Positions 1 to 51,487 of a stretch of 51,487 nucleotides of DNA are shown here, in pieces. Under the pieces are notes generated by a model. The model saw only the letters and a list, made by a program, of their open reading frames with translations. It had not been told where the DNA came from and searched no databases. The stretch spans positions 1 to 51,487 of IMG/VR virus record IMGVR_UViG_3300027896_000059. One strand, 5' to 3'. The translations under genes were made by a program, and so were the position numbers. Position 1 is the stretch's first letter. Each line of letters starts with the position of its first letter. The DNA comes from a virus.

Positions 1-8
1 TCCGATCT
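1..8. other. Probable sequencing-adapter remnant
   Basis: The first eight bases, TCCGATCT, equal the 3' end of the common Illumina adapter. They differ from the bases that precede the same repeat copy at 51354-51361. They are best read as untrimmed adapter and not phage sequence. Confidence 0.75.
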
Positions 9-1151
9 CTTTGGGGCTTCTGGAATAGGAGCCTGGGCATCAGCGGAGGCATTGATAGCGGCTTCCTTCTCGTTTACAGAAGGGTTAGCAGAAGGGGAAA
101 CTTTAGGAGCAGGGCCGCCTAAATCTTTATTTGTTTTCTTTGCTTCGGCATGACCAGAAAGAATCAATCCAATAATTCCATTTTCCAATTCCTCTCTTGC
201 AGTAATAGGAGTTGGCTTCTCTTTTTTAATGCCAGTTGCATATTCTAAATTCTCAAGACCATATCTGATAGGCCCAAGCAATGATCCTCCAATTGTTCCG
301 CCTACCAACTTACCTGCCAATTGTTTTGCGGCGGCGGTTGCTCCATTGGTAGAAAGCGTTTTTGCAAAATCAGCACCAATATTTTTAAGCGATGTAATGG
401 CAAAAGGAGCCATTGTTGCGTATCCAGTAACAGTTGATACTGTTGGGTGCTCTTGTTGCGCTTGCTCAATTTGTTGCCTGTATCCAGCAAGCTCCTCTAG
501 CTTTTTAACGCCATATTCAGTTGCCTGTTGAACTCCTATCATGCCAGCCATACCCAAAGCAGGGCCAACTATTGGTATTGGAACAGCACTTGTTATTGCT
601 TTTGCAACAGTAGGCCCAGCAAGCAATCCAGCACCCTGCTCTACAGCAGTTGATCCAGCGGCAATAGCCGCTCCCTTCCAATCATAAGGAGCTTCAGCAG
701 AAGGTTGTGGAGTAGCAGGAATATTGATCGTCTTTCCGGTTTGCTCTGGTTGAGATGCGCCCAAGAACGTTAAGGCATCTTCCTTACTCATCCCTTGTGA
801 TGCTTGAGGAGCTTGAGGTGTAGCTTGAGGTGTAGCTTGAGGTGTAGCTTGAGGTGTAGCTTGAGGAACAGATTGCGTATAATTAGAAGTCAGATCGTTT
901 GGATCAGACTGAGGCAATTGAGCCGCAGGAATAGGCGAGGTCAAATACGCTGAATCTGGTGTAGCAGATTTCTGTTGCTGATTAACACCAAGAAATGCCA
1001 AGGCATCTTCTTGACTCATCCCCGTTGCACGAGATTGAGGGGCTAATTGTATTCCCTTTTCATCTGGCGAACTCGACTCTTGTTGGTATGAAGTTCCCAA
1101 CTGGCTCGCTTGAGATGGATTTAAGAAAGCAAGTGCTTCATCATGGTTCAT
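1..1151 (-). CDS. N-terminal part of giant polyvalent internal virion protein (continues at 51361)
   Basis: The reading frame opens at an ATG (1151-1149) that overlaps the stop of the preceding gene as ATGA. It runs without a stop to base 9, where the terminal repeat joins it in phase to the frame at 51361-46211; the whole protein is 2,097 residues. This part gives residues 1-381. It carries three short repeats of the type (M)SxEDALxFLG at about residues 4-10, 48-54 and 124-130, which may be docking motifs. Four Pro-Gln-Ala-Thr units follow at about 98-113, then a hydrophobic glycine/alanine-rich stretch at about 157-205 that could insert in a membrane. Genes placed here after tail-tube genes in podoviruses encode proteins ejected with the DNA. 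That role is inferred from position and composition. Confidence 0.8.
   Translation of the reverse strand, partial: MNHDEALAFLNPSQASQLGTSYQQESSSPDEKGIQLAPQSRATGMSQEDALAFLGVNQQQKSATPDSAYLTSPIPAAQLPQSDPNDLTSNYTQSVPQATPQATPQATPQATPQAPQASQGMSKEDALTFLGASQPEQTGKTINIPATPQPSAEAPYDWKGAAIAAGSTAVEQGAGLLAGPTVAKAITSAVPIPIVGPALGMAGMIGVQQATEYGVKKLEELAGYRQQIEQAQQEHPTVSTVTGYATMAPFAITSLKNIGADFAKTLSTNGATAAAKQLAGKLVGGTIGGSLLGPIRYGLENLEYATGIKKEKPTPITAREELENGIIGLILSGHAEAKKTNKDLGGPAPKVSPSANPSVNEKEAAINASADAQAPIPEAPKRS
9..134. repeat. Terminal direct repeat, left copy (assembly circle overlap)
   Basis: This 126-bp stretch is identical to 51362-51487. It lies inside one open reading frame that continues in phase across the junction. 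The simplest reading is therefore an overlap of a circular or circularly permuted assembly, not a true terminal repeat. Confidence 0.9.
811..866. repeat. 12-bp tandem repeat inside the giant virion gene
   Basis: Four perfect copies of a 12-bp unit (GCTTGAGGTGTA on the plus strand) plus a partial fifth lie here. They encode the Pro-Gln-Ala-Thr units of the N-terminal linker. Because the unit is a multiple of three, copy-number change would alter linker length without shifting frame. Confidence 0.9.
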
Positions 1152-2245
1152 TTAGATGGAAAGGCTTGTAGCAATTGAACCGCTTGATCTTGACTGATTT
1201 TACCAGATTGGAAAGCTGATTTTACATCATCAGGAGAATTAAAGGTAGCGTTTCCATTCTGTATATCAGAACCCTGTTGCGCTTGGCTCCCTGTTACTGA
1301 AGGAAGACCTCCAGCAGATGCTTGTGGTTTTCCAATTCCCTTCAAAGCAGAAAAATTCTGAACGGCTTGGTTAATGTTATCTTGTTGTTGCTTTAAGTTT
1401 TCTCCACCCCAAATACCTAAGAATCCAAGATTATGCCCTCCAGCGTGTTGAGGATCAGAACCCGCTGGCAATTCTTTAATTTTATCATTAACAGTCTTTT
1501 GAGCATCCATCAAATGACCTTGAATTTCCTTATAAGCATTTTCAAAGTTTGGATCTTCAATGCCAGCATTTCCCAAAGCGTTTTGTGTCTGCTTATATTG
1601 AGCATATGCAGAACCAAACTTTCTTATATCTTCCTTAGTTGGAGATCCCCCATCACTAATTGCTTTGGTAATATTATCATACGCTTCAGAAGCTCCAGCA
1701 GAACCTGGATTGTTGCCTTGTGATGGTTGACCATTCCAAAGATTAGAATATAACCCAACTTGTTTTGCTTTTAGTTGAGCACTTTTAAGATCCATCTCTG
1801 ATTGCTGATATTGTGTAGGAGCCTTTGAAATAGGGTTTCCTTGGGCATCAACAGGATGCGCGGCATTAATTCCCGACATCTTTCCAGCATATGCCAAGCC
1901 AGCAGTCTGAAGTCGTGTATCTGTAATTAGTTTATTGCGGTAGTTCTCATTTGCTTGCGTAGCCCCAGAAATCATCTGATTGGAGTAATGAGCAGTCAAA
2001 GGATTTTGCCCAGCAAGTCCAGCCGCCTGAGTCACATCGGCAATTCCACTAGAGTCACCAGAAGAAATCTTTTGCATCCCTTGAGCATACTGGCTTTGAA
2101 TAACAGGCAACATTGCTTGCGCTGATTGTGTTGCGGCATGAGTTTCAATAGCTCCAGCAATTTGCTGACCAAGGCCAGCCATAGAGTTGATAACTTGCTG
2201 ATTGCCTTGCTGAATTGTTCCAAAATTTGCGTATCCAATTGCCAT
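1148..2245 (-). CDS. Internal virion protein, Gln-rich
   Basis: The product is about 365 residues, rich in Gln, Ala, Asn and Gly, with no clear enzymatic motif. A longer frame begins at 2272, but the ATG at 2245 lies just after the upstream stop (2247) and gives a methionine followed by a compact hydrophobic start, so I prefer it. The C-terminal 30 residues resemble a short helical pair of the kind 'GKISxDQAVQLL', echoing the repeated motif at the start of the next gene, with which it shares an ATGA overlap. Its position between another Gln-rich protein and the giant protein suggests an ejection (core) protein of a podovirus tail. No sequence family was recognised with certainty. Confidence 0.7.
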   Translation of the reverse strand: MAIGYANFGTIQQGNQQVINSMAGLGQQIAGAIETHAATQSAQAMLPVIQSQYAQGMQKISSGDSSGIADVTQAAGLAGQNPLTAHYSNQMISGATQANENYRNKLITDTRLQTAGLAYAGKMSGINAAHPVDAQGNPISKAPTQYQQSEMDLKSAQLKAKQVGLYSNLWNGQPSQGNNPGSAGASEAYDNITKAISDGGSPTKEDIRKFGSAYAQYKQTQNALGNAGIEDPNFENAYKEIQGHLMDAQKTVNDKIKELPAGSDPQHAGGHNLGFLGIWGGENLKQQQDNINQAVQNFSALKGIGKPQASAGGLPSVTGSQAQQGSDIQNGNATFNSPDDVKSAFQSGKISQDQAVQLLQAFPSK

Positions 2246-2246
2246 A

Positions 2247-3260
2247 TTAAATTTGCGGTTGATAATTTCCAATAGAAGTGAAATCAGAACTACTTAATCC
2301 ATAATCTCCTAATTTAGAGGCAGGAATACCACCAAGTGTATTTTGTGCGCCCTGTGCAGTTTGAGAAAGGCCATTGTAATAATTGGCTTTTCCTAATGAG
2401 TTAATTCCCTGCACTCCCATTTGACCTAACTGCAATCCAAGTTGTTGCTGTTGCTGATTCTGCAATTGATTAGCTTGGTATTGGTTAAATCCAGATTGAT
2501 ATTGATTTTCAGCCGCTTGATTTCCCAAACCAGCGGCAGATGCGGCAACTTGTGATCCAGTTCCAATAGCTTGCAGTCCAGCAGACAATCCAACAGAAGG
2601 AGAAACCACCATTTGATTAGCCAATTGTTGCCATGTAGGAGCGGCACTCAATCCGTATTGAGAAAGCCCAAGGCTAGTCTGACCAATGTTTCTAGCAAAG
2701 TTCTGAGGGGCTTGACCTCCTCCACTAAATAGATTGAATCCTCCACCAAGATTCTGAGCAACTTGTCGATTAATCTGTTGCTGAACATCAAGTGGAATTT
2801 GCCCTTGGATGTAAGAATTAATCTGGTTTTGCGCTAGTTGCCTTTGAGCGGCTGATCCAGGCGTTACAAGTTCTTGATTGGCAATGTTTGCCTTCGTCCC
2901 TTGTCTTGAAAAATCAATACCCTGTTGAGCCGCTTGTGCATATGCGTCTTTACCAAATTGCAATGCCTGTGGAGCCATTTGATCATATTGATTTTTTTGC
3001 AATTGCAATGATTGCATAGGATCAAAAGAAGGCATTCCACCACCTCCTGCTCCTCCTCCACCAGACCCGCTTCCCAAGGCTTTATTTACTCCATATGCGG
3101 CTAAAGCCCCTGCACCCGCTGTTGCGGCGGCTGAAGCAAGACCACCAACAGTAAGCGATCCAACAATAGTAGTTGCTCCAACAGCGGCAATGGTTTCATA
3201 TACGGGCATCTTTTGATGCCTATATTCAGCAATTGTTTGTGGAGGTGTTAGGAAACGCAT
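2247..3260 (-). CDS. Internal virion / DNA-ejection protein with N-terminal hydrophobic segment
   Basis: The protein is 337 residues. Residues about 22-60 are Ala/Gly/Val-rich and hydrophobic, followed by a glycine run and then a long Gln/Asn-rich, probably helical and low-complexity region. Podovirus internal proteins that form the trans-envelope channel look like this, and the neighbours are of the same kind. The start at 3260 overlaps the stop of the cupin gene by 13 bases; an ATG at 3209 (residue 18) would remove the overlap and begin just before the hydrophobic segment, so it is a real alternative. Gln codons include many CAA, which the phage tRNA-Gln(UUG) can read. Confidence 0.7.
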   Translation of the reverse strand: MRFLTPPQTIAEYRHQKMPVYETIAAVGATTIVGSLTVGGLASAAATAGAGALAAYGVNKALGSGSGGGGAGGGGMPSFDPMQSLQLQKNQYDQMAPQALQFGKDAYAQAAQQGIDFSRQGTKANIANQELVTPGSAAQRQLAQNQINSYIQGQIPLDVQQQINRQVAQNLGGGFNLFSGGGQAPQNFARNIGQTSLGLSQYGLSAAPTWQQLANQMVVSPSVGLSAGLQAIGTGSQVAASAAGLGNQAAENQYQSGFNQYQANQLQNQQQQQLGLQLGQMGVQGINSLGKANYYNGLSQTAQGAQNTLGGIPASKLGDYGLSSSDFTSIGNYQPQI

Positions 3261-3778
3261 GACAATTCAAGTTCTTTAGTTGTATGGATCAAACTAGGGC
3301 TGATTTCTTTTCTCCATTGGTTAAATTTTGGAGAATTGCTATCAATCAAAGGGTTATCTGTTCTTTCGGCAATATTTAATACTATTTCATCAGGATCTTC
3401 AATGTCATTCGGATTAGCATGACAAGTTACCCATGTAGTATCTTCAACATTCCAAAGAAAACGCTTTGTGTTTGGCTTAGTAATTCCCATATCTCCACCT
3501 TCATATAAAGCCTCTTGCTCAAAACCACCATTGGATGATTCTTTAAGAACAGCAACCTTTCCTTTAAGGATAAAAAAGGGATGCGTTGTTTTGTGTTTCA
3601 TGGAAACAACAATAGATCCAGCGGGCATGAATATCTTGCGAACATACATTCCAGGAGGAAAGAAATGCTCCAATGGCAATTCAACAGAAGGCATGTTAGC
3701 TAACTCAGCCTCTATCCTATCAATTGAAGATATTTCTACAATTTCATCCATATCAATAAGGCCATGCGGCTCCATCAT
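3248..3778 (-). CDS. Cupin-fold protein in the tail module
   Basis: The protein has about 176 residues from the ATG at 3778; a second ATG follows directly at 3775. The middle shows a cupin-like beta pattern: a stretch ending in a HPFFILKG segment (the usual first cupin motif region), then an EGGD turn followed by a Pro-Asn/Thr segment, as in the second motif. Metal ligands are not complete by eye (His before PFF is present). It overlaps the end of the tail adaptor gene by 26 bases, so it is translated in the same block. Single-domain cupins occur in several environmental phage tail modules, and their function is unknown. A structural or sugar-binding role is as likely as an enzymatic one. Confidence 0.65.
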   Translation of the reverse strand: MMEPHGLIDMDEIVEISSIDRIEAELANMPSVELPLEHFFPPGMYVRKIFMPAGSIVVSMKHKTTHPFFILKGKVAVLKESSNGGFEQEALYEGGDMGITKPNTKRFLWNVEDTTWVTCHANPNDIEDPDEIVLNIAERTDNPLIDSNSPKFNQWRKEISPSLIHTTKELELSCVS

Positions 3779-4769
3779 CCCAAGCGTATGTGGGAATAAG
3801 AGCATTTAGCATCATGTTATTTGAGAATTGCCTAATCACACTACCTGTAGGCTCTTCTTGATCAGCAGTCTCACGATTGACTTCAAAAATAGCATTCTGG
3901 AGAGATACATTATAAAGCTCATCACTTCCCTTGTTCTCTCTATAGACAACTGCCATAACAGCAGAAATCATTGCTTCTGGTGTGAACTCTACTTGATCAG
4001 TAAGGTTGTAAAGATCTTGGTAGTTTTTCTTGCAATAAAGAATAACAGAATCCTTTACCTTACCTTGTACAGCATATCTACGGAAATTCGGATTGATGTC
4101 GTAAGGTTGATAAATAGCCAAAAGCATTTGTGCTTGGTTATCTGGATCATACGCATACAAGCGAACCCTCCCTTTGGTTTGACCCTTGGTTACTTGAAAA
4201 ACAGTCTTGAAGAAATTAACTGAATAAGAATAAGCAGGAGCAACACCAAGAGTAATTGTTTCACTAATTCTCGTTCCATAAGCATTTTCACCAAAGAAAG
4301 TAATCTCTTCTCCAGCATCTAATGGAGATTCACTTTCTACACAAAGCCTATAAGGAGCAAATTCATAGTTCTGGTAGGTAATATGTTTACCACCAATCTC
4401 AACAAATTTCTTATTTCCTCCATTCCATGCATACCCTTGTCCCCATCCGTTTCCATATCCACCATTAGAAGCATCACCCCAAGAATCTTGAGGGATTGAC
4501 TGATACCATTCATTACCAAGGCTTACAGGAACTCCATCAATCCAAGCCAAACGCACTTGCTTGTAAAGACTAGGAAGGGTAAGAATACCGCCAACGCAAG
4601 CAATACAGACATATTCACAAGTAGATTCAATATCAGTCTTATTCCACAAAAGGCGACGAGCCTTATTCATGTAACTCAACAACAATGCAGGATTACAAGT
4701 TCCGCTATTTCCAGCATAAGGCTTGATAGCGTCTGTAATATAAGACACATCGTAAAGTTGAGATGCCAT
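3753..4769 (-). CDS. Tail tubular protein A / adaptor-like protein
   Basis: The product is 338 residues. The N-terminal region has an opening of predicted helices with a 'NKARRLLWN' segment like those seen in head-tail adaptors of T7-type phages. The rest is mixed beta with many aromatic residues and ends in a short Trp/Asp-rich tail. It begins two bases after the stop of a small upstream gene and has no Shine-Dalgarno sequence (A/T-rich leader only). It is followed by the cupin and internal virion genes and preceded by the 730-residue nozzle-like protein. The assignment rests on order, size and general pattern, not on a decisive motif. Confidence 0.55.
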   Translation of the reverse strand: MASQLYDVSYITDAIKPYAGNSGTCNPALLLSYMNKARRLLWNKTDIESTCEYVCIACVGGILTLPSLYKQVRLAWIDGVPVSLGNEWYQSIPQDSWGDASNGGYGNGWGQGYAWNGGNKKFVEIGGKHITYQNYEFAPYRLCVESESPLDAGEEITFFGENAYGTRISETITLGVAPAYSYSVNFFKTVFQVTKGQTKGRVRLYAYDPDNQAQMLLAIYQPYDINPNFRRYAVQGKVKDSVILYCKKNYQDLYNLTDQVEFTPEAMISAVMAVVYRENKGSDELYNVSLQNAIFEVNRETADQEEPTGSVIRQFSNNMMLNALIPTYAWDDGAAWPY

Positions 4770-4770
4770 A

Positions 4771-4938
4771 TTAAATCATTTCTCCATGTGAAAGCGGCTT
4801 ACCTACAAGGGAGCGTGTTACAGGACGTTCTCGACCTGTAACGCTCGGCAATGAAGATAACTTGATGCTTGGTGCAGACTTTACCCTAAGCATCTTGCTC
4901 CTCATAGCCCCTTGTTTTTGGAGCTTTGGGAGTTTCAT
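4771..4938 (-). CDS. Small basic protein, 55 residues
   Basis: An ATG at 4938 opens a 55-codon frame that fills the gap between two neighbours exactly (2 to 3 bases on each side). The product is rich in Lys, Arg, Ser and Pro with no Cys. I do not recognise it. The tight fit in the tail operon and the absence of a better frame are the support. It could be a short linker or a minor virion peptide. Confidence 0.6.
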   Translation of the reverse strand: MKLPKLQKQGAMRSKMLRVKSAPSIKLSSLPSVTGRERPVTRSLVGKPLSHGEMI

Positions 4939-4941
4939 ACT

Positions 4942-5196
4942 TTAGATCCAATCAGCCTTAAAAGGATTTGCGTTTTTACCCATTCCGCTTTCATTGGCAG
5001 GGCCACCAACAGAGAATACTCTCTGATTTGCCTCGCCAATAGCTTTAATACGGGAAGTACGAGCATCCTTATACGCACGAATGGTGGCAATATCGTTACG
5101 AATCTGAACCTTCTGCATAGGTTGAGGAACTACAGAATCAGAAACGACACCACGCTCAGTCTTGTCGACTGTGTATTGTACGCCGTGAGATGCCAT
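4942..5196 (-). CDS. Small structural-block protein, 84 residues
   Basis: The frame is open from 5250, but the ATG at 5196 follows the stop of the preceding gene at 5198 and gives a typical start (Met-Ala-Ser-His). The product is hydrophilic, with a central helical stretch containing alternating Arg/Ile/Ala residues and a glycine-rich end. No family was recognised. It sits among tail genes and has no Shine-Dalgarno sequence. Confidence 0.6.
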   Translation of the reverse strand: MASHGVQYTVDKTERGVVSDSVVPQPMQKVQIRNDIATIRAYKDARTSRIKAIGEANQRVFSVGGPANESGMGKNANPFKADWI

Positions 5197-5197
5197 A

Positions 5198-5380
5198 TTA
5201 TTTCTTGGAGCTTCCGCGACCAGGAGAAGAAGGCTCAGGCTGTTTTGCACCAGAATAGAAAATTCCCGTGAACTCAGTTCCTTTAGGATGATTGCTCATT
5301 CCTTCCTTGATGGTTCCGCGAGTGGAAAATCCCTCGCTCTGAAGTTTAGGCTCAGTTGCCCTGTTGCTGTCTTTTGCCAT
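5198..5380 (-). CDS. Small hydrophilic protein, 60 residues
   Basis: A 60-residue Lys/Ser/Gly/Pro-rich protein, probably unstructured, ending in a Ser-Pro-Gly-Arg-Gly type tail. It lies in the leftward tail operon between genes separated by a few bases. It starts with ATG after an A-rich leader. No function can be assigned. Confidence 0.55.
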   Translation of the reverse strand: MAKDSNRATEPKLQSEGFSTRGTIKEGMSNHPKGTEFTGIFYSGAKQPEPSSPGRGSSKK

Positions 5381-5410
5381 AGTATTGTTTAGTTGTTTTT
5401 GTTATCGGGT

Positions 5411-5908
5411 TTATAATGCTCCCAAATTGCTTACTTGCCAAGTGAAAGATGTAATTTGTTTGTTAGCATTAGATACCCAAATGCTAAATCCAGTAGTAGT
5501 TTGTGTTCCATTTACAACACCCCAAGTTGCGGCTCCAGTATCAGTAAATGATGAAGAAGGAGCATTGAAATAACCACTAATATTATAATTTGCGCTATTA
5601 ATTGGTTTTGGCAATGTAATTGCAACAGTTGTAGTAACTGGAGTTCCCGATGTGGTTGCCGCAGTCACAGTAACGCTTCCGCTTTGCCAATTAACAGCAG
5701 ATAATTGATTCTGAAGAGTTAAAATGCTTTGCTGAATTGCTGTAATCTGTTGAGGCGTAACCTCATTCAAAAATGGAATATTAATAGTTGAATTGTTGAG
5801 ATACAACTGATTGTAACTATTAAAAATATCTGCAAACGAACCAGAGGGACACCAGCTACTTGGAATAATTGGGCTTAAAATTTGAACAGGTGATGACTGA
5901 TTCTGCAT
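5411..5908 (-). CDS. Minor tail protein, 165 residues
   Basis: The N-terminal half has a helical segment of the form 'PQQITAIQQSILTLQNQL' and the C-terminal half is Thr/Ser/Val-rich, typical of a beta-structured virion surface domain. The start ATG at 5908 lies seven bases from the stop of the 730-residue tail gene. It may be a trimeric coiled-coil plus beta-domain accessory of the tail, but this is inference from composition. Confidence 0.6.
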   Translation of the reverse strand: MQNQSSPVQILSPIIPSSWCPSGSFADIFNSYNQLYLNNSTINIPFLNEVTPQQITAIQQSILTLQNQLSAVNWQSGSVTVTAATTSGTPVTTTVAITLPKPINSANYNISGYFNAPSSSFTDTGAATWGVVNGTQTTTGFSIWVSNANKQITSFTWQVSNLGAL

Positions 5909-5914
5909 ATATTT

Positions 5915-8107
5915 TTATCCTTGTACAGAAGAGGTAGATGTTTGTAAAGGAATTATACGATAGTAATCAAGATCATTTTGAGGACAGCAAACAATAGGAT
6001 CAATCTCATCGCCAACACAAACTCCTTCTGGAAGATCCAATCCAGCATTTAGAAGAGCCGCAATTCTCAAACGATCAACAGTACAAGATCCAGTTATTTC
6101 TACCTTAATTTGAAACTCTGCACCCTCTTGAAGGTTGATTTGATTAGCAGATTGGCAATCATTAATATCTGGCGAAGGAAATTTAACCTGAGAATACTTT
6201 GGCCTAGAAATCTGAGGGGAACAATTCGCCTGTATAGGAACACAACCATTCTCTGATATAGAAATAGTATTTCCAAGTTGCGTGAAGCATGGATACGAGT
6301 CTGGAGCATAAGACATTTCAAATGTTACCTTCTCTTTAAGATTAGATACCCACAACTCACCTCCAGCTAATTGCTTTCTTACGAACTTGGAAGCTCCAGG
6401 ATTGGGAACAAAATCAAATCTCTTGGTAGTAAAGTACGACTTAATCGGCACGCTTCCATATACCTGAGAATAATCATCTATTCCTATTGCCAAAACACTA
6501 CTGTTTTGAAGCTCATATAGTCGATTTACTCCATCTGCATCAAATGAGAAACAAAAACCACGCTGAACACCATTTATTTGAGCAGTCAACAGTTGTGTAG
6601 GTTGCGGGCCTTCCCATAGACCATTCCAGCGTGTAGGCATGGATGCATCAGGACTTATTCTGCTTTCTTGTTCAACATCCAATACAATCATTGCCCTGCT
6701 TGGACGATGAAGACCATAAGCAGGATTTACATTTGCTACTGTAAATGGAGATACAGTTGCAATAATTCGATTATCAAAGAACATCGAACTCTCAAATTGC
6801 CTTAACCAAGGAGTATCATAATTTACCCAAGGTTGAACTTCACGACTGATCTTTCTAAATGACAAAGCCTCATAGAAATCTACTTGAGCATTGTTGTAAA
6901 ATGCCCATCCATCATCAGACCTGAAATAAACATCATTGTTTACTCCACAAATACTCCAAGGTGAACGGCAACCTCGACCAATCAAAGAAACCTTCTGAAT
7001 ATTGGATGCTTGCCAAGTAGTTCTATCTTGAGACAAATCTAGCGTAAATGAACCATTCTCACAAAATACCACCAACTCACCCTGTCCTCGCACATTGATG
7101 TTCAATGAAGGCATTACCCTCATGCCTGTAATCAATCCAAGATTAGCGGGAGGAGTAAATGATCCACCTTCAGCCCAATAAGTTTGCTCAGTAAAATTTT
7201 GAGTGTTTGATGTAGTAGTAAATCCATTTCCATAAATAATATCGGAAACGTAAATATTGTTATTGGCATCACTAACCGCTACACGACCATAGGCATATGC
7301 CATGATTGTTCCTACAGGCATCTGAAGTGCGGCAGGGTTTAACCTAAATACATTATTAGGTTGCGCTGGAGTAGTTGACGGATTGATTGCTTTGGTCGTA
7401 GCAATGTTTGACCAAGGAGATTGCGATCCATCTGGATATACAGATCGTACTTGGAATGAATAAGATGTAGTTTCTGATGCCACTTGATACTGAAGTGACG
7501 TTTGAAGTGCTGGAATTAAAGCAAATGTAACAAAAACATTATTGTCATGCTGAACTTGAAGCTCTGTAAAGGTTGCTCCAGGTGCATTAGTAGTCCAAGT
7601 AAGATTTATTTCACTTATTCCATTTCCTTCTGCTTGAAGATTTGTTGGAGCACCCGATATATTGCCACTCCATGCAATTGGATCTTGGTATCCATTTTGG
7701 ACATAGACCCAATTCTCCGCTTGCACAAACCATGTATGCATAAGCGTAGGATCATTTCCAGAGATTAAAGGATAAAGTGTGCAAACATTGTTTACTATGG
7801 AAAGAAAGTAAATCGTTCCAGCCACAGAACAGATTATTCCATCAACAGATCCAGTAGATATTGATCTATAAGGATAAGCTCCTTGAAAGTTTCCTGTTTG
7901 GAAGTCCGTTAGCGTTGATGCTGGATAACCATACGCAACATTAATCTGTAGATCAGCAAAAGGAGGACGTGTACTATTTACGCCTTGTCTAAATGATCTA
8001 TTTACACAAGTTGAAACATAAGATGGCGGTAAGTTACTAGGATGCGTTTCTGCATCCATTGCAACAGTATCCGTTGAGCCATCAAAAATGCGCCCATCTT
8101 GAGCCAT
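5915..8107 (-). CDS. Tail nozzle-like (tubular protein B type) protein with fibronectin-like insert
   Basis: The product is 730 residues and is the second largest of the tail block. Residues about 150-240 read as a fibronectin type III-like domain (Pro-Thr-Asn-Leu opening, Leu-Thr-Trp strand, Tyr-Ser-Phe-Gln-Val-Arg strand). The remainder is beta-rich with repeated Trp/Tyr/Gly segments such as 'VMPSLNINVRGQGELVVF' near the middle, a pattern common in podovirus nozzle proteins. It lies close to the adaptor-like gene, as tubular B lies with tubular A in T7-like phages. Four Cys cluster near residues 640-700. Fold assignment is moderately supported. Confidence 0.6.
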   Translation of the reverse strand: MAQDGRIFDGSTDTVAMDAETHPSNLPPSYVSTCVNRSFRQGVNSTRPPFADLQINVAYGYPASTLTDFQTGNFQGAYPYRSISTGSVDGIICSVAGTIYFLSIVNNVCTLYPLISGNDPTLMHTWFVQAENWVYVQNGYQDPIAWSGNISGAPTNLQAEGNGISEINLTWTTNAPGATFTELQVQHDNNVFVTFALIPALQTSLQYQVASETTSYSFQVRSVYPDGSQSPWSNIATTKAINPSTTPAQPNNVFRLNPAALQMPVGTIMAYAYGRVAVSDANNNIYVSDIIYGNGFTTTSNTQNFTEQTYWAEGGSFTPPANLGLITGMRVMPSLNINVRGQGELVVFCENGSFTLDLSQDRTTWQASNIQKVSLIGRGCRSPWSICGVNNDVYFRSDDGWAFYNNAQVDFYEALSFRKISREVQPWVNYDTPWLRQFESSMFFDNRIIATVSPFTVANVNPAYGLHRPSRAMIVLDVEQESRISPDASMPTRWNGLWEGPQPTQLLTAQINGVQRGFCFSFDADGVNRLYELQNSSVLAIGIDDYSQVYGSVPIKSYFTTKRFDFVPNPGASKFVRKQLAGGELWVSNLKEKVTFEMSYAPDSYPCFTQLGNTISISENGCVPIQANCSPQISRPKYSQVKFPSPDINDCQSANQINLQEGAEFQIKVEITGSCTVDRLRIAALLNAGLDLPEGVCVGDEIDPIVCCPQNDLDYYRIIPLQTSTSSVQG

Positions 8108-8114
8108 TGCGATA

Positions 8115-8480
8115 TTAACCTACTACTGGTTGAGTAGGTTGTTTTGGGATGTTTTGCAGAAAAGCGGCAGGGTCTTGACCAGCAACAACGCTAGGAAAAA
8201 GAGGAATTGCCCACGCCCAAACAGTATCACGCCAATCACTCAATGCTTTAGCATCAGCGGCATACTGAAGGTTTGCGCTAGACGCATACGAAGTAGCAGA
8301 AACAATAGAATCATATCCCCATGCTTTTGCTCCTTGATCAAGAATGCTTGAAATCTCGCGTGAAATAATCTCAATCGTATCAGCTTGTGTAGTTGGAGTA
8401 TATTGATCCAACTCCTGTTGGGTAAGCTCTCTAGTTGTAAGCTCGCCAGTAGTAATATTTTTCTCTGTAATTGTTGCCAT
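8115..8480 (-). CDS. Tail-block protein, 121 residues
   Basis: A mostly helical, acidic-to-neutral protein with a 'LSDWRDTVWAWAIPLF' segment near residue 85. Similar Trp-Arg-x-x-x-Trp helices occur in small tail-fibre-associated or assembly proteins of many phages. It directly precedes the nozzle-like gene and follows a beta-rich structural gene. No motif decides its role; a chaperone or minor tail component are both possible. Confidence 0.55.
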   Translation of the reverse strand: MATITEKNITTGELTTRELTQQELDQYTPTTQADTIEIISREISSILDQGAKAWGYDSIVSATSYASSANLQYAADAKALSDWRDTVWAWAIPLFPSVVAGQDPAAFLQNIPKQPTQPVVG

Positions 8481-8483
8481 ATT

Positions 8484-8987
8484 TTATTGATAAGAAATGT
8501 TTACTGCTCCAGCGTCAAATGTATTTGATCCAGATACAGTAATCCTGATTCTATCTAAAACACCAGAAAGAGAAATAGATCCATTTACGAGAAATGAAAA
8601 TTGAGTAGTGTATATTCCTCCAACACTTATAGAACCAACCCAAATATTGCCAGTAATATTAACAAATTTTGCAATACCATATATTGAAGAAGTAGCCGAT
8701 CCACTTGGAATATTAAATCCAGTAGTAGAAGTTACTCCAGAAACTGTTGGTGAGGTATTTTGAAGAGCAATAGTATATGAATTATATCCAGTAGTTGTAT
8801 AACTTCCAGATCCTAGCTGTATAATAAGATCATCGGTTCCAGTTACAGATGCACCTTGAAGTATCATCTGAATTTCTTTTACTCCAGCGGGAATGCCAGT
8901 AAATCCAACGGCTGTTCCAGAAAGACTTACAGCAGTCCCAAGAGTTAATTGAGATGAACTTACAAGGCTAGAAAGCGAAATACTCAT
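8484..8987 (-). CDS. Beta-rich minor tail protein, 167 residues
   Basis: The protein is almost entirely Ser/Thr/Gly/Val/Ile-rich, with alternating patterns typical of a beta sandwich, and has no Cys. Such short domains are commonly receptor-binding or decoration domains at the end of phage fibres. It follows three related fibre genes, which supports a virion-surface role. No catalytic motif is visible. Confidence 0.55.
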   Translation of the reverse strand: MSISLSSLVSSSQLTLGTAVSLSGTAVGFTGIPAGVKEIQMILQGASVTGTDDLIIQLGSGSYTTTGYNSYTIALQNTSPTVSGVTSTTGFNIPSGSATSSIYGIAKFVNITGNIWVGSISVGGIYTTQFSFLVNGSISLSGVLDRIRITVSGSNTFDAGAVNISYQ

Positions 8988-8990
8988 AAT

Positions 8991-9851
8991 TTATGTAATA
9001 ATGATAGACCAAGTTGAACCTGTAAAGTAGAAAGTTACTTGCCAGTTAGAAACATCTCCAATGAAGTTTTGAACAGAACCTTCAATTGTACTTCCAGAAG
9101 AAGGAGAAACAGTAAGATTATTTGTTTTCCAAGTTGCATTTGCATCAGCAACAGTAACAACAGTACCAGTTGCGGGAGCTGGAGGAAGCGTCAATGTCCA
9201 TGATCCGCCAGTAGTATCAGCGGCAATTCGATCTCCTGCTACTGATTGATAGTTTCCAGACTTTGCAACATAGCTTTGATTAAGCACAGGAGCAACAGCA
9301 GTTGGATTTCCAAGCGCATCAAAACTCACATATTGACCAGATGCTCCAGTAAGTTGATATACAGTATTTGCGGCAAGAGATCCATCAACAACAGATCCAG
9401 TTTTATAAACAATTCCTTGATTGGGAATAATGCTTTCAATTGTTCCCCAGTTTGTAACAGAACCACCAACAGCAACAACAGGGAATTGCGCTTCAGAAGA
9501 TGATGAAGGAGTAAATGCTACAAGTTGTCCAGTAGGAGTAGTAGCTTGGAGTTTTCCAGAGGAAGCAGTAGCTTGACCAGATCCACTACCAAGAAAAACG
9601 GGGTTAGCGACAGAAGCATCAGCCCAGCTCAAAATAGCAGTCGATGCGTTGTAAAAAAGAATGCTATTAGAAGCAAGTGTAGGAACAGTATATTTGCAGT
9701 AAGCAGAATCTTCTCCAACTACACGCTGAATAGTTCCAGATCCAAGTGCTTGGCAATAAGTAGGGAAATTGGGATTGCAAGCAGGAGGCGCATACTGAAC
9801 AGTATTGCATCCGCATCCTCCCCAACCGTTATTGTTACATCCGCATGACAT
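8991..9851 (-). CDS. Fibre-type protein, paralogue 3 (286 residues)
   Basis: The N-terminus is Cys-rich (about eight Cys in the first 50 residues), followed by Ser/Thr/Ala-rich beta repeats. The last 85 residues form the same C-terminal domain found in the next two fibre genes: an AGDRIA motif, a SWTLTLPPAP segment, a VTVADANATW stretch and a NNLTV ... IEG ... Gln-Asn end. This shared end is the main evidence that the three genes are duplicates. The start ATG at 9851 follows an A-rich leader without Shine-Dalgarno. It is probably part of a host-recognition apparatus. Confidence 0.65.
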   Translation of the reverse strand: MSCGCNNNGWGGCGCNTVQYAPPACNPNFPTYCQALGSGTIQRVVGEDSAYCKYTVPTLASNSILFYNASTAILSWADASVANPVFLGSGSGQATASSGKLQATTPTGQLVAFTPSSSSEAQFPVVAVGGSVTNWGTIESIIPNQGIVYKTGSVVDGSLAANTVYQLTGASGQYVSFDALGNPTAVAPVLNQSYVAKSGNYQSVAGDRIAADTTGGSWTLTLPPAPATGTVVTVADANATWKTNNLTVSPSSGSTIEGSVQNFIGDVSNWQVTFYFTGSTWSIIIT

Positions 9852-9889
9852 TTTGTGAAAAGTATATTGTTTTTATTTATCAGTCAAGA

Positions 9890-11314
9890 TTATACCAAAA
9901 TACGCCATGTAGTTCCATCGTATAAAAGATAAATGCTGTAGCTATTTACATTGCATATCAGATTTTGTGCAACTCCTTGAATCGTATTAGATCCACCTGG
10001 TGCAACAGTAAGATTATTTGTTGCCCAAAAGTTCCCAGCATCAGCAATAGTTACCATTGAGTTTGTTGCGGGAGATGTTGGAAGAGTAAGAGTCCATGCT
10101 CCAGAATTTGTATTTGTTGCAATCCTATCTCCAGCCAATGCTGTATATGCTGATGTTTTAGAAAGCCATGCATTTGCACCAACAGACGCAGATAATCCAG
10201 CAGGAGTTACAGCACCAGCAGAAACTCCATTGGCAGTCGTAGCAGTTGTTGCAGTTGTTGCTACTGTTGCTGTAGCCGCATTTCCTGTAGTATTTTGATT
10301 CCATGTAGGAACTGTTCCAGTAAGCCCCGAATACGGAACACTAGATGCAGTAGCGGCATTGCCAGTAGTATTCTGATTCCATGTAGGAACTGTTCCTGTT
10401 AATCCAGAGTATGGAACTGAAGATGCAGTAGCGGCATTTCCAGAAATATTTGTTGACCATGTTGGTGCGCTTGTTCCGTTAGATACAAGAACTTGTCCAA
10501 CTGTTCCAACAGAAGTAAATGCAGTAGTATTTACACCTGTTTGATAAACAACCTCACCAGCAGATCCTCCATTAATGTTGTTTGTAGAAGATGATGTGGT
10601 GGAATTTGTAATCCATCCTAATCCTCCAGATCCATTGCATGAAAGAACTTGACCAGCAGATCCTTGAGCAAGAAATGTTGTAGAAGAAGATCCACTTTGG
10701 TAAACAATTTGACCCGTATTTCCCCCTGCAATATTTGTTGAAGTTGTAGCTGTATTAGCTGTTGTTGCAGAACTTGCAGTTGTTGCAGTAGCCGCATTGC
10801 CAGTAGTGTTCTGATTCCAAATTGGAATTGTTCCTGTCAATCCCGAATATGGAACTGAAGATGCGGTTGTTGCATTTCCAACAGAAAGCGTTGATTGATT
10901 TATCCAAGATGGTGCATTAGAAGAACCATTTACTACAAGAACTTGACCAGATGTTCCAATTGGAAGATTGGTTGTAACAGATGGCGCAGATTGATAAAGC
11001 AATGCTCCAGTAGTTCCGCCAGAAACATTTGATGCTACTGAAGTTGATCCTATTTGGGTTTTTGCGATTTGACCATCACTTGTTACTCCAACAATATAAG
11101 GAAGACTTGTATATTCTTGAATATTTGGAAGATAAACAGGATAAGAAGCAGATCCATCACCCCACCTAGTTGCACTTCCATCATAAACAAGCCAAGAAGC
11201 ATTTAATGGGATATTAAGTCGAGTTACTTGGTTTCCATTTTGCCAAAGAATAGGTGCAACTCCTTGAGAAACAGGAGGAATAATACTAATTGGAACTTGA
11301 GGAGGGCAAGGCAT
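9890..11314 (-). CDS. Fibre-type protein, paralogue 2 (474 residues)
   Basis: After an N-terminal 90-residue virion-attachment-like region, the protein is built of short repeats of the types 'GQVLVSNGTSAPTW' and 'NAATASSVPYSGLTGTVP', which are widespread in tail fibres. A 26-residue block recurs three times, two of the copies adjacent. The C-terminal 85 residues are the AGDRIA/LTLP/VTIAD domain shared with both neighbouring fibre genes, ending in Trp-Arg-Ile-Leu-Val. The gene is separated from paralogue 1 by six bases and from paralogue 3 by 38. Receptor binding is inferred. Confidence 0.7.
   Translation of the reverse strand: MPCPPQVPISIIPPVSQGVAPILWQNGNQVTRLNIPLNASWLVYDGSATRWGDGSASYPVYLPNIQEYTSLPYIVGVTSDGQIAKTQIGSTSVASNVSGGTTGALLYQSAPSVTTNLPIGTSGQVLVVNGSSNAPSWINQSTLSVGNATTASSVPYSGLTGTIPIWNQNTTGNAATATTASSATTANTATTSTNIAGGNTGQIVYQSGSSSTTFLAQGSAGQVLSCNGSGGLGWITNSTTSSSTNNINGGSAGEVVYQTGVNTTAFTSVGTVGQVLVSNGTSAPTWSTNISGNAATASSVPYSGLTGTVPTWNQNTTGNAATASSVPYSGLTGTVPTWNQNTTGNAATATVATTATTATTANGVSAGAVTPAGLSASVGANAWLSKTSAYTALAGDRIATNTNSGAWTLTLPTSPATNSMVTIADAGNFWATNNLTVAPGGSNTIQGVAQNLICNVNSYSIYLLYDGTTWRILV
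10261..10450. repeat. 78-bp in-frame repeats within fibre gene
   Basis: A 78-bp unit encoding PYSGLTGT(V/I)P(T/I)WNQNTTG plus flanking Ala/Ser residues is present in near-identical adjacent copies here, with a third more diverged copy near 10790-10860. Because the unit is a multiple of three, recombination between copies would change fibre length without frame loss. Confidence 0.8.
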
Positions 11315-11320
11315 ATTTTT

Positions 11321-12406
11321 TTATACTAAAATTCTCCATGTTGTTCCATTATAAAGAACATAAAGACTATATCCGCTTACATTACAAATAAGATTTTGAG
11401 CAGATCCTTCAATTGTATTTGAGCCGTTTGGAGCAACAGTAAGATTGTTTGTTGACCAATAGTGATCATTGTCTGCAATAGTTACCATTGTATTTGTTGG
11501 AGGAGATAATGGCAAAGTTAAAGTCCACGATCCTCCAGTTGTTGAAGTTGCAACTCTATCTCCAGCTTGTGCGGTATATGCAGAAGATTTAACAACCCAT
11601 GTATTTGCACCAACATCTGAAGCAAGGCCAGCAGATGTTACAGAAGCCGATGCAACACTATTTGCAATTGTTGCAGTTGAAGCAGTAGCGGCATTTCCAG
11701 AGATATTCGTTGACCAAAATGGAGCAGATGTTCCATTTGAAACCAAAACTTGACCAGACGTTCCAGTTGAAACAAATGAAGTTGCACTAGATCCTGTTTG
11801 ATAAACAATCTGACCCGCTGATCCATTTGCAATTGCTTGAGCTGTTGTTGCGGCTGGAGCACTTGCCCAAACAGGGGTTCCCCCTCCGCTTGAAGTAAGG
11901 ACTTGACCACTTGTTCCAACAGAAGTAAATGCAGTTGTTCCGCTTGCTGTTTGATATGGTATTTCTCCAGCTATACCTCCATTAATATTAGTAGCTAATG
12001 GAACAGAAGTTATCCAATTAGGAGAACTTGTACCATTGCTTTGTAATATTTGACCAGAAGTTCCAGACGCAACAAATGATGTAGTGCTTGCTCCAGATTG
12101 ATACACAATATTACCAGCAGATCCTCCATTAATATTTGTAGCTAACGATGGAGTTGAGTTATAATACGAAAGAACTCCATTATTATCAGATCCTATTAAA
12201 TAACTTGCTGTTCCTTGGTTTATTTTTAGGAAAGGTAATTTAATTGGATTAGTATTAGACCCATCTGCCACAACAAAATTCTGACCATTCCAAGTTTGCA
12301 ACGCAGGATTAGATCCAGGAACAATTGGCATAGTCTGACCACACCCTGTATAGCATCCACTTTGGCTATTCCAAGGATTACAAGTCTGATTTTGTGGATA
12401 TTGCAT
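11321..12406 (-). CDS. Fibre-type protein, paralogue 1 (361 residues)
   Basis: The frame extends back to 12433, but the ATG at 12406 opens just past the endolysin stop (12417) and is preferred. The N-terminal 80 residues contain four Cys and a Pro/Asn-rich attachment-like segment. The middle consists of 'GTSGQ(V/I)L.SNGTS.P.W' repeats. The final 85 residues are the domain shared with the two downstream fibre genes (AGDRVA, SWTLTLPLSP, MVTIAD, NNLTVAPNGSNTIEG), ending in Trp-Arg-Ile-Leu-Val. The strong similarity to paralogue 2 over that end indicates tandem duplication. Confidence 0.7.
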   Translation of the reverse strand: MQYPQNQTCNPWNSQSGCYTGCGQTMPIVPGSNPALQTWNGQNFVVADGSNTNPIKLPFLKINQGTASYLIGSDNNGVLSYYNSTPSLATNINGGSAGNIVYQSGASTTSFVASGTSGQILQSNGTSSPNWITSVPLATNINGGIAGEIPYQTASGTTAFTSVGTSGQVLTSSGGGTPVWASAPAATTAQAIANGSAGQIVYQTGSSATSFVSTGTSGQVLVSNGTSAPFWSTNISGNAATASTATIANSVASASVTSAGLASDVGANTWVVKSSAYTAQAGDRVATSTTGGSWTLTLPLSPPTNTMVTIADNDHYWSTNNLTVAPNGSNTIEGSAQNLICNVSGYSLYVLYNGTTWRILV

Positions 12407-12416
12407 CGGCGTGATA

Positions 12417-12854
12417 CTATACAACTCCAGCAACTTTAGACAAGTCGATAACCCTAGAAATCCAACCTTTGCGGAATTTTGATAATTTTGGCTTTTGATC
12501 AGCTAACCTATTATAGAAATCTATTCTTTCTTGCTGATATTTCTTTGGATCTCTTGCGGATGAAGTAAGGAATTGTTGCGCTCTACCAACTCCACAATTT
12601 ACAGCGGCATCGAAAAATAACCAATCCAAAGGGGAGTTAAGATGTTCACACCCATCTTTTACCCATTCAGACCAATAAATGTCTGTAGCTTGCTCTGAAG
12701 TAAGATTTTTGATGTCAACATTAGGATGCGAGCGCTGATCAATTCCAAATTTTGTGCAACCTCCTGGATCATCTGGATCATTCTCAAATGTCCTTCCCTC
12801 ATGGTCAAATAACCAAGGGATAATCTTATCTCTAAAGCGAGTGGTCATTGTCAA
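12417..12854 (-). CDS. Endolysin, glycoside hydrolase 108-type muramidase
   Basis: The product is 145 residues (143 from the alternative ATG at 12848). It starts with the helix and HEG motif of GH108 N-acetylmuramidases, with the catalytic Glu at about residue 19, followed by the family segment NDPDDPGGCTKFGI and a later DAAVNCG helix typical of the fold. It would cleave the glycan strands of peptidoglycan at lysis. The N-terminal part has no signal peptide, so it needs a holin to cross the inner membrane. It overlaps the end of a two-membrane-segment gene that is a good holin candidate and lies directly after the spanin, forming a lysis cassette. Confidence 0.85.
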   Translation of the reverse strand: MTMTTRFRDKIIPWLFDHEGRTFENDPDDPGGCTKFGIDQRSHPNVDIKNLTSEQATDIYWSEWVKDGCEHLNSPLDWLFFDAAVNCGVGRAQQFLTSSARDPKKYQQERIDFYNRLADQKPKLSKFRKGWISRVIDLSKVAGVV

Positions 12855-13197
12855 AATAACGAGGCTTGTAAACCCTTTGATTTACTTCCGTTTCGGGAGC
12901 TTCAGCATTAGAGTCGATCTTTTCATCAATATCCATGTGCTGAAGAGCTGATACGGCTTTCCAATCCATGACTGCTGTTCCTGTAATCAGCGTTGTCACA
13001 ACAGCACCAAAAAACATAACTACTAAATTTGCAAGTTCAACAATTTCTTTTGCCGCTTCCGCATGAGTTAGTATCAATAATGCAGATCCAGTAAAAACAA
13101 GAAGAACACACAACGATCCAAAAATCGCATAAAGACACTTCTTTGATTCCATTGGACGCTGAGTTAGCTTTTGCTGAATAACATCCTTATTTTTCAT
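12832..13197 (-). CDS. Holin-like protein with two membrane segments
   Basis: The protein is 121 residues. Two hydrophobic stretches, at about residues 21-44 and 55-75, are separated by a short charged loop. The N-terminus is basic and the long C-terminal tail is acidic and soluble. It lies between the spanin and the endolysin, the usual place for a holin. No family motif is visible. The 66-residue gene at 13598 is an alternative holin, and the pair may act as holin and antiholin. Confidence 0.55.
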   Translation of the reverse strand: MKNKDVIQQKLTQRPMESKKCLYAIFGSLCVLLVFTGSALLILTHAEAAKEIVELANLVVMFFGAVVTTLITGTAVMDWKAVSALQHMDIDEKIDSNAEAPETEVNQRVYKPRYFDNDHSL

Positions 13198-13232
13198 TTT
13201 TCAAGGTACAATGCGGCCTGCTCTTTTGGGCT

Positions 13233-13601
13233 TCACAGAGCAAACCGCCATGCTGTTTTAATTCCAATATATCCAATAACGCATAGGATTGAAACAATCG
13301 CAATACCCCTCCAAAACCATAGTTCTTTTAATGCCTTCTCTTGCTTGTCGTGCCAATACACAACATCATTTTGAGCCTTTGCTAGATCCTTTGCTTGCTT
13401 ATCAACTTGTACTTCGTAAGAAGTAATAGCAGATTCTAGGTTGCTAATAGCCTTCTGACCTTCTGGTTTTACCAACGGCTTTAGCTTTTCAACAGAAGTG
13501 CGAACCGCAACAACAGATGGAGCCGCATAGGTTTCTTTTTCTTTATTGGACGCACATCCAATAAGAATTATAGACGCACATACAATAAGAATGTTTTTCA
13601 C
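13233..13601 (-). CDS. Unimolecular spanin (u-spanin) candidate
   Basis: The start is a GTG at 13601 that overlaps the preceding stop (GTGA). Residues 1-16 form a lipoprotein signal with a lipobox Leu-Ile-Gly-Cys (Cys16). The residue after Cys is Ala, not Asp, so sorting to the outer membrane is expected. Residues about 30-92 are charged and likely coiled coil. Residues about 97-116 form a C-terminal membrane segment. Lipid anchor at one end and membrane segment at the other is the architecture of T1 gp11-type u-spanins, which fuse the inner and outer membranes in the last step of lysis. This implies a host with an outer membrane. Confidence 0.75.
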   Translation of the reverse strand: MKNILIVCASIILIGCASNKEKETYAAPSVVAVRTSVEKLKPLVKPEGQKAISNLESAITSYEVQVDKQAKDLAKAQNDVVYWHDKQEKALKELWFWRGIAIVSILCVIGYIGIKTAWRFAL

Positions 13602-13798
13602 TTGTTCCTGTTTTTGTGATCTGCGTATAGATCGTAAACAAGTTTAGCAAAAGAAGCTAAGCCTACAAGAATACCAATCACCATACTCGCAACACGAAGT
13701 TCAAGATCAAGAGTAGGATCAAGACTAACAACAGCGGCGGCAATAGGCGCAGTCATCCCAATGGCTCCAGTAGCGGCAGTATCAAAGTGATGAACCAT
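13598..13798 (-). CDS. Small membrane protein in lysis cassette, 66 residues
   Basis: The protein has a hydrophobic Ala/Val/Ile-rich segment at about residues 13-26 and a clearer one at about 36-57, followed by a basic tail with Asp/His/Lys/Arg. It is directly upstream of the spanin with a GTGA overlap. Small size, two hydrophobic segments and a charged end fit a holin or antiholin. It is not recognisable by family. Confidence 0.5.
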   Translation of the reverse strand: MVHHFDTAATGAIGMTAPIAAAVVSLDPTLDLELRVASMVIGILVGLASFAKLVYDLYADHKNRNK

Positions 13799-13800
13799 GA

Positions 13801-14121
13801 TTATTTCTTTTTATGAGGTTGAGGAAATAATGCGAGAATTGCTTTTTCAATTTCTATATTTCCACCTTTTACATTAAGAAGATCACTAAGCCTTGCGTCA
13901 GTATCTGCATCAGTAAATTGACCAATAGAAGAATACGGAGGCGTAGTGTGCTGATTCCAAAGAATCACACTTACATTAACTCCTTTAATTCTAGCGATAG
14001 CCTGTTGCTGTTGATTGTCATAACTTACGCTATAATCAATATTTGTAAGTGTAGTTGGAGCAATTGCCTTTCCATTAACAGGAGAAGGAGAAATCGTAAT
14101 TGGAGAAGTTAGAGTAATCAT
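13801..14121 (-). CDS. Hypothetical protein, 106 residues
   Basis: Beta-rich N-terminal half with Ser/Thr/Pro repeats, then a segment with 'GVNVSVILWNQ' and an acidic helix; it ends in a basic His-Lys-Lys-Lys tail. It lies between the LamG fibre gene and the lysis cassette with gaps of two bases on each side. Similar short proteins in other podoviruses are unassigned. Confidence 0.55.
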   Translation of the reverse strand: MITLTSPITISPSPVNGKAIAPTTLTNIDYSVSYDNQQQQAIARIKGVNVSVILWNQHTTPPYSSIGQFTDADTDARLSDLLNVKGGNIEIEKAILALFPQPHKKK

Positions 14122-14123
14122 AG

Positions 14124-15800
14124 TTATACATTAATAAACCAAGGAAGATGAAGCAACCTAGAAATCCAGTTTGTTCCTAATGCGGCTGCACCACCACCTC
14201 CAGAAATATTTACACCAAATGATATAGATCCATAAGGGGCTGATGCATTCAAATTTCCAAGAGAATTATGAGTCCATGAATTATCTAAAGAAGTTGCGCT
14301 TTCATAATTTGCAATTCCATTTATTATACTATGGTTATTATATGCTCCCGTTTGGAATGTTACATCTCCATAAATTGTTGCATTGTAAACTTGTGAATTA
14401 TTGGAAAAGTTTGCTCCATTGGAAATTGTAATTGTTATTCCAGAAAGTTCACCTCCTGCAGTAGTCAAAGAATTAATTATTGGATTTGAAGCTCCACTGT
14501 TTTGAGTAATTGCTGAAATTGGTGAAATAAAAACATCTGTAGATGCATCTGGAATAAGCTGAATGCCTGATGCATTTATTGGACGAGTTGTATAAGTATT
14601 ATCTGACCACCAGTTTAATAAATTATTAAAGTCTCCATCATTTCCACCACCTGATGCTTGGTCATTAAACCATTGAGGTGATTTAGCTGACCATCCAATA
14701 TAACTAACAGTTCCATCTACAATACCGCCAATAGGGTATGTTCCTTCACCTCCATCGTAATAAACATATGCATTTCCAAGAACATGACCTAAATTTGTTG
14801 CGTAATTGCGTAAAGTCAAATCTGCCTCCAAAACAGCACTAGATGAAATATAAGAAGAATCATGTACAGAAGTTACATTTCCAACGCAAATTCCATTAAA
14901 TACGGAAGAACCATATAGCTGAACAAGATTTGTTGCGTTTAATGTTACAGATACACCCCAATTTGAACTATAAATAGTAGCATTTAAGCAATAACAAGTT
15001 CCATTTCCAGATGTATTTTTAGTAACATCTCCATAAATATTTACAACAGTTGTAGAATCAGGAAGTGAAGTTGCTTGTATAGTAAATCCAGAATCTTGCC
15101 ACCAGTTAAGAATATTTCCCCAATCTCCATCAGATTGTGAATTATTGTAGTAAAGTATTAAAAATGGGTACGGCAATCCAGTTCCATTATTATAAAGAGA
15201 TGTTACATCATTAACAGATAATGCACGATTCCAAACTCCAACTTCATCAACCAATCCATTGAAATATCCAGATCCAGAACCAGCTACATCTAATCCAAGT
15301 TGTATTGCAGAAAGAACATCGGAGTTATTAGAAGAATTTCCAATATTTGTTCCATTAAGATAAAAGTTAATAGTGGAACCATCATTTGTTATTGTTAAGA
15401 AATTCCACGATCCAACAGCAGGAAATGAGCTTCCATTAATAAATGTGCCAGTACTTTGGCTATAAAGCTGAAAATTTGGCGGGGAAATAATCGTATCTAA
15501 ACCCGCAGATGGGCCATTAATAGAAAGCGGGCCATCATATGCAGAAATTTGTGATCTTTGATTAAACCAAAGAGAAACTGAAAATGTAGATAGCGACGAC
15601 CATTGTGATAAATTGGTTTTTAAGCTAGAACCGTCTCCAGAAAAAGATGCAGATCCATTTCCAAGAAAACCAGATCCAAGGGTTACGGCTCCATTAGCTG
15701 TAAGAGAAACTCCATTTGGAGTAGAATCATTAAGATTTACTCCTCCAGAACCATTATTATTTAGATTCCAGTAAGCTAAAATGCCGTCTGTTAAGGCCAT
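14124..15800 (-). CDS. Tail fibre/appendage with LamG-like (concanavalin-type) domain
   Basis: The product is 558 residues. Residues about 1-210 have the pattern of a laminin G-like jelly roll: 'GILAYWNL' opening, a 'FSVSLWFNQR' strand, 'WNFLTITNDGSTINFYLNG', and 'FNGLVDEVGVWNRALS' near the end. These domains bind sugars or proteins. Two copies of a second motif follow at about 220-300 and 370-440, each with an (I/L)LNWW core, a Ser/Asp-rich turn and an 'STxVxI' strand, suggesting repeated beta modules. It is probably a host-recognition protein. It sits between small structural genes and the lysis cassette. Confidence 0.65.
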   Translation of the reverse strand: MALTDGILAYWNLNNNGSGGVNLNDSTPNGVSLTANGAVTLGSGFLGNGSASFSGDGSSLKTNLSQWSSLSTFSVSLWFNQRSQISAYDGPLSINGPSAGLDTIISPPNFQLYSQSTGTFINGSSFPAVGSWNFLTITNDGSTINFYLNGTNIGNSSNNSDVLSAIQLGLDVAGSGSGYFNGLVDEVGVWNRALSVNDVTSLYNNGTGLPYPFLILYYNNSQSDGDWGNILNWWQDSGFTIQATSLPDSTTVVNIYGDVTKNTSGNGTCYCLNATIYSSNWGVSVTLNATNLVQLYGSSVFNGICVGNVTSVHDSSYISSSAVLEADLTLRNYATNLGHVLGNAYVYYDGGEGTYPIGGIVDGTVSYIGWSAKSPQWFNDQASGGGNDGDFNNLLNWWSDNTYTTRPINASGIQLIPDASTDVFISPISAITQNSGASNPIINSLTTAGGELSGITITISNGANFSNNSQVYNATIYGDVTFQTGAYNNHSIINGIANYESATSLDNSWTHNSLGNLNASAPYGSISFGVNISGGGGAAALGTNWISRLLHLPWFINV

Positions 15801-15802
15801 GA

Positions 15803-16063
15803 TTAGCTAGTGCGAAGAATATCCGTAATGTTGTTGCTACCATCAAACGTGATAGCAATCGTAGCCACAACAACACCTTGATTTAGGCAAGTGATTAGAC
15901 CTGGCTGTGCAGGAGTGCCGCTATTATAGTTAGAAAATTGGACTTCCGTATAAGTAGGAAGATTGAATCCAGCAGTAGCATTCCATATATTATAAAGTTG
16001 CTCGGATTCATTTGTAGTGTTCCATCCGCCTAGACCAGAAGTAGAGTTGTCGTAAATACTCAT
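15803..16063 (-). CDS. Hypothetical structural-block protein, 86 residues
   Basis: Short protein with Asn/Ser/Thr-rich, probably beta structure and few charged residues. It starts with an ATG in an A/T-rich leader overlapping the stop of the upstream membrane-protein gene by four bases. No known family was recognised. A minor tail role is inferred from position only. Confidence 0.5.
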   Translation of the reverse strand: MSIYDNSTSGLGGWNTTNESEQLYNIWNATAGFNLPTYTEVQFSNYNSGTPAQPGLITCLNQGVVVATIAITFDGSNNITDILRTS

Positions 16064-16296
16064 ATTTTAGATTTTACATTTAGCAGATACGCAATAGATA
16101 TTGCAAGGTAAACTATAGCTCCTGTGATATTTTTTTCTATCACACCCATTTTTAACAAATCTTTTCTTACTAGATTATAGCAAATTTGCATACGCACAGT
16201 ACCCATGTATTTGCTTTCATGCTGAGAGATAACGCTTTCTTTAGCGAGTTGATAGCACTTAAAGAAAATGTTTATATCTGTAAATAATTTATGCAT
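16060..16296 (-). CDS. Small protein with C-terminal membrane segment, 78 residues
   Basis: Start chosen at the ATG at 16296, eight bases inside the previous gene; a longer frame from 16329 lacks such a start. The first 50 residues are a charged helical domain. Residues about 56-72 are hydrophobic, followed by a Lys-rich end. It could be a lysis- or entry-related membrane protein. It is not recognised. Confidence 0.5.
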   Translation of the reverse strand: MHKLFTDINIFFKCYQLAKESVISQHESKYMGTVRMQICYNLVRKDLLKMGVIEKNITGAIVYLAISIAYLLNVKSKI

Positions 16297-16543
16297 CTTG
16301 CCAAGTAAATATATCTTTTGATTGATCATAGATCATTCCAACTCCAGCATAATGACCTCTAAATGGAGGCTTTCCATCTGGCAATCCATCTAAACCATAA
16401 TGAATGCCATCTCTAGTATTGTAACTAGTTTGCTTGTAAACGTCACCTGTGCGAGAAGAAAGATCATTTTCATTATCTTCATCGCGTCCAACAACAACGC
16501 AAATTACAACATTATTAAAATCCAATTTTGCAAAGTGTGCCAT
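16289..16543 (-). CDS. Conserved small phage protein (MAHFAKLD-type)
   Basis: The 84-residue product begins Met-Ala-His-Phe-Ala-Lys-Leu-Asp, then a VVxVVVGRDED segment and a 'SYNTRDGIHYG' segment. I recognise this pattern from small proteins of unknown function common in cyanophages and other marine phages, often near tail or neck genes. The ATG at 16543 is preferred to the TTG two codons upstream. It lies one base-gap group after the glycine-rich gene. Function is unknown. Confidence 0.7.
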   Translation of the reverse strand: MAHFAKLDFNNVVICVVVGRDEDNENDLSSRTGDVYKQTSYNTRDGIHYGLDGLPDGKPPFRGHYAGVGMIYDQSKDIFTWQDA

Positions 16544-16545
16544 GC

Positions 16546-17463
16546 TCAAGAGAAAGTTACTGTTTCAGAAGTCGTGCTGGTAGCTGTAATATCATAAGTC
16601 GTAAATCCTCCTGATGTCGAGCTTGTCTGAGTTACACCACCAGAAAAAGTTGCTGTTAGTGAACTTGGGATGCGGATAGAAACACAACCAGACCCTCCAG
16701 CCATCCCTGCTTGCGCTCCAGCACTTGATGAGTTGCCTTGCCCTCCTGCACCCCCTCCTGTGTTGGCGGTTCCGTTAGCGGCAGACACATAAGTAATTCC
16801 TCCTGTAACATAAGCTCCAGCCCCTCCTCCTCCATTCCCACCAGCGGGAGAAGATGTTGGAACAGAAGAAGTTCCGAATCCAGAAGTTCCCCCTCCGCAA
16901 ATGTATAAAGTGCCAGAAACATTTTGCCCAAGAGTTGATCCTGTAACGGGATTAATAACCCCAACTCCACCAGATCCGATTACAGATGTCGTTCCAGTTA
17001 CTCCTGCTCCACCAGCACCCCCTCCTCCTCCACCATATCCTATACTAGTAAGAAATCCTCCAGAGTTTCCTTGTGACGAAATTATAGCAATGCTTGCTTT
17101 TGCATTTCCAGAACTTGACCCAGATCCACCTCCAGACCCACCATTTGATCCTGCATAATTTACAATTGGCGAATATCCTCCACCGAGAGCTATTAAAACA
17201 TCAAATAAAGAATTATTTCCGCTTGTTCCAAAACGTGTAGGCCCACTTGCCACCGAAGAACCAGCAGTCCCGCCAGATCCAATAGTTAATGCATATGCTT
17301 TTCCTTTCACTATTGGATATGTAGATTGATAAACATATCCTCCAGCTCCCGCTCCTGACATTCCTGCTGTGGTGGTTTGATTTCCAGAGCTACCTCCCCC
17401 TCCACCAACAACAAGAACGCTTGCAGTATATGTTTGCGTTCCAGATGATCCGAAAAATGGCAT
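16546..17463 (-). CDS. Glycine-rich tail/adhesin-like protein
   Basis: The product is 305 residues with long Gly runs (VVGGGGGSSG, YGGGGGGAGGAG, GGNGGGGAG) interleaved with Ser, Thr, Asn. It has a 'GKAYALTIGSGG' segment typical of phage and bacterial glycine-rich domain proteins, which may pack as polyglycine II bundles at fibre tips. The final 35 residues are a small Thr/Ser-rich beta domain. It lies in the tail-fibre cluster, so a receptor-contact or adhesin role is plausible but not shown. Confidence 0.65.
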   Translation of the reverse strand: MPFFGSSGTQTYTASVLVVGGGGGSSGNQTTTAGMSGAGAGGYVYQSTYPIVKGKAYALTIGSGGTAGSSVASGPTRFGTSGNNSLFDVLIALGGGYSPIVNYAGSNGGSGGGSGSSSGNAKASIAIISSQGNSGGFLTSIGYGGGGGGAGGAGVTGTTSVIGSGGVGVINPVTGSTLGQNVSGTLYICGGGTSGFGTSSVPTSSPAGGNGGGGAGAYVTGGITYVSAANGTANTGGGAGGQGNSSSAGAQAGMAGGSGCVSIRIPSSLTATFSGGVTQTSSTSGGFTTYDITATSTTSETVTFS

Positions 17464-17465
17464 AA

Positions 17466-18599
17466 TTAAGCGTAAGCTACACCATAGTTTGCCGTCCCAG
17501 AAGACGAATTAACATAAATGGTAGAATTTATGATATACGAAAGATCCACCCCAACTCCAGCAGATAAAGCTATACCATTAGTTGCAGATGGTAGCGTTGA
17601 TGTTGAAATATAAAGTTGAGCTGAAGATGAATTATTTGAAATTGTTAGGTTTTTTGTAGCTGAAGGCAACGAAACTGGAGATCCAGCAGTTACGCTTCCT
17701 CCACTAATTGTTCCTGATCCAGATGCTTTGTTAAATGCACCAGCAATAAGAGTTCCGCTACTTCCTCCTGCTCCTAATGAAACTAATCCGCCAGTTAGAG
17801 AAACATTCCCTCCTGTCAAAGAAACATTTCCAGATACAGGTTGTGTAGCTTGATAAAAAGTTCCAGAAACTGGAAGCGTAGCATTAGAACCATTCAAAGT
17901 TATTAATCCGCCAGAAATTGTATCTGTCTTAGAAAATCTTGACGACAATAATGTATCTAAGTTTCCATTGCTTACTGGAAGCGTTACTCCAGCACCAACG
18001 CCAGAAATAGTGCTATTTCCAGAAGATGCAAGAGTTGAACCACTTGCAAGACTAACTGTTCCACCAGTAAGTGAAACATTCCCTCCCGTCAAAGAAACAT
18101 TTCCAGATACAGGTTGTGTAGCTTGATAAAAAGTTCCAGAAACTGGAAGCGTTACTCCAGCACCAACACCAGAAATAGTGCTATTTCCAGAAGACGCAAG
18201 AGTTGAACCACTTGCAAGACTAACTGTTCCACCAGTAAGTGAAACAGAAGAGCCAGAAGCCAAGGATATTGAATTTGTTACTGAAGAATTAAGTGTTCCA
18301 GCTAAATCAGATTGAATTGTAGTCAATAATGCATTGCTAATTGCTTGCAATGACTCTACTTGCCCAAGATCAACAGTAATACTGTCTAGTTGAATACTTG
18401 ATCCAATATCAACAATTAGCCTACCTTTTGAATCTAGGTTCAAAGGTGAACGAGTCAGGCCGTCTGATGCAACTGCTACATCAGAATCTACAACATTTCC
18501 TCCAGATCCAACTTCAAGAATCGAATTGCATATTTGCCACCTTTGTTCATCGGCTGTTGTTCCAACAAATTCTTGAAATGTAAGAGTATCTATGGACAT
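17466..18599 (-). CDS. Repetitive virion protein with Ser/Gly beta repeats (377 residues)
   Basis: Residues 1-100 form a conventional acidic, helical-start domain. From about 110 the chain consists of hexapeptide-like repeats such as 'VSLTGG' and 'VSLASGS', and a larger unit (STISGVGAGVTLPVSG then TFYQATQPVSGNV) is present twice or more. This predicts a long beta-solenoid or fibrous shaft. The gene lies just after the capsid-block terminator and would be the first of the fibre block. A fibre shaft or virion surface protein is the likely role. Confidence 0.6.
   Translation of the reverse strand: MSIDTLTFQEFVGTTADEQRWQICNSILEVGSGGNVVDSDVAVASDGLTRSPLNLDSKGRLIVDIGSSIQLDSITVDLGQVESLQAISNALLTTIQSDLAGTLNSSVTNSISLASGSSVSLTGGTVSLASGSTLASSGNSTISGVGAGVTLPVSGTFYQATQPVSGNVSLTGGNVSLTGGTVSLASGSTLASSGNSTISGVGAGVTLPVSNGNLDTLLSSRFSKTDTISGGLITLNGSNATLPVSGTFYQATQPVSGNVSLTGGNVSLTGGLVSLGAGGSSGTLIAGAFNKASGSGTISGGSVTAGSPVSLPSATKNLTISNNSSSAQLYISTSTLPSATNGIALSAGVGVDLSYIINSTIYVNSSSGTANYGVAYA
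17795..18250. repeat. Direct repeats in fibrous-protein gene
   Basis: Two long near-identical stretches, around 17795-17880 and 18075-18160, and a second pair around 17965-18070 and 18145-18245, encode the repeated Ser/Gly module. Copies differ at only a few bases, so they are recent or kept similar by recombination. Confidence 0.75.
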
Positions 18600-18606
18600 G
18601 GATTGT

Positions 18607-18650
18607 AAATAAAAATGGGGCAGGGGAATAAAACCCCTACCCCATCATAG
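18607..18650 (-). terminator. Intrinsic terminator after capsid block
   Basis: On the minus strand, a 12-bp stem (ATGGGGTAGGGG with CCCCTGCCCCAT, one mismatch) with a seven-base loop is followed by TTTTTATTT. It lies between the end of the gene at 18658 and the start of the fibre gene at 18599. It probably lowers transcription from the highly expressed capsid genes into the fibre block. Confidence 0.8.
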
Positions 18651-18657
18651 TTTTTAA

Positions 18658-19341
18658 TTACTGAAGAAGACCAACAACGTACACATCACCATAAATCGCA
18701 CCAATGCGACCAGCGGTATCAGCCGTAGAAGCCTCAGTAGTGAGCGATGGATTGTAGTACGAGAATGTCGTGCTAGTTGCAGATAGAACAGTAACAAGGC
18801 CATTGTATGCGGCATTACCAACAGTAAGAACCTTGACCTTTGCACCAGCAACCAACCAAGAAGGAACACTAGCAACAGTAAGGGTACTGATGTTGTTCGC
18901 GGTCGAGCGATTAGTGGTAGCAAGCGAAGGAATGGCGGCAGTCGTCACATTCACGCGAAGCGTTTGCGTAGCGGCGGCTCCATTGCTAGGAACTGCGGTT
19001 GATTTAGGAATGCCACCAAGGACATATCCGTTCGTTGCTGGAGCAAAGATGGTCTGGGAAAGATTTCCAGCGGCAATAGTCTGCACAGGAGTAGCAGGAA
19101 GAGTTGCAGTAGAAATGTTTTCACCAGTAGTTCCATCATCAATCGCCACAACAGCGGCGGTTCCATTAGTTCCAAGGGCGTTCTTGTAAACTACGAAAGA
19201 GGAAGTCGGAATAAAGACGTTCTCATCGTATTCAAGTTGACCAATGGTAGTAGTTCCAGCGACAGTAAAGTCAACTGCAACAGGCCCAAAACGAACCTGA
19301 GTAAGATTGTTAGGGACAGGAGGCGTAGTAGTAGAAGACAT
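18658..19341 (-). CDS. Virion structural protein downstream of capsid (227 residues)
   Basis: Thr/Ala/Val-rich, with a beta pattern throughout and a central 'TLRVNVTTAAIPSLA' stretch; no Cys. Codons are more G/C-ending than in the fibre genes, like those of the major capsid gene, which suggests high expression. It is the last gene before the terminator at 18607. A head decoration or major tail/neck component is likely. No decisive motif is seen. Confidence 0.55.
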   Translation of the reverse strand: MSSTTTPPVPNNLTQVRFGPVAVDFTVAGTTTIGQLEYDENVFIPTSSFVVYKNALGTNGTAAVVAIDDGTTGENISTATLPATPVQTIAAGNLSQTIFAPATNGYVLGGIPKSTAVPSNGAAATQTLRVNVTTAAIPSLATTNRSTANNISTLTVASVPSWLVAGAKVKVLTVGNAAYNGLVTVLSATSTTFSYYNPSLTTEASTADTAGRIGAIYGDVYVVGLLQ

Positions 19342-19357
19342 AATTTTGTTTTAAGTT

Positions 19358-19687
19358 TTAGTAGTAACTAGGAGTATTGTAAATAACATTATTCAAAGTG
19401 TAAGCGATATACACAGTTTCCGAGGTAGCGGCGACTGTAATTCCACTCTGAAGAGGGCCAGAACCATTAAGGTTCACACCACCAGAAATGGTAGTTCCAT
19501 TAACCACAGCAGACCCACCACCAGTAGTCGAAATCGACCAAGTTAGTGCGCTTACAGGGATAGTGTAACTGGTTCCAGTCGTTACTTGAATAAAGTAAGG
19601 AGTCAGCGGTTGCCCGTACCCTGCGTAAAGCAGGGCAGGGGCATTAAGAACGCTGGACGGGCCGTAATTTGCGTTATTAAGGGACAT
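19358..19687 (-). CDS. Small structural protein next to capsid gene (109 residues)
   Basis: The ATG at 19687 is preferred over a longer open frame to 19738 that runs back into the capsid gene. The product is a compact Thr/Ser/Gly/Val-rich beta domain ending in Pro-Ser-Tyr-Tyr. Position immediately after the major capsid gene suggests a head decoration or fibre protein. No known family was identified. Confidence 0.55.
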   Translation of the reverse strand: MSLNNANYGPSSVLNAPALLYAGYGQPLTPYFIQVTTGTSYTIPVSALTWSISTTGGGSAVVNGTTISGGVNLNGSGPLQSGITVAATSETVYIAYTLNNVIYNTPSYY

Positions 19688-19707
19688 TTGTTTTGTCTTT
19701 AATAGGC

Positions 19708-21117
19708 TTAGATTGGCTCCGTAATCACATCCGAGCAAACGTAGCAGTCGGGAGTGTATTGCGGGGTGTAGTTAGGCTGAAGCGTGCAAGCGGCAGGGAT
19801 CACAAGCTGTGCATTGTTCAACCTGTGAAGGATCGAATGCATAAGCGTAGGATCTTGGAACTGCATACCCATGCGGAACTGGTTCCAGAAGAAACCTTGA
19901 TCACGCTTGATGTTGCACTCCCAATCTGGATTCTTCCACTCCCAATCACCAGCGTAGTTCTGGGTCATGCCTTGGGCTTCACCAATTCCACTCTGAGATG
20001 GGCTGATCCACTTAATCATGGCCTTGTTGACCCATGGGTTAGTGATACCGAAATCAGCGTAGTTGAATGCAGGGTTCTGAACGTACTTGCAACCAAGCTC
20101 GGTGGTCACAGGAACATAAGGAAGAACGCGCACCAGACGAGGCCAGGTGGTAGGATCATTGACATTGAAAGTTGGAAGAGACGCATTGTACGTCCAATCA
20201 ACATTCAAGCGAACGCCGTTGATGTCGTTGCAGAAGGCGTAGTTTCCGATAACACGATCAATACCAAGAGAGTACTGAAGCTGTTTGTCATCGAAATCGC
20301 TAACGCTCTCCCACCATCCACCAGACTGCTTGGCATACTGCCAAAGCTGGCGAAGTACGCGAGCATCGGGAACGATGATCTCAAGGAGAGGACGACCAGC
20401 GGCCTCACTCACATCGAGACGATAAGCGTCATCTTCACGCTGAAGGTTGATGAGGATGTCGTCAAGCGTATCAAGCGAAAGAAGCCCGATGTTGTTGAGC
20501 TGAGAAGCGGCGAGCTTCACATAGACATAGCCCATGTTGAAGGAACCTTCGTTCGTGCCCTCGAAAGGCTGAACGATGAACATCTGATCATCTGGAGTAA
20601 CGCAAGAAACAAGGGACTGACCATTGCTGATCGGAACCCACTTGTGACCAGCACCACCGATCCAGTTAGAGCGAGCGAACTCTTCATGCACGTTTTTCGT
20701 GATGTTGACGTTCGTTGCCATGATGTGATCCATCTCCTCTTGAGGGAAGAGGCGATACATGAAATCAGTAAGCTGATACCAATCGGTACGCATTGCCTTG
20801 GTGAAAAGGCTGAAGCTATATGATTCTGTACCAGGGTGAGCAATAAACTCAAACTGAACGTCATCTGCATTCTGGATGCAACGTCCACTCTGAACTTCCT
20901 GCCAAGGCTGATCGGGGTTGTACCATCCGCGACCAAAGCGGAATGCTTTCTGGGTCGGAAGGGTATTGAGAGGCCAAGTCTCAGTCTCAAGACGACCATA
21001 ATAGATACTGTTTATGGCCATCTTCTTGATGAAGAATGGGTTATAATAAGTGCGGGCTTCCCTAAAAAGGGTGTCCACATCTTGACAGCTAGAGAATGTT
21101 ACTCCGTTTTGTGCCAT
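19708..21117 (-). CDS. Major capsid protein
   Basis: The 469-residue product follows the portal and scaffold-like genes, as expected for a podovirus head block. It has an N-terminal arm, a central acidic-aromatic region and many Trp/Tyr residues; segments such as 'NPWVNKAMIKWISPSQSG' resemble capsid proteins of environmental podoviruses. Codon use is clearly more G/C-ending than in the neighbouring fibre genes, fitting very high expression, and this also creates a long empty frame on the opposite strand. A 277-base leader with hairpins precedes it. Assignment rests on order, size and codon bias and is fairly secure. Confidence 0.8.
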   Translation of the reverse strand: MAQNGVTFSSCQDVDTLFREARTYYNPFFIKKMAINSIYYGRLETETWPLNTLPTQKAFRFGRGWYNPDQPWQEVQSGRCIQNADDVQFEFIAHPGTESYSFSLFTKAMRTDWYQLTDFMYRLFPQEEMDHIMATNVNITKNVHEEFARSNWIGGAGHKWVPISNGQSLVSCVTPDDQMFIVQPFEGTNEGSFNMGYVYVKLAASQLNNIGLLSLDTLDDILINLQREDDAYRLDVSEAAGRPLLEIIVPDARVLRQLWQYAKQSGGWWESVSDFDDKQLQYSLGIDRVIGNYAFCNDINGVRLNVDWTYNASLPTFNVNDPTTWPRLVRVLPYVPVTTELGCKYVQNPAFNYADFGITNPWVNKAMIKWISPSQSGIGEAQGMTQNYAGDWEWKNPDWECNIKRDQGFFWNQFRMGMQFQDPTLMHSILHRLNNAQLVIPAACTLQPNYTPQYTPDCYVCSDVITEPI

Positions 21118-21394
21118 AATATTTTAAGTTTTGGGTTTTGTTTTAGTATCCCAAAAGGATCACTCCCCTTGGAACACAGTTATTGTGTTTTAGGTTTGCG
21201 ATCTGGCAACCATCGCGGGTTTATTTGATCACCCCACTATTCTCCAGTTTGGCAACCTGCTTGTTATTTTACATCGGTCGCTATCCGATACGTTGCTTCC
21301 ACCGAGAACAGTTGGCTAATCAAACCAACCAATCCAGAGTTTTATAATGTCGATGAACTATTAGGGTTTTCCGAATAGTTCGTCAACATAAATG
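21118..21394 (-). promoter_or_regulatory. Leader region upstream of the capsid gene
   Basis: This 277-base gap is the largest inside the late block. On the minus strand it holds several hairpins: about 21152-21173 (CCAAAAGGA with TCCCCTTGG, G-U pairs allowed), about 21272-21288 (ATCGG/CCGAT) and about 21311-21330 (GTTGG/CCAAC). The start is preceded only by A-rich sequence. I see no clear sigma-70-type promoter. A separate capsid promoter or an mRNA-stabilising leader is inferred. Confidence 0.45.
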
Positions 21395-22714
21395 TTATCT
21401 GTTGCGGAATTTAGCAAACAATGCGGCTGGAGTTTTCTCCTCCATATCATTTGCCTTTCCAGCACTAGAAGATCCAATTGTTCCATCGCCAGTAGAAGAA
21501 CCACGCATTTTCTTGATGGTTTCTTTAAGTTCTGCATTCTCTCTTTCAAGAGCAAAACTATAGGCTTTGGCTTTCTTAAATTTAGCTCCCTGTTGAAGAA
21601 CGCGAGTAATTTGTTCTGGAGCGTAGTTGCTGTTCTCTCGCAATGCGGCCTCAGCGATCAACTCATCTTCAGTTGTATCATCATCATACTGATGTGACGC
21701 AAGAATCTTGGCAATTTCTTCTGGATAAGAAACATTAACTTGCTGTTTAGCCTGTTCCAATGCTTCCTGCCAACGCTTTCCAACTTGTGATTTAGTCATT
21801 GAAGCTCGACGACTATTTTCTTCTTCAATCTGAGCTTTTGTAACTTGCCAATTCATTAATGCTTCATTCCTAGCTTCAATCTTAGCAAGAACATCATAAG
21901 CTGTACTCTGAAACTTAGCCTGTTCCATAGGAGAAAGATTCTCGTAGATGGCGTTAAGAGTCTGTTTGGAAATCTCACTTTGGCGCATCTTTTCATTAGG
22001 ATCTTGTAAAGTAAGAGATTGCTCATAAGCAGAAACAGCTTTTGAAAACTCTGCAAGGCTAGTCTGATCTCCACCTACAATCATTTTAACTTGATTATAT
22101 CCAGAGACAATGGGTGCATCATAATCACGCTTAAAGTTCGGGTCAGCGGGAAGATTAAGTAGTGCATTTGCTTGGCGAAGGTTTTCAAGGTCAGATGTCA
22201 ATGCCTCTTCGCGCTCTTGGCGTTCTTTTACTGCCTTTTCAAGCTCTTTGCGTAGCTTTTCTACTTCCTTTTTGCTTTCGCTATCATCAATTTTAGAACG
22301 AAGCTCTTCAATCTCTTGCTTGGTTTTATCGTATTCAGCAACCTTTGCTTTTAGTTCAGCAGCTTCTTTTGCAAGCTGTTCATTGGTTTGCTTTAGGCTT
22401 TTAATGTACCCAGGCTTCTTTTCATCATCAACAAGAGATGCTTTTGTTTCTGGATCAGGACGATTGTTTTCAGATGCATTTGCGGCATCTTTTTCTGAAT
22501 CAATCTTATCTTGAAATTGAGCAGTATCCTGATTTAGCTTTTCTGCCATCTTTTTGAAAAGATCCGAAGGACTTCCCTTTGGTGCATCTTTGATATTTTC
22601 CCTAAAGAAAGTATCTGCCTGTTTTACAGCGGAATCTCTTGCGGCCTTATCAGCGGCGGCATCAAATTGTGGTGCTGGTTTTGCTACGGGTTCTGCAATT
22701 GCGGTTTCAGACAT
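21395..22714 (-). CDS. Scaffold-like protein
   Basis: The 439-residue product is highly charged and helical, with coiled-coil heptads at about residues 110-200 and 290-410, an Ala/Pro-rich N-terminus and no Cys. It lies between the portal and the capsid genes, the normal position of the scaffolding protein that guides procapsid assembly. The leader upstream of the ATG is CA-rich (AACCACAACAAAC... AACAACC) and lacks a Shine-Dalgarno sequence. Sequence family cannot be assigned by eye; the role follows from location and composition. Confidence 0.7.
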   Translation of the reverse strand: MSETAIAEPVAKPAPQFDAAADKAARDSAVKQADTFFRENIKDAPKGSPSDLFKKMAEKLNQDTAQFQDKIDSEKDAANASENNRPDPETKASLVDDEKKPGYIKSLKQTNEQLAKEAAELKAKVAEYDKTKQEIEELRSKIDDSESKKEVEKLRKELEKAVKERQEREEALTSDLENLRQANALLNLPADPNFKRDYDAPIVSGYNQVKMIVGGDQTSLAEFSKAVSAYEQSLTLQDPNEKMRQSEISKQTLNAIYENLSPMEQAKFQSTAYDVLAKIEARNEALMNWQVTKAQIEEENSRRASMTKSQVGKRWQEALEQAKQQVNVSYPEEIAKILASHQYDDDTTEDELIAEAALRENSNYAPEQITRVLQQGAKFKKAKAYSFALERENAELKETIKKMRGSSTGDGTIGSSSAGKANDMEEKTPAALFAKFRNR

Positions 22715-22735
22715 GGTTGTTTTTGTTTGTTGTGG

Positions 22736-23017
22736 TTACTTGCGAGAATTAATTTCTTCTTCAGATAATGTGTCATCAAGATCGGGATCTATATCCAAAT
22801 CATGTGCGCTTACTTTTACTGTGGTTAGTTTTGGTCTATCAGATGCAGAAAATGTATTGTCTTCTGCATCAGTTGCCCACTCTTGTAAAGCTCGGAATAC
22901 TGCAACCACAGTTGCGTGGTCTTTGTTTACCAACTCCTCGTATAATCCGTTTTTAAGTTCGCTATAGCGACGATCATTGATAATTGCGGCGGCTAGATTT
23001 ACTACGTTTTTATCCAT
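22736..23017 (-). CDS. Small acidic protein between portal and scaffold (93 residues)
   Basis: Begins Met-Asp-Lys-Asn-Val; the first 60 residues are helical and the last 35 are acidic (IDPDLDDTLSEEE). It overlaps the end of the portal gene by eight bases and is followed closely by the scaffold gene, so it is translated with them. Many podoviruses have such a small gene here, of unknown function. Confidence 0.6.
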   Translation of the reverse strand: MDKNVVNLAAAIINDRRYSELKNGLYEELVNKDHATVVAVFRALQEWATDAEDNTFSASDRPKLTTVKVSAHDLDIDPDLDDTLSEEEINSRK

Positions 23018-25625
23018 TCTCTTGTCCTGTTTGCGGGTTGCTTTGAGTTACTTCTTCTTGACCTTGAATGGCTTGTTGTTGCGCCATCATGTCTTGAGCG
23101 TTCATTTGCTGTTGCTGATCAAGCTCTTGTTCATGTTGATCCTGCAATGCTTGCATATTATGTGCGGCTTTTGCACGATGAATCTGAATTTCATTAGCGG
23201 CTTTTGCTCTCTTTGTAGCCAAATCAGTTGCAACTTTTTCCATTGCGTTAGCATTATGAAGATGAGCTTTTTGCGCCATTGCCGCAAGTTTAATGTCTTC
23301 TTTCTTTTTAAGACTATCAGTTTCAATTGCTTGTTTTGCAACAAGAGCCTGTAGCTTAATATCATCTGGACTTTGGTTTTGTCCTTGGCCTTGCTGTTGT
23401 TGTTTAGACTTCTCAAGTTGTGCAAGCTGGCTACCAAGCTCATCAGTTCCACGCTGGAGCTGTTGCATTTGTTGACCAAACTGCTTGGCAAGTTCTTTCT
23501 TAGAAGGATCTTTCTGAATAAACTGAAGATGTGCAGTAAGATGTGGGCCTTTGAAGCGAATTAAACAAGCATAGATGTCTTTAATAAGCTCAACAGCCTC
23601 CTCAGATGCCCCCTGAGCTTCTTGTCCGCGAGTAGGTGCTTGAGGATTAACCCCAGCAGATTGAAGTGCCTGTTGAGCCTCCTGCATGGAGGCGGCGGCA
23701 TCCTGCATATGACCATTAAAATGTTCGATATGGTTTTGATCAGGATAAACTCGGAAGTTTGCAGGATTTCCCTTTGGATCAGTCATGCCAATGTTTTCCA
23801 TCGAGATAATTCCCTGATCATCTGGAATATTGATCTTGGTTTGCTTAACGTAACGATTGACATTTTGACGACCATTAAGAGCGGCAATAGCATCAGCAAT
23901 AGCATTTGCCTGTCCTTCATTCATTGGAGTCATGCCAGTAAGAGAAACAGTCTGTTGAGCCGCCATCAGTTTATAGCTAGGGCTTCCAGATCCAGAAAGC
24001 ATATTGGATTCAATATTCTCAATGTTTTCCCATTTGTATGCTTCTTTTGGAACACCATTTTCCTCCATGAAATCAACAAACTTTTCTTTTAACTTATAAC
24101 CATAACCACCTTTTGTGGTTCGGCTCATGCGCTTGAATAGCATCTTTAGCCAACGAGTCTGATTGTCATTAAACCTACGGATTTGAGTTCCCTGTAGCTT
24201 TGCGGATTCAGCGGCATCAAGCTCTGCTTCTCCTTTAGTCCTAGCTTTGCCACTTTTGTTTGCCATTCCAATGTTGTATGCGCCAATTCCGCGATACAAA
24301 TCAGCTTGATAAAACTGAATTCCAGAAAGAACTTCTTGGAAGGGTATATTTACAGAAACCTGATGCGGCTCAACGTCTTGTGGCAAAACCATCCAAGGCA
24401 TCCACTCCATTTGTTTAAGTTTCTTGGTAGATTCAGCAGATCCTCCCTTAAACATGAGTCGAGTATTCCAATCAACGGCATCCATGAAACGATTCATGTG
24501 GATGTCATATGCTCGGCATTGAATGAAAACAGCTTCAGCTAGACCTTGGATCTCATGCCAAATGCCAGATCCAGTAGAATCAGTCATAGGAGCAATAATA
24601 TCCTCCCATCCATCTTCATCTTTTTCTACCCAATCTTTTTTGTAATACAAAAAGCCAGTTTGATCGCGGTATTCCTCTTCAGTAAGATCCTTACGACCAT
24701 TTTCTTTGTAGCCAAGAACAAGTCCTCCATAATTCTGGAGCAAGAGCATTTTGGAAATGCTTCCATTAAACTCCATGATATAAAGCTCATAAAGCTCAAT
24801 CCTTAGGGTGTAAAGGCGAGAAAGATTCATGTTGCCAGAAGCAACATCACGCAACCATTCAGTATTGGTGTAAGTATTGCGGTAGTTTGTCGTAAACATT
24901 CGCAATGCATCTACGCAAGCCCAAAAATTCCACCCCATATCAGTAGCGTGTTGCTCTGCTTTTACTGGATCTTCCTCCCCGCCAGTAATCTTGAGCCAGA
25001 ACTCAAGGGGTGTGTAGCTACGTTTGATGCACATCTCACCCAAGTTCGTGAGATCGGCATATGTTTTATCTGGAATTAGAACATTAGAGTTGTGAAAGCT
25101 CTTGGTGGGCCATCCGTCTCTATCTTCTGCAATTTCAAAACCCTTTCCGTAAAGAGTCATCTCTTCAACATCCAACTCAACATTATAGTTATAAGATGAC
25201 CAAGAACGAAGCATCCTATCAAATCCTACGCCAATAAGATCGCTCCATTCTTTCTTTTCAGTAGGATTACCAAGTTTTGTCGTAATGGTTGCGGCAGTAT
25301 TGCGCTCCATAACCATGTCCACAAAACTGGACTTTTGATTATCAACAATAAATTTCATCTGACGGAATGGCACATTGCTCATTCCAGAAAGTTGACGGGA
25401 AGCTACTTGGCTATAATCAGTAGGGGGAAATCCTTTATAGCATTTGTAAATACGACCCCACTTACGTTCACGTCCAGCATTATCAAGACGAAGGTTCCAA
25501 CAAATTGTAAAAGCATCATTAGCCGTTTGAACTCGGCTTGTTGGAGCTACACCATTTGAATTGATCGTATTGAATCCCCAAGAGGAGACACCTTCACGAT
25601 TTACGATCTTTTTTGTTTTAGCCAT
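23010..25625 (-). CDS. Portal protein
   Basis: The product is 871 residues. The N-terminal two thirds has the segments of podovirus portals: 'FIVDNQKSSFVDMVMERN', a 'DVEEMTLYGKGFEIAEDRDG' stretch and a long 'YRGIGAYNIGMANKSGKARTKGEAELDAAESAKL' type region that I read as the stem/wing helices (only its general pattern is used). The C-terminal 250 residues are Gln/Ala-rich helical, as in the barrel of large portals. The ATG at 25625 overlaps the stop of the upstream gene by one base (TAATG). It forms the dodecameric ring for DNA entry and exit. Confidence 0.85.
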   Translation of the reverse strand: MAKTKKIVNREGVSSWGFNTINSNGVAPTSRVQTANDAFTICWNLRLDNAGRERKWGRIYKCYKGFPPTDYSQVASRQLSGMSNVPFRQMKFIVDNQKSSFVDMVMERNTAATITTKLGNPTEKKEWSDLIGVGFDRMLRSWSSYNYNVELDVEEMTLYGKGFEIAEDRDGWPTKSFHNSNVLIPDKTYADLTNLGEMCIKRSYTPLEFWLKITGGEEDPVKAEQHATDMGWNFWACVDALRMFTTNYRNTYTNTEWLRDVASGNMNLSRLYTLRIELYELYIMEFNGSISKMLLLQNYGGLVLGYKENGRKDLTEEEYRDQTGFLYYKKDWVEKDEDGWEDIIAPMTDSTGSGIWHEIQGLAEAVFIQCRAYDIHMNRFMDAVDWNTRLMFKGGSAESTKKLKQMEWMPWMVLPQDVEPHQVSVNIPFQEVLSGIQFYQADLYRGIGAYNIGMANKSGKARTKGEAELDAAESAKLQGTQIRRFNDNQTRWLKMLFKRMSRTTKGGYGYKLKEKFVDFMEENGVPKEAYKWENIENIESNMLSGSGSPSYKLMAAQQTVSLTGMTPMNEGQANAIADAIAALNGRQNVNRYVKQTKINIPDDQGIISMENIGMTDPKGNPANFRVYPDQNHIEHFNGHMQDAAASMQEAQQALQSAGVNPQAPTRGQEAQGASEEAVELIKDIYACLIRFKGPHLTAHLQFIQKDPSKKELAKQFGQQMQQLQRGTDELGSQLAQLEKSKQQQQGQGQNQSPDDIKLQALVAKQAIETDSLKKKEDIKLAAMAQKAHLHNANAMEKVATDLATKRAKAANEIQIHRAKAAHNMQALQDQHEQELDQQQQMNAQDMMAQQQAIQGQEEVTQSNPQTGQENG

Positions 25626-26014
25626 TACCGATTAATATTATTAAGAGCTTCACGCCTTTTCTGACAAGCAGGACAATTCTTTGCCCTTGTTTCTAATTGG
25701 GCATTGATGCCAAATGTAGAAGCAACCTTATCTCCAAGATGTGCAAATTTGTGAATTACATTGGCAACTGCATCGCCAGCTTCTTGCCAGCAATATTGCC
25801 CTGCAATGCGTTGGCAAATTTGTTGCTCTACCAAATAATCTAAATTTTCTGGTATGGCAACATTCTTATTAGTCATGTCTGACTTAATCTTTTGGATGAA
25901 TTGCCTCCCAAACGTGAGATCCATTCCATTAACACGATAATTATTTCCCTTGTCATCTGAGTATTGATACCAAAGACCTCCAGGAATTGCGTCATTAGGA
26001 TTTTTGAGCTTCAT
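25625..26014 (-). CDS. First gene of the late block, CPAC-containing protein (129 residues)
   Basis: The ATG at 26014 is preferred to an upstream start at 26056 that would nearly reach the divergent terminase gene. The product has a mixed domain with 'GLWYQYSDDKGNNYRV' near the start, a helical middle and a Cys-Pro-Ala-Cys motif at about residues 114-117 followed by a basic helix. A single CxxC could bind zinc as a dimer. Similar proteins beside terminase or portal genes are unassigned. Confidence 0.6.
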   Translation of the reverse strand: MKLKNPNDAIPGGLWYQYSDDKGNNYRVNGMDLTFGRQFIQKIKSDMTNKNVAIPENLDYLVEQQICQRIAGQYCWQEAGDAVANVIHKFAHLGDKVASTFGINAQLETRAKNCPACQKRREALNNINR

Positions 26015-26065
26015 GTAATTCAAATACTTGTATTTTATTAAAGAACAAGTCAACACTAAAGGTTT

Positions 26066-27991
26066 ATGGAATATAACGGATTAACGCTAGACCTACCAAA
26101 AGACACAACGTATGGGCTTTCTTTCTTTGAAAATGTTCCACAGTTTATTAGAGAGCTTACCGCTTATCGTCTTACTCGCGGAGAGTTTGGAAGAAGGGAA
26201 AGAATCAAAAAAGGAATCAAATTAGATGAATGCGGCTTGCTTAATCCAGCACAGCACATGGTCAATTGCTTCCAATTGATTTATGGAAATGATGTTCTGT
26301 TGCATTCTCAAGGAATACCAAACAATTATGCTTTAGACATCATTGATTTGTTCTGTAATGACAACGATTGGGGCATTGCAGGATGTGCAAGTAGCGGAAA
26401 AACCTTCTCTGTTGCGGCTTGCATAGTAATTGATTGGCTTTGCGCTCCTGATTGTACATCAACTTATGTTGCAAGTACATCGTTAGACGCTTCAGAAGAC
26501 CGACTTTGGGGTAAAGTTTGTACGCTTTACCGAATTGCAATGCGTAATTTACAGGCCGCATATGGAAAAGATGCAAGCATTGGAAACCTTGTTGAGTATC
26601 GAAGAATGATTGTTTTTGAGTCTATTGACACAAAAGACACAGAGCGAGACTACACAAATGCCATTAAAGCACTTGCATTCCCACGTGGAGGCGAGGGAAA
26701 GCGTTCTGTGGAGAATACAAGAGGGCGAAAAAACGCTAGAATGAGGCTATTCTTGGATGAGTTGGCTGAAATGGATCTTTATGCGCTTGATACTCGCGTC
26801 AACCTTGGCGCAAATCCAGACTTTATCTTTGGAGGCATGGCAAACCCATCAAATACTGCCAACAATCCACATACTGAGCTATGTCAGCCAGACGATCCAA
26901 TGGAATGGGATGCTGTTAATAGATATACTCACAAATGGAATACTAGAACAGGCGTAGCATTGCATCTTTCTGGTGAAGATAGCCCTAATTTCAAGGTTCC
27001 AGATGCAGAAATACCACCATTTGATAGGTTTTTGACAGTACAAGGCGAGGCAAACACGCTAAAACGATGCTATGGCAATAAAAATGCTTTAGAATACTGG
27101 AGAAACGTCTATGGGTGGTGGCCTGATAGTTCTGTTGAACTAACAATCTTCTCAAAACAGTTTATAAAAGGATGCGATATAGCATGGGAGCCTACTTGGA
27201 GCGATAGAACAAAGGTTGTTTGTGGATTTGACCCTGCATTTACTGCGGGTGGAGATAGATGCGCGGCTACTTTTTGTAGATATGGATCAAATGATACAGG
27301 AAGAAAGGTAGGATTCTATCTCGGAACAAGAGAATATAACAGTTCTGTAGGAGAAGTATTTGAAGAATCAATTGCAATCCAATTGGTTAAAGATTGCGTT
27401 GAGTACGGAGTTCATCCAAGGGATTTTGGTTTGGATATTTCTGGCGATGGCGGAAAAATGCTTAGAGCTATCATCATTGAATGGGGAAAATTCCACCCAG
27501 AAGCCATGTTCATCCATCCAATCTCTTCTATGGGAATGCCTACAGAACGAAGGATTAGCAGTTTGGATAAACGTACTGCAAAAGAAGCCTATGATCGTCG
27601 AGTAACAGAGTCTTGGTTCCAAGTTCATACTGCTATGTCAACGCAAAGTTTACTTGGCATAGATGTCGATAAACACACCCTAATGGTAAGCGAACTTTGC
27701 AGTAGGCTTTATTTCCACAAGGGCAGAAAAGTTGCTGTCGAGAAAAAGTTGGATATGAAACAGCGCATCAAGAAATCGCCCGATTTGGCTGATTCTTTGA
27801 CCTATGCTGTTGAAATGCTACGAAAAGCAGGACTAGAGTTCAGCTTTGAAGAAGAGCAAGAATCTTTAGACATCCTAGAGATCCGCGATTGGGAAGAACG
27901 TCTAATTCACAGCAAGCATAATGCCCAAGAACAAGTTGAGAACGATGAATGGGGATATGGAAGTAGTGGAGTAGATGAAGATGGATTTTGA
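26066..27991 (+). CDS. terL: Terminase large subunit
   Basis: The 641-residue protein has both terminase domains. The ATPase carries Walker A GCASSGKT at residues 106-113 and Walker B LFLDE with Asp231/Glu232. The RNase H-like nuclease shows GFDPAFTAGGD (Asp389), DFGLDISGDGG (Asp457) and a final PDLADSLTY (Asp573/Asp576). These residues power packaging and cut the concatemer. It is divergent from the late operon, 51 bases from its first gene, and is separated by 5 kb from the small subunit on the other strand. A Pro/Gly-rich acidic tail ends the protein. The gene is intact. Confidence 0.95.
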   Translation: MEYNGLTLDLPKDTTYGLSFFENVPQFIRELTAYRLTRGEFGRRERIKKGIKLDECGLLNPAQHMVNCFQLIYGNDVLLHSQGIPNNYALDIIDLFCNDNDWGIAGCASSGKTFSVAACIVIDWLCAPDCTSTYVASTSLDASEDRLWGKVCTLYRIAMRNLQAAYGKDASIGNLVEYRRMIVFESIDTKDTERDYTNAIKALAFPRGGEGKRSVENTRGRKNARMRLFLDELAEMDLYALDTRVNLGANPDFIFGGMANPSNTANNPHTELCQPDDPMEWDAVNRYTHKWNTRTGVALHLSGEDSPNFKVPDAEIPPFDRFLTVQGEANTLKRCYGNKNALEYWRNVYGWWPDSSVELTIFSKQFIKGCDIAWEPTWSDRTKVVCGFDPAFTAGGDRCAATFCRYGSNDTGRKVGFYLGTREYNSSVGEVFEESIAIQLVKDCVEYGVHPRDFGLDISGDGGKMLRAIIIEWGKFHPEAMFIHPISSMGMPTERRISSLDKRTAKEAYDRRVTESWFQVHTAMSTQSLLGIDVDKHTLMVSELCSRLYFHKGRKVAVEKKLDMKQRIKKSPDLADSLTYAVEMLRKAGLEFSFEEEQESLDILEIRDWEERLIHSKHNAQEQVENDEWGYGSSGVDEDGF

Positions 27992-28052
27992 TATTGACGA
28001 TTGCGGAGATTGTGTGGCATATTCACCGCATCTGAATGGTGACGCATTCTAG
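27981..28052 (+). CDS. Possible micro-ORF overlapping the terminase end (23 codons)
   Basis: An ATG ten bases before the terL stop opens a 23-codon frame in another phase, with Asp/Cys-rich codons at its start. The stop-start arrangement resembles the coupled overlaps of this genome, but there is no independent support. It may be chance. Confidence 0.2.
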   Translation: MDFDIDDCGDCVAYSPHLNGDAF

Positions 28053-28113
28053 TAAAACTTTCCTCCTCCAAAAGAAAAGCCCCGCTGTAGTGCGTCACCA
28101 CTCGGCGGGGCTT
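28038..28113 (-). terminator. Leftward terminator with nested palindromes
   Basis: AAGCCCCGC (28077-28085) pairs with GCGGGGCTT (28105-28113). Read on the minus strand the stem is followed by TTTCTTTT, so it should stop leftward transcription coming from the small-terminase side. Inside the loop AGTG/CACT can pair. In addition, TGCGTCACC (28091-28099) in the loop is the exact complement of GGTGACGCA (28038-28046), allowing an alternative or pseudoknotted fold. Confidence 0.7.
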
Positions 28114-28340
28114 GTCCGTTATAGCAAGTGAGGATGGCCGTGAATGCGTACCACGGGATTCAACAACAACGGCTTTGGAGAACCAAAACTCCTTACCCGA
28201 TGAGAGAGAAAGGAAACACCCTGCATCAATTTTGGGGTGCAGTAGTTTCTTTTCTTTTCTGACAGGCTTTCCCTACTGAGGAGTGGGGGGATTAAGGGGG
28301 GGATTTGCTTTACTCTTTTGGTTTTCTTTAGTGCTGGAGA
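28053..28340. other. Gene-free stretch after the large terminase
   Basis: Apart from the terminator described, I see a purine-rich tract (runs of G and A near 28280-28310) and a short inverted repeat near 28219-28250 (CACCC/GGGTG and CTGCA/TGCAG). No convincing gene is present on either strand. Confidence 0.5.
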
Positions 28341-28369
28341 TTGACTAAAAAGTATTCACACCGCATACT
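28341..28369 (+). promoter_or_regulatory. Sigma-70-like promoter for the DDAH-family gene
   Basis: TTGACT (28341-28346), a 17-base spacer and CATACT (28364-28369) lie directly before the ATG at 28376. Transcription would begin at or next to the start codon, predicting a leaderless or nearly leaderless mRNA. The match is good at -35 and moderate at -10. Confidence 0.55.
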
Positions 28370-28375
28370 TCCTAA

Positions 28376-29335
28376 ATGGCTAGGTTCTCCCCTCAAGATT
28401 TCAAAAGCGGCTCCATGATTCCTTCCGTGATTCATGGAAAGGTTGACTCTTCTGTTTCTAAAATCCTAGGAAGTCCAGATTCTACTCCCTTCGGTGGAGG
28501 TCAGTACAAACGCAAGCCTAGCTTTTTAATGTGTCCTCCAAAGTATCTCTCTACGGCCATCCCGAACAACAAGTTCATGAAGGGTCAGAAAATTGATACT
28601 GAAAGGGCAATGCGCCAGTATTCAAGAATCAAAAGACTCATTACTGCTCTTGGAGTTAAAGTAATTGAGTTGCCTCCAACAAAAGGGGCACAAGATCAAC
28701 ATTTTGTTGCCAACCTTGGTTTGAGTGTAGATCCTTTTATCTTCCTTGCAAAAATGAGTGCTGATGGAAGACAGATCGAAGAGGAGCCTGGACGTCGATT
28801 CTTTGAAAAAATGGGATATACAGTTCTTCAACCTCCTCACTTTTGGGAAGGAGAAGCTGAGACAAAGCATTGGAAAGACAAAACCTATTTTGGCGGTTAC
28901 GGAAAGTTTTCTGATTGGAAAGCTCAGGAGTGGATTTCTAAGAAAGGCGGAGTTGAGATCATTCCAATGAAGATGGTAAGTGATGATCTTTATCACTTGG
29001 ATTGTGTCATCCATGTTCTCGACAAAGAAAACTTTATGGTATGCCGTTCTGGTATTGATTCAGAATCATTCAAGCGTCTTGAGAAACTCGCAAACATCAT
29101 TGTTGTTCCAAAAGAAATGGAGGCTACTGGAGCTACCAACCTAATCCGTATCCCAGACAAGAATATTGTCATCAGCGGAATGTTCCAACCTGAGTTCCCT
29201 GAGTATAGAAAATCAATGGAATGGATGATGACTACGATGGATAAATTCAACAACTCTGTAATCTTTGCAGACATTGACGAAGCAGACAAAAATGGTGCAG
29301 ACTGTTCATGCCAAGTGATGCACATCACGTTCTAA
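28376..29335 (+). CDS. DDAH / amidinotransferase-family enzyme (guanidino-modifying)
   Basis: The 319-residue protein has the ordered signatures of the guanidino-group-modifying superfamily (dimethylarginine hydrolases, arginine deiminases, amidinotransferases). These are a DQHFVANLG segment (residues 107-115) in the place of the 'DQVFTAN' substrate-binding motif, an EGE motif (158-160) with the catalytic Glu, GGYG (173-176), YHLD (206-209) with the catalytic His207, and a C-terminal CSC (310-312) followed by seven residues, where Cys312 aligns with the nucleophile near the end of bacterial DDAH. The Arg usually following the GxG segment appears replaced by Lys-Phe. The family attacks the guanidinium carbon of arginine or its derivatives through a Cys adduct. 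The substrate here is unknown. The gene has its own promoter and stands apart from the packaging genes. Confidence 0.8.
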   Translation: MARFSPQDFKSGSMIPSVIHGKVDSSVSKILGSPDSTPFGGGQYKRKPSFLMCPPKYLSTAIPNNKFMKGQKIDTERAMRQYSRIKRLITALGVKVIELPPTKGAQDQHFVANLGLSVDPFIFLAKMSADGRQIEEEPGRRFFEKMGYTVLQPPHFWEGEAETKHWKDKTYFGGYGKFSDWKAQEWISKKGGVEIIPMKMVSDDLYHLDCVIHVLDKENFMVCRSGIDSESFKRLEKLANIIVVPKEMEATGATNLIRIPDKNIVISGMFQPEFPEYRKSMEWMMTTMDKFNNSVIFADIDEADKNGADCSCQVMHITF

Positions 29336-29505
29336 TGAAAAAAGCTTTTAAGATACTTGTAGGATTTATCGGCAGGATGAATGGTTTGTGTCCAGAATGC
29401 GGAAAAGAATTAAGTGCTTGCAATACTCCATCTTGTCACATATGCAACGTGGCAGGTTGTATTCGTCCCATTGGAATGTGGAAACGATTTATCAACAGCC
29501 TATGA
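29335..29505 (+). CDS. Small Cys-rich zinc-ribbon protein (56 residues)
   Basis: The ATG at 29335 shares a base with the preceding stop (TAATG). Residues about 20-42 contain CPEC, a further Cys, then CHIC and a fifth Cys, giving a likely one-zinc ribbon, followed by a basic end. It is coupled to the DDAH-family gene upstream and to a small basic frame downstream by ATGA. Function is unknown. Confidence 0.6.
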   Translation: MKKAFKILVGFIGRMNGLCPECGKELSACNTPSCHICNVAGCIRPIGMWKRFINSL

Positions 29506-29624
29506 ACAAAACAGCAACCATAACATCAGCCAAACCTCATGCAAATCTACGCCCTGCTAGAGTTGGTTACGGGTCTATTCAAAAGCCCAAAACCAAAACG
29601 AAAAGAAAACCTAAAGCTAAATGA
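29502..29624 (+). CDS. Small basic protein (40 residues)
   Basis: Opened by an ATGA overlap with the zinc-ribbon gene. The C-terminal half is a Lys/Arg/Pro/Thr-rich tail, possibly nucleic-acid binding. It ends one base before the next preferred start. Its support is the chain of overlapping starts; it could be a shadow of the neighbouring frame. Confidence 0.4.
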   Translation: MNKTATITSAKPHANLRPARVGYGSIQKPKTKTKRKPKAK

Positions 29625-29625
29625 T

Positions 29626-29943
29626 ATGACACCCGAAGAAGATGCTTGGAACATTTGGGAGAAAGCATTCTTCGATGGTAAAGATAAATATATCAAAGGT
29701 AGTGAAGAACATAAAACCCAGTTCTGGACTGCAGGGGCAGGGTGGTATGCCAAAAACCTTAAAGACGAACAGCTTGATTTAATCAGCTATCTCCATCATT
29801 TGACTGAGCGAGTTAAACTCTGTCAGCTTCTTGCAAAAATGATGAAAGAAGAAGAAGTATCTTTACGAGATGCGGCAACTCTATTAGAGAACTTGGTTTC
29901 GGATCGACAGCCACAAAGTCTCCCTCACCAATCTAATGATTAA
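29626..29943 (+). CDS. Hypothetical helical protein (105 residues)
   Basis: The ATG at 29626 follows the previous stop by one base; an open extension to 29539 overlaps the preceding small gene and is less likely. The product has a Trp-rich N-terminal helical part (PEEDAWNIWEKAFFDGKD) and a Leu-rich helical C-terminus. It overlaps the phosphoesterase gene by eight bases. No family was recognised. Confidence 0.55.
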   Translation: MTPEEDAWNIWEKAFFDGKDKYIKGSEEHKTQFWTAGAGWYAKNLKDEQLDLISYLHHLTERVKLCQLLAKMMKEEEVSLRDAATLLENLVSDRQPQSLPHQSND

Positions 29944-30742
29944 AAATAAACCTATTGTCGGAGCAATTGTTGTTTCCGATCTTCATTGTGGATCATCTGT
30001 TGGTTTATGGCCTGATGGCTTTGAGACAAAAACAGGAAACAAGATTGGTCTAGGAAAGAATCTCCATCAGCAATGGCTATGGCAATGCTGGCAAGATTCC
30101 GTTGAAAAAGGAATCAAGCACTTTGGTAAAGATCCATTTGCTTTGCTCCTTAATGGCGATCTGCTAGAGGGCATACATCACGGCACAAAAGAAGTTGTAG
30201 CCCAAGACTGCCTAGATCATTCAAACGCCGCTATAGAGGCTATTAGGCCACTTGCTAGTGCTTCTGCTGTTACCTATCTAACCGCTGGAACAGAATGCCA
30301 TGTTAAAAATTGGGAAGAATACATTGCTACCAAGCTAGAAGGAAAATGGTGTGGAGATAAAGCTCTCATTGAAATTAATGGTACACTCATTGATATGGCT
30401 CATCATATGCCTACCAGTTCTAGGGCTTACCTTGAAGCTGGAGCTATGAGCATAACTATGGGTAATGCCAGACAGAATTACTCCCGTGTAGGTCATAGGG
30501 TTCCGAAAATATATCTACGAGGCCATCGACACACGGGAGGAATCTTTAATGATGGTTCTGGCATATTCATGGTAACTCCTGCATGGCAGTTACTTACGAG
30601 ATATGCCCATAAAGTTGTAGGAGATGCCATTTGTCGCCCTGGCATCGGCATCCTCGATTGGCGTGGATGTAAAGAAGGCGAACTACCAGCAACCAAACTA
30701 GTAACCTATGAGCCAAAAGAAAATCGACCCATCCGAAGCTGA
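29936..30742 (+). CDS. Calcineurin-like metallophosphoesterase
   Basis: The 268-residue product contains the metal-binding motifs in order: SDLH (Asp15/His17), NGD (Asp75), a GTECH segment (His122) in place of the GNHE block, paired His156/His157 and GHRH (His197/His199). These bind two metals and hydrolyse phosphoesters; phage relatives are of unknown substrate and may act on DNA, nucleotides or phospho-proteins. The gene overlaps both neighbours, so it is translated in the rightward middle block. There is no signal peptide. The Glu after Thr119 is unusual for the Asn-His motif. Confidence 0.8.
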   Translation: MIKNKPIVGAIVVSDLHCGSSVGLWPDGFETKTGNKIGLGKNLHQQWLWQCWQDSVEKGIKHFGKDPFALLLNGDLLEGIHHGTKEVVAQDCLDHSNAAIEAIRPLASASAVTYLTAGTECHVKNWEEYIATKLEGKWCGDKALIEINGTLIDMAHHMPTSSRAYLEAGAMSITMGNARQNYSRVGHRVPKIYLRGHRHTGGIFNDGSGIFMVTPAWQLLTRYAHKVVGDAICRPGIGILDWRGCKEGELPATKLVTYEPKENRPIRS

Positions 30743-30983
30743 TTTGCTTGATTCTATTAATGAAGTAAAAAGGTGGAAAAAAGCAGTTTTAGAAACCAAT
30801 GTAGATAAAGTTCCTCCTAATTGGCATACCAATCAGGATATTCAGAAAATGCTTAATTGGAAAAAATCTAAAGTTACTGTTTGGCTTAGAGAATCTATTA
30901 GTAAAAATGAGGTATTAAAAAAGGATTTTGTAGTAATGCAGAATGGAAAAAGAGTAAATAAGCCTCATTACCATCTTAAATGA
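30708..30983 (+). CDS. Helix-turn-helix-like small protein (91 residues)
   Basis: The middle (residues about 39-70) reads as a DNA-binding helix-turn-helix: 'NWHTNQDIQKMLNW' then 'KSKVTVWLRESI', followed by a strand pair with Lys/Arg, as in winged-helix domains. It overlaps the phosphoesterase gene by 35 bases and precedes a zincin-like gene by a four-base overlap. It may be a regulator or a packaging/replication accessory. Confidence 0.55.
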   Translation: MSQKKIDPSEADLLDSINEVKRWKKAVLETNVDKVPPNWHTNQDIQKMLNWKKSKVTVWLRESISKNEVLKKDFVVMQNGKRVNKPHYHLK

Positions 30984-31351
30984 AACCAAAGTCTTTCTAT
31001 CTTGAAATACCTGTATGGAGGAATGGTTGCTGGATAGTATGGCCCGTAAATAGGGAGCAAGGAGAGGAATGGTTTAATAATACATTAAAACCAGAAATCT
31101 ATGCTTTAATACCAAGTCTTGATTCAGCAGATGCTTGTACTTTTTGTGGATCTCCAAATGTAATATTTTTAACTGGATGGAAACACGATCCTGATTGGAT
31201 AGGAACACTTACTCACGAATGTGTCCATGTTGCTACCCACATCTTAGAAAAGTGTGGCGTTAAAGAAAAGGAATCCTGTGACGAGGCGTTGGCTTACCTC
31301 ATCGGTCATCTAGTTGAGAGCTTTTTAAAAGCCCTCAAAAAGACTCGTTAA
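30980..31351 (+). CDS. Zincin-like protein (HExxH) (123 residues)
   Basis: His79-Glu80-Cys-Val-His83 forms the HExxH motif, and Asp101-Glu102 in 'DEALAYLIGH' is well placed as the third ligand, giving a gluzincin-like pattern. The N-terminal 60 residues include a CxxC pair (Cys53, Cys56). Phage proteins of this size with HExxH are common and of unknown target. The gene converges with the small minus-strand gene at 31348. A protease role is possible but untested. Confidence 0.65.
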   Translation: MKPKSFYLEIPVWRNGCWIVWPVNREQGEEWFNNTLKPEIYALIPSLDSADACTFCGSPNVIFLTGWKHDPDWIGTLTHECVHVATHILEKCGVKEKESCDEALAYLIGHLVESFLKALKKTR

Positions 31352-31545
31352 GCAAATTGGAGCAAATTACCCTGATGGTGAGCAATGAGCTGAAGAATGG
31401 CACGGCCTTCATTGGTGGCGATGTGTCCAGTACCATTGCATTTCCAGCATGGCTCTCCCTGTGCATCATCATACCAATCACGACCTGTTCCACCGCATTC
31501 ATCACACGACTTTTCAAGGTTAATGTTGTTGAGTATGTCCTTCAT
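31348..31545 (-). CDS. DnaJ-type zinc-finger small protein (65 residues)
   Basis: Two CxxCxGxG motifs, CDECGGTG (about 14-21) and CWKCNGTG (about 33-40), form one zinc site as in the DnaJ cysteine-rich region. An AAGGGA-like Shine-Dalgarno sequence sits seven bases before the ATG, unusual for this phage. It is a lone minus-strand gene whose stop overlaps that of the zincin gene. It could bind a protein partner or RNA. Confidence 0.65.
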   Translation of the reverse strand: MKDILNNINLEKSCDECGGTGRDWYDDAQGEPCWKCNGTGHIATNEGRAILQLIAHHQGNLLQFA

Positions 31546-31598
31546 ACAAATCCCTTCATAGCGATTTTTTTCCAGCAGTCAATACTTTTCTAAAATAA

Positions 31599-31820
31599 AT
31601 GATTACACAAACGGAATTGTTAGCAAAAGCTAAGTGCCTCGCCAACCAAGGAAAAGAGTATGGAGATATTGTTGGAAAGCTAGAACCTGAGATGAGGATG
31701 AGACTCAAAGCATATGTCCTCAACTTAGACAAAAATCTGGCTTGCCAAACCATCTATGGCACAGTTGCATGGAGAGAGCGAATAAACGTCCCCAGAGGGC
31801 GCGGAAGGCCCAAGAAATAG
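31599..31820 (+). CDS. Small basic protein (73 residues)
   Basis: A helical N-terminal region with Leu/Ala/Lys, then a central Asn-Leu-Asp-Lys helix and a C-terminal Pro-Arg-Gly-Arg-Gly-Arg-Pro-Lys-Lys tail resembling an AT-hook. It lies directly before the tRNA gene on the same strand. DNA binding in the minor groove is a reasonable guess. Confidence 0.55.
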   Translation: MITQTELLAKAKCLANQGKEYGDIVGKLEPEMRMRLKAYVLNLDKNLACQTIYGTVAWRERINVPRGRGRPKK

Positions 31821-31825
31821 CTTTG

Positions 31826-31899
31826 TACGGGATGGTGTAAAGGTAGCACAGGAGACTTTGACTCTCCTAGTCATGGTTCGATCCCATGTCCCGTAGCCA
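31826..31899 (+). tRNA. tRNA-Gln (anticodon UUG)
   Basis: All arms fold: acceptor TACGGGA/TCCCGTA, D stem GTGT/GCAC, anticodon stem GGAGA/TCTCC with loop CTTTGAC, T stem CATGG/CCATG with TTCGATC loop, and discriminator G73 followed by encoded CCA. The anticodon TTG reads CAA (and CAG by wobble). The phage virion proteins are rich in Gln, so a supply role is plausible. Confidence 0.95.
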
Positions 31900-31911
31900 T
31901 TTTACAATTCA

Positions 31912-31939
31912 TTGACACTTGCCAATAAATGCATAGGAT
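31912..31939 (+). promoter_or_regulatory. Sigma-70-like promoter
   Basis: TTGACA (31912-31917), a 16-base spacer and TAGGAT (31934-31939) lie just after the tRNA and 25 bases before the next start at 31964. It would drive the small acidic gene or read on into the terminators. Confidence 0.5.
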
Positions 31940-31963
31940 TTGTAACTCAACCATAACCACACC

Positions 31964-32146
31964 ATGTCATCTAAACAAGAACTCCAATCCCAAGTAGAAA
32001 ACCTCGCAGAAGTCGTTGTATCCATCCACAACACTCTAGTCACTCTCCTTGACTACATCGAAGACTCCATCGAGATCGAAGATGAAGATGAGATTGATGA
32101 AGACGAAGAAACCGAAAAGCCTTATTGCCATATCTGCGATAGGTAA
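31964..32146 (+). CDS. Small acidic protein (60 residues)
   Basis: A Leu/Val helical N-terminal half is followed by a strongly acidic run of Glu/Asp residues and a Cys-His-Ile-Cys end. The leader is CA-rich (ACTCAACCATAACCACACC) without a Shine-Dalgarno sequence. It has its own promoter upstream and a terminator downstream, so it is a single-gene unit. The highly negative tail could mimic DNA. Confidence 0.6.
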   Translation: MSSKQELQSQVENLAEVVVSIHNTLVTLLDYIEDSIEIEDEDEIDEDEETEKPYCHICDR

Positions 32147-32151
32147 TTAAT

Positions 32152-32203
32152 AAACCCCCCCAAACCAACCCCATCTGGCCTAACCGCTAGGTGGGGGTTT
32201 TTA
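32152..32203 (+). terminator. Terminator after the acidic gene
   Basis: AAACCCCC near 32152 pairs with GGGGGTTT (32193-32200), followed by TTATT. An inner CCCCA/TGGGG pairing is an alternative. The stem's position just after the stop fits an intrinsic terminator. Confidence 0.65.
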
Positions 32204-32215
32204 TTGTATAAATCG

Positions 32216-32268
32216 CCCCCTCGGTTTGAGCTTGCTCACAGACAGAGGCTTGAGGGGGTTTATTTATT
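32216..32268 (+). terminator. Second C/G-run hairpin (tandem terminator)
   Basis: CCCCCTC (32216-32222) pairs with GAGGGGG (32252-32258), and GAGC/GCTC forms an inner hairpin; TTTATTTATT follows. With the upstream hairpin it makes two tandem C-run/G-run stems, and the outer T/A arms could also pair with each other. It separates convergent units. Confidence 0.6.
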
Positions 32269-32271
32269 AAA

Positions 32272-32487
32272 CTATTCCAATCCCCGAATCATATCACGAT
32301 CCCAATCGCTCAACCTATCATCATCAATATTCTCCTTAAGAGCCTCTGACAATCTCTTCCTCTCCATCTTTAATCCACCATACCCACCTGGATCTTTTGT
32401 CGCATTCAATCCCAACTCATGCGCTAGTGACCTCAACAACATAATGCTAGGTCGCGTAAAATCACTATCTGGGTATCTCAATGTCAT
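32272..32487 (-). CDS. Hypothetical protein (71 residues)
   Basis: A helical protein with 'SLAHELGLNATKDPGGYGG' in the middle and an Asp/Arg-rich end. It lies between the tandem hairpins and the GC-rich gap before the small terminase gene, on the terminase strand. The opposite-strand frame in the same place looks less protein-like. It is unassigned. Confidence 0.5.
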   Translation of the reverse strand: MTLRYPDSDFTRPSIMLLRSLAHELGLNATKDPGGYGGLKMERKRLSEALKENIDDDRLSDWDRDMIRGLE

Positions 32488-32766
32488 TCACCCATAGATA
32501 TTCTATCAACCATATCTTAGTCAAGTAGTAAAAGGATCTTTCAATAGGGAAACTCCCCATACTGGATTTTTTTTCATTGGGGCATATGGCGCATACGCTT
32601 CCAATAAATTGGTGTGCCACCCCTCCCCCACCACCCGAAGAGATTCCTTAGGAACTCCCACCATGAATGGCCCCCTTGCTGGCGCGCTGTCTTGGATACT
32701 GATTGCCCCCCGCTCTCAGGGGGACTGCAGGAGGGTGACCGCAGGAGGGTGACTGCCTATGTCAAC
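32488..32766. other. GC-rich non-coding gap beside the small terminase gene
   Basis: This stretch is richer in G/C than its surroundings and carries runs of C and G. It has a hairpin at 32706-32723 (CCCCC/GGGGG) and two adjacent 14-bp copies of GCAGGAGGGTGAC(C/T) at 32727-32754. The location next to the small terminase gene makes a packaging-site role possible. I see no gene. Confidence 0.45.
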
Positions 32767-33345
32767 CTAGTCGGCCAGCTCTTCATCTATTGCGCCGGCC
32801 TTGGAAGAGTCCTCTATTCTGGCAGGAGTGACATCTATCACCTCGCCCTGCTGTAAGACATGGCCTTGCGCGCTACTCGCGTCCTTCCCGAACTGGATGA
32901 TAAACGCAAACGGATTCAACGCCTGAGGTGACCTATCGCTATAGAAGTCTCCAGCGATCTTACTATCCAACTCAATGGCCTTCAGCTTATCTACTGCCTT
33001 AACCTTCCTACTGCTTCCCTCCTTGCCCTCAGAGAACGTCACCTCTTGCGCTAGGTCGCTCGCCTCAGTAATCTCTCCAACTGGCGTCCTAACTGCTCGA
33101 GCTAAATAGGCGCGCTTTTCAGCCATTGAAAGCACATCTTTCGAGAAGGATTTCTCTCTAAGTTTGGAAACATAGGAAGCAACCCTGTCTTGTTTCAGCA
33201 TCTTGCACCCATAACTTCCGTAGTCTTCGCTCTTTTGACTTTTGAAGTTATAGCCAGCTCTTCTAACAGATTCGGCGATGCTCATACCGCGAGTTGCGTA
33301 GTTGTCGCAAAACTTCTTTTGTCTCGTGTTTAGTGGTCTGCTCAT
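32767..33345 (-). CDS. terS: Terminase small subunit
   Basis: The 192-residue product opens with the helix-turn-helix region of the Terminase_2 family: 'LNTRQKKFCDNYATRG' then SIAESVRRAGY, with a later conserved helix around 'LSMAEKRAYLARAV'. It would bind the packaging start site and form a ring with the large subunit. It is encoded on the opposite strand and about 5 kb from terL, an uncommon arrangement. It is not preceded by a Shine-Dalgarno sequence. The C-terminal tail is acidic. Confidence 0.8.
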   Translation of the reverse strand: MSRPLNTRQKKFCDNYATRGMSIAESVRRAGYNFKSQKSEDYGSYGCKMLKQDRVASYVSKLREKSFSKDVLSMAEKRAYLARAVRTPVGEITEASDLAQEVTFSEGKEGSSRKVKAVDKLKAIELDSKIAGDFYSDRSPQALNPFAFIIQFGKDASSAQGHVLQQGEVIDVTPARIEDSSKAGAIDEELAD

Positions 33346-33845
33346 AGTTGACGACTTTTACCTAGTAAATCAACCCTAGTCAATTCTCTTTGAATGCCAG
33401 CGGAGTTGCTCTGGATTTCAGAGTTGCCGTCATGTCGCTGGCTTGTCTTGCGACTTCGGTCGAGATGATCCGCTTTTCAGCGTCTCAAGATCTCTCCCTT
33501 CGCGCTTCGGTCATGGATTGAATTCTGGTGGTAGATAAAGGGAACTGATCAAACTGGAATCTCTCTCTAGCCTCGAGCCCTCAGCTCTCGGATTATAATG
33601 ATCTATTGTTTTCCTTGTCAATACAGAAGTGATTGTCTTGCATATATTCATTCTATTGCTTTGCCTTACAAGTGATAGAAAAGTATCTTGTCTTGCAATC
33701 TGTGACGCTTGGAAGCGCATGAATACAGGCTGAAAGAATATTGCACTTTCTTGTAAAAAGATGTTGCAAATGTTGAAAGGATATGGCATTATCTTCCTTG
33801 TCATAAAGACACCAACCAACCAACCAACCAAAAGGAGAAAACAGA
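33346..33845. promoter_or_regulatory. Control region before the early rightward block
   Basis: This 500-base gap has no convincing gene. It contains three exact copies of TTGTCTTGC (33443-33451, 33633-33641, 33688-33696) and two copies of TTCCTTGTCA, spaced irregularly. The left end includes dyad-like repeats of CTAGT/GTCAA. Regulator or replication-initiator binding is inferred from the repeats. Confidence 0.55.
33764..33792 (+). promoter_or_regulatory. Early promoter candidate
   Basis: TTGCAA (33764-33769), a 17-base spacer and CATTAT (33787-33792). The start codon at 33846 follows a leader with CCAA repeats and an AAAGGAG Shine-Dalgarno sequence, one of the few strong ones in this phage. 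Confidence 0.5.
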
Positions 33846-34238
33846 ATGAACGCGACAACTAAAGAAAACAATCATGCAATCGAGAACGGAAAAGGATGGA
33901 TGCAATCAATCATGGACTGGTCATCACTCTTGCTTGCTAGTGATGACGACATCAGGGAGGCGGCAATAAATGAGATGATGGAATCACCCTTGTCTGTTAC
34001 GGTGCGAGAAGGATGGAAAACGGCAGGAGGAGAGTCTGATCTTGAAAATTTTCAGATCCTACTTTCTACAGGAGGCCCTGCTTTGCGTATTGTTGGAGAT
34101 ATTGGCCATCACAATCAGCCAGAAAATCCCGTTTTACAATGGCAAGACTGGGGAACACCTTGGACTGAATATGTTACCACGCACGAAGAAGATGAAGCTC
34201 TTCTTACATATTGTCAGCAATTCTACTTTGGAGAGTAA
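33846..34238 (+). CDS. First early gene product (130 residues)
   Basis: The start has a clear AAAGGAG ribosome site, preceded by five-fold CCAA repeats. The protein is acidic with Trp-rich C-terminal segments (LQWQDWGTPWTEY) and no Cys except one near the end. Early first genes of lytic phages often counter host functions. Here that is only a guess based on position and expression signals. No family was recognised. Confidence 0.65.
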   Translation: MNATTKENNHAIENGKGWMQSIMDWSSLLLASDDDIREAAINEMMESPLSVTVREGWKTAGGESDLENFQILLSTGGPALRIVGDIGHHNQPENPVLQWQDWGTPWTEYVTTHEEDEALLTYCQQFYFGE

Positions 34239-34240
34239 TC

Positions 34241-34384
34241 ATGCGCCCTCACACCTCACCATCTCCCGCCCTTGTCGAGTATCGCCAAGAGAAGCATGAC
34301 CGCCATGTCACTCAGTTCTTGGCCTCGTGCATAGTCATTGCCTTCCTTTTCTTGATCCTTACCGCATTAATCTTCAACTCCTAA
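34241..34384 (+). CDS. Small membrane protein (47 residues)
   Basis: The ATG at 34241 follows a GGAGAG ribosome site. The product has a basic N-terminal half and one hydrophobic segment at about residues 27-46, with the C-terminus at the membrane. It lies two bases after the first early gene, in the same unit. Confidence 0.6.
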   Translation: MRPHTSPSPALVEYRQEKHDRHVTQFLASCIVIAFLFLILTALIFNS

Positions 34385-34388
34385 AAAT

Positions 34389-34856
34389 ATGAAACTTGAA
34401 ATCTCTCCCATGCCTTTTACGCTTCCCCACCCTTCTCCTTACAAATTAGGGGAGGGGATTGTCATGTCAAAAATGATGGACAACTTGCGACACATTGAAA
34501 AAGCCCTGCAAAAACAAGGACTGACACAATGTAGAAATTGCAACGAGATCACCCCTTTTTCATCCCTTGGAATCGGCGGAGTATGCGAAAAGTGCTGGAT
34601 TGAAGATGAAACCCTTTACGATGCAGACTTCTCAGCTCTTACGGATCACGAAATCATAAGGCATTTAAGGAAACTGCCTTTGTTTGCAGACATGGCAAGG
34701 AAAGATTCTGCCATTAAAAAGGAAAACCCATCCCACAAATTTTCTCCAAACCATAACTTCATGCTTCGGGAGTCCTATCTTGGAATTTTCTCAAAGTTCG
34801 ACAGAGAAGGTCGTTTTCGCTGGAGTAGCGAAAAGGGAGTTTATGAGAAACTCTAA
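34389..34856 (+). CDS. Zinc-finger-type early protein (155 residues)
   Basis: Two CxxC pairs (CRNC and CEKC, near residues 48-69) form a probable zinc ribbon; the rest is helical and charged with a short 'FADMARKDSAIKKEN' stretch. The start at 34389 follows the AAAAATATG leader also seen at the next gene. An ATG at 34464 preceded by GGGGAGGGG is a strong alternative start (130 residues). Possibly nucleic-acid or RNA-polymerase binding. Confidence 0.55.
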   Translation: MKLEISPMPFTLPHPSPYKLGEGIVMSKMMDNLRHIEKALQKQGLTQCRNCNEITPFSSLGIGGVCEKCWIEDETLYDADFSALTDHEIIRHLRKLPLFADMARKDSAIKKENPSHKFSPNHNFMLRESYLGIFSKFDREGRFRWSSEKGVYEKL

Positions 34857-34905
34857 TTTATAAGTTTCTTTCCTTTTTCCTAGTCCTTGCATTCCTTCTA
34901 AAAAT

Positions 34906-35097
34906 ATGACCCTACGCACAGCACAAAAAGCCGCCAGCATTTACAACAGAGTCACAAACCCCCGTTTGCTCTTAAGCGATCACCAGCACCGATGCAGGAA
35001 CAAATTAGCCCAAAAAATGCGGCACTTCCTAGCCACTCACCCTTGTCAGGTAATCGAATGGGACAACGGAACACTTCACCCCATTCCTAATTTTTAA
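34906..35097 (+). CDS. Small early protein (63 residues)
   Basis: Basic, His/Arg-rich product with 'LSDHQHRCRNKLAQKM' in its middle. The start has the CTAAAAATATG-type leader and no Shine-Dalgarno sequence. It stands in a run of small early genes transcribed rightwards. No assignment. Confidence 0.5.
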   Translation: MTLRTAQKAASIYNRVTNPRLLLSDHQHRCRNKLAQKMRHFLATHPCQVIEWDNGTLHPIPNF

Positions 35098-35102
35098 ACT
35101 AT

Positions 35103-35234
35103 ATGGAAACCCCTACAACGGCCTCAGAACCGCAAGAAACCTTAGAAGAGATCATTCAAAAGATCCTTTTCCAGCTCGACACCATAAACGGACAGATTGA
35201 AGACATAAACTCCACCCTTAAATCCCTACAATGA
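35103..35234 (+). CDS. Small acidic helical protein (43 residues)
   Basis: A Glu/Thr/Pro-rich start is followed by a helix with Leu and Ile every three to four residues, suggesting a coiled coil. The stop overlaps the next start (ATGA). Supported by its fit in the overlapping chain. Confidence 0.5.
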   Translation: METPTTASEPQETLEEIIQKILFQLDTINGQIEDINSTLKSLQ

Positions 35235-35500
35235 AAACCCAAGAACAAATACAAAAAGAAACCGATCTTTTGCAAGATCAAATCCTGTCAGATCGAGACA
35301 AATACAGCAGAGGACACGCCACGGAAGACGCATTTAGATTTTGCAAAGATTGGCAAAGAATCCGAGCATACGACAGAGAAGCCGCTCTTTTTCTGGCCGT
35401 TGAAATTCTAAAAGATGCAGGATTTAATCGAATAGCGCACCTTGCTCTTCTCCATTACTTCGACGATGACGCAGAAAAAATACTTAAAAACCTAAAATAA
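35231..35500 (+). CDS. Early helical protein (89 residues)
   Basis: A charged helical protein with 'FCKDWQRIRAYDREAALFLA' near the middle and a Lys/Asp-rich end. The start overlaps the stop of the 43-residue gene. No known domain. Confidence 0.55.
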   Translation: MKTQEQIQKETDLLQDQILSDRDKYSRGHATEDAFRFCKDWQRIRAYDREAALFLAVEILKDAGFNRIAHLALLHYFDDDAEKILKNLK

Positions 35501-35511
35501 AGGAGCATTAA

Positions 35512-35655
35512 ATGAGCGCATATAACATCACATTAGAGGCCGCATTCTTAGGCTATTATATCACACCGAGACAAGCCCAAGAGATCGTTGCCATATTTAC
35601 GGGTGAAAACCTCCCAGACTTCCTTAGAAACTACCTTTCAGCATACGAATCTTAA
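35512..35655 (+). CDS. Small early protein (47 residues)
   Basis: ATG at 35512 with an AAGGAG ribosome site eight bases upstream. The product is hydrophobic-aromatic with 'LGYYITPRQAQEIVAIF', which may be a helix-turn-helix pair. It is too short for the usual ORF cut-off. It belongs to the early run. Confidence 0.5.
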   Translation: MSAYNITLEAAFLGYYITPRQAQEIVAIFTGENLPDFLRNYLSAYES

Positions 35656-35678
35656 CCACGAAAACTCATAAAAAACCA

Positions 35679-35819
35679 ATGACCACGCTAGAATTCACGG
35701 AAGAAGAAATGGAATTCCTACTTGAAATTGCACAGGCAGAATATGTTCGAGCAATGGAAAGTGAAAAATTCCAAAATGCAAAATTTATTGAAAAAATAAT
35801 CGAAACCCTAGGACAATAA
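35679..35819 (+). CDS. Small acidic early protein (46 residues)
   Basis: Begins in an A-rich leader (AAAAAACCA). The product is a single amphipathic helix rich in Glu. It lies 23 bases from the previous stop and four bases before the next gene. No function visible. Confidence 0.45.
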   Translation: MTTLEFTEEEMEFLLEIAQAEYVRAMESEKFQNAKFIEKIIETLGQ

Positions 35820-35823
35820 ACCA

Positions 35824-36078
35824 ATGACCACACAAACCGCCGCCGCACTAAAAGAAACCGCCGCCCTGATTGACAACATAGAACCGCTTTTATTTACCGA
35901 AATCAAACAATCAGAACATCATGGCTTGCCTACAATCAAAATCTCATTGGCTCGCGCAAAGGAAATACACCGAATGACAATCATCCTAGAGAAAAGGATT
36001 AAAAATATCTTTGCAACCGCCGCCGCCAACACTACAACAGACCGCCACCTCGATTCTATCTTCAACATCAACCAGTAA
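35824..36078 (+). CDS. Early helical protein with Ala clusters (84 residues)
   Basis: Contains three Ala-Ala(-Ala) clusters encoded by GCC repeats, including one near the start and one near residue 66. The central part has 'HHGLPTIKISLARAKEIHRM', helical. The start leader is AATAAACCA. It may be a coiled-coil or adaptor protein. It is not recognised. Confidence 0.5.
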   Translation: MTTQTAAALKETAALIDNIEPLLFTEIKQSEHHGLPTIKISLARAKEIHRMTIILEKRIKNIFATAAANTTTDRHLDSIFNINQ

Positions 36079-36091
36079 CACCGCCGCCGCT

Positions 36092-36277
36092 ATGAAAGTT
36101 TCTAAAATTTATACTTGCCCAGAATGCGAAACAGATATTGATCTCACCATAACCCTAGGAGATCCAATGTTTTTCAGTCCCGAAAAATGCCCTACCTGTG
36201 ACCATGAAATAGACAGCGAAGAAGTAGAGGACATAACAGAAGAAGATGAAGAATGGCAGAACCCTTTTTATAAATGA
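36092..36277 (+). CDS. Zinc-ribbon protein with acidic tail (61 residues)
   Basis: CPEC and CPTC pairs frame a beta hairpin as in TFIIB/RPB9-type ribbons, followed by a strongly acidic tail (DSEEVEDITEEDEEW). The ATG at 36092 follows a GCCGCCGCT run. It overlaps the next gene by ATGA. An acidic zinc ribbon could bind the host RNA polymerase or a nuclease. Confidence 0.55.
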   Translation: MKVSKIYTCPECETDIDLTITLGDPMFFSPEKCPTCDHEIDSEEVEDITEEDEEWQNPFYK

Positions 36278-36423
36278 AAGCAATATCCCTTCACCGATAC
36301 CTTTCCCATGATCAGGCAGGACACAAAGAATTCCTTTGCTGGTACTCATTCTTAAAACATCTAAAAACTAAAGGCCATCTTTTCAAAGAACCAAGAGTCA
36401 AGCATAAACTTTTTAGAAAATAA
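36274..36423 (+). CDS. Small basic protein (49 residues)
   Basis: Opened by the ATGA overlap with the zinc-ribbon gene. The product is His/Lys/Phe-rich with a 'FLCWYSFLKHLKTKGHLF' stretch. Its start and length fit the chain of small overlapping genes. No assignment. Confidence 0.5.
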   Translation: MKAISLHRYLSHDQAGHKEFLCWYSFLKHLKTKGHLFKEPRVKHKLFRK

Positions 36424-36474
36424 TCTTGCACCAACTTTCAGCCGATGCAATCATCACCTTCCAACTTTACAACT

Positions 36475-36666
36475 ATGACAACCGAAACACCAACCTACAT
36501 TGCAACCACCCCAGATACCGCCGCCGCCGAGAAAACAAACAGCTTCCTTGGCTTATACTTCCCGACCGATCTCAAAAACAAAGTGAAAGATGCCGCCGCC
36601 GCCGAGCGTCGATCCATGTCTCAGTATATGGTGATGGTGGTCGAGAAGCACTTTTCCAAAGCATGA
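36475..36666 (+). CDS. Ribbon-helix-helix-like protein (63 residues)
   Basis: A Ser/Thr/Pro-rich N-terminal tail is followed by 'FLGLYFPTDLKNKVKDAAAAERRS', which fits the beta strand, helix and turn of the Arc/CopG ribbon-helix-helix fold, then a C-terminal helix. The start at 36475 is favoured; an ATG ten codons upstream (36445) is possible. Such proteins bind operators, so this may control the early block. Confidence 0.65.
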   Translation: MTTETPTYIATTPDTAAAEKTNSFLGLYFPTDLKNKVKDAAAAERRSMSQYMVMVVEKHFSKA

Positions 36667-36749
36667 GTCCACGAATGATCGTCGCAGGAGTTTTGATATT
36701 CTTGCTTATCCTGATAGCTGTATTAACACTTCCGCCTCAACCAGTATGA
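36663..36749 (+). CDS. Very small membrane peptide (28 residues)
   Basis: The stop of the ribbon-helix-helix gene overlaps its ATG (ATGA). The peptide is almost entirely one hydrophobic segment (VAGVLIFLLILIAVLTL) and ends Pro-Pro-Gln-Pro-Val. It resembles small phage peptides that act at the membrane. Confidence 0.45.
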   Translation: MSPRMIVAGVLIFLLILIAVLTLPPQPV

Positions 36750-36895
36750 AACCAAAAGGACTATACGCAAACATCCACGCAAAGCAGGAGCGCATTGCCA
36801 AGGGATCAGGCGAGAAGATGCGTAAAGTAGGTAGCAAAGGTGCGCCAACCGCCGCCGCTTTCCGTAAATCAGCAAAGACTGCCAAAAAGAAATAA
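36746..36895 (+). CDS. Conserved small basic phage protein, KGLYANIH-type (49 residues)
   Basis: The sequence begins Met-Lys-Pro-Lys-Gly-Leu-Tyr-Ala-Asn-Ile-His and continues with 'RIAKGSGEKMRKVGSKGAP', a pattern I know from many environmental phages, where it is found near a DUF6321 gene. The function is unknown; it is probably a nucleic-acid-bound or virion-packaged peptide. It overlaps the previous gene by four bases and is followed by a two-base gap to DUF6321. Confidence 0.7.
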   Translation: MKPKGLYANIHAKQERIAKGSGEKMRKVGSKGAPTAAAFRKSAKTAKKK

Positions 36896-36897
36896 CT

Positions 36898-37158
36898 ATG
36901 ACCGAAGCATGGACAAGAAAAGAAGGTAAGAATCCAAAGGGTGGCCTTAACGCCAAGGGTCGAGCATCATACAACAAGGCGCACGGAGGACATCTAAAGC
37001 CCCCTGCTCCGAATCCCAAGACCAAAGCAGAAGCAGGACGCAAATCCTCATTTTGCGCCAGGATGAAAGGAATGAAGTCAAAACTAACAAGCGCAAAGAC
37101 CGCAAAAGATCCAAATTCTCGCATCAACAAGTCTCTACGAGCTTGGAAATGCAAGTAA
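36898..37158 (+). CDS. DUF6321-like protein (86 residues)
   Basis: The N-terminal 'WTRKEGKNPKGGLNAKGRAS' and later 'SSFCARMKGMKSKLTS' with 'PNSRINKSLRAWKC' at the end match the domain of unknown function found in environmental phages. It is basic and Cys-poor. It lies right after its usual partner. The function is unknown. Confidence 0.75.
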   Translation: MTEAWTRKEGKNPKGGLNAKGRASYNKAHGGHLKPPAPNPKTKAEAGRKSSFCARMKGMKSKLTSAKTAKDPNSRINKSLRAWKCK

Positions 37159-37181
37159 CCAAAACAACAAACAACAACACC

Positions 37182-37355
37182 ATGTCAAACCTACAACAGC
37201 TAAACAGCCTAGCCCAAGACATCGCTCAGAGTCTTGGAACCATTGATCTTGATCTTCTCCAGAAGGTGCATGATCTCGTGACGGGAACCACCGCTTGCAC
37301 CAGCACTTGCACCAGCGAAACCGCCGCCGCTGAAACCGAAACAGCAGTTTCCTAA
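37182..37355 (+). CDS. Small helical protein (57 residues)
   Basis: The ATG at 37182 follows an AACAACAACACC leader; a start at 37149 would add 11 residues. The product is a Leu/Gln helix followed by a Thr/Cys/Ala-rich tail with GCC-encoded Ala triplets. The next gene starts on its stop (TAATG). No function. Confidence 0.45.
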   Translation: MSNLQQLNSLAQDIAQSLGTIDLDLLQKVHDLVTGTTACTSTCTSETAAAETETAVS

Positions 37356-37555
37356 TGCTAAAAGAGATAAAGGATTTGATCCGTACAAAGCTACAGACCA
37401 AACCCCAACTAAACCACACCCTAATCGAAACCACAAAAATGAAAAAGACCACCGCAAAAAAAGTGATGTCTGAGGCCAAGGGAAAACCCATGACCAAGGG
37501 CAAGAAAATGGATTCCAAGAGCATGCCTAAGAAGGGCATGAAGAAGGGATACTAA
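37355..37555 (+). CDS. Small highly basic protein (66 residues)
   Basis: Opened by a TAATG overlap. From about residue 29 the sequence is Lys/Gly/Met/Ser-rich with repeated 'KG(K/M)' turns, suggesting a DNA-binding, histone-like tail. An internal ATG at 37439 gives a 38-residue alternative. It is the last gene before the terminator at 37563. Confidence 0.5.
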   Translation: MLKEIKDLIRTKLQTKPQLNHTLIETTKMKKTTAKKVMSEAKGKPMTKGKKMDSKSMPKKGMKKGY

Positions 37556-37562
37556 AACAAAT

Positions 37563-37602
37563 GTGGCTAGGGAGCCATAAACAAACTCCCTAGCCACTTT
37601 TT
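37563..37602 (+). terminator. Strong intrinsic terminator
   Basis: GTGGCTAGGGAG (37563-37574) and CTCCCTAGCCAC (37586-37597) form a perfect 12-bp stem with an 11-base loop, followed by TTTTT. It ends the early small-gene block. Confidence 0.9.
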
Positions 37603-37605
37603 AGT

Positions 37606-37629
37606 CACAGCAACCACGCAAGCAACCAC
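37606..37629 (+). promoter_or_regulatory. CA-rich translation leader with AGCAACCAC repeats
   Basis: Two copies of AGCAACCAC lie just before the ATG at 37630. The same element, also twice, precedes 40624, and once precedes the minus-strand start at 46151. It replaces a Shine-Dalgarno sequence. Confidence 0.6.
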
Positions 37630-38292
37630 ATGAACAATACTGAAATCACACCCGATAGTCAACTGAACGCCTCATTTGTTAAAGCACTTGGGGAATTAAG
37701 GAATGTAGCAAAGAATGCAGTAAATCCGCACTTCCGTAACAGATACGCATCACTAGATGCCATTCTGGACGATGTTCGTCCTATTCTTGCCAACAATGGA
37801 CTTGGTATCTCTCAGGAGCCTATCTTTGAAGATGGAAAGGCTGGAGTAGTTACAAGGATTATCCACAAGTCAGGAGAGACAAGGGAAAGCAAGTTGATTT
37901 TACCTCTTAAGGATCAATCAGCACAAGGCGTAGGATCAGCTTTGACGTATGCAAAAAGGTACGCAATCAGTTCTGTGCTGATGATCGCCGCTGACGAAGA
38001 CGAGGATGGTGAGATTGCTTCTAAGCCAGCAGTAAAGATTGAAAAGCCAGTAGTTAAGAAGCAGGAACCTCAGAAAGCACCAGATCAAGAGGCTAAAGCA
38101 TCTCCAATAGATTCTCTAGCTTCTATGATGTGGGATGAAGAAGTATCAGATGCTCATGTCATTGAGTTTCTTATTGCCAATAAGGTTCCAGATGTAACAA
38201 GGAAGACTCTTATCACCGAGCTTCCAGATAAGGTAGTAGAACGCCTTGTCTCAGCATGGGATAAAGTTAAGGCATTCAAGCCAGCACTCTAA
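37630..38292 (+). CDS. erf: ERF-family single-strand annealing protein
   Basis: The 220-residue product shows the ERF signature in full: an N-terminal 'LGELRNVAKNA' and 'NRYASLDAILDDVRPIL' helix, the core GSALTYAKRYAISS (residues 102-115), and an acidic DEDEDGE (122-128). The C-terminal part (residues 140-220) is a Lys/Pro linker and a small helical domain. It anneals single DNA strands during recombination-dependent replication and repair. It heads the recombination block after a strong terminator and has the CA-rich leader. Confidence 0.85.
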   Translation: MNNTEITPDSQLNASFVKALGELRNVAKNAVNPHFRNRYASLDAILDDVRPILANNGLGISQEPIFEDGKAGVVTRIIHKSGETRESKLILPLKDQSAQGVGSALTYAKRYAISSVLMIAADEDEDGEIASKPAVKIEKPVVKKQEPQKAPDQEAKASPIDSLASMMWDEEVSDAHVIEFLIANKVPDVTRKTLITELPDKVVERLVSAWDKVKAFKPAL

Positions 38293-38293
38293 T

Positions 38294-38467
38294 ATGAAAA
38301 AAGATTCTATGACACACAACCTTCTTTGCGAAAAAGAAAGGCTTATTGAAATTGTTATTGATGCAATCAATGACAATATTCAGCAGGAAGATTTGATTGC
38401 TCTTGCAAACATGACTTCAAGCATGAATCAACAATGGGAAAATTATAAAAACGGAATGTTCAAATGA
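38294..38467 (+). CDS. Small helical protein in the recombination block (57 residues)
   Basis: The ATG at 38294 follows the ERF stop by one base. The product is a charged helix with Leu/Ile heptads and one Cys, ending in a Phe-Lys. It overlaps the nuclease gene by four bases (ATGA). It could link ERF and the nuclease. Confidence 0.5.
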   Translation: MKKDSMTHNLLCEKERLIEIVIDAINDNIQQEDLIALANMTSSMNQQWENYKNGMFK

Positions 38468-39534
38468 GCGACGAAAGAGACGGGAAACCTTCAGCAAGCG
38501 GTTTTAGCCGTCTTGCCTTATGTCCTGGTAGCTGGAACCTAGAGTCCACGCTACCAGATCAGGAGCCTAATCAATATATGACGCTAGGAACAGATGTTCA
38601 CTCTGTCCTAGCAGATCAAAAACCTTTTGAGGAACTATCCGAGGAGGGTCAAGAGATCGCCACACGATGCTTATCCGATTACTCTGATATGATCAGACAA
38701 CTTGATCTTGGAGAAAGGAATAAGGAAATCGTTGAGCAAAGATTCTGGTATGACGATTTGTTTTCTGGAGCTATTGATCGTATTGATTTTTTTGGAGATA
38801 CAGCAGTAGTAACAGACTACAAAACAGGACGCTCATCTCAGGGTAAGGCCGCAGAGAACCAACAGCTAAAGGCTTATGCCGTTCTTGTAAAAAACGCATT
38901 CCCAGAACTCAAGACCATCCTTGTAGCAATGATCCAACCGCTTGCAGGAGGCACTACCATTGCCGAATACAATGAAGGAGAGCTTGCCGCCGCTAAAGAC
39001 GAGATCCTTGACATCGTAAATGCTTCACTAAAGCAGGATGCTCCTAGAATTCCTTCGCCTAACGCTTGTAAGTGGTGTCGCGCTAAAGGTGTATGTCCAG
39101 ACGCTTATGGCAACTCTCAGGCCGCCGTCACAACGCTACAGGTAGCCTCTAGCGTATCAGTATCAACTCTTTCCAATGAGGAACTTGCATCCTTAGATGC
39201 TAAGTCTCTTGTAGTAGAGGATTTTATTGAGGAGATCCGAAAAGAACTCAAGTTACGTCTAATCTCAGGAGCGCAAATTGCTGGATATTCACTATCAAAA
39301 GGACGTACAACTAGGAATGTATCAGATAACGCCGCCGCTATATCTGCTCTTTCTAGCGTTCTGTCACAAGATGCTATCCTTGATTGTGCAAAGATTAGCG
39401 TATCATCACTTGAGAAAGCATACGGAAAAGCAAAGGGAGTTAAGGGAAAGGATGCGAAGGCCGCACTTGATGATCTACTTGGATGGATCATCGAAACCAA
39501 GGAATCAGAACCATCTATCCAACGTGACAGATAA
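38464..39534 (+). CDS. RecB-like PD-(D/E)XK exonuclease, DUF2800-type
   Basis: In 356 residues the nuclease elements occur in order: a His in GTDVHSVL (His46), GAIDRID (Asp105), the DYKTG core (Asp118/Lys120) and a QQLKAY helix. A four-Cys pattern (Cys20 with Cys202, Cys205 and Cys211) resembles the iron-sulfur clusters of AddB/Cas4-type nucleases. With ERF and the SSB-like gene it would make 3' single strands for annealing. The C-terminal 150 residues are a helical domain of unknown role. Confidence 0.8.
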   Translation: MSDERDGKPSASGFSRLALCPGSWNLESTLPDQEPNQYMTLGTDVHSVLADQKPFEELSEEGQEIATRCLSDYSDMIRQLDLGERNKEIVEQRFWYDDLFSGAIDRIDFFGDTAVVTDYKTGRSSQGKAAENQQLKAYAVLVKNAFPELKTILVAMIQPLAGGTTIAEYNEGELAAAKDEILDIVNASLKQDAPRIPSPNACKWCRAKGVCPDAYGNSQAAVTTLQVASSVSVSTLSNEELASLDAKSLVVEDFIEEIRKELKLRLISGAQIAGYSLSKGRTTRNVSDNAAAISALSSVLSQDAILDCAKISVSSLEKAYGKAKGVKGKDAKAALDDLLGWIIETKESEPSIQRDR

Positions 39535-39739
39535 TGAATACCCAGAAGATGCAAGAGCGTTATGGATTCAATTCAAAGGCCGTGAGTTTATTGTCATGTA
39601 TCACCCTGGTAAGTATTTTGCTTATCCCGTTGACAATGGCACGATCACGCAAAAAGAACTACAGAACCTTTTCCGTTATTTAGTACGAGAAGGATTCATT
39701 AACGAAGACGATAAACACACACCATACCAACCGCAGTAA
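39524..39739 (+). CDS. Hypothetical protein (71 residues), GTG start
   Basis: The frame is open far upstream, but a GTG at 39524 gives a compact protein overlapping the nuclease by 11 bases; an ATG at 39470 is the alternative. The product contains 'LWIQFKGREFIVMYHPGKYFAY', a beta-strand pair, and an acidic end. No domain is recognised. Confidence 0.5.
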   Translation: MTDNEYPEDARALWIQFKGREFIVMYHPGKYFAYPVDNGTITQKELQNLFRYLVREGFINEDDKHTPYQPQ

Positions 39740-39756
39740 ACCAACAAAAACCAAAA

Positions 39757-40101
39757 ATGAGCATCACACTAAACATTGATTGCAGTAAAATCGACAAGGC
39801 GTATCTGAAGCAAGGAAAGTACCTTGATATGAGACTCATGCCATACAAACAGGGAAAGAACGAAAAGAATCAAGATGGAATGGTAGTACAAACTATTCCA
39901 AAAGCTTTGAAAGCAGAGCTTGGCCTAGAAGATAAGGCAAAAGGCCCGATCATTGGAAACTATACCGATTGGGATGCAGAAGTCAGCCAGAATAGTCAGG
40001 CTGGATGGGGAGAAAAGATTAAGCCAGCAAAGGCATTCCAAAACAGGGAAAAACCAGCACAGAAGCAAGAAGAGGATTACGATTCAGAAATACCATTTTA
40101 A
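39757..40101 (+). CDS. SSB-like protein with acidic C-terminal tip
   Basis: The 114-residue product starts with a beta-rich region including 'LDMRLMPYKQGKNEKNQDGMVV', which could be one side of an OB fold, then a Lys/Gln linker and an acidic end, Asp-Tyr-Asp-Ser-Glu-Ile-Pro-Phe. The final Ile-Pro-Phe after acidic residues is the signature by which SSB proteins bind partners. Encoded between the exonuclease and HNH genes, it would coat single strands during ERF annealing. The OB fold is inferred, not proven. Confidence 0.65.
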   Translation: MSITLNIDCSKIDKAYLKQGKYLDMRLMPYKQGKNEKNQDGMVVQTIPKALKAELGLEDKAKGPIIGNYTDWDAEVSQNSQAGWGEKIKPAKAFQNREKPAQKQEEDYDSEIPF

Positions 40102-40136
40102 TTGACTATAATACCTTTTTGGTTTTAGATATAGAG

Positions 40137-40601
40137 ATGAAAGAATGCTTCAAATGCAAACGCCATCTTCCACTTGATGAATACTACAAGCATACACAAA
40201 TGGGAGATGGGCATCTCAACAAATGCAAAGACTGCACAAAATCTGACTCTGAAAAACGACGAAAGATTAAAGAACAAGATCCAAAATGGGTTTTGTCTGA
40301 AAGAAAACGTCATAGAGAAAAATCAGAAAGATTTCGCATTGAAGGACGTGTATCTAAATCAAAACAAACAACAAAAAATGAATGGATCAAAAGAAATCCA
40401 AATAAACGTAAAGCTCATGGAATTGTCCAAATGGCTTTGCGATCTGGAAAACTTCACAGACATCCATGTTGTATTTGCGGATCAAAAGCCCAAGCACACC
40501 ATGAAGATTATACCAAACCTCTAGAAGTTATTTGGTTTTGTCCAAAACACCACGGAGAACATCACGCAAATAAAAGAGATTCAGAGATAGTAAAAAACTA
40601 A
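40137..40601 (+). CDS. HNH endonuclease-like protein
   Basis: The ATG at 40137 is preferred to the TTG at 40119. Residues about 4-7 and 31-34 give an N-terminal CxxC/CxxC finger. The C-terminal 45 residues are an HNH unit: CxxC in 'HPCCICGSK', AHHED, then a 'FCPKHHGEHH' end. The middle is basic. Freestanding HNH enzymes of this kind are often homing endonucleases in phages, or act in packaging. It is flanked by the CA-rich leader of the next gene. Confidence 0.75.
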   Translation: MKECFKCKRHLPLDEYYKHTQMGDGHLNKCKDCTKSDSEKRRKIKEQDPKWVLSERKRHREKSERFRIEGRVSKSKQTTKNEWIKRNPNKRKAHGIVQMALRSGKLHRHPCCICGSKAQAHHEDYTKPLEVIWFCPKHHGEHHANKRDSEIVKN

Positions 40602-40623
40602 TAACAGCAACCACAGCAACCAC
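40600..40623 (+). promoter_or_regulatory. CA-rich leader, second instance
   Basis: AACAGCAACCACAGCAACCAC lies directly before the ATG at 40624, repeating the element found before the ERF gene. No Shine-Dalgarno sequence is present. Confidence 0.6.
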
Positions 40624-40881
40624 ATGAAACCAGTAAATCAAATTCTAGCATATTGCTCCTGCCAAGAGATTAAAGACTCTAAGGGCAACGAGTATAGCCG
40701 CATTCCAGAATGGCATAATTGCGATTACATCCGTAAACGTAATAGACTAATTAAAGAAGCTGAAGCATTTGCAGAAGAAAATGCAAAAGATGCAAATGGA
40801 AAGGTAGATGGATATAAGTTTTCTTATATTTTCTCTAGCCATATGGATAAACTTGCTTACGAAAAGGGACTTGTACGATGA
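40624..40881 (+). CDS. Hypothetical protein with Cys/His motif (85 residues)
   Basis: The N-terminal 'YCSCQEIKDSKGNEY' and 'WHNCDYI' give a three-Cys/His cluster that could bind zinc. The rest is helical with Lys/Glu. The ATG follows the repeated AGCAACCAC leader and the stop overlaps the next start (ATGA). No family. Confidence 0.5.
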   Translation: MKPVNQILAYCSCQEIKDSKGNEYSRIPEWHNCDYIRKRNRLIKEAEAFAEENAKDANGKVDGYKFSYIFSSHMDKLAYEKGLVR

Positions 40882-41099
40882 AATACCCACAAGAAGCATA
40901 CGATTACTTAGATTCTGATCATATACGATTGCTGATGGATGGAAATAGAGTTCCATCTCTTGAAGATCGTGTACTAGAAGCTTTTGTTGCTGGAATGAAA
41001 TCAGTAAAACGCTCTTATTCTAACTTAGATATTATATCTAAGAAATCACATAACATACACGATACAGGAACAATCAACTTCCCTAAATGGAATGAATAA
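40878..41099 (+). CDS. Hypothetical protein (73 residues)
   Basis: Charged helical N-terminal 'YPQEAYDYLDSDHIRLL' and a Lys/Ser-rich middle; ends in a Trp-Asn-Glu. Overlaps both neighbours. No recognisable motif. Confidence 0.5.
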   Translation: MKYPQEAYDYLDSDHIRLLMDGNRVPSLEDRVLEAFVAGMKSVKRSYSNLDIISKKSHNIHDTGTINFPKWNE

Positions 41100-41403
41100 C
41101 GATCTAGGAGATTTGTTTCAATGGGTAGCTAAAAAAGTTACCGATGTTCGCTCTACTTCAAAAGAAGCATATTCTGAATTGAAGGAATCAGGAACTTTAG
41201 GAAAACAAGAGAAAGCAATCCTTTCTGTTATGAAACAAGAATGGGATTACTCTCTTCAAGAGATAAGCCATCTTACGGGAATAGCGATTAATGCTGTATC
41301 TGGAAGGGTAAATGGCCTTAAAAAGAAGGGATGGATTGTAGAGTGTGAGAAACGTCAATGTTCTTTCACAGGTAAAAAAATAACCCCTGTAATGAAGCTA
41401 TGA
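41092..41403 (+). CDS. Winged-helix DNA-binding protein (103 residues)
   Basis: Residues about 43-92 read as a winged helix: 'AILSVMKQEWDYSLQEIS', the recognition region 'GIAINAVSGRVNGLKKKGW', and a strand wing with 'VECEKRQCSF'. This fits MarR-like or replication-associated wHTH domains. It probably regulates this block or helps origin binding. The stop and next ATG overlap. Confidence 0.65.
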   Translation: MNNDLGDLFQWVAKKVTDVRSTSKEAYSELKESGTLGKQEKAILSVMKQEWDYSLQEISHLTGIAINAVSGRVNGLKKKGWIVECEKRQCSFTGKKITPVMKL

Positions 41404-41741
41404 GAACATTCAAAGCAAAAGGAAATACAACCAGGAGAGTTGCTGGTTCAATGAACAAAACCGAGGAAGCATTCTCCAAGGTCTTAGAAGCAAGGAAATT
41501 AGCTGGAGAGATCCATCATTGGAGCTTTGAGGCTATGGCTTTGCGTCTAGCTGATCGTACTACCTACACGCCAGACTTCTTTGTAATCGAAAAGGATGGC
41601 CTAGTATCATTCTGGGAAGTCAAAGGTTTCTGGCATCAAGCAGGACGCATCAAGATCAAAGTCGCGGCTGAGAATCACCCTTGGTTTTCATTCACAGCAG
41701 TTCAATACAAGAAAAAGCAATGGTCATATGAACAATTCTGA
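41400..41741 (+). CDS. DUF1064-type PD-(D/E)XK nuclease
   Basis: The 113-residue product has the motif 'TYTPDFFV' followed 14 residues later by 'FWEVKGFW', i.e. the Asp and Glu-x-Lys of a restriction-endonuclease-like core, and a 'AGRIKIKVAAENHPWF' C-terminal segment characteristic of DUF1064 phage proteins. These may resolve recombination junctions. It lies between the winged-helix and replication-organiser-like genes. Confidence 0.75.
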   Translation: MRTFKAKGNTTRRVAGSMNKTEEAFSKVLEARKLAGEIHHWSFEAMALRLADRTTYTPDFFVIEKDGLVSFWEVKGFWHQAGRIKIKVAAENHPWFSFTAVQYKKKQWSYEQF

Positions 41742-42114
41742 AATTTGCCCATGTTGCGGAAGAGCATTCAAAGCAACCAAATCAAAAGTTACCGATCAGG
41801 AATGGCAGGAATCTCTCAAGGATCTTTATCCTTGGGTGGACATTGCTACAGAAATGAAGCGTATAGATGCTTGGCTATCTATCAATCCTCGCCGTCAAAA
41901 GACTAAGAGGTTCATTATCAACTGGCTGAACAAGGTTGAAAAGCCTTTGGAGCCTGTAAAGCCCAAACCAAAGCTCATTACACCTACACGAAAAGTTGAC
42001 CATGATCATTACACATCGTGGAAATCTCAAGAGGGATACCCTCCCTGCATCCTAACAACGCAATTCAGAGAAGACCCAACCTACATCCAACAAGCATACC
42101 TAAAAACATTATGA
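41728..42114 (+). CDS. Replication-organiser-like protein with zinc motif
   Basis: A Cys-Pro-Cys-Cys motif at residues about 7-10 and the segment 'WVDIATEMKRIDAWLSINPRRQKTKRFIINW' match the C-terminal part of phage replisome organisers. The first part would bind DNA or a helicase loader. It overlaps the nuclease gene by 14 bases. As no other initiator was found, it could be the origin-binding protein. Confidence 0.55.
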   Translation: MNNSEICPCCGRAFKATKSKVTDQEWQESLKDLYPWVDIATEMKRIDAWLSINPRRQKTKRFIINWLNKVEKPLEPVKPKPKLITPTRKVDHDHYTSWKSQEGYPPCILTTQFREDPTYIQQAYLKTL

Positions 42115-42260
42115 ACGACATGAATGAAGAAGACATCATTGAACTCCTAAAGAAGCGTATAGCATACCTAGAATCTGTTCTGTCCGAGATCCAGACGCTA
42201 AACGCTATGGGGAAAACCCTAAAGATTAGTGAAGCAATCCAAGCCGCAATAGATGAGTGA
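42111..42260 (+). CDS. Small coiled-coil protein (49 residues)
   Basis: An ATG at 42111 (ATGA overlap) opens a 49-residue helical protein with heptads of Leu/Ile and many Glu/Lys. It overlaps the next start by eight bases. Possibly a multimerisation module. Confidence 0.5.
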   Translation: MNDMNEEDIIELLKKRIAYLESVLSEIQTLNAMGKTLKISEAIQAAIDE

Positions 42261-42462
42261 GGAAATAATTAAATTCGTAGAAGCATTTTTGGTGGAAAAC
42301 TCAAAACCAGAGATGACTATGCAACAGAAGCTAGACCTATCCAATGATCAGCGTGATCGTGCAGTAGCTATAGCTGATGCAATGATGGCATGGGAAACTC
42401 CAGCAGATGCGAGAAAGACCAGCAAAGACTTGTCTCAACTAAAAAAGGAAATCAACCAATGA
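42253..42462 (+). CDS. Small helical protein (69 residues)
   Basis: Mostly helical with a Met-rich middle ('IADAMMAWETPADARK') and charged ends. It overlaps both neighbours. No family recognised. Confidence 0.5.
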   Translation: MSEEIIKFVEAFLVENSKPEMTMQQKLDLSNDQRDRAVAIADAMMAWETPADARKTSKDLSQLKKEINQ

Positions 42463-42641
42463 CAGACATCAGTAAATGCCAGAACACAGAATGCCACTCG
42501 CATATGCAATGCTGGAGGTATCTAGCACCAGGTTCAGAATACCAAGCCTATTCTGACTTCAAGCCAGAAGAAGGAAAAGACAAGTGCGAGTACTTTGAAG
42601 AAGTGCATTGGCATTACAGCGACAAAGGATTCAAAAAATGA
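42459..42641 (+). CDS. Conserved Cys-rich protein (60 residues)
   Basis: The pattern 'CQNTECHSHMQCWRYL' with a later 'KCEYFE' gives four Cys and two His in the order expected of a zinc-bound fold. I have seen similar short proteins in other phages, all unassigned. It overlaps both neighbours (ATGA). Confidence 0.55.
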   Translation: MTDISKCQNTECHSHMQCWRYLAPGSEYQAYSDFKPEEGKDKCEYFEEVHWHYSDKGFKK

Positions 42642-42928
42642 GAAGCCCAATAGATAAAATACTTAATGAGCTAGGCATGGAAACTCCAGACCTTGCTCCA
42701 ATCAATAAACAAGAAGCACTAGAAATGGGCCTGATCAAAGGACAAGACAAACCAAAGAAATGCTCTTGTGGGAAATCAGCGTACTCTTCTGAATCAAAAT
42801 GTGATGCCGCTATCAAGCACAGGCTGAAACAGGGATTTGGAGGGACGGGTTTCCTTCGTGCCTACGAATGTGATGTTGAGCGAGGAAACTGGCATATGAG
42901 CAGCGTGAACCACAAAAACAAACTATGA
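42638..42928 (+). CDS. Zinc-binding-type protein (96 residues)
   Basis: The N-terminal half is helical with acidic residues; 'KKCSCGKSAYSSESKC' and a later 'YECDVERGNWHM' form a C-x-C ... C ... C cluster of the zinc-ribbon kind. It overlaps neighbours by four bases. No function known. Confidence 0.5.
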   Translation: MRSPIDKILNELGMETPDLAPINKQEALEMGLIKGQDKPKKCSCGKSAYSSESKCDAAIKHRLKQGFGGTGFLRAYECDVERGNWHMSSVNHKNKL

Positions 42929-43140
42929 ACCAATTACAGTCACTACTATTTGCGGCATCTCTACATACTGCATCAATGCAACCAATTATCCCACAGACAT
43001 ACTATGTGGCAAATCTCAGCGAGACAGACGGAGCCAAGTGCGGAGAGTACATAAGCTTGACTCCCATGAATCAGCCTATCATGCCTCAGTACCGCATAAC
43101 GCCATTAGTTATAGTGCCAGAGGATAAAGAGGGAGAATAA
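42925..43140 (+). CDS. Hypothetical protein (71 residues)
   Basis: A hydrophobic N-terminal stretch ('LLFAASLHTASM') that could be a signal or short helix, then Pro/Tyr/Thr-rich beta structure and an acidic end. It is one base from the methyltransferase gene. No assignment. Confidence 0.45.
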   Translation: MNQLQSLLFAASLHTASMQPIIPQTYYVANLSETDGAKCGEYISLTPMNQPIMPQYRITPLVIVPEDKEGE

Positions 43141-43141
43141 G

Positions 43142-44080
43142 ATGGATATACAAGACCTCAAAATACTTGTTGGCGATTGCAGGGAAACCCTAAAGCAGTT
43201 GCCAGATCAATGCATACAGACTTGTATTACATCCCCTCCCTACTTTGGGTTGAGAGACTATGGAAATGAAAGACAGATAGGATTGGAGCAAACTCCACAA
43301 GATTTTGTTGACCAGCTTGTATCCGTATTCCGAGAAGTGAAGCGTGTTCTTAAAGACGATGGTACTCTTTGGCTTAATCTTGGTGATACCTATTCATCCT
43401 ATAAAGATGGAAAAGCAACTCCCGATACGACAAGAGGAGATGATACAGGAACTCTTGTTGATAAGGGATTAGCTAAAAACAGAATGGCATCTACTTTTGA
43501 TGGTACAGGAATAAAAAACAAAGACCTTATTGGAATCCCTTGGATGGTAGCATTTGCTCTACGAGCAGATGGATGGTATTTGCGTCAGGACATTATTTGG
43601 CACAAGCCAAACCCTATGCCTGAGAGCGTAGAGGATCGTTGCACCAAATCACATGAATACATTTTTCTAATGAGCAAGTCATCCAAGTATTACTTTAATA
43701 ACGAATCTATAAAAGAAAGAGCTGTAAGCGAAAATAAACCAAGGCAATTTGGAGCAACACAGCAAGATGGAACATTCCGAAATGATGTTGGAAATATATT
43801 TAAAGATGACGGAACAAGAAACAAAAGAGATGTATGGTCAGTAAATGTTCAACCATACAAAGGATCTCACTTTGCTACATTCCCAGAAGATTTAATCAAA
43901 CCTTGTATTTTCGCAGGAAGCAAGGCAGGTGACATTGTTCTTGATCCATTCGGAGGTTCTGGAACAACTGGAAAGGTTGCTATAGATTATGGTCGCAGAG
44001 CTATCCTTTGCGAACTTAATCCAGATTATGTTAAGATAATCAATCAGAGAACAAATGTTACTAAGGGATTTCAGTTTTAA
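43142..44080 (+). CDS. Beta-class site-specific DNA methyltransferase
   Basis: The 312-residue protein has motif IV TSPPYFGLRDYG (Ser31-Pro-Pro-Tyr34) near the N-terminus and motif I DPFGGSGTTG (268-277) near the C-terminus, the order of the beta class that makes N4-methylcytosine or N6-methyladenine. 'WHKPNPMPESVEDR' is the usual conserved middle block. No endonuclease gene is next to it, so it is orphan. It could protect the phage DNA or alter regulation. Its stop overlaps, convergently, that of the glycosyltransferase. Confidence 0.85.
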   Translation: MDIQDLKILVGDCRETLKQLPDQCIQTCITSPPYFGLRDYGNERQIGLEQTPQDFVDQLVSVFREVKRVLKDDGTLWLNLGDTYSSYKDGKATPDTTRGDDTGTLVDKGLAKNRMASTFDGTGIKNKDLIGIPWMVAFALRADGWYLRQDIIWHKPNPMPESVEDRCTKSHEYIFLMSKSSKYYFNNESIKERAVSENKPRQFGATQQDGTFRNDVGNIFKDDGTRNKRDVWSVNVQPYKGSHFATFPEDLIKPCIFAGSKAGDIVLDPFGGSGTTGKVAIDYGRRAILCELNPDYVKIINQRTNVTKGFQF

Positions 44081-45600
44081 CGCTTCTTTGCTGGCTTCTT
44101 GAAGCGTCCTTCGTAGTTAAGAAACTCCAACTCCTCCAAGGGAATCTTGCGCTCTTGCAACCATTCCCTTGCGAGCTTGGCATTTCTCAGATTGCTAGGG
44201 TCATTATTGAGATTGCTAGGATTCTCCCATGCAGAAGGATGACGCTCATGGTAAATCAAAGAATCTATTTCACGACCTCCAGCTATCTTGAATAATTCAC
44301 GCATTATTTTGTCCCAAGAATGCCTTCCAAGAACCATATCTGGAAATAAAGAATGATTTCTCCTCCACCATCCAACCCTGAAGGAAAAGAGATCACATCC
44401 CTGATACTTCTTTCCAAGTGCTATCTGATCATCTCTAATAGGTCGATCTAGCTTCTTAAAGTCATACCGATATGCATACGCTGGAAATGAACCCGTAAGT
44501 CTTTCTAACAAGTTGGAAGCGACACAGGTATCAGTATTAGTAAGAACTATCAAATCTGTATCCTTTCTTCCAATGCAAGCCATTCTGATCATGTCTTTGA
44601 TCATGGGAATGTTCTTAGTCTCATTAGGAATCACATTCCCTGAGTGACGAACAAAGCAGGAATCATCTAGGCCGCAATCAACCCATCCAATCTTATCCCA
44701 AGTCTGCTTGGCTACTTCATTCCTACGTTTCTCTTCTCCAGTTGACCAAGGAGTTCTCTGATAAACATGGATGATGTTTGGATACTTTGGCTTGGCAGGA
44801 GGGTTACGGATCAGATCCAAGATGCGAGTAACATCTCTTGGGAAGTTCTTATATCGTGTATAAGAAGCGTAGGATGGCCTCCATGCGGCTCCATACCACA
44901 TACTTGGTGAATCTGCCACTAAAGCATGAACAGGCTTTTTAGAGGCATATGATAGGTGCAGAGGCCCGCTATCAGTCAATATCATGGCGGCTGTATTGGG
45001 ATGATCCATGATGCCAAGCAGGTCATACATCCGTTCTGCTTTTATCTTTGCTAGATCAACTATGTGAAACTCTGGCAATGAATGATTAAGAATCTCCCAA
45101 AGTAAATCCCTGTATGGAAAAGGAGATGATACACCTCCTGTACTGACTACAAGCCAAGGCTTTAGTGTAGGGATATACTTGTATAGCTTTTTCTCCCTTT
45201 TCTTATCCCTTCGATCAAACAACAAGGGTGGCTGACTAGGCCAAAGCTCTAACTTTTCTGCCAGCTTCCAAGCATCTTTCTGGAAGCTATCGCATACAAT
45301 CTTGGGAATATGCGAGTTTCCATAAACTTGGCTAACGATTACATCGGAGATGCCAACCACCTGAGAGGTCTTGACATCATCTGCGAATTGTTTCGCAAAT
45401 TGTATTGCTCCAGCGACATCCTCAAACGCTCCATCCCATACAAGAGGATCAACATAGCTAACACCATCAAGAATGTCCGCATACTCTTTAGCAACTACAA
45501 GCCGTGGTTTGACACCAGTTTCTTTGTACTCATTTAGGAGAACGGGAAGAAATGCTATGATGTCTCCATAGCGTCCAGCATTAACGTGAACACTAGCCAT
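44077..45600 (-). CDS. Two-domain glycosyltransferase
   Basis: The 507-residue product joins two parts. Residues 1-270 resemble GT9/heptosyltransferase-like GT-B enzymes: an N-terminal GRYGDIIAFLP (10-19) and the C-terminal ILTDSGPLHLSYASKKP (207-223) sugar-donor region. Residues 275-507 have a different fold with 'DLIVLTNTDTCV' (349-360), a DxD-like site of GT-A type, and a Trp/Arg-rich 'FSFRVGWWRRNHSLFPDM'. It is the last gene of the late block. Candidates for its target are a virion protein, phage DNA or the host surface. Confidence 0.65.
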   Translation of the reverse strand: MASVHVNAGRYGDIIAFLPVLLNEYKETGVKPRLVVAKEYADILDGVSYVDPLVWDGAFEDVAGAIQFAKQFADDVKTSQVVGISDVIVSQVYGNSHIPKIVCDSFQKDAWKLAEKLELWPSQPPLLFDRRDKKREKKLYKYIPTLKPWLVVSTGGVSSPFPYRDLLWEILNHSLPEFHIVDLAKIKAERMYDLLGIMDHPNTAAMILTDSGPLHLSYASKKPVHALVADSPSMWYGAAWRPSYASYTRYKNFPRDVTRILDLIRNPPAKPKYPNIIHVYQRTPWSTGEEKRRNEVAKQTWDKIGWVDCGLDDSCFVRHSGNVIPNETKNIPMIKDMIRMACIGRKDTDLIVLTNTDTCVASNLLERLTGSFPAYAYRYDFKKLDRPIRDDQIALGKKYQGCDLFSFRVGWWRRNHSLFPDMVLGRHSWDKIMRELFKIAGGREIDSLIYHERHPSAWENPSNLNNDPSNLRNAKLAREWLQERKIPLEELEFLNYEGRFKKPAKKR

Positions 45601-45778
45601 TGGCTTTCACGAACTCAGCATGAAAGACTTTAGCTAAACCAGCGGCATGAGTAGCGAGAACCTTAACACGATCAACTCCACCCTTTGCACCAAGCGTCTC
45701 TGGAGATAGCTCGCCGCTTGCCGCAAGCCCCGAAAGGATTGCAAGCCAAGCATCGTTAGGACTGATTTTCTTCTCCAT
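45593..45778 (-). CDS. Small late protein (61 residues)
   Basis: The frame extends upstream to 45958, but that part overlaps another gene and reads like a shadow, so the ATG at 45778 is preferred. The product is helical with Ala/Gly/Leu and ends in Asn-Gly; it overlaps the glycosyltransferase start by eight bases. No function. Confidence 0.55.
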   Translation of the reverse strand: MEKKISPNDAWLAILSGLAASGELSPETLGAKGGVDRVKVLATHAAGLAKVFHAEFVKANG

Positions 45779-46151
45779 AGGACTTGGTGAATCGCTTGCG
45801 AGGCTCTTCGTCTGCTGGCTTTGGGAGGACTTTGAGTTTTGGCGTTTCTGGTACTTCCGCTTCTGCTTTAATTCCCTCGGATTCGGGGGAATTGGATTCG
45901 TTGGTTGCTGGGTCGTTTCCATCTTCTTCTTGGGGTAGTTGTCCGTACTGTTTGGCATATCGTAGCGTCTCTACGACAAAATAATTACGCTGTTCTAGCA
46001 GAGCGATAACGATAGCTTGATAAAAGCTGACCTCTGGCAGCTTGTTCTTTTCTCCCTGCTCTCGGATTTCACGGAGGTTGAGATCGCCAGGGAACTCAGA
46101 TTGCTCAAAGGGATATTTAAGGGACGGAGGTAGAATGTACTTTTTAGACAT
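45756..46151 (-). CDS. Small late protein with acidic/proline tail (131 residues)
   Basis: The leader CAGCAACCACT lies directly before the ATG, the same element as before the ERF gene. The N-terminal 80 residues are a helical domain ('SFYQAIVIALLEQRNYFVVETLR'); the rest is Pro/Glu/Lys-rich and likely disordered. It follows the giant virion gene after 59 bases. The function is unknown, perhaps a virion or assembly role. Confidence 0.6.
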   Translation of the reverse strand: MSKKYILPPSLKYPFEQSEFPGDLNLREIREQGEKNKLPEVSFYQAIVIALLEQRNYFVVETLRYAKQYGQLPQEEDGNDPATNESNSPESEGIKAEAEVPETPKLKVLPKPADEEPRKRFTKSYGEENQS

Positions 46152-46210
46152 AGTGGTTGCTGAAGTGAAGCTATAGACTTCCCGATTTAAGGAAAGTTGG
46201 CAAGAGTAAT

Positions 46211-49200
46211 TTAGAAGCCACCAAAAGGATTAGATGATGCCTTGCGTCCAGAGTGACTTCCCCTTGGTTTTGAAGTTGGCAATTTACTGCGCAACCCAGG
46301 CAATCCCTTCATCATTTCCTGACCAAATGTTTTTGGAGAACGCTTAATTGGCTCTGCTTCTATCATATCAATGAAATTCTTTGGTTGTGATTCTGTATCC
46401 ATTTTTGCGGCTACGTCTTGAACGGCTCCAGGGATAATCATATCACGAAGAGTTTGCCCTATTTTTTGACCAGCAGTTGTGTATGGAGAGAAGAAACGAG
46501 TTGCCGCTTGTGCAGGAGGAAGACTACCTAATCCAGATACAAACATACTAAAGAAAGCTGGCTCTGAAAGACTGCTCCATTTGCTGTTTGGATTATTGCG
46601 AACAGATTTATCATACATCCTTCGTGCGTCAGCAACCATGTTCATATATGTAGCAACAGGGCCATGACCTAAAGGACGAGCAATCTTTATTCCACCAAGT
46701 TCCATCTCTCCCTTTTTGAGATCCTTGTTTTCGGGAGCATTAGGGCCAACATTATTTACTATTCCTCCAAATTGATTTGCATTTTTCCATGCATACGCAC
46801 CAAGTGCAATACCAAGAGTTCCATACTTGAATGCTCTCATTATTTGCTCTGCTTCTTGATTAGTTAAAGTCTCCGATCCATTTGCCAACTTTCCTTCTTT
46901 TGCGGCTATTCCAATCCTTGTGCCAGCCTCTAAAAGACCACCAATCAATCGCATTTTCCTAATAGCGATATTTGTTGGAACATTCATAACAGGCATAGCA
47001 ATATCCATTAACGCAGATACGAATTTTCCAAGGCGAGGAGATTGTTTATTTGTTTCAAATCCCTTCATTAAACCTCTAATTCCACGAGTAATAAAATTAT
47101 CTCCCATGAAAATATCCATGTTTGCATCATTAACTGCTTCAGATGCCAAAGTTTTATAAAGAACTTCATCGTGAGTAGGATCTAGCCCCATTTTTTCAGC
47201 GGCATCTATTCGTAATTGCAAAGAACGAGAAAAGATACCTTGACGTACTGGTTCTTTCATTGCTCCGTGAACATTCTCAACCATTCTCACGAATGCTGGA
47301 TCGTAATTGTTCTTTCCTCCATAAAGCCAATCAATATCAGCCTTACCTTTAATTAATTTACTCCAAACATCCTTTGCGGATGTTATAATTCCATAAACAC
47401 CTTTGAGTTCTGATTTTGCACTTAATCCACCTTCATAAACAGCTTTTCTTCTAATAGAATCAAGCGTTTTATTGAAACGGAAAAGTTGAGCGAGCGTAGA
47501 AGATACTGGTCGAGTGACGATATTTTCAACAGCGGCTCCAGCCAAATGCTCCAAAACAGTAACGTGACTAAGAATGTTAAAGCGATTTAATGCAGATATT
47601 GCATCAAGAACTTTATTAACAGCAGGTCTATTTGCTTTCTCAAAATCAGCCCTACGCTTGTCAATACGATCTTTTATCTTTTGAGCTTCAATCCTTAATT
47701 TCTTGGTTTCTTCAGATGGTTCAATGGGAGCCTTTTTTTCTGGCTTACTAAAATCTCCATTCTTTTGACGTTCTTCTTCTTGTTTTAATTGCTCCAGCCT
47801 ATTTCTGGCTCGTGTTTCTTGCCCCTTGCGAATCCTCTCTTCTGGAGAAACAGCTTTTGCAACCCTCTTCTTTACTGATTTAGAACCCTTGGATTCTTTA
47901 TCAACTTGTTGCTCATTATATTCTTTAGATTTATTAAAAATATCATTTAGGTATGGCTTGATCTTATCTCCAAACTCTCCAATCATCTTAGAAGACCAAT
48001 CTGCAAATTTTGTTGTTCCTTCAAGGAGATGATCAGCACCAATAATTGCATAGTCAGCTATTTCAGTTGGATCTACTCCAGTAAATAGTCTTCCCTCTGC
48101 TCTGCGTTGCCTAATCCTTTCCCTTGCGGCATCAGCGGCTGTAGAAACATTTCTTCTAACCCTATCAACTAGGCTTTGAATATATGGATCAACCTGAGGA
48201 GCGTTCTTTATTTCTTGCTCTGCTTTTTTCTGTTCCTGTTTGTTGGCTTCTTTTTCCTGCCTCTCTGCTATCTCTTTATCAATTTCAGTAAGACGCTTTG
48301 TTTCTTCAGCAAGTTTTGTTTTCTCATTTGAAGTAAGTGGTTTTCTCTTTGCGGCAGTAGCAAGTCTTTCTTGCGTTGCAAATGTGTAATCTTGATGAAG
48401 CAAAGCTTGCCTCCAACGTCCCTCTCTACCCCATTCACTTCCCCTATCTTTGATTGCTTGAAGAAGATCATGGTACGCTTTGCTTGCATTATCATAGGCA
48501 AGACCCTTTTCAAATCTCTGTTCTGGACTTCCTTCAGTTAGTCCTTCTGCCATTTTGTTAAGGCTATTGAATAGATCAGTCTTATGTTTTAAGAGTAAAG
48601 CCGATTCATCGCCAGTTAATGATCTTCTAGGATCAGCAATGAGAGATTCTGCCAATCTTTGTCCCGCCAATGGATCTTCTGCACTTGTGGCTTTAGCGCG
48701 ATCCATTGCGGCAGTCATTTCTTGTTCGTCTTGTTGAGTAAGTTCTGGCAAACCAAGAGCTTTTGCTTCTGCTTCTGCACTAGCGTTCTTTATAGAAATC
48801 TTTTCTCCTTGCCCTTCAGATGCAACCCCAGCATACGGAGCAGGAGGCTTCTCCTTGCCTGTAGCTCCAGCGTAGAGATCAGATGCCTCGCGTGATGTAA
48901 TGCCTGGGAATTTTTGAGACAAGATGTTCTGCATCTCATCTTCTGTAATGGGAGTACCTCGACCTTTTAAGAGGGCATCAGCGGCCCTCTTGGCAAACGC
49001 TTCCCGATCAGTAGGTGGCTTTGGAGCGTATTTTGCTGATTCTTCTTGCGTTGGTTCAGATTCTTTTTTTGAAAACTTAACCATTTCATTTTCAGAACCA
49101 TTATAACCTAAAGCATCTGTTCTTTGCTTATATGATGATTCTCCAGATGTTATTTTTTTGTATATTTCATCTGCAATTTTAGGAGAGAAAATATTCTTAA

Positions 49201-51487
49201 TTGCCTCAAGTATAGATGTGTACACCTTTTTTGCATAACCAAGAATGTTTTTAACTGGTTCATCCATATCATAATAACTTGACATGGATTTATCTTTCAT
49301 GGTTTCAGCAAACCATTCATCAATATCTCTAAATCTATAATTCTCGTTGTTAAATTTTATTTGATATTGTTTTTTCCCATTCTTCAAAACGGGTTTTCCA
49401 TTGTTATCAACAATTAGATTTGTATATTTCTCTGCAGTTTCTTTATCAACAAACTTTCTCCAATCATTATACTGATCTTCATTTAATGTATCTCTTCCAA
49501 TCAACGCCTTAAACCAAGGGTTCTTTTGGACATATTCATTTTGCTCTTTTAGATATTGCTTGCTTACTTTTTGTAAATCTTCTTCTGGAACAAACCTAGA
49601 AAGAGAATGCCATAATTCATGCAGGAATGTTTCATCAAAACCATTTGGCCCTTTTTCTATTGCACTTCTAACAAGAGTTATAATTCCATCTGCAAAATTG
49701 AAAAAACCTTGAGCATCTTTACTAGATTTTTGCCTAATAGACAAAGCGACATCAGATAAATAGTCGTCATGGAGGGTATTTACAAACTGACGCATTGCTT
49801 CTGCTTCATGCGTTGTAATTCTGCCAAATGCTTCTTCGGCAGATATTCTTTTCAATAATGTTTCTTTTCCCCTGCTTGCTTTAATTCTTTCTTCTTGTGG
49901 GACAAATTTCTTCTTTTGATATTGGGAAATATTCTTTTCAAGATCAGCAACTCGCTTTTTGGCTTCCTCTATTTCTTTTACTATATCTCTTTTAGCTTCA
50001 GCTTCTCGCTGTGCCTGTTCACGAGAACGCCCTCCCGTATCAAATCCACCACCAATATCTTTGTTCCAGTTATCCCGAACGCTGGCCCAGATGTCTTTAA
50101 GGAAGTCCCGAACGCCTTCTCCTAGTCGTGAGATCATCCCATTAGACCAATCCTTGAAGGAAGTAGCTCCTTTTCTAACAGCGTCACCAACTTTTATTGC
50201 GGCATCTTTAACAAAATCTGGGAACTCAAAAAATGCACCCTCTCCACGGAGTTGTCCATTAAGTAATTTACGAGCTTCTTCTTCAGCTATTCTTTCATAG
50301 GCAAGAGGATTGCTTTTCTTCAAAGCCGCCATCTTTTTAGCTTGTTCTTCAAGTGCCTTTTGTTGCGCTTCTCTTGCTTTGGTTTCTTCTTTTATCTTTT
50401 TAGCAGTTTCATATGCCTCTTGAATTTGTTCCAATAACTCATATGGACTTTTCCCTATAGCATCTGAAACTTTGTCAATCAACAATCCATCTCTTGAAAA
50501 GATTAAATCACGAACTTCTTTTGGAAATTTATTCTTATAGAAAAAGTCATAATTTGAACCTCCCTTTTCTATAACTCCAGATTTTACCAACTTCCTGTAT
50601 GTAGCTGGATCAAGAATCTTGTTCTCTAGTACATAACTTAATCCATTGGCTCCTTCTCCAAAAACCTCTTGAGCTTTGTCTTTTGGCGCATTGCTCTTTG
50701 GTGCTTTTTCTTCAGCTTTTGCGCCATGTCTTTGCTCTTCAATTTTTACCTCATTGATCAGCTTTTCAACTTCTGGCTCAACATCAGCTCCAACATCCAT
50801 GGCATCATGGAATCTATCTATAGCATCCTTTAGGTACTGATTGCGTTGCTTCCTAGCAACCTTAGATATTTCAGCTACAAGTTCTTGGGGAGTATTAATG
50901 GAATCTTCTTCTCCACTTTCATATCGACGCAATACTTCTGTATAAGGATTTGTTTCTGGAGCTTCAGGCTTTGGAGGCTTTGGATTACCAGCTTCAGCAT
51001 CAATCTTATCAAGTAGAACTTTCTCTGCTTGTTGCTCGTCAGTAAGAACTACTTCTTTTTGCGGCTCTTCCTTGCTTGTGACAGGGCGATTGCCACCGCC
51101 TGTTTCTGTGGCTTGCCGTGTTTCATTTCCGTTCGGATATTCTGGCTTATTACCTTCTTCGACTTTCCTTGTTTCAAGGGCATTTTCTTCTGTTGGTTGT
51201 GCTTCAGCTATAGGAGCTTCAGCGGGTTTGGTTAACGCATCAATCTGTTGTTGGTATTCATTCCATTTCTCAGAACCTTCCTCATGAAAAATCTGTTCTG
51301 TAAGTAAGCTAGTCAAATCTTTTGCAGGAGCGGTAGGTGCAATAGGCGCAGTCTCTACAGGCTTTGGGGCTTCTGGAATAGGAGCCTGGGCATCAGCGGA
51401 GGCATTGATAGCGGCTTCCTTCTCGTTTACAGAAGGGTTAGCAGAAGGGGAAACTTTAGGAGCAGGGCCGCCTAAATCTTTATTTGT
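46211..51487 (-). CDS. Giant polyvalent internal virion protein with HExxH motif (main part, continues at base 9)
   Basis: Joined with 1151-9, the protein is 2,097 residues. Numbering is from that start. A zinc-protease motif HELWH (about 962-966; DNA 49607-49621) lies in 'DETFLHELWHSLSRF'. Two related modules of 'FKDWSNGMISRLGEGVRDFLKDIW' type occur near 783-806 and 1490-1520, as in polyvalent proteins that phages eject into the cell. Long Glu/Lys coiled coils lie between. The C-terminal 400 residues are less charged, with a hydrophobic segment near 'YGTLGIALGAYAW', and end in a basic, Gly/Ser-rich tail. The open frame starts outside the window because the circle was cut inside it. It ends the tail block. 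Confidence 0.8.
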   Translation of the reverse strand, partial: TNKDLGGPAPKVSPSANPSVNEKEAAINASADAQAPIPEAPKPVETAPIAPTAPAKDLTSLLTEQIFHEEGSEKWNEYQQQIDALTKPAEAPIAEAQPTEENALETRKVEEGNKPEYPNGNETRQATETGGGNRPVTSKEEPQKEVVLTDEQQAEKVLLDKIDAEAGNPKPPKPEAPETNPYTEVLRRYESGEEDSINTPQELVAEISKVARKQRNQYLKDAIDRFHDAMDVGADVEPEVEKLINEVKIEEQRHGAKAEEKAPKSNAPKDKAQEVFGEGANGLSYVLENKILDPATYRKLVKSGVIEKGGSNYDFFYKNKFPKEVRDLIFSRDGLLIDKVSDAIGKSPYELLEQIQEAYETAKKIKEETKAREAQQKALEEQAKKMAALKKSNPLAYERIAEEEARKLLNGQLRGEGAFFEFPDFVKDAAIKVGDAVRKGATSFKDWSNGMISRLGEGVRDFLKDIWASVRDNWNKDIGGGFDTGGRSREQAQREAEAKRDIVKEIEEAKKRVADLEKNISQYQKKKFVPQEERIKASRGKETLLKRISAEEAFGRITTHEAEAMRQFVNTLHDDYLSDVALSIRQKSSKDAQGFFNFADGIITLVRSAIEKGPNGFDETFLHELWHSLSRFVPEEDLQKVSKQYLKEQNEYVQKNPWFKALIGRDTLNEDQYNDWRKFVDKETAEKYTNLIVDNNGKPVLKNGKKQYQIKFNNENYRFRDIDEWFAETMKDKSMSSYYDMDEPVKNILGYAKKVYTSILEAIKNIFSPKIADEIYKKITSGESSYKQRTDALGYNGSENEMVKFSKKESEPTQEESAKYAPKPPTDREAFAKRAADALLKGRGTPITEDEMQNILSQKFPGITSREASDLYAGATGKEKPPAPYAGVASEGQGEKISIKNASAEAEAKALGLPELTQQDEQEMTAAMDRAKATSAEDPLAGQRLAESLIADPRRSLTGDESALLLKHKTDLFNSLNKMAEGLTEGSPEQRFEKGLAYDNASKAYHDLLQAIKDRGSEWGREGRWRQALLHQDYTFATQERLATAAKRKPLTSNEKTKLAEETKRLTEIDKEIAERQEKEANKQEQKKAEQEIKNAPQVDPYIQSLVDRVRRNVSTAADAARERIRQRRAEGRLFTGVDPTEIADYAIIGADHLLEGTTKFADWSSKMIGEFGDKIKPYLNDIFNKSKEYNEQQVDKESKGSKSVKKRVAKAVSPEERIRKGQETRARNRLEQLKQEEERQKNGDFSKPEKKAPIEPSEETKKLRIEAQKIKDRIDKRRADFEKANRPAVNKVLDAISALNRFNILSHVTVLEHLAGAAVENIVTRPVSSTLAQLFRFNKTLDSIRRKAVYEGGLSAKSELKGVYGIITSAKDVWSKLIKGKADIDWLYGGKNNYDPAFVRMVENVHGAMKEPVRQGIFSRSLQLRIDAAEKMGLDPTHDEVLYKTLASEAVNDANMDIFMGDNFITRGIRGLMKGFETNKQSPRLGKFVSALMDIAMPVMNVPTNIAIRKMRLIGGLLEAGTRIGIAAKEGKLANGSETLTNQEAEQIMRAFKYGTLGIALGAYAWKNANQFGGIVNNVGPNAPENKDLKKGEMELGGIKIARPLGHGPVATYMNMVADARRMYDKSVRNNPNSKWSSLSEPAFFSMFVSGLGSLPPAQAATRFFSPYTTAGQKIGQTLRDMIIPGAVQDVAAKMDTESQPKNFIDMIEAEPIKRSPKTFGQEMMKGLPGLRSKLPTSKPRGSHSGRKASSNPFGGF
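51362..51487. repeat. Terminal direct repeat, right copy
   Basis: Exact copy of 9-134, marking the circular overlap described there. Confidence 0.9.

Follow-up and report, generated by a model that had tools for sequence, protein, structure and literature searches.

The window, by which we mean the whole stretch of 51,487 nt that was analysed (IMG/VR record IMGVR_UViG_3300027896_000059), comes from a member of a freshwater (lake) phage lineage, and no DNA-level relatives of it were found among cultured phages. Downstream of the terminase gene it carries an open reading frame that a preliminary description had assigned to a guanidino-modifying enzyme (GME) of a tailed phage, outside packaging and replication, and our analysis supports this setting. 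The locus comprises the following features (window positions, strand, description):

26066..27991 (+): terminase large subunit (PHROG 2, E 1.4e-13; upstream neighbour by synteny in relatives whose contigs reach that far)
28077..28113 (+): GC-rich inverted repeat (aagccccgc ... gcggggctt) after the terminase gene, read from the sequence
28341..28369 (+): predicted sigma70-type promoter, TTGACT-17-CATACT, 6 nt 5′ of the ATG, conserved in relatives
28376..29335 (+): gene for a GME-fold, ArgZ-like hydrolase, 319 aa (Pfam, phmmer, AlphaFold2/Foldseek, purifying selection)
28376..28510 (+): N-terminal extension, residues 1-45 (pLDDT <50, column counts)
29308..30742 (+): three conserved downstream genes (65, 134 and 268 aa; synteny in relatives)

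The GME reading frame runs on the plus strand from an ATG at 28376 to a stop codon ending at 29335 and contains no internal stops. The motifs QDQHFVANLG (with D107 and N113), EGE (158-160), YHLD (206-209) and CSC (310-312) follow one another in the expected order and lie exactly where the preliminary description had placed them, which confirms that part of its reading.

The order terminase large subunit, GME, conserved small genes is common to the close viral relatives seen in the survey of environmental phage homologues and their neighbours that had been suggested, and a terminase-based search revealed that GME itself is accessory. This search, in which absence was called only where 1.5 kb or more of sequence followed, returned 34 relatives with GME, 24 without it and 20 that were too short to judge. 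In the relatives lacking GME the same three small genes occupy this site directly behind terminase, and 12 GME-minus records held no copy elsewhere. Mapped on the terminase tree, GME presence switched at least seven times, six of these changes being forced by well-supported branches. The GME-positive relative L034 and the GME-negative relative L194 share 99.1% identity along the 2,324 bp that lead to the GME gene and 96% beyond it; such near-identical phages with and without GME represent a natural experiment for a phage metabolic gene. The GME alleles fall into two classes, with about 90% and about 66% identity to the window, and class membership does not track terminase identity, which points to recombination. 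GME heads a small operon and, preceded by a conserved promoter, forms an accessory cassette.

The promoter motif (TTGAC-N, exactly 17 nt, CATA(A/C/T)T and 6-12 nt to the ATG) precedes GME in 19 of 21 distinct upstream sequences; shuffling produced it in 0.05% of cases, and among 269 other genes of the lineage a single one has it upstream. In L194, which lacks GME, the same promoter precedes the next gene. Transcription usually starts about 7 nt past the −10 box. With 6-12 nt between this box and the ATG, the GME mRNA is therefore predicted to be leaderless or nearly so, and no ribosome-binding site is visible before the gene. The inverted repeat at 28077..28113 is a possible terminator separating the terminase and GME units; a consensus terminator scan did not report it.

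Two further observations concern the neighbourhood. The interval between terminase and GME (27992-28375) holds different small genes in different relatives, among them genes of 165-256 aa, like an insertion hotspot. The conserved 268-aa protein encoded at 29936-30742 has SDLHCGS near its start, like calcineurin-type metallophosphoesterases, and had no match in Pfam or PHROGs.

Family assignment, predicted structure and active site

The HMM search that had been proposed for this protein gave a match to Pfam PF19420 (DDAH_eukar) with an E value of 8.8e-11 and 42 bits, above the curated cut-off of 23. Among solved chains searched by phmmer, the cyanobacterial proteins ArgZ and AgrE were best (E 7.9e-16 to 2.8e-14), and the match to human DDAH-1 was much weaker. 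Full-length bacterial homologues share 28-36% identity with the window protein, and its assignment to the family is far above chance. The more specific NCBIfam models all scored below their cut-offs: NF052232 (arginine dihydrolase) gave 76 bits against 450, and the dimethylargininase models gave 86 against 300, 24 against 450 and 21 against 340 bits, the top score of 86 belonging to NF045659, the mycobacterial-type dimethylargininase. Compared with the loci L004 and L019, dN/dS of the gene is about 0.03, indicating strong purifying selection.

An AlphaFold2 model, built from 53 aligned sequences of the window and the loci, reached a mean pLDDT of 87.3; values are about 96 for residues 50-319 and less than 50 for most of residues 1-44. 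The top Foldseek hits were ArgZ and AgrE (E 2.5e-24 for ArgZ; TM 0.90 on the isolated target domain, 1.6-1.8 Å), followed by DDAH and then by SxtG (TM 0.65) and AGAT (0.58-0.60); HsvA gave 0.59. Residues were assigned by alignment with ArgZ of a Cylindrospermum genome, anchored at N113/N71:

28568..28570 (+): Asn65, corresponding to ArgZ N22
28694..28696 (+): Asp107, corresponding to ArgZ D65
28712..28714 (+): Asn113, corresponding to ArgZ N71; Asp in ADI and DDAH-type proteins
28769..28771 (+): Arg132, corresponding to ArgZ R90, the first substrate-binding Arg, kept
28847..28849 (+): Glu158, putative catalytic acid, corresponding to ArgZ E118
28904..28909 (+): Lys177-Phe178, replacing x-Arg (ArgZ F138-R139; alignment and clade counts)
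28994..28996 (+): His207, corresponding to ArgZ H168
29309..29311 (+): Cys312, putative nucleophile, corresponding to ArgZ C264; C310 upstream of it is not conserved

The propeller fold is present in the model, and Cys312, His207 and Glu158 are in register on C264, H168 and E118. The predicted convergence of the three residues in one active site is read from the superposition with ArgZ and from the alignment, not from distances. The preliminary description had left the catalytic acid open between Glu158 and Glu160; the former aligns with ArgZ E118 and is retained, whereas Glu160 aligns with A120 and drops out. All catalytic residues are invariant in every member of the window clade that covers them, and N65 and N113 are likewise present in every member covering those positions. 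N71 and C264 are named in PDB titles as ArgZ residues that were mutated. At the discriminating position of the FxxD motif, aligned ADI and DDAH-type proteins have Asp, whereas the family of the window GME has Asn throughout, as does ArgZ. Judged by alignment and model, the window protein is a genuine, active-looking GME of the ArgZ type.

Of the earlier label "DDAH/amidinotransferase", the GME fold and the catalytic residues thus stood, and the specific placement with either group did not, on account of residues, cut-offs and structure. We rejected the DDAH label because the dimethylargininase cut-offs were not reached and Asn113 stands where ADI and DDAH-type proteins have Asp. The amidinotransferase label was rejected because SxtG, AGAT and HsvA are structurally far more distant than ArgZ and the extra length of such enzymes is absent.

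Residues 1-45 form an N-terminal extension that is predicted to be disordered yet is conserved within the clade (F4, Q7, GSxIPSV, DSSV, YK) and missing in the bacterial relatives. It had no match among the other window proteins.

The substrate end of the site differs from that of ArgZ. In DDAH and ArgZ structures the substrate carboxylate is held by the Arg at the R139 position together with the R90 equivalent. Only the first of these two arginines is kept in the window GME (R132), and the second is Phe178. The preliminary description had noticed Lys-Phe in place of the usual Arg after the GxG segment, and this replacement is real: the R139 column holds Phe, preceded by Lys, in all 55 window-clade members that cover it. 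Among bacterial relatives, 80 of 81 have Arg in this column, as do the proteins of Campylobacter and Bacteroides phages and all 80 viral relatives of the decarboxylase-linked kind described below. The window lineage is the only one seen to have lost this Arg. Further near-invariant positions have switched in the window clade (S57Y, Y86K, N126K, L166W, D202S, P214V, E277Y), which also suggests a changed specificity. An altered substrate pocket, as had been surmised, is supported, and the exchange of Arg for Phe offers a single-residue test of substrate choice.

Subfamily relationships and decarboxylase partners

In the tree, the window GME falls into an uncharacterised subfamily, the sister group of ArgZ plus the mycobacterial-type "DDAH"; we know of no member with known activity. 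At the base of this subfamily stands the window clade, on a long and well-supported branch (SH-aLRT 99); its exact position is unsure given the long branches. Bacterial members are spread across many phyla. The cyanobacterial genomes searched carry both ArgZ and a member of the subfamily, and the two are therefore distinct genes. The GME of Xanthomonas phage phiXF1 (L179) groups with ArgZ, outside the window family, and phages have therefore probably gained GMEs more than once.

With the arginine dihydrolase domain of ArgZ (Sll1336) and AgrE (Alr4995) the window GME shares the propeller fold and the catalytic and N22/N71 positions, but identity is 22-24%, the tree branches are separate, the ornithine cyclodeaminase domain is absent, Phe replaces R139, EGEA stands for EGAG and an N-terminal tail is added. 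The mycobacterial-type dimethylargininase NF045659 (Rv2323c type) gave the best NCBIfam score and also has Asn at both positions, but the window GME scores far below the 300-bit cut-off and lies on a separate branch. Rv2323c is required for growth on arginine (PMC4569260).

Bacterial members of the subfamily often have a phosphatidylserine-decarboxylase-like (PSD-like) gene as partner. It occurs in 41 of 71 bacterial GME loci, always on the same strand and with a median gap of 13 bp; 36 of these 71 loci hold a MATE exporter and 17 an ABC exporter. Operons combining a PSD-like decarboxylase, GME and a MATE or ABC exporter are seen among L065-L144 (e.g., L132:4028-8892, L070:5191-8902). Several cyanobacterial loci have a LysA/ODC-like decarboxylase in place of the PSD-like gene, and some bacterial loci also hold a penicillin-acylase-like or condensation-domain protein. 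From their gene content, the PSD-GME-exporter operons look like an uncharacterised pathway for an exported natural product. The D, H and Gly-Ser residues of self-processing pyruvoyl decarboxylases are invariant in the aligned set of PSD-like proteins.

The same pair is found in phages. A scan of viral contigs with the PSD-linked GME type as query confirmed 193 stretches, of which 80 were kept (L245-L324). In 79 of these 80 T4-like contigs the PSD-like gene lies just downstream of GME, and the major-head cluster is present in 76; in L285, for example, the order is head protease, an unmatched gene, major head protein, GME, PSD, PhoH and later a head-tail adaptor (pair region L285:3244-7323). Among 50,697 annotated phage records, GME was found in 40 of Campylobacter and 6 of Bacteroides phages and a PSD-like gene in 39 and 6, respectively, and every PSD record among the matches listed was also a GME record. 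The two genes are adjacent in Bacteroides phage SJC03 and about 42 kb apart in Campylobacter phage NCTC12673. In the Campylobacter phages PV052264.1 and PP921807.1, GME is matched in part only, across several short annotated ORFs, and the gene looks broken.

GMEs of the PSD-linked bacterial operons and T4-like contigs (PHROG 12759 with PHROG 12670) belong to the same subfamily as the window GME and share the EGEA-[DE]-x-K motif, but they retain the Arg equivalent to R139 and, in most cases, a decarboxylase partner; the window clade has neither. No PSD-like gene was found in the window or in 14 sister records (five of 49-55 kb; records may be incomplete), whereas six of six positive controls were found, and none of the PSD, MATE, ABC or LysA-like matches in the window was convincing.

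We regard the GME-PSD pairing in phages as a more interesting lead than the window gene itself, and the relatives beside a decarboxylase gene point to an unstudied small-molecule pathway during infection. No description of the pair was found in open-licence literature, and it may have been described earlier elsewhere. Annotations of Campylobacter phages list the partner decarboxylase as a lipid enzyme, and elsewhere it could be mistaken for a part of lipid metabolism. Should the pairing represent a polyamine or amine pathway, this would explain a common, apparently unstudied phage module beside capsid genes.

Proposed function and alternatives

Our best model, which we hold tentatively, is that the window protein is an arginine-dihydrolase-type hydrolase with a complete ArgZ-type site and a changed substrate end that probably serves polyamine or nitrogen supply, substrate and role being what we infer. 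It builds on the ArgZ fold and residues, the family-wide Asn, purifying selection, the PSD pairing and the known phage polyamine enzymes. Polyamine enzymes are well established in phages, among them arginase and pyruvoyl ornithine/arginine decarboxylases with the AdoMetDC fold (PMC9992855); they possibly serve the same end, arginine to putrescine under phage direction, but their folds differ from that of GME. Dihydrolase, amidinotransferase and phosphatidylserine were not found in the main text of that study. Putrescine promotes the replication of one Pseudomonas phage (PMC11898732), and glycine amidinotransferase is among the viral genes listed for a karst lake (PMC8226683).

In the proposed mechanism, Cys312 would attack the guanidino carbon of an arginine-like substrate, with release of one ammonia, and His207, Glu158 and Asp107 would activate water. 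The N65/N113 pair, as in ArgZ, would permit a second hydrolysis of the ureido intermediate, yielding the free amine, CO2 and two ammonia. These asparagines are also conserved in the mycobacterial-type "DDAH" and are therefore no proof of a dihydrolase by themselves. Since the usual partner of the family is a PSD-fold pyruvoyl decarboxylase, the simplest reading of the ancestral pathway would be a conversion of arginine via ornithine to putrescine (or a related amine). The MATE and ABC exporters and the penicillin-acylase-like and condensation-domain proteins of the bacterial operons suggest an exported natural product over plain putrescine. Because the window lineage has neither the decarboxylase nor the presumed carboxylate-binding Arg, its enzyme may take a decarboxylated guanidine such as agmatine, or arginine more loosely. 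Loss of the Arg and absence of PSD amount to one evolutionary event, and their link may therefore be coincidence. The phage might gain polyamine for packaged DNA and translation, or a release of nitrogen. A wider proposal, which we consider somewhat unlikely, is that GME and the PSD-fold decarboxylase form an undescribed arginine-to-amine route, shared by bacteria of many phyla and by several groups of phages and encoded directly behind the major capsid gene in T4-like phages. The window lineage would then have kept only the first enzyme, retuned by loss of the Arg to a carboxylate-free substrate (agmatine to putrescine).

An arginine dihydrolase with unchanged substrate, converting arginine to ornithine, ammonia and CO2 with Lys177 in place of the missing Arg, is possible but doubtful. 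Apart from that Arg, every ArgZ residue examined is conserved, Arg132 among them, and in the model Lys177 adjoins the lost Arg in the loop after strand 170-175; however, the lost Arg is otherwise almost invariant, and E277Y, Y86K and the other switches would be left over as signs of a changed specificity. Destruction of a guanidino signal or toxin, or deimination of arginine side chains of host proteins, as part of counter-defence or host takeover, would fit the accessory presence and absence, the promoter, the conserved disordered tail and the loss of the presumed contact to the carboxylate of a free amino acid. We judge it unlikely, as the decarboxylase pairing of the relatives fits small-molecule metabolism.

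An amidinotransferase that passes the amidino group from arginine on to an amine, whether to synthesise a guanidino compound or to modify some product, appears quite unlikely to us: the superfamily includes such enzymes and the Campylobacter phage homologues are annotated as amidinotransferases, but these annotations are most likely name transfer, the predicted structure is far nearer to ArgZ (TM 0.90) than to SxtG (0.65), AGAT (0.58) or HsvA (0.59), and the window GME is without the extra length of these targets (about 340-370 aa). That the gene is a non-catalytic or decaying remnant was already disfavoured and is highly improbable; the 24 testable relatives without GME show it to be dispensable, but the low dN/dS against close relatives and the invariant catalytic residues argue against decay.

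Among the window ORFs searched, neither polyamine genes nor genes of DNA hypermodification were recognised, and the latter was discarded as a context for the GME. An ORF of 1701 aa lies near the contig end (46211-51316, minus strand) and had no Pfam match. In the GME region Rfam reported tRNA only, and the window carries a single tRNA gene, tRNA-Gln (TTG), at 31826-31899. An Erf-type annealing protein with a PD-(D/E)XK exonuclease is encoded at 37630-39534 and an N4/N6 DNA methyltransferase at 43142-44080.
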